Positions 1 to 42,568 of a DNA stretch of 42,568 nucleotides are shown piece by piece. The stretch's first letter is position 1. Every line of letters begins with the position of its first letter. Source of the stretch: a bacterium (lineage in GTDB: Bacteria > Patescibacteriota > Minisyncoccia > CAIUEV01); the NCBI GenBank assembly GCA_021779255.1, contig JAJYBC010000003.1:1-42568 (forward strand). Reading direction: 5' to 3'. The translations under genes were made by a program, and so were the position numbers. The notes beneath the pieces were generated by a model that was given only the letters and a program-made list of their open reading frames with translations, did no database searches and was not told where the DNA came from.

Positions 1-39
1 CTTTCATTAATTTTACTTTTTCCTTATTAATGTACGCCT

Positions 40-1128
40 TTGACAGAAGAATCAACTCAGAAAAAGTTAGAAGAAATGAGGGGATTTTATTATAAATTAT
101 CAAAAACAATGAAATCAGAAAAAATCAAAATTTTAATAGTCGGTTTTGGATTAATTGGACAAGAAAGATTCAAGAGTATTACAAATTTAAAGAAAAAAGG
201 AAGAAATATAGAACTTATCGGCGTTTTTGATCCCTTTTTTAAAGATCAAGATAAGTTTATCAAAGAACATAAAATTAATTTTGTTGATAACTTAAAATCT
301 GGTTTCGAATTAAATCCTGACTGGGTTTTTGTGGCCACCCCTCATGACGATGCCGTAAAAATCACAAAAATAGCTTTGAAGAAAGACTTCAACGTTTTAG
401 TAGAGAAGCCTTTAGGCAGAAATTACAAAGAAGCTATGGAGGTTTTTAAATGTGTTGAAAGAAAAGATCAGCTTTGGGTAGGCTTCAACTATCGTTTTTT
501 TGAAGGAATAAATCAAGCCCTAAGAGATCTTCAAAAAGGAAAGTTTGGTAACTTAATCTCCATCAATATTTTAATGGGGCATGGGGGAAAACCGGAAGAT
601 AAACAAACTTGGAAATTAGATCCCATAAAAGCTGGTGGGGGATGTTTAATCGACCCAGGAATACATTTATTGGATATTTGCTCTTTAATATTTAATCATC
701 AAATCGAAATTCAGTCGGGACTTCAGTGGAAAGGCTTTTGGAAAACCGGCATCGAAGAAGAAACTCATTTTTTATTCAAATCCAAAAACGCTATTATAAA
801 TTTTCAAGTTTCGGTTGTTAAATGGAGAAGTACTTTTAGAATGGAAATAAACGGTGATAAAGGTTATGGAATTATTAACGGCAGAAATCGCAGCTACGGT
901 GAACAAAAATATATCACAGGGGAAAGATGGGGTTGGCAAAAAGGAGGTAAACAGGATGAATCAGAAAAGATTGTCTGCATTGCAGCCAATGAGGATTCTT
1001 TTGAGAAAGAAATTGATGCTTTACTTTTTGCGAAAAAGGCTAAGAATGAAATTAAACCTTGTTCCGGTAAAGAAGCGGTTGCTTTAATGAAACTGTTAGA
1101 TGATTGTCGAGAAATGCTAAAAAAATAA
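40..1128 (+). CDS. Gfo/Idh/MocA family oxidoreductase
   Basis: ORF (TTG start) with N-terminal Rossmann motif VGFGLIGQERF and EKPLGRNYKEA motif typical of the family. Confidence 0.88.
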   Translation: MTEESTQKKLEEMRGFYYKLSKTMKSEKIKILIVGFGLIGQERFKSITNLKKKGRNIELIGVFDPFFKDQDKFIKEHKINFVDNLKSGFELNPDWVFVATPHDDAVKITKIALKKDFNVLVEKPLGRNYKEAMEVFKCVERKDQLWVGFNYRFFEGINQALRDLQKGKFGNLISINILMGHGGKPEDKQTWKLDPIKAGGGCLIDPGIHLLDICSLIFNHQIEIQSGLQWKGFWKTGIEEETHFLFKSKNAIINFQVSVVKWRSTFRMEINGDKGYGIINGRNRSYGEQKYITGERWGWQKGGKQDESEKIVCIAANEDSFEKEIDALLFAKKAKNEIKPCSGKEAVALMKLLDDCREMLKK

Positions 1129-1145
1129 TTTAATTCTTACAATTT

Positions 1146-1937
1146 ATGAAAATTAAAAATCATAAAACGATTCTCATTACTGGTGGAACAGGAGGTATCG
1201 GAAGCGAAATTGTAAAATATTTATTGAGAAAATCAAGTTATAGAGTAATTGTTTGTGGAAGAGATTTAAAAAAGTTTAAAATCCTAGAGAACTTAGCCGA
1301 TAAAGAAAAAGGACAACTTACCTTTTTAAAAATTGATTTTTCAAATCCAAAGTCTATTCAAAAGGCGCTTGGAAAAATCAAAAATGTAGATATATTAATA
1401 AATGCAGCCGCTGTGTTGTGGCCAGTTAAACCTTTTGTAAAAACAGACTTACAAGAGATCGAGAAATCTTTAAGAATTTCTTTTTGGGGAATCATTTACA
1501 CTTGCTATTACCTGCTTCCGATCTTAAAAAAGTCTAAAAACGCTAAGATAATTAATTTCAGTGGCGGAGGAGGAGCTAATGGTAGAAAAGATCATATGGC
1601 TTATGGTCTTTCTAAAACAGCTTTGATCAGATTTACCGAAAATCTAGCTATGGAAAATCCAGAGATAGATATAAATATTATCGCTCCTGGAGCTCACAAA
1701 ACGAACATATGGTGTGATGAAAAATGTGAATCTGAACCGAAAAAATGGGGAAACATGCAGGAATTACTTGATTTTATTGATTTTTTGATAAGTAAAAAAT
1801 CAAACGGCATATCAGGTAAATTTCTCAACTACAGAGATGATTGGAAAAATGGAAGCTTCACCAAAAAAGCAAAAAAAGATAGTGATTTTTTAACTTTAAG
1901 AAGAATTGATGATTTTCAATTTACTAAGATTAAATAA
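1146..1937 (+). CDS. SDR family oxidoreductase
   Basis: TGGTGGIGSEI cofactor motif, NAAA motif, YGLSKTAL (YxxxK) active site. Confidence 0.9.
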   Translation: MKIKNHKTILITGGTGGIGSEIVKYLLRKSSYRVIVCGRDLKKFKILENLADKEKGQLTFLKIDFSNPKSIQKALGKIKNVDILINAAAVLWPVKPFVKTDLQEIEKSLRISFWGIIYTCYYLLPILKKSKNAKIINFSGGGGANGRKDHMAYGLSKTALIRFTENLAMENPEIDINIIAPGAHKTNIWCDEKCESEPKKWGNMQELLDFIDFLISKKSNGISGKFLNYRDDWKNGSFTKKAKKDSDFLTLRRIDDFQFTKIK

Positions 1938-1960
1938 TTTTATTTCAATAATAAATTAAA

Positions 1961-2701
1961 ATGTTTTTAAAAAAAACTAGAAAAACAGTCACTTCTTGGC
2001 CAAAAAAAATTCCCGAAATAACTTCTGAGCAAAAAGTAATCAATGATGATTGGCAGAAGTATTTTCATAAAATAAATAAAAAAAAATTTTCAAACATAGT
2101 TGATTGGGGACATAAATATATTATTAAAAATTCACCTACAATATTTACTCACACTCTTGAAATCGGTCCTGGACTAGGAGAACACTTGAAATATGAAAAA
2201 TTGTCTGAAAAACAAAAAAATAACTACATAGGAATAGAATTAAGAGAAAATATGGCAAAAGAAATTAAAAAAAATTATCCCTTTGTTAAAATTTTAGTAG
2301 GAGATTGTCAAAAAAATATTGATTATCCAAATAACTATTTCGACAGAATAATAGCAATTCATCTTCTTGAACATTTGCCAAACTTACCGATGTTTTTAAC
2401 ACAAGCCCATAGACTACTTTCAGATCGAGGAACTTTACAAATTATTATTCCATGCGAGGGTGGTCTTGGTTATACTATTGGAAGAAACTTAACGACAAAA
2501 AAAATGTTTGAGAAAAGATATAAAGTCCCTTATAAAGATTTTATAGACTATGAACATGTTAACAAAGCGAAAGAGATACTAGCAGAAATTGAAAAATATT
2601 TTATAGTCAAAAACAGAAAATTTTATCCACTTAAAATTCCTATTATTGCTACTAATCTAATTATTGGGTTAACACTGTCAAAAAAAATGCTCAATTCCTA
2701 A
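1961..2701 (+). CDS. class I SAM-dependent methyltransferase
   Basis: LEIGPGLGEHL motif I, LLEHLPNLPMFLTQAHRLLSDRGTLQIIIP. Confidence 0.8.
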   Translation: MFLKKTRKTVTSWPKKIPEITSEQKVINDDWQKYFHKINKKKFSNIVDWGHKYIIKNSPTIFTHTLEIGPGLGEHLKYEKLSEKQKNNYIGIELRENMAKEIKKNYPFVKILVGDCQKNIDYPNNYFDRIIAIHLLEHLPNLPMFLTQAHRLLSDRGTLQIIIPCEGGLGYTIGRNLTTKKMFEKRYKVPYKDFIDYEHVNKAKEILAEIEKYFIVKNRKFYPLKIPIIATNLIIGLTLSKKMLNS

Positions 2702-2764
2702 TGTTAGTATTATTTAAAATTTTTTGTTATATAAAATATTTGTTTTTAAATTTATTATTAGAGT

Positions 2765-4537
2765 ATGAATAAAATTTTAAGTAAAAGAGAAAGTAATAAC
2801 AGTTTATCCCTAAAAACAAATTTTTTAGGCTTCCCAGTTTGGCTTTGGATGATTTTTTTATTTTTAGCCCTTATCAAATTATGGCTGGTAAGCGAACAAT
2901 CGCTAACAGCTTATGGAGACGCCGGTCATGACGACAAGTTATTTATCAATTTAGCTAATAATATTTTATCATTTCAATGGCTTGGGGAATATAGTCAAAT
3001 GACTCTCATGAAAGGCCCTTTTTATCCTATGTGGATTGCTTTTAGTCACTTTTTAGGAATCCCCCTTTTAGTCTCTCAACATTTTTTATATATTGATGCC
3101 TGTCTTTTACTTATCATAAGTTTAAGATCATTTTTATCATCAAAACCATTTTTTACTATCTTTTCTTACGCAATCATTCTTTTCAATCCTGCCAGTTACG
3201 CAGACGGAATATCTAATAGGGTAATCCGAGAGGGAATTTATTCTTCATTAACTTTATTAGTCATTGCCTTCGCTTTTGGTTTGTTTCTGAGGTTTCTCTC
3301 AAAAGAGAAAAATACCTATTTATGGTCAATTGGACTTGGTATTTCTTTATCTTGTTTCTGGCTAACTCGAGAAGAGGGTATTTGGATAGTTCCATTACTC
3401 ATAATAATTTTTATATATTTATTAATAATAATATTCATAAAATACAGAAAGAAAGAAAAAGGAATAGTATCAGATTTAATAATAATCTTCTTACCTTTTT
3501 TTATCTTGGGATCCTCTCTCTCAATAGTTTCTCTTGTCAATTATATGCACTATGGAATTCTCAATACTGTTGAATTTAAAAACAAAGATTTTTTAAGAGC
3601 GTATGGGTCTTTAACTAGAATAGAAAATTCAAATTGGAAACAGTACGTACCTGTCTTAAAAAAAACTAGAATGATGGCATACGAGGTAAGCCCAAAATTT
3701 GCCGAATTGGAACCATATCTTGAAGGTGATTTGGGAAGTGGTTGGGCTAGCAATGCACAAAAGAATCCCCAAACTCGTAATATCGACCCTTCCGAAATTG
3801 CTGGGGGATGGTTTATGTGGGCCTTTAGAGATGCGGTTGCTTTGGCAGGACACTATAAAAATGGAAAAGAAACCATGAATTTCTATAAACAAATGGCTGG
3901 TGAAATAGATAGTGCTTGCGATAATGGAAAACTTGACTGCCTAAGCAACAACCAGTCAATGACACCTCACTGGCGCAATGAGTATTTTAGCCAATTAGTT
4001 CCTTGCTATGTGGACACCGCTAAACGAACTTTTTTCTTCAGTAATATGAGGTCTGTGTCTAGTCCTAGTGCGGGAGAAAAATCTTCCCTAAGATTATTTC
4101 AAAATATAACGAATGAGCCTATTGAATTAGTTGTAGACCAACAATCGTTAGACTTACTTAAAGAAAAAGCCTCTAAAAATATTAACAATGACAAATCACC
4201 TAATTTTAAAATAAAAATTCTTGGATTTATTAAGAATTTATACACTTATACATTTTCACCATTTTTGATTATATCTATTGTTATATTATTTTATAAAATA
4301 TTTACAAGAAGAATGAAAGATAATGATTTGACCCTGATTATATTGTCATTTGCTCTTATCTTGATTGTAATCTTACGAATATTAATAATAACTCTCATCG
4401 TCGTGACTTCTTTTCCTGCCGTGGATATTCTTTATACTTCTCCTCTCTACCCCCCTCTCTTAATCTTTTTGTTATTACCACTTCTTTTTGATTTACAAAG
4501 AAAATCCACTAAAAAAGACGAGAGTCTCTCATATTAA
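2765..4537 (+). CDS. polytopic membrane protein, probable lipid-linked-sugar (GT39/ArnT-like) glycosyltransferase
   Basis: 590 aa, many hydrophobic segments, N-terminal loop with GDAGHDD-type acidic motif; located in polysaccharide locus. Confidence 0.55.
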   Translation: MNKILSKRESNNSLSLKTNFLGFPVWLWMIFLFLALIKLWLVSEQSLTAYGDAGHDDKLFINLANNILSFQWLGEYSQMTLMKGPFYPMWIAFSHFLGIPLLVSQHFLYIDACLLLIISLRSFLSSKPFFTIFSYAIILFNPASYADGISNRVIREGIYSSLTLLVIAFAFGLFLRFLSKEKNTYLWSIGLGISLSCFWLTREEGIWIVPLLIIIFIYLLIIIFIKYRKKEKGIVSDLIIIFLPFFILGSSLSIVSLVNYMHYGILNTVEFKNKDFLRAYGSLTRIENSNWKQYVPVLKKTRMMAYEVSPKFAELEPYLEGDLGSGWASNAQKNPQTRNIDPSEIAGGWFMWAFRDAVALAGHYKNGKETMNFYKQMAGEIDSACDNGKLDCLSNNQSMTPHWRNEYFSQLVPCYVDTAKRTFFFSNMRSVSSPSAGEKSSLRLFQNITNEPIELVVDQQSLDLLKEKASKNINNDKSPNFKIKILGFIKNLYTYTFSPFLIISIVILFYKIFTRRMKDNDLTLIILSFALILIVILRILIITLIVVTSFPAVDILYTSPLYPPLLIFLLLPLLFDLQRKSTKKDESLSY

Positions 4538-4590
4538 AGACTTTTTTAAACAAAAAAACAATAGTCATAATTTTTAGTTTTCAGATATAT

Positions 4591-5961
4591 TCATCTATTG
4601 TAATCAAATATTCTTTTTAGCAGAGCTGCTAGTCCTCTCTTTTTAAGAATTGTGGCGGACATCTTTAAAAAATAAACTATGTTTTTATTTTTAATAATAT
4701 TAACATTATCTGCATTTTTTTCTATCTTTTTTGATTCAAAAAGTAATTTTCTATCAGGGGAAATTTCCCCTGATTTTATAAATTTTGCTAAATCTTTTGT
4801 GATTACATCCCAGTAAAATTCTTTTTTTATTTTTCGGATATTGTTTTTTAACTGATCAATTTTATACCTTTGGTTGTATAATTCATCAATGTTTTTAACA
4901 ATTTCATTTTGCGTATTTTCGTTAAGCAATATTGCAGCTTCATTTTTTGCTAAATATTCTGTCGCTTCATCTCCGCCCGTTGAAATAATAGGTACTTCGC
5001 CCCAAATAAAATCTATTATCCGCGTTCTCCATGAATAAATCGTTTCCCTTGTTTTGTGATGCAAGTTTATTACAATATCAGCTTCGAGATACCAATTATT
5101 TCTTTCTTCGTATGGTATCCAATCCACAAAAAAGATATTTTTATTGAGCATTTTTTCTTTTTTTGCAAACTCACAGGCAAAATCATATTGTTGCATAAAA
5201 TCTTTTTCAGTTACGAAGGGATTTTTTCCTCCCAAAATAACCAATTTTATATCTGAATGAATAGAAGACAATTTTTTTACCGCATTTAAAAGCGGTTTTA
5301 TATCAAACCAAGGATAAAGTCCCCCAAACCAAAGTATCATAAAATCTTCTTTCTTCATTAGGACTTCTTTACAAACTTTTTTCGTATGCAGCAACGGTTG
5401 TTCATGAATCCCATAAGGAACAACATCCAATATCTTCGTATCAAATGTTTTTGGATTTATTCTTCCCATTACACTTAAAGCTCCCATGTAAAAATGATAT
5501 TGGGCTTCACTCGCACAAAGAAAATAATCTCCTCGAGGAAATGCCTTATTCCAACGCACTAAATCATTTAAGTATTGATCATGTTCAACAATCAGTCCTT
5601 TTATTTTACGAGCTAGCACTTCAATATATATAGGAACATAAAGATCGATAATAAGTTGTTTTTCTTTACCAACATTGTTTGCCACAAATTCCATAAGGTC
5701 ACCATGCGAATAAGGTATATAGACAGAATCATAACAAGAAACAAGTTCTACAAGATTACTAAAACTCCAATAGCATATTTTTACTCCCGATTTGTGATTT
5801 TTCTTATTAAGCTTATATCTCTCAGAGATAGCAATCGTTACATCTATTCCATTTTTTTTTAAACCTTGTGCTAACCCCCAAGATCTTAGTCCACCGCCTT
5901 CAACTATTGAATTCTTCGAAATAGGCACTGGACCTACAGAAATTATGAGAAGTTTTTTCAT
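4591..5961 (-). CDS. glycosyltransferase family 1/4-like protein
   Basis: ORF 4591..6009; start probably the internal Met at about 5961 (MKKLLIISVGPVPISKNS). GT-B features: ILWFGGLYPWFDIKPLLNAV, LGGKNPF, EADIVINLHH. Overlap with the upstream gene supports the shorter start. Confidence 0.75.
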   Translation of the reverse strand: MKKLLIISVGPVPISKNSIVEGGGLRSWGLAQGLKKNGIDVTIAISERYKLNKKNHKSGVKICYWSFSNLVELVSCYDSVYIPYSHGDLMEFVANNVGKEKQLIIDLYVPIYIEVLARKIKGLIVEHDQYLNDLVRWNKAFPRGDYFLCASEAQYHFYMGALSVMGRINPKTFDTKILDVVPYGIHEQPLLHTKKVCKEVLMKKEDFMILWFGGLYPWFDIKPLLNAVKKLSSIHSDIKLVILGGKNPFVTEKDFMQQYDFACEFAKKEKMLNKNIFFVDWIPYEERNNWYLEADIVINLHHKTRETIYSWRTRIIDFIWGEVPIISTGGDEATEYLAKNEAAILLNENTQNEIVKNIDELYNQRYKIDQLKNNIRKIKKEFYWDVITKDLAKFIKSGEISPDRKLLFESKKIEKNADNVNIIKNKNIVYFLKMSATILKKRGLAALLKRIFDYNR

Positions 5962-5981
5962 TTTTTTTGCAATAAAATTTT

Positions 5982-6920
5982 TTATGTTAATTTTCCTATC
6001 CACTCCCAAGTTTTTTTGATTCCTTGCTCTAAAGTTATTTTAGGTCCAAAGCCTAATTCTTCCTGAATTCTGGCAACATCCAGCACAATGCTTCTGACGT
6101 CCGCTTTTCTTTGTGATAATCTATTGGTTTTTATTCTTTTTCGAGTGATTTTTTTAATCGTCTCTATCAATTCATTGATAGAGACTCCTTCGCCACTGCC
6201 AATATTGTAAACTCGATATTTATTTTTGGATCTAAAAGACAAATTGACCAGATTATCGATTGCATCATCAACAAAAATATAATCTCGGATGTTTTGACCA
6301 TCACCAAAAATACTGATTGGCTGGTTGTTTTTAATTAAATTAAGAAAAATAGGAATAATTCCTTGGTTGCCTATCACATTTTGATGTGGTCCGTAAGGAT
6401 TGGAAATACGGGCAATTAGATAGTCTAGACCTTTTGCGATTCGATAATATTCCAAATATTTTTCAATGGCCATTTTAGAAATGGCATAAGGAGAAATAGG
6501 ACAAAGAGCATCTTCTTCGCTATATTTTTTCTTTTTTTGATCACCATAAATCGCTCCGCCTGAGGACGGATAAATAATTTTTTTAACTTTAGCTTTTACA
6601 CATTCTTCAAGAAGGTTAATTGTCCCTCGGAGATTAGTGTCAATATCAATCAGGGGATCGCTCATAGAAGATCCGGGGGTCGTAAAAGAGACAAAATGAA
6701 AGACATAATCAATTCCTTGAAGAGCTTTTCTTAAATCGTCTTTATTGAGAAAATTACCTTGAAAAATCTCTATTTTTTTTCTAACCAATTCCAAATTTTG
6801 AGAGGCTCCATCTTTAAACAAATCGAAAGCCCTAACCTCGTTCTTTTTATCTTTAAGTAAAGCAAAGACCAGATTACTTCCCAAAAATCCGTCCGCTCCC
6901 AAAATTAAAATTTTTTTCAT
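5982..6920 (-). CDS. NAD-dependent epimerase/dehydratase (UDP-glucose 4-epimerase-like)
   Basis: ILGADGFLGSNL, YPSSGGAIYG, YAISKMAIEKY (YxxxK), GDGQNIRDYIFVDD. Confidence 0.9.
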   Translation of the reverse strand: MKKILILGADGFLGSNLVFALLKDKKNEVRAFDLFKDGASQNLELVRKKIEIFQGNFLNKDDLRKALQGIDYVFHFVSFTTPGSSMSDPLIDIDTNLRGTINLLEECVKAKVKKIIYPSSGGAIYGDQKKKKYSEEDALCPISPYAISKMAIEKYLEYYRIAKGLDYLIARISNPYGPHQNVIGNQGIIPIFLNLIKNNQPISIFGDGQNIRDYIFVDDAIDNLVNLSFRSKNKYRVYNIGSGEGVSINELIETIKKITRKRIKTNRLSQRKADVRSIVLDVARIQEELGFGPKITLEQGIKKTWEWIGKLT

Positions 6921-9106
6921 AATGATACTTTTTTTATAATTTTTAGTAATTCCCTAGATGCTTTTTCAACATCATGTCTTTCTAGGACCTTTTTAGCAGC
7001 ATTACCCCCTAATTTTTGAACGATATTTTTGTTTTGAGCAAGAAAAATTATTTTTTCAGCTACTTTCTCTACGTCAAGATATGGTATTACAAACCCACAA
7101 TCTTGTCCAACAAATTCAGGCATTCCTCCAGCAAGATCAAAACAAATAATGGGTTTTTTAAATAAAGCCGCCTGAAGACAAACAAGTGGGTAAGGATCTT
7201 CTCTAGAAGAAAGCAAAAATACATCTATCAAATAAAAATAATCAACCTTGTACTCAACAAAAAATATTTTATTTTTTAATTTCATCTTTTTTATGTCCTG
7301 TAAAACCCTTTCGAACTCTGCGTTATCGGTTCCTCCAATCCAAAGAAAAACAATAGGTAAATCAGATTTTTGTTTTACTAAATACGCAATTTGAGGATAA
7401 AGATCTAACCCCTTACGCCATTCAAGCGTTCCAGAAGCACCAACAACGAAAGCATTCTTTGGTATATCGAGGTCTCTTTCTAGACTGTCTCTACTACAAA
7501 AATTCTGGTTCTTTAAAAATTCGGATGTAGGTATATAGTCATGAACCAAAGCTATTTTGTCCTTAGCTATTTTATGATTATTTCTAAGATTTTCCACAAC
7601 AGATTGTGAGCTACCGATATAAAGATCCACAAGTTTTGACACTCTCGTGAACATTGTTTTGTCGCAAAAATAATTTATAGTGTTCGCTAACTCGTGTATA
7701 TAGTTAATTACTGGTAAATCTAAAAATTTTTTTATTTCCAGTATTGTTTTGCAACTTGCGACAGAATTTGCAAAAATTAAATCAAAATTTTGCTTAAGTA
7801 ATAACTTTATAAGATAATTTTTACCAACTACTTTTCTTAAACCGAGATACTTTATCAAATAATAGATTGGTCTAGGATAAATTGAATTCTGCTTATTTAT
7901 TAAATGCATATCTTTCATACAATAAGTTGGTGCTATATCTTCAAACTCATTTTTAATTTCTCCACCATCTTGAAGTAAAATTGAGAATTTTATATTCGTA
8001 TTTGCTTTCAGCCAACGTAAAAAATATAAAAGTACAATAGGTGCACCCGACTTTGAGGCATCGTGGCTAATAAAAAGAATTTTTCTTGATTGGTTAAAAT
8101 TTTCTTGTTTTACAAATATATTTTTTATTTTTAGAAATTTATCCCTAATTCTCCAAAAAATAGACAACTTCATTCTTCTAATTTCTTTATTTTTGTCTTT
8201 CAAATTTTTATCGAGGTTAGCAATCTCTTTGTTTTTTAAATGAATAACTTCTTTCAAATTTTTATCGAGGTTAGCAATCTCTTTGTTTTTTAAATGAATA
8301 ACTTCTTTCAAATTTTTATCGAGGTTAGCAATCTCTTTGTTTTTTAAATGAATAACTTCTTTCAAATTTTTATCGAGGTTAGCAATCTCTTTGTTTTTTA
8401 AATGAAGAGCATCCAACTCAATATTCAATTGATAATTTTTTCCATCTTCACTTAAAAAAGCGTATTTTCTTTGCATTTCGGATTCGCCTTTAAGTAAATT
8501 TTCATATTTTTTATTGTCCAACAAAATAACGCCCAGTCCAAAAGAATGATGGAACTCGACAGATTTATATTTCTTTTTTAACTCTTCCCAAAATTTATAA
8601 ACCCCAAAATCGTTTTCACTAACAAAAACATCATGGAACATAATTACTCCATCTTTTTTAACTTTTGGCAACCAACTTTCAAAATCGTGTTTAACGGCTT
8701 CATAGGTGTGAAGGCCATCAATATGAAGCAGATCGATTGATTGATCGGCAAAATCCGTCAAAGCTTTGTCGAAAGTTTTTCGGACTAAATTGATTTTTAA
8801 ATCCGGATAATATTTTTGTTGAATTTTTTTTACTCCTTCAAAAACTTCTTCGCCATAAAAACCAGCGTGTTTTTCGCCCTGCCAAGTGTCGACAGCAGAA
8901 ATTTCCGAGTTTATTTCTCCGTCCTTGACCGCTTGAGCAAAAGACCAAAGGGAAGTGCCCTTGTGAGTGCCAAGTTCAACAATAACTTCGGGCTTAAAAT
9001 TCCGCACAAAGTCATAAGCAAAATTCTTATGACCTGACCATGGCCAGCCAGTGTCGGCAAAGATTTCTTCGTATTCAAATTTTGGATCGTGGTATTGAAA
9101 AGACAT
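6917..9106 (-). CDS. fusion protein: N-terminal class I methyltransferase (cephalosporin-hydroxylase/Methyltransf_24 type), coiled-coil repeat linker, C-terminal GT4-like glycosyltransferase
   Basis: N-term VIVELGTHKGTSLWSFAQ...LLHIDGLHTYEAVKHDFESWLPKVKKDGVIMFHD; 4x HLKNKEIANLDKNLKEVI; C-term GASGTLEWRKGLDLYP..FLWIGG..SSREDPYPLVCLQA. Confidence 0.85.
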   Translation of the reverse strand: MSFQYHDPKFEYEEIFADTGWPWSGHKNFAYDFVRNFKPEVIVELGTHKGTSLWSFAQAVKDGEINSEISAVDTWQGEKHAGFYGEEVFEGVKKIQQKYYPDLKINLVRKTFDKALTDFADQSIDLLHIDGLHTYEAVKHDFESWLPKVKKDGVIMFHDVFVSENDFGVYKFWEELKKKYKSVEFHHSFGLGVILLDNKKYENLLKGESEMQRKYAFLSEDGKNYQLNIELDALHLKNKEIANLDKNLKEVIHLKNKEIANLDKNLKEVIHLKNKEIANLDKNLKEVIHLKNKEIANLDKNLKDKNKEIRRMKLSIFWRIRDKFLKIKNIFVKQENFNQSRKILFISHDASKSGAPIVLLYFLRWLKANTNIKFSILLQDGGEIKNEFEDIAPTYCMKDMHLINKQNSIYPRPIYYLIKYLGLRKVVGKNYLIKLLLKQNFDLIFANSVASCKTILEIKKFLDLPVINYIHELANTINYFCDKTMFTRVSKLVDLYIGSSQSVVENLRNNHKIAKDKIALVHDYIPTSEFLKNQNFCSRDSLERDLDIPKNAFVVGASGTLEWRKGLDLYPQIAYLVKQKSDLPIVFLWIGGTDNAEFERVLQDIKKMKLKNKIFFVEYKVDYFYLIDVFLLSSREDPYPLVCLQAALFKKPIICFDLAGGMPEFVGQDCGFVIPYLDVEKVAEKIIFLAQNKNIVQKLGGNAAKKVLERHDVEKASRELLKIIKKVSL
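8201..8406. repeat. 54-bp perfect tandem repeat, about 3.8 copies, in frame (18 aa unit)
   Basis: unit caaatttttatcgaggttagcaatctctttgttttttaaatgaataacttcttt starts at 8201, 8255, 8309, 8363. Confidence 0.95.
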
Positions 9107-9123
9107 GTCTTTATTCTAGCTTA

Positions 9124-10545
9124 TTAATTTGAAATCTCCCAATAACCGCCCTTGTCGGGGCCAATGCGTTTTAGAAGGTTTTTTTGCTTGAGTTTTTCAA
9201 TATTGTTCCTAATATTTTTTTCATTTATTCCAATTTTCTCGCTCAATTTCCTCTGGGTTATCAGCGGATTTTTTCTTATTTGCTCAATAATTTTTTTTTG
9301 ACTCGTTGATAATTTTTCTAGGTCTTTTTCTAGGTCTTTTTCTAGGTCTTTTTCTAGGTCTTTTTCTAGGTCTTTTTCTAGGTCTTTTTCTAGGACACTG
9401 TGAACAATCACATCAAAACCGCTTGAATTTTCATTTATTTCCGGTTCCGGTAATCCGTATTCTTTGATTTGGTCAATTGCTCTTTTAACGCCACTTCCGT
9501 ATCTTTCAATCAAACCGCAATCACGAAAAATTTCGGCAACAGATTTGTTTCTAGGAAAAGATTTTTTATTACCTCTTTTTATATCTTCCATCGTTAATTC
9601 TTGAGGAATTTCTCCAACATTCCAAAAGATGATTTTATCAGGATAAATTTTAAATTGCGAATGAGTGCCTTCTCTGTAATCTCGATGAACAACTGCATTT
9701 ATGATAATTTCTCGCAAAGCTTCAATCGGATATTGCCAACGCTCCTCTCTTCTGGGATTACCGGTGAAAATATATTCCTTCAGAATATAGCTTTTAATAA
9801 AGTCTAGAACCTCTTCGACTTCCGTGACCAAGTCATTTCTTATCACTTTACTCTTTTTGATAATTGTATCCGTTTGAAATAGTCCAATTTGAATGTCAGT
9901 TTGACGAAGAGGATTTTTTGAAAAAAGAAGTAAACTGGCAAAAGTAGGATATTCCTTGCCTTTTTCCTCGACAATTAAAGAATATTTTCGTAAAAAACTT
10001 AAGTTATCCCCCAATTTTGTTTCTAGATTTTCTTCAATCAAATTTTTTATTTTGAATATTTTCTCTTGGTCAAGATCGTTCAATTTAGAATCTTTATCGG
10101 GATAAAAATCCCAACTAGAATTTTTTGTTTTTAAATATATATCAGCAACTTCCTGCAAAGATAAAATATGATTACTATTATTTTTTCTTATAAAATAACG
10201 ATTTTTAAAAGAAACTGGTTTTAAAGGAAACTCCATAATTTCCAAAATCGCTATTTTTCTATTATTTAAGTTGGATATTTCAATTTCTACATTTAGTCTC
10301 GGATAGGTTTTATTTTTTATTTCATTCAACCATTTTTGGACGCTTTCTCTGCTTATTTTTATACCAATTATTTTTCCCTTATTATTTACTCCCAAAATAA
10401 TTTTTCCGCCTTTACGATTAGCAAAAGCCACCAGTGTTTCAATCACTTCGTCACAAAAACTTTCCTTAAATTCTATATTATAGCCCTCACCTTGGCTTAT
10501 TAAGAATAACAGTTCTTTTTTCAATTCCTCGTCTATTTTTTTCAT
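9124..10545 (-). CDS. AlbA_2 (Schlafen-like) DNA-binding / HATPase_c_4 putative transcriptional regulator with C-terminal HTH
   Basis: FKESFCDEVIETLVAFANRKGGKIILGVNNKGKIIG; EALREIIINAVVHRDY; NPLITQRKLSEKIGINEKNIRNNIEKLKQKN. Confidence 0.88.
   Translation of the reverse strand: MKKIDEELKKELLFLISQGEGYNIEFKESFCDEVIETLVAFANRKGGKIILGVNNKGKIIGIKISRESVQKWLNEIKNKTYPRLNVEIEISNLNNRKIAILEIMEFPLKPVSFKNRYFIRKNNSNHILSLQEVADIYLKTKNSSWDFYPDKDSKLNDLDQEKIFKIKNLIEENLETKLGDNLSFLRKYSLIVEEKGKEYPTFASLLLFSKNPLRQTDIQIGLFQTDTIIKKSKVIRNDLVTEVEEVLDFIKSYILKEYIFTGNPRREERWQYPIEALREIIINAVVHRDYREGTHSQFKIYPDKIIFWNVGEIPQELTMEDIKRGNKKSFPRNKSVAEIFRDCGLIERYGSGVKRAIDQIKEYGLPEPEINENSSGFDVIVHSVLEKDLEKDLEKDLEKDLEKDLEKDLEKLSTSQKKIIEQIRKNPLITQRKLSEKIGINEKNIRNNIEKLKQKNLLKRIGPDKGGYWEISN
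9313..9394. repeat. 12-bp tandem repeat encoding (DLEK)n
   Basis: tttttctaggtc repeated 6 times plus a partial copy, inside the AlbA_2 ORF between the ATPase-like and HTH parts. Confidence 0.95.
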
Positions 10546-10557
10546 AAATAAATTTTA

Positions 10558-10650
10558 ATAAGCAAAACGCTTATGACCTGACCAAGGCCAGCCGGTGTCG
10601 GCAAAGATTTCTTCGTATTCAAATTTTGGATCGTGGCATTGAAAAGACAT
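10558..10650 (-). pseudogene. 31-codon 5' fragment of a paralogue of the methyltransferase-GT gene (truncated duplicate)
   Basis: ATG-initiated MSFQCHDPKFEYEEIFADTGWPWSGHKRFAY against MSFQYHDPKFEYEEIFADTGWPWSGHKNFAY at 9015..9106; about 5 nt differences by eye. Confidence 0.85.
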
Positions 10651-10674
10651 CGGATTTATTAGAGCAGAAATAAC

Positions 10675-10703
10675 TTGACAAGATTAAGATATCTGGTTAT
10701 ACT
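10675..10703 (+). promoter_or_regulatory. sigma70-type promoter TTGACA-N17-TATACT
   Basis: ttgaca 10675-10680, 17-nt spacer, tatact 10698-10703. Confidence 0.6.
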
Positions 10704-10709
10704 TCTAGC

Positions 10710-10770
10710 ATAAAAGGACTTTCGGCCGTGGTTTATACACCACAAATTAGCGGAAAGTCTTTTTATTTTT
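10710..10770 (+). ncRNA. candidate small structured RNA ending in a rho-independent-type terminator
   Basis: aaaaggactttcggc/gcggaaagtcttttt outer stem, inner gtgg/ccac stem, T-rich tail tttttattttt, just downstream of the promoter. Confidence 0.4.
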
Positions 10771-10775
10771 ACTGG

Positions 10776-10796
10776 ATCCCGCATTAAGTGCGGGAT
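10776..10796. repeat. REP-like palindrome ATCCCGCA-TTAAG-TGCGGGAT
   Basis: perfect 8-bp inverted repeat with 5-nt loop. Confidence 0.5.
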
Positions 10797-10881
10797 GACA
10801 AGCTAAATAAATTTTGGTTAGAAAACTATATTTTTTTATGTTTTTATTGTAGCAAACTTTTTCAAGATTACAAGATAAATT

Positions 10882-12237
10882 TTACCAGTGAAAATTCAAC
10901 TCGATCATCCCTTGTCGTTTAGATGTAGAGGCGATACGAAAAATTTTGGAACGATCAAGAAAATCAATGGTGTTTAATTCAGTACCCCTAAAAATACCCG
11001 CTTTGATATAGTAAGAATTGGTTTGTAAGGGATTTTTGGAATAGTTTATTTGAAAATACTTTTGCTTTAAAATTTTGGCCACCTCAATTTTATCAATGAA
11101 AGTATTCGTGCCGAAAATATAGTTATTTTCCTGAGTGAAAAGAGCAATGCCGAAATTCAAAATTTTGGCTGGTTTATTCTGTTTAAAATAGACTCTGACC
11201 GAGAGATCCTCCCCCGTTTTAAAAATATTTTTCACTTTGCCATCTTTGTCCAGAAATTCGACTTTGGTGATTTGGGCAATTTTCTTGGCTTGTCGGGGCA
11301 GGTCGCGTTGAGGTTGGGGCAGGTCGTGTTGAGGTTGGGGCAGGTCGTGTTGAGGTTGGGGCAGGTCGTGTTGAGGTTGGGGCAGGTCGTGTTGAGGTTG
11401 GGGCAGGTCGCGACCTGCCCTTACGGACGCCGCTTCGGCCTCTTTCTCGGCTTTTAATCGCAATCTTCTTTCTTCGTTAAATAATCTTTTCTCCTCGTCG
11501 CTCATGTTCTGATAGATATATTTATTGCCTACTTTTTCCGGGTCGCCAATCATAACGACTTTACCGGAACGCAGAAGCATGGCTCGATCACAGTAGCGTT
11601 GAACGGTGGCGATATCGTGCGTAACCAGAATAACCGTCTTGCCGGCGTCTTTGTACTTATTAAATTCTTCCATACATTTGGCTTGGAAATTGCTGTCTCC
11701 GACGGCCAGAACTTCGTCCATGAGGAGTATATCGCGATTAGCATGGATAGCCACGGAAAAAGCCAGTCTAACCTGCATACCGGAAGAATAATTTTTGACT
11801 TTTTGATCGATAAAACGTTTTAATTCGGAAAAAGAAACGATGTCATCAAATTTAGCGTCGATTTGTTTTTTGGTCAAACCTAAAACCGAGGCGTTAAGAT
11901 AGATATTATCACGACCGGAAAGTTCCGGATTGAAGCCGATGCCCAATTCCAAAAAAGGCGAGATTAAGCCGTCAACTTTTATTTTACCCGTATCGGGCGT
12001 ATAAATATTGGCTAGGATTTTGAGTAGCGTTGACTTGCCGGAACCGTTCCGGCCGATAATGCCAAAAAATTAGCCCTTTTTAATTTCAAAGGAAACATCG
12101 TTCAGCGCTTTGAATTTTTCATAACCCTTGTGGCCTCGAAAGGCACCAACAAAAGCCCCCCTGAGAGTTGAAACCTTTTCCTTGGGAATTTTGAAAGTCT
12201 TGGAAATATTTTGCACCGCAATAGCAATTTTGGACAT
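10882..12237 (-). pseudogene. Wzt-like ABC transporter ATP-binding protein (polysaccharide export) with in-frame TAA at codon 56
   Basis: reading frame from ATG at 12237 (MSKIAIAVQNISKTFKIPKEKVSTLRGAF...DVSFEIKKG*FFGIIGRNGSGKST) is continuous through the 10882..11952 ORF except TAA at 12072-12070; Walker B LLMDEVLAVGD; C-terminal sugar-binding-like domain. Confidence 0.8.
11296..11420. repeat. five 21-bp tandem units ended by a 20-bp perfect palindrome
   Basis: gggcaggtcg[c/t]gttgaggttg x5 at 11296, 11317, 11338, 11359, 11380, then GGGCAGGTCGCGACCTGCCC at 11401-11420. Confidence 0.93.
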
Positions 12238-12288
12238 AGATTTATTCTAGCTTATTAATTTTAAATTTCCAAAAAACCAACAAGCTTT

Positions 12289-13458
12289 TTAATAAAAATT
12301 ATCTGCTGTCACCAACCGAACTTTTGCTTGAGAATATCTATTTTTGAAAGCTTTATTGACAGCTTTCCGTTTGTATTTTATTTCCACTCCAATTAATTCT
12401 TTGCCCCCATCCAACACTACATCCATTTCAGACCCTTGTTTAGTCCTCCAATAATAAAATTTAAAGTTTTTATCAAGATAGCTATTTTGCTTTATCAACT
12501 CGCTAGTTACAAAGTTTTCAAATAAAGCTCCTTTGTCGGTTCTCGAATTCAAATCCGAGAAATCCTCAATTAAAGCATTTCTGACTCCGGTATCATAAAA
12601 AAATATTTTTGTAGCTTTTGAAATTTCGTCTCTTTTATTTTTCGAATAAGGGTATAGTCGAAACAAAATAAAACTCTGTTCAAAAATTTCAATATACCTC
12701 TTGATCGTTCGCTGATCGGCTCTTAGACTTCTGGCCAATTCAGAATAATTGATTAAATTTCCAATTTGAAAAGCTAATAATTTTAATAAGTCTTTAGCCA
12801 GTTTTTTATCTTCAATTAAATTAAGCTCTAGAATATCTTTAAAAATTAAACTATCTACGAAATTTAACAAATATTTTTCATCATTCGGGTTTTTAATCAG
12901 ATGGGGGTATTGTCCGAAAATCAAGATATTATTCAAAATATTTTTTATATCAAATCTGTATAACAAATCTTTCGGATTATACTTTTTATCCTCAATTATT
13001 TTTTCGAAAATATTAAAGTTAAGCTTTTTTTCAATACCCTTTTGATTTAAATATTCAGAGAAGGTAAGAGGATAAATATTATAATCAATCTTCCTACCAG
13101 CCAAACTTTCTCCTGTTTTATTCTTAATATGGAAAGAAGATGATCCTGTAATAATAATTTTTATATTCACAATTTGATCATAAATGATCTTTATTGCTCG
13201 ACCGGGATTATCCAGCAGATGAATCTCGTCAATAATAATTTCTTTAAAGTTATTATTAATTAATGTTTTATATGTTTCAATATCATATGTTTCTAAAATT
13301 TTCTTAATGGGCTCATTGTCAACCAAAAAATAATTCGCTTTAGAAAATATTTTCTTTACTAAAGTTGTTTTCCCGACTTGCCGTGAGCCAAGCAGAATAA
13401 GCACTTGTTTATATTTTCCAAAATGCTTGTTCACTTTGAGATCAAGATGCCTTTTCAT
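12289..13458 (-). CDS. AAA-family ATPase with DUF4143-like C-terminal domain
   Basis: LLGSRQVGKTTLVKKIF Walker A, IIIDEIHLLDNPG Walker B, ITGSSSFHIK, C-terminal FYYWRTKQGSEMDVVLDGGKELIGVEIKYK. Confidence 0.9.
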   Translation of the reverse strand: MKRHLDLKVNKHFGKYKQVLILLGSRQVGKTTLVKKIFSKANYFLVDNEPIKKILETYDIETYKTLINNNFKEIIIDEIHLLDNPGRAIKIIYDQIVNIKIIITGSSSFHIKNKTGESLAGRKIDYNIYPLTFSEYLNQKGIEKKLNFNIFEKIIEDKKYNPKDLLYRFDIKNILNNILIFGQYPHLIKNPNDEKYLLNFVDSLIFKDILELNLIEDKKLAKDLLKLLAFQIGNLINYSELARSLRADQRTIKRYIEIFEQSFILFRLYPYSKNKRDEISKATKIFFYDTGVRNALIEDFSDLNSRTDKGALFENFVTSELIKQNSYLDKNFKFYYWRTKQGSEMDVVLDGGKELIGVEIKYKRKAVNKAFKNRYSQAKVRLVTADNFY

Positions 13459-13544
13459 AATAAAATATTACTTTTTAGACATTGAATGCATAAATTAGTA
13501 TATCTAATTATACATTTAATCTTGCTCTTGTCAAATTTTTGCTC

Positions 13545-13907
13545 CTAGCGCTCGAGAGTCTGCTGTTTAATTTTTTGAGGTTTAAAAACTTCTTCAATCA
13601 GATATTGAAAAATTTGCCCAGCTTTGGGCGTGTTATCACGTTCGTAATTACAAACAAAGACGTCCATACTGGTATACTTTTCGTCGGCCCACGTATGAAA
13701 ACTGATATGCGATTCGGCTAAACAAACAACAGCGGTTATCGCATAGGGACCGAAAAAATGGTACACTTCTCCAAGATCTTTCAGACCGACTTCTTTGATT
13801 TTGCGACTGAGATTTTTTTTGAGTTTTTCTATTCCTTGGGGAGTCGCTAGCTCTGGGGAATAAGCGCAATCATAAAGATCGCCAATTAAGTGGATTCCGG
13901 TTTTCAT
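13545..13907 (-). CDS. speD: S-adenosylmethionine decarboxylase proenzyme
   Basis: LAESHISFHTWADEKYTSMDVFVC (pyruvoyl cleavage site region E-S-H). Confidence 0.93.
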   Translation of the reverse strand: MKTGIHLIGDLYDCAYSPELATPQGIEKLKKNLSRKIKEVGLKDLGEVYHFFGPYAITAVVCLAESHISFHTWADEKYTSMDVFVCNYERDNTPKAGQIFQYLIEEVFKPQKIKQQTLER

Positions 13908-14029
13908 TTAAGTGGCGTCCGCCAAGCCCCCGAGCTTAGACGGAACAGTTAAAAGTAAAAAGAAAACTTCTTTTTTTAATTATTTTTTACGATTAAGTCA
14001 AATATAAAGTATTTTTTTATTGCGTCCAA

Positions 14030-16609
14030 TTATTTAATACTCATATCGCTTTCGGCGGGAGCCGAGGAAGTGGCATTGCCCGATCCACTTTGGATTCTAA
14101 CTAAAATTTCTTGTTCTACTTCGGCTCGAGGACGTCCATAAGTTTGGCGAGAAAATTCTCTGACAGCCATAGCCGCAGTTGAGCTACCGGTGTCCAAAGG
14201 TAAACTTTTAAGACTGAAGGGTAAAGTGGCCTGACCGCTAACAATTATTTTAAGATAAGCATTAAAATTATCCAAATTCATCAAATCATAAGAGTTAAAA
14301 ACCGGCTCATACTGCTTGGCTACCATCTCAGCATCCTCCGGACCTACTCTGAAAGAAGCCATTGAGCCAACATTGCCAAAAACGGCATCACGAATTTTTT
14401 CGTCAAGTTGTTTTAGAAATTGATGAGCGATAACCAAATTTAAGCGATATTTACGCGCCTCGGACAAGATAGAAACAATCGAATTGGTGGTAAAATTATG
14501 AAACTCATCAATATAGAGGTAAAAATCTTTGCGTTCCTCTTCTGGCATATCAACTCGGCCCATAGCCGCAATCAAAATTTTACCGACCATAACCATACCA
14601 AGCAAATAGGCATTAAGCTCGCCAATCGTGCCTTTGCTGAGATTCATTAACACAATTTTCTGACCGTCCATAATTTCTCGCAGATTAAAAGAAGAGTGTT
14701 GTTGGGCAATAATCGGACGCATTACGTCGTTAGCGATAAAAGAAGTAAGTTTGCTGGTAATATAAGGCACCATATTGGCCAAGGCGGCCTCGCCACCCGC
14801 CTTCTCCGCTTCTTTAGTCCAGAAATTAACTACAATGGGGTCGGCACAATTTTTAAGCTTCATTTGGCGAAATTCGGGGTCTGAGAGCACTCGGGAAATT
14901 TCCAGCAGAGTGGAACCCGATTCGGGATGCGCCATTACCAGAAGCATAGCATTACGCATATACTGCTCAAACATTGGCCCGCCCACTTGGCGCATATCGT
15001 ACAATTTGTCAAAAATATCAATCATCTCGTTGATGACGAAAGTTTTCTGCTCGGGACGGTTATACTCCAACAAATTTAACCCCATTGGGCGTTCCGTATC
15101 GCCCGGATCAAACAAAATAACATCTTGAACTCTATTTTCCGGAATAAAAGTTAATATTTTATTGACTAACTCACCATGAGGATCAATTACACAAACGCCT
15201 TCGCCCGCTTCAATATCCTGTTTGATTAGACCGGCTAAAAAAGTTGATTTTCCGGTGCCAGTTTGACCAATCGTATAAAGATGCCGGCGTCGATCATCAC
15301 GGCTAATTTTAACGACCGTTTCTTGATCGCGAAAAATATTTTTCCCTAAATTTAAACCTTCTAAGGGCAAATTAGTAGGGCAGGGAGCTTGACGCGACTT
15401 GGACAAAAGAATACGCGGAGCGGCTTTTTGGACATTAATACCGAAGTGAAAGAGGCTGGACAACTCTTCGGTACAAAGAAGGGAATTTCTTTTGGGGCCA
15501 AAAACACGAAAGGTATAATCAAAAATCAAATCTTTAATTTTTTTGACTTCGATATTTTTAAAGCGATTGCCCTCAGGACTTTCAAACTGAATAAAAGCGT
15601 TGGCCATATCGGAAACGATAGCCTTAGCTCTTTCTTCGGTGGGGGACGAAGCTACAAGCCTGATACTCACAGCGAAAGAATTTTTTTTCGCTTTATTCTC
15701 AATGCTGTCTATAATTTTTTCTTCGCCGGAAGTTAGAATATGAGGCCCTTTACCGTTATCTAGCTGGTTTTTTTCGTTAACGGCGGATCCACCACCCAGA
15801 CTGTGCCAAAAATCTTTAAACATTTTCTTGGCTGGTTGACTAATTTTTTCTTTGGCTTGATCGAAAGTTTTGCCTTGTTTCATTTCGCGCGCAATTTCAC
15901 TCGCCAAAGATTTATAATCGGAAGCAAAAGGTCTAACCATAATTTGAATACTGGCGCCTTCTTTTTTAGGATCCAATTTGGTTAAAGAATTCGTTAGATT
16001 ATTCAAGGGATCGCTTTCTAAATCACGATAAGTTTTAAAAGGTAAATACGGCTCTTTGTCCAGTTTTAGATAAGCGCCCGCCACGTGGCCTTTGGGCGTA
16101 AAAATGTTATAACCACGGACTTGCTCCACCGAGACAAAAGAAAAAAAACTGTGAATTTGTTTTTCCACAAAATTAGCCTGATCACTAGGCACAGCCATAT
16201 AGAAAGCAATTCCTTCTTGATTGAAAGGCACCGCCATTTCCAACGTAAAATAGGGAAAACGCGCCCATCTTTGCCAAAAATTTTGTGGTCGAATACCGTT
16301 TAGCGTGGAAAAGAACTGCTCCATCACAGCAATTTTTTCTCGCGCCAAATCCAACGAATCGCTTCTGGCCTGAATTGAAGACGAATCGGCTGAATCTCCC
16401 ATCACCGGCACAGCAATCCGTAAGAGAGTAAAACGAAAGGAATAAGCTTTTGCTTTCTGGTAGCGTAAAAGCCAAAAAATAAGAAAAATTGCCGAAATAA
16501 AGATTAAGATAAGCAAAAAAAGAATAACCAAATCATAGTTGATATTTGACCAAAAATCCAACGTGACGCTGTTTATTTGACTATCGGTTTGAGTATTGGG
16601 AGTAAGCAT
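14030..16609 (-). CDS. VirD4/TraG-like (DUF87/HerA superfamily) ATPase with N-terminal TM segment
   Basis: IGQTGTGKSTFLAGLI Walker A, VCVIDPHGELV, FYLYIDEFHNFTTNSIVSILSEARKYRLNLVIAHQFLKQL. Confidence 0.88.
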   Translation of the reverse strand: MLTPNTQTDSQINSVTLDFWSNINYDLVILFLLILIFISAIFLIFWLLRYQKAKAYSFRFTLLRIAVPVMGDSADSSSIQARSDSLDLAREKIAVMEQFFSTLNGIRPQNFWQRWARFPYFTLEMAVPFNQEGIAFYMAVPSDQANFVEKQIHSFFSFVSVEQVRGYNIFTPKGHVAGAYLKLDKEPYLPFKTYRDLESDPLNNLTNSLTKLDPKKEGASIQIMVRPFASDYKSLASEIAREMKQGKTFDQAKEKISQPAKKMFKDFWHSLGGGSAVNEKNQLDNGKGPHILTSGEEKIIDSIENKAKKNSFAVSIRLVASSPTEERAKAIVSDMANAFIQFESPEGNRFKNIEVKKIKDLIFDYTFRVFGPKRNSLLCTEELSSLFHFGINVQKAAPRILLSKSRQAPCPTNLPLEGLNLGKNIFRDQETVVKISRDDRRRHLYTIGQTGTGKSTFLAGLIKQDIEAGEGVCVIDPHGELVNKILTFIPENRVQDVILFDPGDTERPMGLNLLEYNRPEQKTFVINEMIDIFDKLYDMRQVGGPMFEQYMRNAMLLVMAHPESGSTLLEISRVLSDPEFRQMKLKNCADPIVVNFWTKEAEKAGGEAALANMVPYITSKLTSFIANDVMRPIIAQQHSSFNLREIMDGQKIVLMNLSKGTIGELNAYLLGMVMVGKILIAAMGRVDMPEEERKDFYLYIDEFHNFTTNSIVSILSEARKYRLNLVIAHQFLKQLDEKIRDAVFGNVGSMASFRVGPEDAEMVAKQYEPVFNSYDLMNLDNFNAYLKIIVSGQATLPFSLKSLPLDTGSSTAAMAVREFSRQTYGRPRAEVEQEILVRIQSGSGNATSSAPAESDMSIK

Positions 16610-16624
16610 TTATATTAATTTACT

Positions 16625-18679
16625 CTATTTATTTTTCAGCTCCGCCAACATCTTGCGCAGGTCTTCTTTATATTTCATTTTTTGCTCCTCAGAAATTTTA
16701 CTCACGTATTTGGAAGGTGGCGCCGGAGGAGCTTTAGGTGTGCTGTGAGTTCTTAAATTGGTATTTGGTTCAGATTTAGAATCGGTACTTTCGTTAGTTT
16801 TTCTTTGATTTTCTAACGCTCTTTGACGTCTAATTTCTCTTAAACAGTCTTTGCAATAGACTCCTCGATCGGCCTCGGGCTTGAAGGGAATTTTGGTTTT
16901 TTTACCACAACGATCGCAAGTTGCTTCGTGCCAAATAGTCGGCTTTTTCTCTCCTAGGTCTATGACTGGCGATTCTTGTAATTCAACCTTCTTTTCTTCC
17001 TTTTCATTTTCTGCTTTTTTTTTGTTCTTGTCCTCTGTTGTCTCTTCTACTGTCTCTGACGCTATTTCTTCGGCTAATTCTTCTTTAGCATTAGCTGCTG
17101 ATAGCGAATCCTCCATCTGTTGCTTTATTTCCGCTTCGATACCATCGCTTTCTTGGTCGCTAAAACCGACAATTTGTGAAGGCGACATAAATTTATCAGA
17201 AGAAGAATATTCGGATAAATTTTCATTTTTTTCATCCGAAAGAGGGTAATTTGTTGTTGAAACAACGTGAGAGGATTCCGTCCCTATTTTTTCGGACGAA
17301 TAATTATTCACTCCTGCAGAGAGATAGGATGATTCCGCCTCCACGGATTCGCCCATTTTCTCCTGTTTCATCTCTTCTTCGGTTAAACCAAAATTACGCG
17401 ACATCCATTTGGAAATTTTTTCCTCTACTTCTTTACGTGGATGACTATAGCGTTCACGCGAAACTTGAATCGCTTTTTCAACGTAAGAGACGACAGGGGC
17501 CTCAAAAGGAGGTAGGGATTTGGCGCTAAAAGCGTCGCCCGAAACTCCGTCAATCATCAATTTTAAATAAATCTGATACTTTGGTAAGTTGATAATATCG
17601 TTCATCATCACGGCCGGTTCAAATTCTTTTTCCAAGAATTCCGCATCCGCAGCGCCTACTCGAAAAGTTATTAAGGTACCAACGTTACCAAAAACCGCAT
17701 CTCGTACCTGTTCGTCTAACTGAGCAATATACTGATGGGCCACCGTTAAGTTTAGCCGATATTTTCGCGCCTCCGACAAAATACTAGCGAAAGATTCAGT
17801 CGCAAAATTTTGAAATTCATCAACGTAAAGATAAAAATCTCTTCGCGTCCCTTCGGCAATGTCTACTCGTTCCATAGCGGCTAAGTAAAGTCTGGTTACC
17901 ACCATACCGCCCAACAAAGCCATTGATTCTTCACCGATTTTGCCTTTGGATAGATTAACAATCAAAATTTTGCCTTCATCCATAATTTGTCGCATATTGA
18001 TTGTCGATTTGGTCTGACCAACAATGTGTCTGACAATTGGTGTCGAGATGAATTGACCAACTTTATTTTGAATAGCCGCCGTGGCTTCTCGGGCAAAACG
18101 TTGATCCCATTTGCCAAATTCTTCCAACCAAAAAGAACGGACAATAGGATCTTTGACTTTTTCGATCACCTGACTACGAAATTCTTTCTCGCTCATCATC
18201 CGGTTAATACCCAGCATGGTGCTACCCGGATAATCCAGTAAAGCTAAAATGGTGTTATTGAGGATATATTCCATTCGTGGACTCCAAACATCCGGCCAAA
18301 TTTTTTTAAAAACGCCCATCATTCCCGAAGCGATCAAATGTTTATGATCTTCGTCCACCGCTTCCAAGATGTTAAAAGCAACCGGATATTCTAAATCGGC
18401 CGGATTAAAATAAACAACATCGTTAACACGATCTTTGGGAATAAAATGCATAATTTCCTCGGCTGTATCGCCATGAGGATCGACAAAAGCTACCCCTCGC
18501 CCTTTTTTAATATCTTGAATAACCAGATTGCGTAACATAGCTGATTTTCCCATACCGGTTTTGCCGATCAAATACATATGACGTCGGCGATCATCCGGCT
18601 TGATCCCGAAAGACTTTTCTTCATTGCGATAGTCCGTCTTGGCAAAAATAGTGACATCTTCCTCCTTGATGCTAGCCAT
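16625..18679 (-). CDS. VirD4/TraG-like ATPase with C-terminal zinc-ribbon
   Basis: IGKTGMGKSAMLRNLV, VAFVDPHGDTAEEI, YVDEFQNFATESFASILSEARKYRLNLTVAHQYIAQL, CDRCGKKTKIPFKPEADRGVYCKDC. Confidence 0.9.
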   Translation of the reverse strand: MASIKEEDVTIFAKTDYRNEEKSFGIKPDDRRRHMYLIGKTGMGKSAMLRNLVIQDIKKGRGVAFVDPHGDTAEEIMHFIPKDRVNDVVYFNPADLEYPVAFNILEAVDEDHKHLIASGMMGVFKKIWPDVWSPRMEYILNNTILALLDYPGSTMLGINRMMSEKEFRSQVIEKVKDPIVRSFWLEEFGKWDQRFAREATAAIQNKVGQFISTPIVRHIVGQTKSTINMRQIMDEGKILIVNLSKGKIGEESMALLGGMVVTRLYLAAMERVDIAEGTRRDFYLYVDEFQNFATESFASILSEARKYRLNLTVAHQYIAQLDEQVRDAVFGNVGTLITFRVGAADAEFLEKEFEPAVMMNDIINLPKYQIYLKLMIDGVSGDAFSAKSLPPFEAPVVSYVEKAIQVSRERYSHPRKEVEEKISKWMSRNFGLTEEEMKQEKMGESVEAESSYLSAGVNNYSSEKIGTESSHVVSTTNYPLSDEKNENLSEYSSSDKFMSPSQIVGFSDQESDGIEAEIKQQMEDSLSAANAKEELAEEIASETVEETTEDKNKKKAENEKEEKKVELQESPVIDLGEKKPTIWHEATCDRCGKKTKIPFKPEADRGVYCKDCLREIRRQRALENQRKTNESTDSKSEPNTNLRTHSTPKAPPAPPSKYVSKISEEQKMKYKEDLRKMLAELKNK

Positions 18680-18707
18680 GAATAAGTTTGTAAAGTTTAT
18701 AAACTAT

Positions 18708-18796
18708 TGGTACCGAAGGTGGGAATCGAACCCACACGAGGGGTGAACCTCAAGGGATTTTAAGTCCCTCGCGTCTGCCAATTCCGCCACTCCGGC
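18708..18796 (-). tRNA. tRNA-Leu (anticodon TAA), CCA encoded
   Basis: reverse complement GCCGGAGTGGCGGAATTGGCAGACGCGAGGGACTTAAAATCCCTTGAGG...GTGGGTTCGATTCCCACCTTCGGTACCA; long variable arm, T-arm TTCGATT. Confidence 0.95.
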
Positions 18797-18803
18797 TTTG
18801 TGT

Positions 18804-19136
18804 TTACTCTTTTAGTCTCTGTTTGATAAATTTTTTATACTCAACTAAATCTTCCCGACAGGTCTTCCAAATTATTTTCTTATCGATGTTGAAATATTCA
18901 TGAATTAAAAAATTTCTCATACCGATTATCACCCTAAAATCCATTTCAGAATTTTCTTTCTTAAAGTCTCGACTTAATTTATTGGTAGCTTCACCTATAA
19001 CAGCTAATTGTCTAATAATTGCATCGTAGACAATCTCGTCATCGTAAAATTTAGCATACTTTTTACCTTTCGAGTATTTTTCCACCTGCTTAATTGCCTC
19101 TAGGATGTGCTCTAAATAAAAATTATCGTTTTTCAT
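18804..19136 (-). CDS. HepT-like (DUF86) HEPN ribonuclease toxin
   Basis: RNFLIHEY matches the RX4HXY HEPN motif; directly downstream of an MNT gene. Confidence 0.88.
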   Translation of the reverse strand: MKNDNFYLEHILEAIKQVEKYSKGKKYAKFYDDEIVYDAIIRQLAVIGEATNKLSRDFKKENSEMDFRVIIGMRNFLIHEYFNIDKKIIWKTCREDLVEYKKFIKQRLKE

Positions 19137-19431
19137 AGATTTTGCAAGCTTTAGATAAAACTTCTTCTTTTATCCCTTTCTTTAGTCCCTCCTTAGTAAC
19201 TAAATCCACTTCTTTATCTAAAAACTTTTTCAAACTTAATTTGATTCTAACCAAGTCGAAAAGACCTATTTTAGCACTTTTAGTAAATTCAACTAAAATA
19301 TCCAAATCGCTTCCTTTGCTCGGTTTCCCATGAGCATAAGAACCGAACAGAGAAACTTTTTTAAAACTTTTTTGATAAGGACTAATCTCTACAGCCTCTT
19401 TAATTTTAGCCTTTAAATCCTTGTTGGTCAT
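19123..19431 (-). CDS. MntA-like nucleotidyltransferase antitoxin
   Basis: GSYAHGKPSKGSDLDILVEF minimal nucleotidyltransferase motif; overlaps the hepT start. Confidence 0.9.
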   Translation of the reverse strand: MTNKDLKAKIKEAVEISPYQKSFKKVSLFGSYAHGKPSKGSDLDILVEFTKSAKIGLFDLVRIKLSLKKFLDKEVDLVTKEGLKKGIKEEVLSKACKIYEKR

Positions 19432-19490
19432 CTTTGTTGTTAAAAGCTTACTCCGATAGATAATACCTCGTTTTTACGAAATGTAAAGTC

Positions 19491-21491
19491 TTAGTCGATC
19501 TGAATTTCTGGGGCGCCTTCACAGGCGGGAACCTTGTAAAGTTCTTTTTCTTTAATCAATTCCTTGGGCGGACTGCTCTTGCAAGGCGCTTTGCTGGTCA
19601 CGATTTCTTTAACAATGTTTTCTTCCGCTTGTTTTAGTTGTAAATATTTCGGTTGACCACTGCAAAAACCGTAGTGGTAATCTCCTTGGTTCATATAGCC
19701 ATTCTTAATAGGATAATCTGTCCAAGCTTTAAAATTGTACTCTAAAATAGAGGTATTTAAATCTCCTCTCGGTTGATTCTCGGTCCAATAACGCGCTAAA
19801 TGTCCTCTAACTTGACCGCTGGTCTGACCGGAGCCCGATTTATACGTTACTTCCGGTCTGTTTTTCTTACCTTCGTCAAATTCCTTCATGTTCTTATGGC
19901 TCTGAGTTGTTTCCAAACTACCTATCTGATTAGCACAGGCAATCGCTTCGATCTGACCTCTAGAAAATCCCCCCATTTTATTCAAACAAAACTGGCCGGA
20001 ATGTGTTCCCTCGTGAACTAAGAAATGGGCAATATTAATAATTTTATCTTTATGCGTCACATATATACTGCCACAACCGTCGCAAAGCCCTCCTTCCGGA
20101 TTATCACCAATATGTGCCACGAAACGAAAAATCATTTCGTACCGAAATTGATCGCGGTTGGCAATTCTTTTTAGAGCTTTGAGGATGGCTTGACGAGAAC
20201 CATCACCGTTATTCCAGTCACCAGGGTCTAAATCAGATGTTCCTCCTTGATCTTTATTAATCTTATCCATTCCATCGGATATTTTACCAAAATCATCCGT
20301 TTTACTACCAGTTGGCGCGTTGCTATTAGACATCGATTTCTGCCAACTGTTAGGATCGACCTGTGTCTTATCCGTCGATTGGTTATTATCAGTTTTACTA
20401 TTATCGGTCGCCGTTTTTTCCGTGCGATCGCCGCTGTTGGTCGCATTACTTCTATCATTTACTTCAGCCACCAAAACAGCATTCTCCTTGACTTTAGCCG
20501 TTAGACCCGACAAAGTTTGCTCAATAAAAGTATTTTTGGGATTTTGCGCCTCCAAACTATCCACTGTCTGAGTTAAAGCGGCGATCGCCTGATCGATTTT
20601 TTGCGGGTTGCTTTTGAGATCTGAAAAATTTTGAACGTCTGACAAACCCATTTTAGCTAAATCACCCGATTTCCGAAGAGAATCAAAAGTCAAATTGCCA
20701 ATATAATCGGTTAAATTATTTAAAATTTGCTTTTTCTGACTACTAGTTAGGGTTTGATTATTTTGATCCAAAAGAGACAGATTACTATAGCTAGGGTCGC
20801 CAGCTAGAATACCCAGATAAGTCCCTAAATTATCCGAAAGGGCAGTCGTATCTATTTTTAACTGACCATTCGAAGAATAACCGGCCAAAAAAGGAACTAA
20901 AACTGTTTCTTCTTTATTAACTGAATTTAATTTCGCTGGAACCGAAAAAACAATTTCCTGATTTTCCGGCAAAGAACTTTTGAGTTGAGTTAAAAAAGAA
21001 TCAGCCGAAAAATTACTCGTGATAATACCCGCTTTTTCTTGGCTATTAACAAGTGAAGAAAGCTGGGAGTAAGTTTTCAGTGAAGATAAATAGTCGGCTT
21101 TTGGTAAATCACTGCCCACTTTTTGAGTTCCTAAATTAACATTTTCACTCTCATCAACGCATTGAAATTGCCACCAAGAACCGGCATTTTGATAACCTAC
21201 CGCCGAAATAGCTCCTTTGAGAATTAACCAACCGGCCAGAATTAATGCAAAACCGATAAAAGCTTTTTTGGCTGTTCCCTTGGCTTTTTCCATAAAACTT
21301 TTCCGGCCAACCGAAAAAATATAGGCAAAGCCGGCTAAAATTAGAAAGGCGATGGCCACCGAAAAGCCAATCAGGATAATATAATTATAAATATTAACGG
21401 TGGTGGTCAGCAAACTACAAACACCGCAATCACCGCCTGAGCAAGCCACCAGACTGTCGCTCGCCGCTTGCACTGTTTGAATTAAATTCAT
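19491..21491 (-). CDS. T4SS-pilin-like N-terminal domain fused to a long secreted region with HExxH metallopeptidase-like motif
   Basis: N-term SLVACSGGDCGVCSLL plus two TM segments and NAGSWWQFQC; C-term FLVHEGTHSGQFCLNKMGGFSRGQIEAIACANQIGSLE. Confidence 0.75.
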   Translation of the reverse strand: MNLIQTVQAASDSLVACSGGDCGVCSLLTTTVNIYNYIILIGFSVAIAFLILAGFAYIFSVGRKSFMEKAKGTAKKAFIGFALILAGWLILKGAISAVGYQNAGSWWQFQCVDESENVNLGTQKVGSDLPKADYLSSLKTYSQLSSLVNSQEKAGIITSNFSADSFLTQLKSSLPENQEIVFSVPAKLNSVNKEETVLVPFLAGYSSNGQLKIDTTALSDNLGTYLGILAGDPSYSNLSLLDQNNQTLTSSQKKQILNNLTDYIGNLTFDSLRKSGDLAKMGLSDVQNFSDLKSNPQKIDQAIAALTQTVDSLEAQNPKNTFIEQTLSGLTAKVKENAVLVAEVNDRSNATNSGDRTEKTATDNSKTDNNQSTDKTQVDPNSWQKSMSNSNAPTGSKTDDFGKISDGMDKINKDQGGTSDLDPGDWNNGDGSRQAILKALKRIANRDQFRYEMIFRFVAHIGDNPEGGLCDGCGSIYVTHKDKIINIAHFLVHEGTHSGQFCLNKMGGFSRGQIEAIACANQIGSLETTQSHKNMKEFDEGKKNRPEVTYKSGSGQTSGQVRGHLARYWTENQPRGDLNTSILEYNFKAWTDYPIKNGYMNQGDYHYGFCSGQPKYLQLKQAEENIVKEIVTSKAPCKSSPPKELIKEKELYKVPACEGAPEIQID

Positions 21492-21722
21492 TTTTTTGTT
21501 TTAATTTTAATTGTCACCCCAAACCTTATTTTGACATCTTAAATTGTTTTAATAATACTAATTATTTTAAATAACGTCTAGCAAACCAGTACTGTCATTA
21601 CCCGGCCACAATCCCTTGGTCAAGCCAGAGGAGGTAATTCAGTCTATTTAGATTGTATTTTTGTCCCTAGATCGCCCGATTAAGTCGAACGATAACAGCG
21701 TTAACCACAGTGTAATAGCAAC

Positions 21723-21755
21723 ATAAAAAAAGAACGTAGTCGGGCTACGTTCTTT
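21723..21755 (-). terminator. rho-independent terminator downstream of the 121-aa gene
   Basis: minus strand AAAGAACGTAG-CCCGA-CTACGTTCTTT followed by TTTTATGT; 11-bp perfect stem. Confidence 0.75.
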
Positions 21756-21781
21756 AAAATTATTCAGTTAACAACTGATTG

Positions 21782-22147
21782 TCAATGTCTAGGATCTATA
21801 ACAATTATCGGCGGTCTCGACCTATTTTGCCCACCCGTACGAGCAAACTCCTCTAGCCAATTAATATTATTCATAACCTCACTGAAATCTATAGAATTGC
21901 GGGGACACACTTGGCGAGCACATTGGCTAGCATTTTCCACAAACGCCATAATAAAATCAGCATTCCAGTCCGCTCCAACCAACAACATTTTGACCTTGCT
22001 GTTGGTATTATTGCGAAGCCAGTTACAATCGAAACACTGCGCTCTTGAAAGTGATACGCTCACAAAAGCTAAGATTAGTACTGTAAGGAGCACTAAAGCC
22101 CAAAAAAAACCTCTACTCAACTTTTCTTCCTTAACTTCAAAACGCAT
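21782..22147 (-). CDS. small signal-anchored hypothetical protein
   Basis: 121 aa, one N-terminal hydrophobic segment, Cys-containing exported part; canonical Shine-Dalgarno aaaaggagggctttaaaATG. Confidence 0.65.
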   Translation of the reverse strand: MRFEVKEEKLSRGFFWALVLLTVLILAFVSVSLSRAQCFDCNWLRNNTNSKVKMLLVGADWNADFIMAFVENASQCARQVCPRNSIDFSEVMNNINWLEEFARTGGQNRSRPPIIVIDPRH

Positions 22148-22258
22148 TTTAAAGCCCTCCTTTTGTGCGATTTCCGTAGTTGCAATATGCTTTTCATATT
22201 TGTAATACGTCCATTATAGTTTCAGAAAAATTCATTTTCGTCAATCTAAAAAGCGATT

Positions 22259-24949
22259 TTACCCACCCAACTTTATTTCTTTCGCTTCTTTGCATCCTTG
22301 TAATTGTTCCTCCTTATAATCTTTATCCGTTAACTGTGGTAAATCGGCGGGTGGTTTGGAAATACATTTAAAAGTATTGGTTCTGTTCATAATTAGCTCG
22401 TTGCGACCGTGTTCGTAGTCATTTAATCTCAAAATATAATCTTCTCCACCCTTGGGCCACCCGTAAACCTGAGTGGGACTAACAGGAGCTCCGTAGCCTT
22501 TGGCATAGCTAGCTGAAGAAGCGACTGCAGTCGGATTCATATCTCCTCGCGGATCAATGTCTCGATCAACCCAGCGACTGGAATAACCTCGACATTCCAG
22601 ACGATCAGTCGAGTTATTTCCTCCCGGAATTTCCAAAACTTTTACTTCTTCTTTTTGACCGGGAACTTCTTTAACCCTGCCAACGCCTCCAATCTCATTA
22701 CTCACCGCTATGTATTCCAAATTTTTATAGCTACTCGACCAACCGTCCAAAGAAAAATCGGCTTGATGAGTTGTCTCGTGAATAATCACTTCATCCAAAG
22801 ATTTAACCGGTAAACCGAAATTAACATGAATTATTCCTGATTCATTAGAAGCAGTATGTCCGCCGCCACCGGAAGGAATCATTAAACTAACATATTTAAA
22901 AATCATTAAATAACGTAATTTATCTTTGGCGTAAATTCTCTTCAGGGCTTCTTTTACTCCTTCGACACCGCCATAAGCCTGTCCGGTGTCGTTATTATTG
23001 GGGATCATCCCTTTGCCGCCTCGCTCTCCCGGATTCGGATCGGTAATTTTCGTATTACCACTATTGCCTTTATTGATCCCTTTGCCGGACGAAGCAGCAT
23101 TTTTACCGGAACCACTGGTCGGATTATTAGCGCCAGTGTTGGAACCGCCGGCAGTTATCGTATTTTTGGGATTAGCAGTTGCTGTGTTTATATTACTATT
23201 TTGATTAAAAAGACCGCTGGAATCCATCTCTCCCGAATTATTATTGCTGTTTTGACCATTATACTGATTATTTTTCTGACAATTAGGATCGAAGGAAAGA
23301 GAAACCGGTTTGCAAGAATAAGCTAACAATTTGCCTTGCTGACAATCCTGATAACCGGTCGGATAAACCGCCCAATTATTACCGATACATTGATCAACTG
23401 GGCATTGTTTGCTTAGCATACCCAAGTCAGAGCAACCACAACCATAATATTGACTAGCTGAATCTTTGTTAATAAATTTCACTTCGGATGGGGAAGTATA
23501 GGGACAAAAATCTTGACTGTTAATAACTCCATCACCATCATCATCAGCAACTTTGGTAATGCAACTGCCCTCCGCGTCGGTACAATCATCTTTTTGACAC
23601 TGGCAAACAGAACTTCCCACCTGAGGAAGTTCATTGCTATATTGTGGCGAATCCCACGAAAGATTGTCTTCCCCGCAAAGATTTGTTTGATTACCACTTT
23701 CTTTAAGCACCCAACTACCTCCGCTGTTTTGACATTTTTGCTCTAAATCAGCCAACGGACGGCAGAAAGCATCGATTTGACCAGCAAGATTGCTATCGCA
23801 TTGACATTTTCCATCAGTCCAAGTGCCTCCGTAATTTTGGCAAACCCACTGTGCTGTCTGATTATTACCGTTTGTATTTTCTTTAGTAACCGCCATAACT
23901 TTAGTCATTTTCATAACTTCCGCCGTCAAAACGGCAATAATTTTTTGACTGTCTACTTGCGGATTATTGGGATCGGCCAAACTAGCAATAATTTCAGCTA
24001 GATCGGCATTTTTTGGATCTTTCAATAAAGTTTTGGTTCGATCGCCTTGTCCCGTTTGATAATCTTTCAACATTGACCCGATTTGCGCAAAAATAGTCGA
24101 GAAATCAGTCCCCGAAGCACTATTTAACACTTGTCCGCTACTGTCAATAATGGATTGATTGTTGGTAAAATTGTTAGTACCTAAATATTGATCTAACAAA
24201 TCAGCATTAGTCACTTGTTGATTATTGTTTGATTGTTTAGCGCTTTCATTAGCCCATTGATCTTGAATTAAAGTCCAGTATTCACCCGCGTTTTTAAGAC
24301 TTAGCTCCTCGCCATTATTTTGAACGGAAAAAAGAGGCAGAAAAGTATTTTCTGCAGAATCAGTTGAGCTCACTTGGGCAGGCGCCAAAAAATTCAAAGT
24401 TTCCCCATTATTTAAACTTTTTAATTCGGCCAACAAAGCTTCTGTATCGGTCGGACCAGTTATTTTACCTGATTTATCCGGACTCGCTAAAAAAGCTTTT
24501 ACGCTGGAAAAAGTTTTTAATTTTTCGTAAAAAGGCGAAAAATAGGGTAATTTTTCACTCCAAAATTGAGTTGTTTCTTGATTGTCCGAAGAGCAACGAA
24601 ATTGCCACCAAGAACCGCTATTTTTGGGTCCGAGAGAAATAATTAATGAGTTGGTGACTATCCAACCGGTAATTATAACAGCAAAGCCGATAAGACCGCT
24701 TTTGAGTAAATTAGCCGATTGTCTAAAAAGATTCCGATTACCGGCGCTCAAAATATAGTTTAAGCCCGCAATAATAACCGCCAGAATAGCCACCACGGAG
24801 CTAACGGCCAAGAAAAAATTATAAGTCGCCGTAATCGTTTCGAATAGCGAGCAAAGATCACAATTAGGACCTTGACAAGTAACGAGACTGGTTTGCTCAG
24901 CCGCTTGAGTGATATTAACTATTTTTTCACCAAGATAAGATAGGAACAT
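22259..24949 (-). CDS. T4SS-pilin-like N-terminal domain fused to a Cys-rich, Ca-binding-like linker and C-terminal HExxH metallopeptidase-like region
   Basis: SLVTCQGPNCDLCSLFETITATYNF, two TM segments, NSGSWWQFRC; DDDGDGVINSQDFCPY (thrombospondin type 3-like); VIIHETTHQADFSLDGWSSSYKNLEYIAVSNEIGG. Confidence 0.75.
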   Translation of the reverse strand: MFLSYLGEKIVNITQAAEQTSLVTCQGPNCDLCSLFETITATYNFFLAVSSVVAILAVIIAGLNYILSAGNRNLFRQSANLLKSGLIGFAVIITGWIVTNSLIISLGPKNSGSWWQFRCSSDNQETTQFWSEKLPYFSPFYEKLKTFSSVKAFLASPDKSGKITGPTDTEALLAELKSLNNGETLNFLAPAQVSSTDSAENTFLPLFSVQNNGEELSLKNAGEYWTLIQDQWANESAKQSNNNQQVTNADLLDQYLGTNNFTNNQSIIDSSGQVLNSASGTDFSTIFAQIGSMLKDYQTGQGDRTKTLLKDPKNADLAEIIASLADPNNPQVDSQKIIAVLTAEVMKMTKVMAVTKENTNGNNQTAQWVCQNYGGTWTDGKCQCDSNLAGQIDAFCRPLADLEQKCQNSGGSWVLKESGNQTNLCGEDNLSWDSPQYSNELPQVGSSVCQCQKDDCTDAEGSCITKVADDDGDGVINSQDFCPYTSPSEVKFINKDSASQYYGCGCSDLGMLSKQCPVDQCIGNNWAVYPTGYQDCQQGKLLAYSCKPVSLSFDPNCQKNNQYNGQNSNNNSGEMDSSGLFNQNSNINTATANPKNTITAGGSNTGANNPTSGSGKNAASSGKGINKGNSGNTKITDPNPGERGGKGMIPNNNDTGQAYGGVEGVKEALKRIYAKDKLRYLMIFKYVSLMIPSGGGGHTASNESGIIHVNFGLPVKSLDEVIIHETTHQADFSLDGWSSSYKNLEYIAVSNEIGGVGRVKEVPGQKEEVKVLEIPGGNNSTDRLECRGYSSRWVDRDIDPRGDMNPTAVASSASYAKGYGAPVSPTQVYGWPKGGEDYILRLNDYEHGRNELIMNRTNTFKCISKPPADLPQLTDKDYKEEQLQGCKEAKEIKLGG

Positions 24950-24974
24950 TATTTTTTTATTTATATGAACGATT

Positions 24975-25006
24975 TCGTAGGGGCGTATTGCAATACGCCC
25001 CTACGA
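24975..25006. repeat. REP palindrome TCGTAGGGGCGTATTGCAATACGCCCCTACGA (32 bp perfect)
   Basis: direct reading; same core as copies at 32.7, 33.4, 36.4 and 36.7 kb. Confidence 0.92.
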
Positions 25007-25014
25007 TGGGTACT

Positions 25015-25656
25015 TTATTTCTGCGCTTCTGGTGGCCCCAGTGGAAAATCATCAGGAAGAATGACCATCTCGTTGCCTTTACTCGGATTTACTTCCAAAA
25101 TAATTTTAGAATTAGTCTGAATATCCGACCAATTAGCCTGTTTTTGCAGATAAATTTGCAGTTCCGGTGTCTCCGCTATTTTCTTTTGGATTTCTTGCAT
25201 TTTTTGCTCGTTTTCTTTTTGAAGTTGACTATTGTTGGTATTTTGAGGATCAACTTGACTAAGACTCTGTATTTCTTTCGTTATTTCCCCCGCTTTAGTT
25301 TGATCAAAATTTGGATTTTTTTCTAGTTTAGTCACCGAAGATACCTCGCTCTTATTAAGATTATAGTGAATATCCGCCGAAGCAAGCTGTTTTATAATTA
25401 AATTGTCTCCCGCAATTTTTTCGACTACGCCGGAAATCTGCCGAGGATTAGTACCGATAGATTGAGGCTCACCACTGGTAGAAGGACTGGCGACTGGGTT
25501 ATTTCCTGTTATTGAGGAATTTTTTTGCGAACTGAGAGGAACAGCTTGAACAGCCGAATTACCTTTATTCTTTTTGATAGCCACAATGATTAAAAATAAA
25601 ACTAGGATGACTACTAGTAAAGTAACTCCAATTGCTACCATTTTTCGTTTTTCCAT
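25015..25656 (-). CDS. hypothetical signal-anchored protein
   Basis: 213 aa, N-terminal VAIGVTLLVVILVLFLIIVAI segment, Ser/Gln-rich exported part. Confidence 0.65.
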   Translation of the reverse strand: MEKRKMVAIGVTLLVVILVLFLIIVAIKKNKGNSAVQAVPLSSQKNSSITGNNPVASPSTSGEPQSIGTNPRQISGVVEKIAGDNLIIKQLASADIHYNLNKSEVSSVTKLEKNPNFDQTKAGEITKEIQSLSQVDPQNTNNSQLQKENEQKMQEIQKKIAETPELQIYLQKQANWSDIQTNSKIILEVNPSKGNEMVILPDDFPLGPPEAQK

Positions 25657-25763
25657 TTTTTTTATTTAAAATATTTTTATAAATTTCTCGTTTTTACAAT
25701 TTTACACAATTTTTAAAAAAATGGAAAAAATATTCATAAAAGACATATTATAATCTCTGTTTT

Positions 25764-27653
25764 TTAAAATTGGATAACATCTCCCCATGTATAGCGACAA
25801 CTCGGTTTAGGCTTTTCCAAACAGGCTTTCTGCTGTTTCTGCGTCGTTTTAATTTTTTCCTCTGAAGAAAAATCTTTTCTTTTATTGGAAACGCTTGATT
25901 GACCCTTTTCGGAAAGATTAAGTCGATGAACGGCCAGAGTACCGAAAATCTGAGAAGTCTCTATCGAAAAATTTTCTCCTCGACTACCTCGAAAAAAATC
26001 TGTTTTATCGGTACTTCTGGTAATAGCAAAATAAGTACCCCGCGCAGAAGGTGGATTATTGCTGAAATAATGAACTTTTTGATTGTCACCCGCCAACAAA
26101 TAAAGAATTGGACGATAATAGAAAGAGGGCGCCCAAAGAAAAATTCCATCCGGACTTTGACCTTTTTCCAAGTACGAATTTTTGATCCAATCTGCCAAAG
26201 CTTTCTCTTGTTCCAACGTAACAGGGTAAGCTTCATCTTGAAACAAAATTTGATCTTCGGGATAGTTGCCTCTATCTTCTTTGACAGCACTTTGAGCAAT
26301 ATCAAAACGATTAACCAAATTAAAAATGTTCGAACCCAAGAGAATAATTACCGCTAAAATAGCGATCCTTTGTCCAAAATTAGAGCGAGAAATTTTTTGA
26401 AGAATTAAACCCAAAATAATCCAAAAAGGAACAACCGAAAACAAGAAAAAACGTGGACGTAAAGCAAAAGATAACGAATAAAAAGCCCACCAAGGTACTA
26501 AAACCCAAATGGTCAAAAAAATTAACAATTCACCCCGAATAATTTTTTTACGATCAATTTTTTCTTTTTTGACCCGAAGATAATACCCGTTAATTTTCAT
26601 TTGATGAACTAGCAATTGAACGAAAATCAGGATAATTGAAGCGGAGAAAAGTCCCGCTCCGGCTGTCATAGGTAAGCTTTGACGACATTTATCGTCGCAA
26701 CGAATATCAAAACCGGCTTTAGTCTTCCAAACTGGAAAATCAACCCCCTGATTACCCGTTAATGAGATAAAAAGACCTTTGGGATAAACCCAAAGATTTT
26801 GAATAACTTTTTCCAAAGTGCTATGTTTGGTATCTTTGTTCTCTTTTTTGCCAACAGTAGCAAAAAATTGTTGAGTATTGATACCATGACTCACATATTC
26901 GTTCAATATCAAAGGTGTCTGGACAATCAAAAAAAGCAAGCTGAATACTACCAACTCCTTTCCCCAACCCAAAAGATATTTTTGAGCCAGTGGCGGATCA
27001 AGAAATCTGGCTTGAAGCCAAAAAATCGCGGCGCTAGCAATTAAAATCACCGGCATCGCCACAAAAGAAACAAAGTGCATTTGAGAAAACAAACCTACTG
27101 ATAAAGCTAAAATAGCTACCCAAAGGAGCGATCTTTTTCTATTTGCTTCTTTTTTGGCTTCAAAAAAGTTAAGCCAAGCGTAAATTGTTAGCACCGAGAA
27201 AAAAGGTAGCATATTAGGATTCCAGCTGAAACGATCGTAAGTAACCAAAAAAGTTGAATTAACAGCTAAAGCCACAATTATTAACGCCCACTTGGTTTGT
27301 AAAAATTTACGTAAAGTTAAATAAAAAAGCGGGATCAAAGCTAAATTGGCTAGAATTTCCGGTAAAACAAAGACGGCTGGATGAGTGGAACCAAAAATTT
27401 TAGCCGAAAGATAAAGAAAATAATAGTAAGCTGGCCCTAAACGTAAAAAGCTACCGCCAGCTCGCGGTCCCAATAGAGGTAAATCACTCAAACCTTTCTC
27501 CGCCACATCTTTAATCAAAAAAGCATCTCTCGATTGATCCAATTGAAAGTGAAGCCAGTCAGTCAGGTGAAATAAACGCAAAAAAAACGCCTCGGCCATC
27601 AGGGCAAGAATAACGAGAGCGATAATTTTTTGGCGATACGATAAATGAAACAT
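25764..27653 (-). CDS. polytopic membrane glycosyltransferase (GT39/PMT-like)
   Basis: ORF 25764..27701; likely start at second Met (MFHLSYRQKIIALV). DWLHFQLDQSRDAFLIKDVAEKGLSDLPLLGPRAGG loop and multiple TM segments. Confidence 0.7.
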   Translation of the reverse strand: MFHLSYRQKIIALVILALMAEAFFLRLFHLTDWLHFQLDQSRDAFLIKDVAEKGLSDLPLLGPRAGGSFLRLGPAYYYFLYLSAKIFGSTHPAVFVLPEILANLALIPLFYLTLRKFLQTKWALIIVALAVNSTFLVTYDRFSWNPNMLPFFSVLTIYAWLNFFEAKKEANRKRSLLWVAILALSVGLFSQMHFVSFVAMPVILIASAAIFWLQARFLDPPLAQKYLLGWGKELVVFSLLFLIVQTPLILNEYVSHGINTQQFFATVGKKENKDTKHSTLEKVIQNLWVYPKGLFISLTGNQGVDFPVWKTKAGFDIRCDDKCRQSLPMTAGAGLFSASIILIFVQLLVHQMKINGYYLRVKKEKIDRKKIIRGELLIFLTIWVLVPWWAFYSLSFALRPRFFLFSVVPFWIILGLILQKISRSNFGQRIAILAVIILLGSNIFNLVNRFDIAQSAVKEDRGNYPEDQILFQDEAYPVTLEQEKALADWIKNSYLEKGQSPDGIFLWAPSFYYRPILYLLAGDNQKVHYFSNNPPSARGTYFAITRSTDKTDFFRGSRGENFSIETSQIFGTLAVHRLNLSEKGQSSVSNKRKDFSSEEKIKTTQKQQKACLEKPKPSCRYTWGDVIQF

Positions 27654-27753
27654 AATAAATTTTATAATTCTGTCTTGTATTAAATTATCACACAATTTCA
27701 ATTTTAAAAAAATATTGTTAAACTAATAAAAAAATAACTTTAAAAAATAAATA

Positions 27754-28341
27754 ATGGAACAAGCAAAATTAAACATCGCGGTGCCGATCGAAATTTCAGC
27801 TCGCCACATTCATTTATCCCCAGAAGATATTACAATCCTTTTCGGTAAGGATTATCAACTAAAAAGAATAAAAAAACTTTCTCAGGCAGAAGACTTTTCC
27901 GCCAAAGAAACGGTTGAAGTCGAAATTAACGAGCAATCTATTAAAAATATCCGAGTCGTCGGACCAGCCAGAGAAAAAACTCAATTAGAAATCACTCTTT
28001 CGGATACTTATAAGATAAAAACTGACATCCCGATTCGCTTATCCGGCGATCTTGAAGGGACTTTCGGTTTTCGTATTATCGGTCCAGCGGGAGTGGTTAT
28101 CAAAGAAGAAGGAGCGATTGTGGCCAAAAGACATCTCCATATTTCACCTGACGAAGCTAAAAAATACGGTTTGGAAAACCAAAAAATAGTCTCTGTCCTT
28201 TATGAAGGTATTCGAGAAATTATTTTTCACAATGTAGAGATCAGAATTAAAAACGATTTTCATTTAGCCGTTCATATTGACGTTGACGAGGCTAACGCCT
28301 GCGGACTAAAAACGTGTGGGTTGGGAACGATCGTAATGTGA
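27754..28341 (+). CDS. pduL: PduL-like phosphate acyltransferase (phosphotransacylase)
   Basis: VPIEISARHIHLSPEDI, GAIVAKRHLHISPDEAKKYGLENQKIV; conserved His metal ligands. Confidence 0.88.
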   Translation: MEQAKLNIAVPIEISARHIHLSPEDITILFGKDYQLKRIKKLSQAEDFSAKETVEVEINEQSIKNIRVVGPAREKTQLEITLSDTYKIKTDIPIRLSGDLEGTFGFRIIGPAGVVIKEEGAIVAKRHLHISPDEAKKYGLENQKIVSVLYEGIREIIFHNVEIRIKNDFHLAVHIDVDEANACGLKTCGLGTIVM

Positions 28342-28360
28342 TATGGTACAGATAAATCGC

Positions 28361-28388
28361 GTAACGACAGGTCGCGACCTGTTGTTAC
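28361..28388. repeat. REP-like palindrome GTAACGACAGGTCGCGACCTGTTGTTAC
   Basis: 28-bp inverted repeat with a single G/T wobble, centre TCGCGA. Confidence 0.85.
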
Positions 28389-28461
28389 AAGAGCAGTTTG
28401 TATTTTTTATATATTTGATGTATTTTATTCACGATAATCATAATATTTTTAAACATCCTCT

Positions 28462-31400
28462 ATGTTTTCTCCTGTCGACCCTAAAATATTACCTTCCGAT
28501 CGCGAAAAAAAAATTCTTCGTTTTTGGAAAAAATATAAGACTTTTGAAAAATCCATCGAAAACCGTCGGGAAGCTAAGACTTACAGCTTTTTTGACGGGC
28601 CGCCTTTCATCACCGGAGTACCTCATTTCGGAACCATTTTATCTTCGGTAGCCAAGGATGTTGTTCCTCGCTATTGGACGATGAAAGGTTTTCGCGTTGA
28701 TCGGCGCTGGGGTTGGGATTGTCACGGACTTCCCGCTGAAAATTTAGTTGAGAAACATTTAAAGATCAAAAGCAAAAGAGAGATCGAAGAGAAAATAGGC
28801 ATTGAGAAATTTGTCAAAGAATGTTTCCGCGTTACCGAAAAAATTGCTGGTGAATGGGAAGAAATTATCGATCGAATCGGCCGATGGGTCGATTTTAAAA
28901 ACGCTTACAAGACTATGGATCCGGAATATATGGAGTCGGTTTGGTGGGCTTTTAAGGAACTCTATAACCGAGGTTTAATCTATCAAGATAGTCGAATTTC
29001 TCTTTACTGTCCTCGTTGCGCCACCCCTTTAGCTAATTTCGAAATCGCCATGGATTCCAGTTATGAAGACGTGGAAGATATTTCTTCTTTCGTGCGTTTT
29101 GCTTTGTTGGAATCAGCTAAGGAAAAATTAAATTTAGCTTTAAACTTGGAAGCTTATTTTGTCGCTTGGACTACAACTCCTTGGACTCTTTTGGCTAACA
29201 CCGCTTTGGCTGTTAATTCTAATTTGGATTACGTGATCGTCAATCAAAAAGTCGACGGTAAAAGCCAATATTTAATTCTCTCCGCAACCGGTTGGCGAAG
29301 AATAAAAGAAAAACACAAACTTAAAGGTCGAATTGTTCGTCGTGTCAAAGGAGTGGAGCTTTTAGGATTAGATTACCAAAAATATCTAGATTTAATCCCA
29401 GAAATTATTGGACAAGTTCAAGATCAAAAAAATTTCTCCAAAAAATCTTCGCCCATTCAAGGTTGGAAAACGGTCGCTGGTGATTTTGTCAGCAACGAAG
29501 AAGGCAGTGGCATTGTCCATTTAGCTCCCGCCTTTGGCGAAGAAGATTATAATTTGGGAAAAAGCGAAAATTTACCTTTTATCTTAAATGTCGATGAGGA
29601 AGGCGCTTTTACAGACGGTAAATTTAAAGGTCGCAAAGTCTGGGAAGCTAATATTGAAATTCTAGCCACTTTAGAAAAACAAGGCTTGGTCCTAGCTAAA
29701 GAAAAAATTGTTCACAGTTATCCTTTTTGCCATCGTTGTCACACCAAACTAATTTATAAAATTCAACCGGCGTGGTTTTTACAAATCGATTCTTTGAAAA
29801 AAAAGCTAACTGCCACTAATGAAGAAATTAATTGGCATCCGGAATATTTAAAACACGGACGTTTTTTAAAAGGAATCGAATCCGCTCCCGATTGGAATAT
29901 TTCTCGTAATCGCTACTGGGGAACGGCTATTCCTGTTTGGCAGTGCGAGAAATGTCAAAAAGAAATTGTTGTCGGATCTTACGAAGAGCTTTATCAACTT
30001 TCCGGTCAGAGACTGGAAGATTATCATCGACCAAATGTGGACAATATTACTTTCAGTTGCCCCGACTGTGGCGGTTCGATGAAGAGAGTTCCTCAAGTGC
30101 TTGATTGTTGGATGGAATCAGGATCGATGCCTTTTGCGGAAAGACATTATCCCTTTGAAAATCAGGAGGATTTCAATCAAAAATTTCCAACTGATTTTGT
30201 GGCGGAATATGTTGGTCAAACCAGAGCTTGGTTCTATGTTTTACACGTTTTAGCCACTGCCCTTTTTGATAAACCAGCCTTCAAAAATGTAGTTACTACT
30301 GGGGTATTAGCTGGGGAAGACGGCCGTAAAATGTCAAAATCGCTGGGCAATTATTCGGACCCTAAGGAAGTTTTAGATAAATACTCAGCTGACGCTTTAC
30401 GTTTTTATTTGATGAGTTCCCCCATCATGGAAGGGGAAAATTTGGATCTTTCTATTGATAAAATTGCCGAGATTCAAAAAGGCCTTTTGCGAGCTTGGTG
30501 GAACTCTTATTTTTTCTTTGTCACTTATGCTCGTTTGGATAAATGGCAACCAAACAAAGAAGCTCCTTTTCGGTGGAGCGAGCCTCAATCCTTTAAAGAA
30601 GCTTGGCAGAAACCCGTTTCTGTCCTTGATCGTTGGCTTCTTTCCGAGTTGCATACTCTAATTCAAGAGATGAACAATTTAATGGATAATTACGCCATTG
30701 CCAAAGCTTCTCGTCTAATCCCGCCTTTCATTGACAAACTTTCTAACTGGTATATTCGTCGCAGTCGCAAACGTTTTTGGAAAAGCGAAAATGACCTCGA
30801 TAAAGGCGAGGCTTATCAAACTCTTTACGAGTCACTTGTTAAAATTAGTCAGGTCAGTGCTCATTTTATGCCTTTTCTAACGGAAGAAATTTATCAAAAT
30901 ATCAATTCGATTGATACTCAGAATGATCCGGGAGCCAATTCTGTTCACCTAACCGATTTTCCAACACCAAATCTGATGCTTCTCGACGAAAAATTGAATC
31001 TTGATATGGAAAGAATTAGACAAATTGTCACTCTCGGTTTATCATGTAGAGCTAAAGCCGGTATCAAAGTTCGTCAACCGCTGCAAACTCTTTTGGTGGA
31101 AAATAAAGGAGATATTGGTGATGATCTCTGGAATCTGGTTAAAGACGAGATTAACGTAAAAGAAATTGAAGAAAAAGAAAATCTAAAAAAAATTATCACT
31201 GAAAATCAATTAGATAAAAAATTCTTTGGTATCACCGAAAAAGAGGAAGCTGTTGCCTTGGATTCTCACATTAGCAAAGACCTGAAGTTGGAAGGAGAAA
31301 TGAGAGAATTAGTTCGCCAAATTCAAGAAGCTCGAAAGAAAGCCGGCTTTCAAATTGAAGATCGAATTATTCTAGGCCATCTTGGAAAAGAAGAGATTTT

Positions 31401-31548
31401 CAACCGATTCGGCTATATTATCGGCATTGAAGTCCTAGCCGAAAAAATTCTTAACCAAAAATTACCTAACAAAGAATGTGAGTTTGAATTTAAATTAGGA
31501 GATAAAAATGTCAATATTACTCTTTGCAGGATCAAAACACAAGCCTAA
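28462..31548 (+). CDS. ileS: isoleucyl-tRNA synthetase
   Basis: PPFITGVPHFGTILSSVAKD (HIGH-like HFGT), WGWDCHGLPAE, KMSKSLGNYSDPKEVLDKYSADALRFYLM. Confidence 0.96.
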   Translation: MFSPVDPKILPSDREKKILRFWKKYKTFEKSIENRREAKTYSFFDGPPFITGVPHFGTILSSVAKDVVPRYWTMKGFRVDRRWGWDCHGLPAENLVEKHLKIKSKREIEEKIGIEKFVKECFRVTEKIAGEWEEIIDRIGRWVDFKNAYKTMDPEYMESVWWAFKELYNRGLIYQDSRISLYCPRCATPLANFEIAMDSSYEDVEDISSFVRFALLESAKEKLNLALNLEAYFVAWTTTPWTLLANTALAVNSNLDYVIVNQKVDGKSQYLILSATGWRRIKEKHKLKGRIVRRVKGVELLGLDYQKYLDLIPEIIGQVQDQKNFSKKSSPIQGWKTVAGDFVSNEEGSGIVHLAPAFGEEDYNLGKSENLPFILNVDEEGAFTDGKFKGRKVWEANIEILATLEKQGLVLAKEKIVHSYPFCHRCHTKLIYKIQPAWFLQIDSLKKKLTATNEEINWHPEYLKHGRFLKGIESAPDWNISRNRYWGTAIPVWQCEKCQKEIVVGSYEELYQLSGQRLEDYHRPNVDNITFSCPDCGGSMKRVPQVLDCWMESGSMPFAERHYPFENQEDFNQKFPTDFVAEYVGQTRAWFYVLHVLATALFDKPAFKNVVTTGVLAGEDGRKMSKSLGNYSDPKEVLDKYSADALRFYLMSSPIMEGENLDLSIDKIAEIQKGLLRAWWNSYFFFVTYARLDKWQPNKEAPFRWSEPQSFKEAWQKPVSVLDRWLLSELHTLIQEMNNLMDNYAIAKASRLIPPFIDKLSNWYIRRSRKRFWKSENDLDKGEAYQTLYESLVKISQVSAHFMPFLTEEIYQNINSIDTQNDPGANSVHLTDFPTPNLMLLDEKLNLDMERIRQIVTLGLSCRAKAGIKVRQPLQTLLVENKGDIGDDLWNLVKDEINVKEIEEKENLKKIITENQLDKKFFGITEKEEAVALDSHISKDLKLEGEMRELVRQIQEARKKAGFQIEDRIILGHLGKEEIFNRFGYIIGIEVLAEKILNQKLPNKECEFEFKLGDKNVNITLCRIKTQA

Positions 31549-31583
31549 AAATTGGATTTTATACTATTTTTGCTAAAAATCGC

Positions 31584-32705
31584 ATGCAAAAAATTCGCCA
31601 AAAAGCCGACGGTATTTTAATTATCGCTAATATAGCCCTAGTCGTGGCCGGTCTGGTTTTAATTGCTTCGGCTGGTATTGCTCGCTCTCTTTCTGTATAT
31701 GGAGAGCCTTATTATTACCTTTCTCACCAGTTTTTTTATGGTTTTATTCCTGGAATGATCGCTTGGTTTTTCTTTCAAAATCTGGATTATAAAATTTGGC
31801 AAAAATGGGCTTTTCCTTTTTTTCTCACCACAATTGCTCTTTTAATCATTGTTTTTATTCCTGGCATTGGCTCCACTCTCAAAGGAGCCCAGCGCTGGAT
31901 TAATTTAGGTGGACTTTCTTTTCAGCCAACCGAGCTTTGCAAACTTTCTTTGATCATTTACCTTTCCGCTTGGTTATCCTCTCATCGCCAAAAAGCTTAC
32001 GAATCTCTCAGTGGTTTTTTAGGTTTTATTTTGATTATGGGAATCTTGGCCATTTTAATCATGAAACAACCAGATATGGGAACTTTGGGAATTATTTCCA
32101 TTACGGCTTTTTGGATTTATTTCGCTAGCGGAGCTCGCTTTCGCTACTTATTTTTGATAATTTTTGGCGGAATTTTCGCTTTTTGGACGATGATTCACTT
32201 GGCACCTTACCGCGCCGAAAGACTAATGACCTTTCTCGATCCCAGCGCCGATATGCAAGATAAAGGCTATCAAATAAATCAGGCTTTGATCGCTTTAGGA
32301 TCGGGAGGAATTTACGGTGTGGGTCTTGGCCATAGTCGTCAAAAATTTAATTATTTACCAGAGCCGGTCAACGATTCAATTTTTGCTGTTTTAGGTGAAG
32401 AGCTGGGGATGATTGGTTGTGTTTCTCTAATTTTTCTTTTTTTTATTTTAGGTTGGAGAGGTTTCTGGGTAGCCAAAAGAGCTCCCGATATGTTCGGTCG
32501 GTTACTGGCTACGGGCATCACTTCTTGGTTTATCTTTCAAGCTTTTATTAATATTTCCGCTATTTCAGCGCTAATTCCTCTAACGGGAGTTCCTCTACCT
32601 TTTATCAGCTACGGTGGTTCATCTTTAATTTTTGCCATGGCTGGAATGGGTATTTTATTGAATATTTCAAAACAAAGCAATATTATTCCTAACAAAAAAT
32701 ATTAA
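31584..32705 (+). CDS. FtsW/RodA/SpoVE family peptidoglycan polymerase
   Basis: ORF 31524..32705; start at MQKIRQKADG (about 31584) avoids overlap with ileS. GAQRWINLGGLSFQPTELCKLSLI, GVPLPFISYGGSSLIFAM. Confidence 0.9.
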   Translation: MQKIRQKADGILIIANIALVVAGLVLIASAGIARSLSVYGEPYYYLSHQFFYGFIPGMIAWFFFQNLDYKIWQKWAFPFFLTTIALLIIVFIPGIGSTLKGAQRWINLGGLSFQPTELCKLSLIIYLSAWLSSHRQKAYESLSGFLGFILIMGILAILIMKQPDMGTLGIISITAFWIYFASGARFRYLFLIIFGGIFAFWTMIHLAPYRAERLMTFLDPSADMQDKGYQINQALIALGSGGIYGVGLGHSRQKFNYLPEPVNDSIFAVLGEELGMIGCVSLIFLFFILGWRGFWVAKRAPDMFGRLLATGITSWFIFQAFINISAISALIPLTGVPLPFISYGGSSLIFAMAGMGILLNISKQSNIIPNKKY

Positions 32706-32708
32706 CGC

Positions 32709-32732
32709 AGGGGCGTATTGCAATACGCCCCT
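32709..32732. repeat. REP palindrome AGGGGCGTATTGCAATACGCCCCT
   Basis: 24-bp perfect inverted repeat, intergenic. Confidence 0.9.
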
Positions 32733-32806
32733 ACAATTTCTTTACAATTTTTATTTTTCCTTTATTATTAAATAGATAATTTATTTCTAACTTCTAAAAG
32801 AATAAA

Positions 32807-33352
32807 ATGTATATCGCTATTATAGCCGTTTTAGTTGTTGTAATCTTAGCTATCGGTATCTATAATTCTCTCATAACCCTTAAGAATAAAACCGAGGAAG
32901 CTTGGTCCGATATTGATGTTCAATTGAAGCGTCGTTACGATCTGGTTCCTAATTTAGTAGAATCCGTTAAAGGTTATGCCAAACATGAGCAAGGTACTTT
33001 TGAAAAGATAACTGAATCGCGCAGTCAAGCTATGCAAGCCAACACACCGGCCGAGAAAGCTAAGGCGGATAATGCGCTTACTGAAACTCTCAAAAGTTTG
33101 TTCGCTGTCGCCGAAAATTATCCCGATCTGAAGGCCAATCAAAATTTCTTAGATTTACAAAATCAGCTGTCTCAGTTGGAGGAAACTATCCAACAAGCTC
33201 GTCGCTACTATAACGGCAATGTTCGCGATTTCAATATTAAGATTGAAGTTTTTCCCAACAACTTGTTCGTAGGGATATTAGGTTTCAAGAAATTTGAATT
33301 TTTTGAAGTTGGGGAAGCCAAAGAGAAAGAAAATGTGAAAGTCGAATTTTAA
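32807..33352 (+). CDS. lemA: LemA family protein
   Basis: IYNSLITLKNKTEEAWSDIDVQLKRRYDLVPNLVESVKGYAKHE ... ARRYYNGNVRDFN. Confidence 0.95.
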   Translation: MYIAIIAVLVVVILAIGIYNSLITLKNKTEEAWSDIDVQLKRRYDLVPNLVESVKGYAKHEQGTFEKITESRSQAMQANTPAEKAKADNALTETLKSLFAVAENYPDLKANQNFLDLQNQLSQLEETIQQARRYYNGNVRDFNIKIEVFPNNLFVGILGFKKFEFFEVGEAKEKENVKVEF

Positions 33353-33353
33353 T

Positions 33354-33381
33354 GTAGGGGCGTGTTGCAAAACGCCCATGT
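33354..33381. repeat. degenerate REP palindrome GTAGGGGCGTGTTGCAAAACGCCCATGT
   Basis: similar to the 28-bp family with several arm mismatches. Confidence 0.7.
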
Positions 33382-33416
33382 GTCCCGTAAAATAATTTAA
33401 CCTTTCACGAAAAATT

Positions 33417-33782
33417 ATGTCTCAAGAAAAAAAACCAAGCGAAAATAAAAATCATAATGATCATAATGATAAAGATGTCCAAGAAAACAAAGCCATTGCT
33501 TTTTTGAGCTATTTGTCTATTCTTTGCCTCATTCCTCTTTTGGCCGGTAAAGAGAGTAAATTTGCCCAATTTCACAGTAAACAAGGTTTAATTCTTTTTA
33601 TCGTTTGGATCTTGGCCTCTTGGATTTCCGGCTTTATACCGATAATCGGTTGGTTTTTACTAGCTCCTATTGTAACTATTACCGGTCTAGTTCTCTCTAT
33701 TATCGGTTTACTCAATGTTGCCCACGGAGAGACCAAGGAACTACCCATTATTGGTGATATTGTCAAAAAATTCAATATCTAG
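33417..33782 (+). CDS. DUF4870/Tic20-like small membrane protein
   Basis: AIAFLSYLSILCLIPLLAGKESKFAQFHSKQGLILFIVWI..GWFLLAPIVTITGLVLSIIGLLNVAHGETKELPIIGDI. Confidence 0.75.
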   Translation: MSQEKKPSENKNHNDHNDKDVQENKAIAFLSYLSILCLIPLLAGKESKFAQFHSKQGLILFIVWILASWISGFIPIIGWFLLAPIVTITGLVLSIIGLLNVAHGETKELPIIGDIVKKFNI

Positions 33783-33893
33783 TATCAAAAAAGATTATTT
33801 AAACAAGACCCGTTTTCTTTTAAAGAAGCTTAGATAAAATAAATTTATTTGTATTAAAATTTATTTGTATTAAATAATTTTTCAAAAACAAAA

Positions 33894-34232
33894 ATGGAAA
33901 TAAAAGGCCTTAATCCAACTCCCATTTCCGAAAACCGCAGTAGGTTTGTCCTGATTGCTCTTTTGGCAATCATGGTTCTCTTCTTATTAGTTGTGCTTTA
34001 CTTTATGAAACAAAAAAACCTGGGGGAAGTTAACATATCTCAAGAAAATCCCGCTAAAAAACAGTACGCGCCTTCTCTTGAAGAATTAACTCGTTTGACC
34101 ACTGCACCCGAGAATTTAAACATTAAGCCCAGCCCTGAAATGGTTATGGCATCATCGTCTTCCGAAGAAAGTGTTCACGTAAAAGTTGATAAAAATCTAA
34201 TCGACGCTCTCACTGCCCCTTCCAAAAATTAA
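33894..34232 (+). CDS. hypothetical single-TM protein
   Basis: 112 aa with FVLIALLAIMVLFLLVVLYFM segment, first gene of an apparent three-gene unit. Confidence 0.6.
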   Translation: MEIKGLNPTPISENRSRFVLIALLAIMVLFLLVVLYFMKQKNLGEVNISQENPAKKQYAPSLEELTRLTTAPENLNIKPSPEMVMASSSSEESVHVKVDKNLIDALTAPSKN

Positions 34233-34250
34233 ATTTTTTATTTTAATTCA

Positions 34251-35669
34251 ATGAAAAAAACCAAAAAGAAAAAATCAAAGATAGTAAACGCCAAGGATAT
34301 AAAAACGCTATACACAAAGAACGTAGCGTCGTTACGTTCTCACTACGGGATTAAAAAAATTGTTTTATGGAGCGTTCTGTTTTTTCTTTTCGTAGGATTT
34401 ATTGTGGCCAAAGCTGATTCTTGGCCTTTTACCGGTAAAAGTTTCAGTTGGATCGGTAATAACGTTATTGATACCAATCAAGGAAGGATTGAGCGAGGAG
34501 ATCCGGTTATTGGTATGGTTAAGATGAACGGTGATAAATATAAAGTGAGCATCGAAGGCACTGGGCCGACCAGAACTGTTACTGGCGCCGCTTGGTTCGG
34601 CATTGGTAGTAAAGATGATAAATTTGAAGATTTTTCCGACCAAAACGATCTCCCTTCTCTTGGTTGGATCCTTTTTAATGAAGGAACCCCGAGCAACAAT
34701 TGTTTCGGAATAGGAGATTGCCACGCCGCTCAATGGAATAAACGCGCCGGAACACCCGACGGCAGTATGGAAGGATATCTCTCCGGTTGGGCTAAGATGA
34801 AAATTGGACCGAATGGTGATGGTAGCGCTTATCCTGACACTTGGGTTCATTTTAAAGCTCCTCAGAATTTAACTAATTATTCTTGCTCTGGCAATCATTA
34901 CTATGTTTGTATGGACACGGCTGGGAGAATGGAGGGTTATGCTTGGTCAGCCGGCACTGACTCCGATACTATAGACGGCAACCCTGGTTTTGGTTGGATT
35001 AATTTCAATAAACAGTTTGCGGGTGTTTCACCGGATGCTTACAGCACTCCTCAAATCACTTGTCGCACTATTTTCGATTCCGGCAATAAATGCCAGAAAG
35101 ATAACGGTTTTACGGGAGAATTTAAATTTAAGGCCGTTTATCAAGGAACCAATGATCCGGGAAATACTTTACGCTGGTTTTGCAAGGATGGCGATACACC
35201 CAAAGCTGGAGCTAATGTTAGTTGTACTTATTCGGAAACGGGAACTTACCAACCGAAATTGGAATATTGGAATCTGAGCGATAATAAATGGGAAACATGC
35301 TCCAGTGAAGCTAAGGTGACAGTGGTCTCGGAACCGAAATGTCAAGTTTTGGTCAATCCAATCGGTACTAATACTGATGAACTAAGTAATTACAGTTCTC
35401 GAACAAGTCTTTCCAAGGGCGACTCCGCTTATGCGATGATCAATAAAGATTGTCTTAACAATGAGTCGGTTTCTTGGAGTTTGACTAATGGACAAAAACT
35501 TAGTGGCAGTGGCTCAAACGACACTAAAATCACTGTTGGATCGGTTGATTTAGGTGTAATGACTATTTCGGCTACGGCTAAAGATCAAGCTACTAGCAAA
35601 AATTACCCTTGTGATTCAGCTAATATTACCGTCAAAAGTGGCGCCAAAGATCAAGTGAGAATCCGATAA
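34251..35669 (+). CDS. secreted/surface protein with GWxxF-type repeats of a kind common in CPR
   Basis: signal anchor then LPSLGWILFN, LSGWAKMKI, GYAWSAGTDSDTIDGNPGFGWINFN; C-term Ig-like segments. Confidence 0.7.
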   Translation: MKKTKKKKSKIVNAKDIKTLYTKNVASLRSHYGIKKIVLWSVLFFLFVGFIVAKADSWPFTGKSFSWIGNNVIDTNQGRIERGDPVIGMVKMNGDKYKVSIEGTGPTRTVTGAAWFGIGSKDDKFEDFSDQNDLPSLGWILFNEGTPSNNCFGIGDCHAAQWNKRAGTPDGSMEGYLSGWAKMKIGPNGDGSAYPDTWVHFKAPQNLTNYSCSGNHYYVCMDTAGRMEGYAWSAGTDSDTIDGNPGFGWINFNKQFAGVSPDAYSTPQITCRTIFDSGNKCQKDNGFTGEFKFKAVYQGTNDPGNTLRWFCKDGDTPKAGANVSCTYSETGTYQPKLEYWNLSDNKWETCSSEAKVTVVSEPKCQVLVNPIGTNTDELSNYSSRTSLSKGDSAYAMINKDCLNNESVSWSLTNGQKLSGSGSNDTKITVGSVDLGVMTISATAKDQATSKNYPCDSANITVKSGAKDQVRIR

Positions 35670-35692
35670 ATTATATTTTTTAACAAAATAAA

Positions 35693-36337
35693 ATGCAAAA
35701 AACAATCGTGTATGTGGTCATTGGTTTGATTGTTGGTATCACTATTCATACCGTTTCCGCTTGGGTGGAACCTGATCAGATGCCTCCCGGCGGTAACATC
35801 GCCGCTCCGCTTAACACCGGTAATACCGGTCAATCAAAAATCGGCGGATTGATTATTGCCCTTGGTGAAGTTAAAGATATTGGTCTGGCTGTTATTAATG
35901 GTAAGTCCGGTTTTGGTACTGGTACTCCAACCGAAAGAGTGGATGTTAACGGCAATATTAAACTTAATGGAAGGATTATCGGACTTCAAGCTCCAACCGA
36001 TGCGAACGACGCGGTTAATAAAGGGTACGTAGACGCATTAGGCAGTGGTGGAGGAGGAACGTATGAAGCCTACAATACCACTAGTTGCGCACCTGGATGG
36101 ACAGTGGCATATACAGGGTTAACTATTTGGTCTTACGACACCTATTCTGTGGGGTCTGGGCATTGGTGTATGGCAGGATTAAAAGAAGATGACAATTTTG
36201 ATAATAATCCAAAAACTTTTGTCAGCGGTGGTGCCCATCATCTTAGTTTAGGTACGCCTCCTAATCTTGGATCTAGTTATACAGTTAAAGGAGCTTGGTG
36301 GAATGGAACTATTCCCTGTGCGGTTTGTGTAAAATAA
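35693..36337 (+). CDS. secreted hypothetical protein with tail-fibre-like NGxIxLNGxIIGLQAPTDANDAVNKGYVDAL segment
   Basis: signal peptide, EPDQMPPGGNIAAPLNTGNTGQSKIGGLIIALG. Confidence 0.65.
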   Translation: MQKTIVYVVIGLIVGITIHTVSAWVEPDQMPPGGNIAAPLNTGNTGQSKIGGLIIALGEVKDIGLAVINGKSGFGTGTPTERVDVNGNIKLNGRIIGLQAPTDANDAVNKGYVDALGSGGGGTYEAYNTTSCAPGWTVAYTGLTIWSYDTYSVGSGHWCMAGLKEDDNFDNNPKTFVSGGAHHLSLGTPPNLGSSYTVKGAWWNGTIPCAVCVK

Positions 36338-36394
36338 AAAATGTAGGCACGTAACATACCACATACAGGTTGAATACAAATGTGTATTTTGCGG

Positions 36395-36414
36395 GGGCGT
36401 ATTGCAATACGCCC
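36395..36414. repeat. REP palindrome GGGCGTATTGCAATACGCCC next to RAYT 3' end
   Basis: 20-bp perfect inverted repeat. Confidence 0.88.
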
Positions 36415-36418
36415 ATCT

Positions 36419-36442
36419 GGGCGGGGTTATCCCGCCCTTTTT
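36419..36442 (+). terminator. rho-independent terminator GGGCGGG-GTTAT-CCCGCCC-TTTTT
   Basis: 7-bp perfect GC stem and T-run; follows the 33.9-36.3 kb + strand gene set and overlaps the RAYT stop codon. Confidence 0.75.
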
Positions 36443-37014
36443 GATTGTTTGAAATTATTCCGATCATTTTCCCAATTGGTGGGGTTGCTTTTAATATATT
36501 CTTGGATACGTTCCAAATCAAATTTATCTTGAACAATATGTTCGTAATAATTACGTTGAAAAATTTTTCGACGATCAAAATGTTCGGTTTTTTCGTATAT
36601 TTGTGTCTCATTAATTTTTTTGGTTACGGTTGATTTGTATCCACGGACAATGGAACCCAAATTATTTTTGGGTGATTGAAACATCGGAGAAAATTGGGTA
36701 ATAATCGGTGTGGGTACATCCCGTAGGGGCGTATTGCAATACGCCCCTACAATGCGAATTATTACGTGAATATGATTCGGCATAATTATAAAATCACCCA
36801 ACTTGACATTTGTTCGTATTTTTGGTGTTTTTTGTAATTCGTCGTATGCAATTTTTCCAAATTTATTCAAATACATCTCCCCATTTTTGATTCGACCAAA
36901 CAAGCACTGCATTTGATAGGTGCAGATGGTGACAAAATACATTCCATTTTGGGAGTAATCATAATCTTTCAATCGTAAAGAATTGCGATAATATTTACCG
37001 GAAATAAATGTCAT
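36427..37014 (-). mobile_element. REP-associated tyrosine transposase (RAYT; Y1/HUH, IS200-like)
   Basis: NGMYFVTICTYQMQCLFGRI, IIMPNHIHVIIRI (HxH), IFQRNYYEHIVQDKFDLERIQEYIKSNPTNW (catalytic Tyr region). Confidence 0.93.
36723..36750. repeat. REP palindrome GTAGGGGCGTATTGCAATACGCCCCTAC inside the RAYT ORF
   Basis: 28-bp perfect inverted repeat, translated in frame as VGAYCNTPLR. Confidence 0.95.
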
Positions 37015-37094
37015 AAAAAATCAAATATTATTTTATGACATCATACCAAATTGAATATTAAATTCTGATAAAAAGAAAATTAAAAAATCCTCAA

Positions 37095-38234
37095 CTATTT
37101 TTTAACTGTCAGATAATAACTTTTTTTGTCTAATTCTTTGAGACTAGTCAAAGTATATTTTTGGTCGGGCGATAATTTAGAAGATAATCGGCGCAACGCT
37201 ACGCCATCAACTTTCATCACCGAAAAAGGATCTTGGTTCCACTGTTTTAAGATATCCGCTACTTTGCCGGCATCATAACGATAAGTTTCTCGCAGGTTGC
37301 GTAAAATATTCCCTTGATCGGTAAAAAATTGCCCGATTTTTTCTTGTTCTAAATAAGCAGACAATTCCTTACTGATTTGCATAATTTCTTTTTCCAACTG
37401 ACTTTTTTGAACTTTCAGAGCAATAAACTTTTCGCTCAATTGTCGAATATCCTGCTCCTGTTTTTTATTTTCCGCTTTTTTAAATTTATGCGACCAGAAA
37501 GGACAAATTTTTTGATAATCGCACCAATCGCAAAGAGCGTTCATTCGCGGTTCAAAATTTTTATTTTCGGTAGCTTTTTCTACCTCCGTAATTGCTTTTA
37601 AAATATCTTGCTCGATTTGCTTTAAGTTGGCAGGGGTTCGCGTTGTTGAAAGACGTAAACCGTGACGTAAGTAGAAAAGCGATAACTTTATTTTGGTTGT
37701 ATCCTGAATTTTTTCGAAAAGCGATGGCCACTCTTTGAGAAAAGCTTTGAGATAAATACTGAGTTGTAAATCTTGGTCAATCTCTTTTTGAGGCGGAATC
37801 TTACGATTAGTTTTATAATCAATAATTTCAAAACCTTCGGCTATTCGATCGATCCGATCAATTGAACCACCCAATGTATGGTTTTGAATAGGCACTACAA
37901 AACGATATTCCAAGGTAATGGCTTTTTTTCGTTCCTCTTTCTCGATAGTTTGAAAATATTTTTGAATAATTTCCAAACCCTCCTGAAAAAGATTTTGACT
38001 GACCTCTTCTGGAAAATTTTTTTGCTCCCAATTGCGACTGAAATAGTCCAGAGTTTTTTCCTCGTCAGGCAAGCCTTTGACTGTCGGCGTATGAATAAAT
38101 TTCATTACGTCGTGAATTGTCGAACCAAAAATCTGCGCCGGCGAAGGAGGCGATTTTATCTTATCGATATGTTGGTATTTGTACTTAAGTGGGCAAAGAG
38201 CAAAAGTACTGAGAGCGGAGTAAGAGGAATGCAT
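37095..38234 (-). CDS. PD-(D/E)XK nuclease family protein (RecB/AddB C-terminal-like)
   Basis: SYSALSTFALCPLKYKYQHI, FGSTIHDVMKF, FEIIDYKTNRKIPP, CDWCDYQKICPFW Cys cluster. Confidence 0.88.
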   Translation of the reverse strand: MHSSYSALSTFALCPLKYKYQHIDKIKSPPSPAQIFGSTIHDVMKFIHTPTVKGLPDEEKTLDYFSRNWEQKNFPEEVSQNLFQEGLEIIQKYFQTIEKEERKKAITLEYRFVVPIQNHTLGGSIDRIDRIAEGFEIIDYKTNRKIPPQKEIDQDLQLSIYLKAFLKEWPSLFEKIQDTTKIKLSLFYLRHGLRLSTTRTPANLKQIEQDILKAITEVEKATENKNFEPRMNALCDWCDYQKICPFWSHKFKKAENKKQEQDIRQLSEKFIALKVQKSQLEKEIMQISKELSAYLEQEKIGQFFTDQGNILRNLRETYRYDAGKVADILKQWNQDPFSVMKVDGVALRRLSSKLSPDQKYTLTSLKELDKKSYYLTVKK

Positions 38235-38280
38235 AAGGAAATAATTTTATAATTTTTAATTTAGAAAAATTGGAAACTCT

Positions 38281-39321
38281 TCACTTCTCTTCTTTTTTTA
38301 TCAAATCCAGCAAAAAAACACTGATGACGGCTGTTATTGGAATAGCCAAAATTAAGCCCGAAACACCGCCCATTTGAGCCCCGATTAGCATAGCAATGAT
38401 CACTGCTACCGGATCAATTCCTACCGCTTTATTCATCACCAAAGGAACCAAAATATGATTTTCTAACTGTTGAATTATCACGTACATAGCCAAAACAATC
38501 AATGCCAGAATAGGCCCGACACTGAAAGCCACTGCCACCCCGGCCACCGACGAAAGAATAGGGCCGACATAAGGAATAACCTCAAAAGCAAAAGCTAAGA
38601 TAGCCAAAAGTAAGGCATAAGGAACCCCTAAAATAGTCAGTCCCAAATAGACTAAAATGCCTACGCTGAAATTCAAAACCATCTGGCCCAAAAGCCAATA
38701 GCCCATTTTTTTCTGGATACGCTCCATCAGTAAAGTTGCGTATTCTTGGTGTTTTTCTGGGATAAAAGAACCTAAAAATTTACCCACACTTTTTTTCTGG
38801 ATACTTAGGTAAAAAGACAAAGAAAAAACAGCCAGAAAACCTAATATGCCACTCAAAAAAGATCCGGCTTGAGAAAAAATATTCCACCAACCGTCATTTA
38901 AATTATTACTAAGACTCGTTATTAAATGAGCTTTTTCTTGTTGAAATAATTCTCCACTACCAAAAATATATTGAAATTTTACTTGAAAAGAACTTAATTT
39001 ACTCAAATAGTTAGGTAAATTTTCCGTTAATTGATTCAACTGACCGCCTACGGCTGGTATCAAGAGGGTTAGAAAATAGATAAAACCGCCTCCGAAAATA
39101 ATATAAATAATCAAAGTCGCTATGCTTCTGGGCAAATAGAATCTTTCTAAGTAGTCCACTACGGGAGCAATGGCCGAAACGATAATAAAAGCCACAAAAA
39201 CCATCACCAAAACGTCTCTAATATAGTAAAGAAAAAAGATTCCCAGCAGAATCAGAATGGTACGAAAAATCGTGCCAGAATCAATAGAAATAATGTTGGC
39301 GGATTTCTGCGATAATTTCAT
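38281..39321 (-). CDS. AI-2E family transporter (PerM-like)
   Basis: ORF 38281..39357, likely start MKLSQKSANII. Long polytopic protein with AFEVIPYVGPILSSVAGVAVAFSVGP and NKAVGIDPVAVIIAMLIGAQMGGVSGLILAIP. Confidence 0.9.
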   Translation of the reverse strand: MKLSQKSANIISIDSGTIFRTILILLGIFFLYYIRDVLVMVFVAFIIVSAIAPVVDYLERFYLPRSIATLIIYIIFGGGFIYFLTLLIPAVGGQLNQLTENLPNYLSKLSSFQVKFQYIFGSGELFQQEKAHLITSLSNNLNDGWWNIFSQAGSFLSGILGFLAVFSLSFYLSIQKKSVGKFLGSFIPEKHQEYATLLMERIQKKMGYWLLGQMVLNFSVGILVYLGLTILGVPYALLLAILAFAFEVIPYVGPILSSVAGVAVAFSVGPILALIVLAMYVIIQQLENHILVPLVMNKAVGIDPVAVIIAMLIGAQMGGVSGLILAIPITAVISVFLLDLIKKEEK

Positions 39322-39402
39322 AAAAAAATTTATCGGATAACCAACGCATTCTAACACAAAAGATTAAAATAATAAAGAAGGAAGGGGCGAGCCGCCCCTC
39401 TC

Positions 39403-39981
39403 CTATCTCTCCGCTTTCCCTAGGATTTCCTTTTTGTCGATCAAACCAAAGCGAGTGGAATCGATAGATCCTTCAACTAAATTGCCCAGAACCAGATAGG
39501 CATTTGGTGGTATTTTCCCTTGATAATCTTTAATATAGAGAGCCAACATTTCTTTTTCTTTTTCTCCCAGTTCATACGTTTTTTGTTCACTGTTAACAAC
39601 AATTTGACCATCAATCTCTATTTGCCATTTTTCTTTGTCATTCTTCAAATCTAATTTATCCCCCGGTATGCCTTTGATTGTTTTTAAAAGAGGATTGTCA
39701 TTACCAGCATAGGAAAGGGCTATTAGATCTCCTCTCTGAACTTTATGACAATTATAATAACCTTTGAGAATTTTAATGTTAGCATTTTCTTCCACTAGTC
39801 CCGTCATGGATTTGCCTCTCACCGTACGAGTTTCCGTTTCAATCGGACAAGAAGACGATTGGTCCACACTTTTTTCAGCTACATTTTTATTAGCAAAAAA
39901 ATAAAAATAACCCGCCAAAATTATCGCGATCAATAAACAAATTATTCCTGATAACACTGCCTGATTTGATTTTAATTTCAT
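39403..39981 (-). CDS. signal peptidase I (S26 family)
   Basis: RTVRGKSMTGLVEEN (Ser), VQRGDLIAL, LLKTIKGIPGDKLDL (Lys). Confidence 0.8.
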   Translation of the reverse strand: MKLKSNQAVLSGIICLLIAIILAGYFYFFANKNVAEKSVDQSSSCPIETETRTVRGKSMTGLVEENANIKILKGYYNCHKVQRGDLIALSYAGNDNPLLKTIKGIPGDKLDLKNDKEKWQIEIDGQIVVNSEQKTYELGEKEKEMLALYIKDYQGKIPPNAYLVLGNLVEGSIDSTRFGLIDKKEILGKAER

Positions 39982-40024
39982 TATCGATTTTATTTTTTAA
40001 TTACTTGCGCGGACAGATTGATAC

Positions 40025-40086
40025 GGGCGGGTCGGTACGGGCGGGTCGGTACGGGCGGGTCGGTACGGGCGGGTCGCGACCCGCCC
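40025..40086. repeat. three 14-bp tandem units ended by a 20-bp perfect palindrome
   Basis: gggcgggtcggtac at 40025, 40039, 40053, then GGGCGGGTCGCGACCCGCCC at 40067-40086. Confidence 0.93.
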
Positions 40087-40098
40087 CTTCTTACATTT

Positions 40099-42375
40099 TT
40101 ATATCCCGCATTCCACATTCAAACAATGATCGCCATCTTTGGTATGAAACAAGACCTGGCCACATTTAGGACATTTTTTATCCATTACCGGTTTGCCTTT
40201 GGCAATATATTTGCACTTAGGATATTGATTACAAGCATAAAAAGGACCACGACGTGAACGTTTTTCTACTAATTCGCCTTTACCGCATTCCGGACATTTG
40301 ATACCCAACTTTTTTTCAAACTTTTTAATAAATTTACATTTAGGATAATTACTGCAACCCATAAAACGACCGAAACGGCTTTGGCGTAAAACTAATGGTG
40401 ATCCGCATTCCGGACATTTTTCTTGACCAGCTTCCGCTTGCAATTTTTTTTCTTCCTCGTTAGCTTCGGTGTATTTACATTCCGGATAGCCGGAGCAAGC
40501 ATAAAAATTACCAAATTTACCAAATTTTTCAACCATCACCTTACCGCATTCCGGACAATTACGATCTAAAATTTTTTGAAATTTAGCTACTTCTTTTGTT
40601 TTTCGATCCAAATTTTCTTTAAAAGGATCATAAAATTCTCGAATAACCGGTATCCATTTTTTCTTGCCTTGAGCGATTTCATCCAAATCTTTTTCCATTT
40701 TAGCCGTAAAAGGGATTTCAACAATATTAGGGAAATGTTCCACTAAAATATCGTTGACAACGCAGCCTATCTCTTCGGGGAATAAACCTCCTCTTTCGTC
40801 TTTGGAAACATAGCTTCTTTCTTGAACGGTACTAATCGTTGGAGCGTAAGTGGATGGTCGACCGATACCATTTTCTTCCAAAGTCTTAATGAGTGTTGCT
40901 TCGGTATAGCGACCGGGCGGTTCGGTAAATTTTTGTTCTCCCAAAATTTTTTCTTTTTTGACTGTTTCTTGTTGAACTAGCTCGGGTAACAATTCCTCTT
41001 TTAAAACTTCCTTACCGAAAATTCGAAAAAAACCGTCAAAAGCGATTTGGGAACCACGCGATTGCAGCTCATAGAATCCTGCGGTAAAATTTACAATAGT
41101 GTTGTTAATCTCGGCATTGGCCATTTGAGAAGCAACCGTCCTTTCCCAAATCAAACGGTAAAGCCGGTACTGTTCTCCTGTCAAAGCCTGCTTAATTTTT
41201 TCCGGATCTTTTTCCACGTAAGTCGGTCTAATAGCCTCGTGAGCTTCCTGAGCTCCTTTGGCTTTCTGTCGAAAAAATCTTGGCTTATCCGGTAAATATT
41301 TTTGACCTAAATTTTGACTAACATATTTTTGAATAGAGCTCACCGCCAAAGAAGAAATATTCAGAGAATCCGTTCGCATATACGTTATTAATCCGACTCG
41401 TTTACCATCAACTTTTATACCTTCATAAAGTTGCTGCGCTACTCGCATAGTTCTTTTAGCCGGAAAACCAAAACGACGACCCGCCTCCTGTTGCAAAGTA
41501 CTGGTGCGAAAAGGCGGGGCAGGGGAACGAAGAGTTTTTTTCTGCTCGATATGACTCACTTTCATCTCCACTTGAGCCAAATCAGCGGTAATTATTTTAA
41601 TTTCTTCCTCTTTTTTTAAATCCAATCGAGCAATTTTTTTACCTTTAATCTTATTTAGCAAAGCAACATATCCTATTTCGGCCGTTTCCCGATTTAAATT
41701 TGCTACATCACCGGCTTTCTGGTTTTTAATGATTTCAACTTTAGTCAGAAAAGTTTTCTTATCTTCTTCTTTCTTTTTCTTATTCCAGACAACTCGAATT
41801 TTCCAATATTCTTCCGCCTTGAAATTTTCTCTTTCTCGTTCTCTTTCCACAATTAAACGAACTGCTACCGATTGAACTCGGCCGGCCGAAAGACCTTTTC
41901 GCACTTTTTTCCAAAGGAAAGGGGATAGTTGGTAGCCAACTAACCGATCGAGAATACGACGCGCTTGCTGAGCGTCAAAAAGATTTAAGTCAATCTCTCG
42001 AGGCTCGATTAAAGCTTTTTTGATGGCCGGTGGAGTAATTTCGTGAAAAGTAATCCTCTTGAAAATTAATTTTTTGTTTTTAGGAGCCAAAAGCTCTTTT
42101 AGATGGTATGCAATCGCTTCTCCTTCGCGGTCTTCATCGGTTGCCAGAATAATTTCTTGCGCTTTTTTGCTTTCTCTTTGGAGAATTCTAACATTTTTCG
42201 TCGCTTTAGGGGAAATAATATATTCCGGAGTAAAATCAGCCTTAACATCCACGCCTAAACGATCTTGAGGTAAATCACGCACATGGCCGAAAGAAGAAAG
42301 AACTTGATATTCTTTTTCTAGAAATCGACCGATGGTTCGCGCTTTAGTAGGGGATTCAACAATAACAAGACGCAT
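40099..42375 (-). CDS. topA: DNA topoisomerase I with C-terminal zinc-ribbon repeats
   Basis: VIVESPTKARTIGRFL, ATDEDREGEAIAYHL, ITYMRTDSLNIS, CPECGKVMVEKFGKFGNFYACSGYPECKY and further C4 ribbons. Confidence 0.97.
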   Translation of the reverse strand: MRLVIVESPTKARTIGRFLEKEYQVLSSFGHVRDLPQDRLGVDVKADFTPEYIISPKATKNVRILQRESKKAQEIILATDEDREGEAIAYHLKELLAPKNKKLIFKRITFHEITPPAIKKALIEPREIDLNLFDAQQARRILDRLVGYQLSPFLWKKVRKGLSAGRVQSVAVRLIVERERERENFKAEEYWKIRVVWNKKKKEEDKKTFLTKVEIIKNQKAGDVANLNRETAEIGYVALLNKIKGKKIARLDLKKEEEIKIITADLAQVEMKVSHIEQKKTLRSPAPPFRTSTLQQEAGRRFGFPAKRTMRVAQQLYEGIKVDGKRVGLITYMRTDSLNISSLAVSSIQKYVSQNLGQKYLPDKPRFFRQKAKGAQEAHEAIRPTYVEKDPEKIKQALTGEQYRLYRLIWERTVASQMANAEINNTIVNFTAGFYELQSRGSQIAFDGFFRIFGKEVLKEELLPELVQQETVKKEKILGEQKFTEPPGRYTEATLIKTLEENGIGRPSTYAPTISTVQERSYVSKDERGGLFPEEIGCVVNDILVEHFPNIVEIPFTAKMEKDLDEIAQGKKKWIPVIREFYDPFKENLDRKTKEVAKFQKILDRNCPECGKVMVEKFGKFGNFYACSGYPECKYTEANEEEKKLQAEAGQEKCPECGSPLVLRQSRFGRFMGCSNYPKCKFIKKFEKKLGIKCPECGKGELVEKRSRRGPFYACNQYPKCKYIAKGKPVMDKKCPKCGQVLFHTKDGDHCLNVECGI

Positions 42376-42447
42376 AGAAATGAAGATTAATGAATTAACC
42401 TAATTATCCTAATAATACTAATTTTTCTAAATAAAGACAATAATTTC

Positions 42448-42568
42448 TTATAGTCCCTCCTCTTCCAATTCTTCTAATAATTCTCTGGCTCTAGCGCTCA
42501 TTCGTGCTGGCATTTTGATTCTTACTTTGATAACTTCATCTCCTCTTCCTCTTTCTTCTTCTTCCCCA
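42448..42568 (-). CDS. dnaJ: C-terminal end of DnaJ-like co-chaperone (partial, runs off window)
   Basis: reverse strand reads GEEEERGRGDEVIKVRIKMPARMSARARELLEELEEGL*. Confidence 0.6.
   Translation of the reverse strand, partial: GEEEERGRGDEVIKVRIKMPARMSARARELLEELEEEGL

Follow-up and report, generated by a model that had tools for sequence, protein, structure and literature searches.

A window of 42,568 nucleotides, the whole stretch of DNA analysed here, encodes two paralogous proteins (copies A and B) in which an N-terminal pilin-like module is joined to a C-terminal zincin-like domain. The source is a tiny uncultivated candidate-phyla bacterium with a genome of 843 kb (94% complete). On balance, copies A and B are probably membrane- or pilus-anchored surface hydrolases of a VirB1-like kind, tied to the T4SS of Patescibacteria and carrying a new zincin as their passenger. 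The original prediction described two large open reading frames with a series of motifs; both frames are intact, with the predicted lengths of 666 and 896 aa, and all of the motifs are present where they had been placed. The features are as follows.

19491-21491, minus strand: copy A, pilin-module/HExxH fusion protein; intact ORF, 666 aa
21147-21452, minus strand: T4SS_pilin-like two-helix module of copy A; four conserved Cys, positively charged inter-helix loop, hairpin in the AlphaFold model
19494-20213, minus strand: C-terminal zincin-like domain of copy A, 240 aa; alignments, AlphaFold model and Foldseek
20001-20015, minus strand: HEGTH motif of copy A, residues 493-497
19947-19949, minus strand: invariant Glu residue 515 of copy A, candidate third metal ligand; 18 residues past the second His, in the next helix
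21782-22147, minus strand: small secreted-looking protein of 121 aa between copies A and B; possible accessory protein
22259-24949, minus strand: copy B, pilin-module/Cys-rich/HExxH fusion protein; intact ORF, 896 aa
24581-24886, minus strand: T4SS_pilin-like module of copy B; A5 family profile E 8.5e-42, with copy B among the sequences used to build that profile
23492-23584, minus strand: Cys-rich stretch of copy B with DDDGDGVINSQD, EF-hand/TSP3-like; weak matches
22262-22984, minus strand: C-terminal zincin-like domain of copy B; alignment and tree
22766-22780, minus strand: HETTH motif of copy B, residues 724-728
22715-22717, minus strand: invariant Glu residue 745 of copy B, candidate third metal ligand; alignment

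The pilin-like module and its passengers

Both copies open with SLVxC-x4-C-x2-CSL, followed by two hydrophobic helices separated by a positive loop and a closing GSWWQFxC. Judged by sequence, this module is a real relative of the T4SS_pilin family (PF18895), in agreement with the pilin-like N-terminus that had been predicted. Copy A scores 28.6 bits against PF18895 and passes the gathering cut-off of 26.6. Copy B alone reaches 13.9 bits, under the cut-off, and its module is assigned to the family through its paralogy with copy A, to which its N-terminal half is homologous (E=5e-34). The A5 profile also picks up the short pilins of the same genome. An AlphaFold model of copy A residues 1-343 contains the expected helical hairpin (20-59 and 64-97) with modest confidence. 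No informative match came from a fold search with the N-terminal and middle region (best E 0.18; pLDDT 70 for the model). In a profile search of the PDB the pilin module matched designed Pizza proteins; no stretch passes alone, and the match was rejected as spurious.

The inter-helix loop contains 6 basic residues in 22 in copy A and 3 in 22 in copy B, and the N-terminus is uncharged or acidic. By the positive-inside rule, both ends of the module would lie outside and the loop inside. No obvious signal peptide was found in either window protein, a point on which the SLT paralogues described below differ. A typical PF18895 pilin has about 100-150 aa and no large passenger, a size from which the window proteins depart at 666 and 896 aa.

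The original prediction had described the two proteins as a pair. With copy A as query, the same genome yielded at least five further module-bearing proteins of 658-841 aa, and a short one lies at the edge of a contig; in all, at least seven proteins of 658-896 aa share the module, five of them without HExxH. Two paralogues end in an SLT lytic transglycosylase domain (PF01464, 1e-10 and 2e-8) and carry T4SS_pilin at 1.3e-10 and 2.2e-10 in Pfam. One ends in a VanY/M15 carboxypeptidase (1.6e-7 / 6e-7), and the C-terminal domain of two others has a conserved H...S.GC motif. Neither Pfam nor PDB sequences confirm the latter as an L,D-transpeptidase, and as it has no solved relative by sequence, the label ‘L,D-transpeptidase-like’ refers to the motif alone. 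Among the paralogues read in this genome, HExxH occurs in the window pair only; a peptidoglycan hydrolase domain is present in the SLT and VanY paralogues and was not recognised in the window pair. Our comparison of the encoded sequences thus makes copies A and B part of a wider set of paralogues, in which the remaining passengers are for the most part enzymes acting on the cell wall.

The Ca-binding-like motif predicted in copy B, DDDGDGVINSQD, is present and gives weak EF-hand and TSP3 scores. The Cys-rich, TSP3-like stretch that contains it is also present in the VanY-type and H...S.GC-type paralogues, so the proteins are modular, with a pilin module, a middle domain, an optional Cys-rich stretch, an N/S/G-rich linker and an enzyme-like domain.

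Identical passenger types are found in three related genomes, where SLT and T4SS_pilin both score above gathering in three further proteins. The module itself was found in 188 of 188 genomes of the class, mostly as short pilins and often in long fusions. SLT was identified at the C-terminus of 7 of the 40 fusions read, from loci that were picked for long open frames and therefore give no estimate of frequency; the other C-termini include VanY/M15, kelch, LamG, PA14 and DUF1554. At three loci (L092, L095, L096) the module is fused to LamG, kelch and PA14, passengers that look suited to binding, not cutting. Large proteins at six others (L081, L084, L085, L088, L093, L098) carry the module C-terminally instead, often as tandem pairs.

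The C-terminal HExxH domain

The C-terminal domain of copies A and B is zincin-like and probably a gluzincin. Eight homologous sequences from four genera, 28-61% identical to copy A, were aligned; residues are numbered within the 240-aa domain. H67, E68, T70, H71, E89 and N95 are invariant in all eight, giving HExTH and a later Glu, which begins EAIACANQIG from residue 515 in copy A and EYIAVSNEIG from residue 745 in copy B. The only invariant His or acidic residues are D21, H67, E68, H71, E89 and E111. The original prediction had turned on homologues keeping HExxH, which they do in eight of eight cases. In shuffled versions of the proteins, HExxH appears by chance in 0.4% (copy A) and 0.08% (copy B).

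The AlphaFold model of the 240-aa domain is confident (pLDDT 80, pTM 0.83) and places HExxH inside helix 58-78 and E89 inside the next helix, 85-97. A Foldseek search of the PDB gave a best E of 0.32; M32 carboxypeptidases take the first three places (E 0.32-0.77) and PprI/IrrE the fifth. Among viral models, metallopeptidase, SprT-like and IrrE proteins make up most of the neighbours, two of them with probabilities of 0.96 and 0.99 and rmsd values of 4.0 and 2.1 Å over 92-96 columns (E 0.06-0.09). There was no match at E<0.001 in the PDB or the viral library. These neighbours, together with the conserved HExxH and Glu, fit the metallopeptidase-like C-terminus that had been predicted.

The domain has no significant match to a Pfam, NCBIfam or PHROG family; a match to TIGR04267 is sub-threshold (E 0.25). 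Alignment by hhalign to YgjP-like proteins of CPR bacteria gives 95% probability over 38 columns covering the GxIxVN strand and HExxH helix only, a result that is partly circular because the YgjP set was fetched with the same profile. Known HExxH zincins (SprT/YgjP-like, IrrE/PprI, M32) thus have in common with our domain an HExxH helix after a GxIxVN-like strand; the likeness is confined to this active-site core, and the rest of the 240 residues matches nothing. Since the zincin neighbours are weak and the YgjP match covers the core only, we call the domain zincin-like and do not put it in a named family. It is a candidate new peptidase family, predicted from sequence and model and contained in a single 240-aa domain, and would be expected to bind zinc and act catalytically.

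The search of other genomes for the same fusion, which had been suggested with the original prediction, found the domain in three genera besides that of the window, all of them in its GTDB family; like the window genome, each has it as two genes. This family is Moranbacteria-like, and one of its loci (L031) is labelled Candidatus Moraniibacteriota. The copy A ortholog at that locus, in G003, is 45% identical over its length, and full-length relatives of copy B occur in three other genera. Separate trees for the two halves of the proteins give the same copy A pairing (window plus L031), with weak resolution elsewhere. In copy B the C-terminal domain evolves faster (branch 1.31) and has lost three Cys that the other seven sequences keep; its HExxH is retained. 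A profile search of 380 other genomes of the class did not find the domain. Weak matches across the phylum were rejected as YgjP-like proteins that share only the HExxH strand-helix, and the HELTH protein at a Planctomycetaceae locus (L035) is unrelated. Spread by phages or plasmids was also rejected; tblastn gave no match in either, and no relative was present among viral contigs.

Gene neighbourhood and T4SS linkage

The original prediction also pointed to nearby VirD4-like ATPases. These are indeed close by on the same strand as the fusions (14030-18679); as an argument for T4SS their proximity fails, because the ATPases do not accompany the homologous genes in other genomes, and conserved linkage was rejected. 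A small-gene pair at 18804-19431 separates the ATPases from the fusions. Its two short overlapping genes, on the minus strand, resemble by eye a HEPN/minimal nucleotidyltransferase toxin-antitoxin pair.

The SLT paralogues provide a better link to T4SS than VirD4 proximity, as they lie beside virB4 or its PH-domain neighbour. The order of a PH-domain protein followed by an SLT fusion is kept in four of four genera, and in the window genome and G001 virB4 directly adjoins this PH-protein/SLT fusion unit (L009, L067). At eight other fetched loci, from other families, short pilins are encoded on the same strand as a large fusion and no more than 3 kb from it. In the four related genomes no short pilins were found next to the fusions. 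The HExxH genes adjoin no T4SS core genes, virB4 included, in any relative; these are draft genomes, so neighbours missing at contig ends are no proof of absence.

The neighbours that HExxH genes do have are a glycosyltransferase and an 870-916-aa protein; this holds for two of the other three genomes and, in G002, for one of two loci. This conserved glycosyltransferase with its 870-916-aa, probably secreted companion (L027:10199-13991, L029:4103-7819, L030:2423-6087) does not occur in the window.

Proposed role and alternative explanations

T4SS is among the few machines proven essential for the epibiotic life and growth on a host of a Patescibacterium, and the pilin array is essential in Ca. 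S. epibionticum (PMC10633639). In Paceibacteria that parasitise methanogens, T4SS pilin domains are among the highly expressed extracellular proteins, according to the parts of a 2024 study available to us, which do not describe pilin fusions (PMC10936435). Gram-positive T4SSs open the wall with membrane-anchored VirB1-like enzymes such as PrgK, TraG of pIP501 and Orf14 of Tn916 (PMC12857230). From the accessible portion of a 2025 survey of Patescibacteria, VirB1 is missing from most genomes with VirB2-like pilins; fusions are not mentioned there (PMC12102498). A literature search of openly accessible journal papers found no published fusion of a pilin to a hydrolase, transglycosylase or metallopeptidase, and among these papers T4SS_pilin/PF18895 was named only in that survey. 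The fusions with SLT, VanY and other enzyme-like domains raise the possibility that in some lineages the missing VirB1 activity is fused to the VirB2-like module.

The fusions resemble two known systems in part. With the VirB2-like pilins of Patescibacteria (PF18895; PMC12102498) they share the two-helix module, copy A passing the Pfam cut-off; known pilins are small, whereas the fusions add 550-780 residues that end in an enzyme-like domain. With the VirB1-like peptidoglycan hydrolases of Gram-positive T4SSs (PMC12857230) they share a membrane-anchored, extracellular arrangement of wall-cutting domains, and the SLT members that invite this comparison adjoin virB4 or its PH-protein neighbour. 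VirB1 proteins have other anchors, unlike the pilin-like hairpin here, and the window pair has HExxH in place of SLT, CHAP or LytM. The variety of enzyme passengers on a shared module suggests a family role like that of these anchored hydrolases.

We propose that the VirB2/T4SS_pilin-like hairpin would be inserted in the membrane so that its two ends face outward and its positive loop inward, anchoring a long extracellular passenger and probably docking to the T4SS. The passenger would consist of the middle domain, the N/S/G-rich linker and the C-terminal enzyme. This enzyme would be a new zincin-type metallopeptidase domain (HExxH plus Glu, gluzincin-like) in the window pair, and a lytic transglycosylase, VanY/M15 carboxypeptidase or L,D-transpeptidase-like domain in the sister proteins. 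Together, the family may open or trim the wall, and surface proteins with it, around the T4SS, on the cell itself, on an attached host cell or on both. The HExxH members could act where the wall-cutting members do, trimming peptides that belong to the surface or are linked to the wall; both this substrate and physical association with the T4SS are predictions of the model.

The module might instead be a mere two-helix membrane anchor, and the proteins general envelope enzymes for growth of the cell's own wall or surface processing, with no T4SS link. The HExxH, VanY and H...S.GC members are scattered in the genome away from virB4, and modules of other families carry kelch, LamG or PA14 or sit at the C-terminus, as this explanation would allow; we nevertheless regard it as rather unlikely, given the virB4/PH-protein neighbourhood kept by SLT members in all four genera and the short-pilin arrays beside fusions in other families. 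Those same arrays, and the T4SS_pilin score of the module, would also suit true enzyme-bearing pilins, in which the module polymerises with short pilins and C-terminal enzymes decorate a host-touching pilus. The subunit termini of F/VirB2 pili face outward and the charged loop faces the lumen, a geometry that would permit a C-terminal passenger. In a helical filament, however, passengers of 550-780 residues would leave too little room if the subunit were not rare, and the four related genomes lack short pilins beside the fusions; we consider such pilins unlikely. Equally doubtful is the broader idea that fusing pilins to transglycosylase, carboxypeptidase, transpeptidase-like and new metallopeptidase domains has made the T4SS pilus of Patescibacteria an enzyme-bearing appendage for breaching the host envelope.

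Two further explanations concern the C-termini. That the HExxH domain is degenerate or a non-peptidase, either a binding module or another HExxH enzyme such as an alpha-ketoglutarate-HExxH hydroxylase, would accord with its lack of a recognised peptidase family, the sub-threshold TIGR04267 match, and the long branch and lost Cys of copy B. It is quite improbable, because HExTH and E89 persist in all eight sequences though invariance is limited to 30 of the 208 ungapped columns, the structural neighbours are mainly metallopeptidases and a ketoglutarate enzyme is unlikely at an extracellular location. Least probable is that the proteins are polymorphic-toxin-like effectors, with an N-terminal targeting module that delivers toxic C-termini to neighbouring cells and the 121-aa gene as an immunity or accessory gene. 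The constant N-terminus, the variable C-termini and the small protein between both copies in two genera recall such systems; against this, the passenger set is stable across genera without turnover, immunity genes were not recognisable, and the adjacent copies of G001 (L030) have no counterpart of the 121-aa gene between them.

The second of these small proteins is encoded in G003 by a Cys-containing ORF in the position of the 121-aa gene (L027:6902-7369, minus strand), with 19% identity to the window protein and E=2e-4 in a single comparison; when a small database was searched, the match did not reach significance. Near the HExxH fusion of G002 lies an open frame of 2402 aa with an N/S-rich start (L028:3-7211, plus strand).
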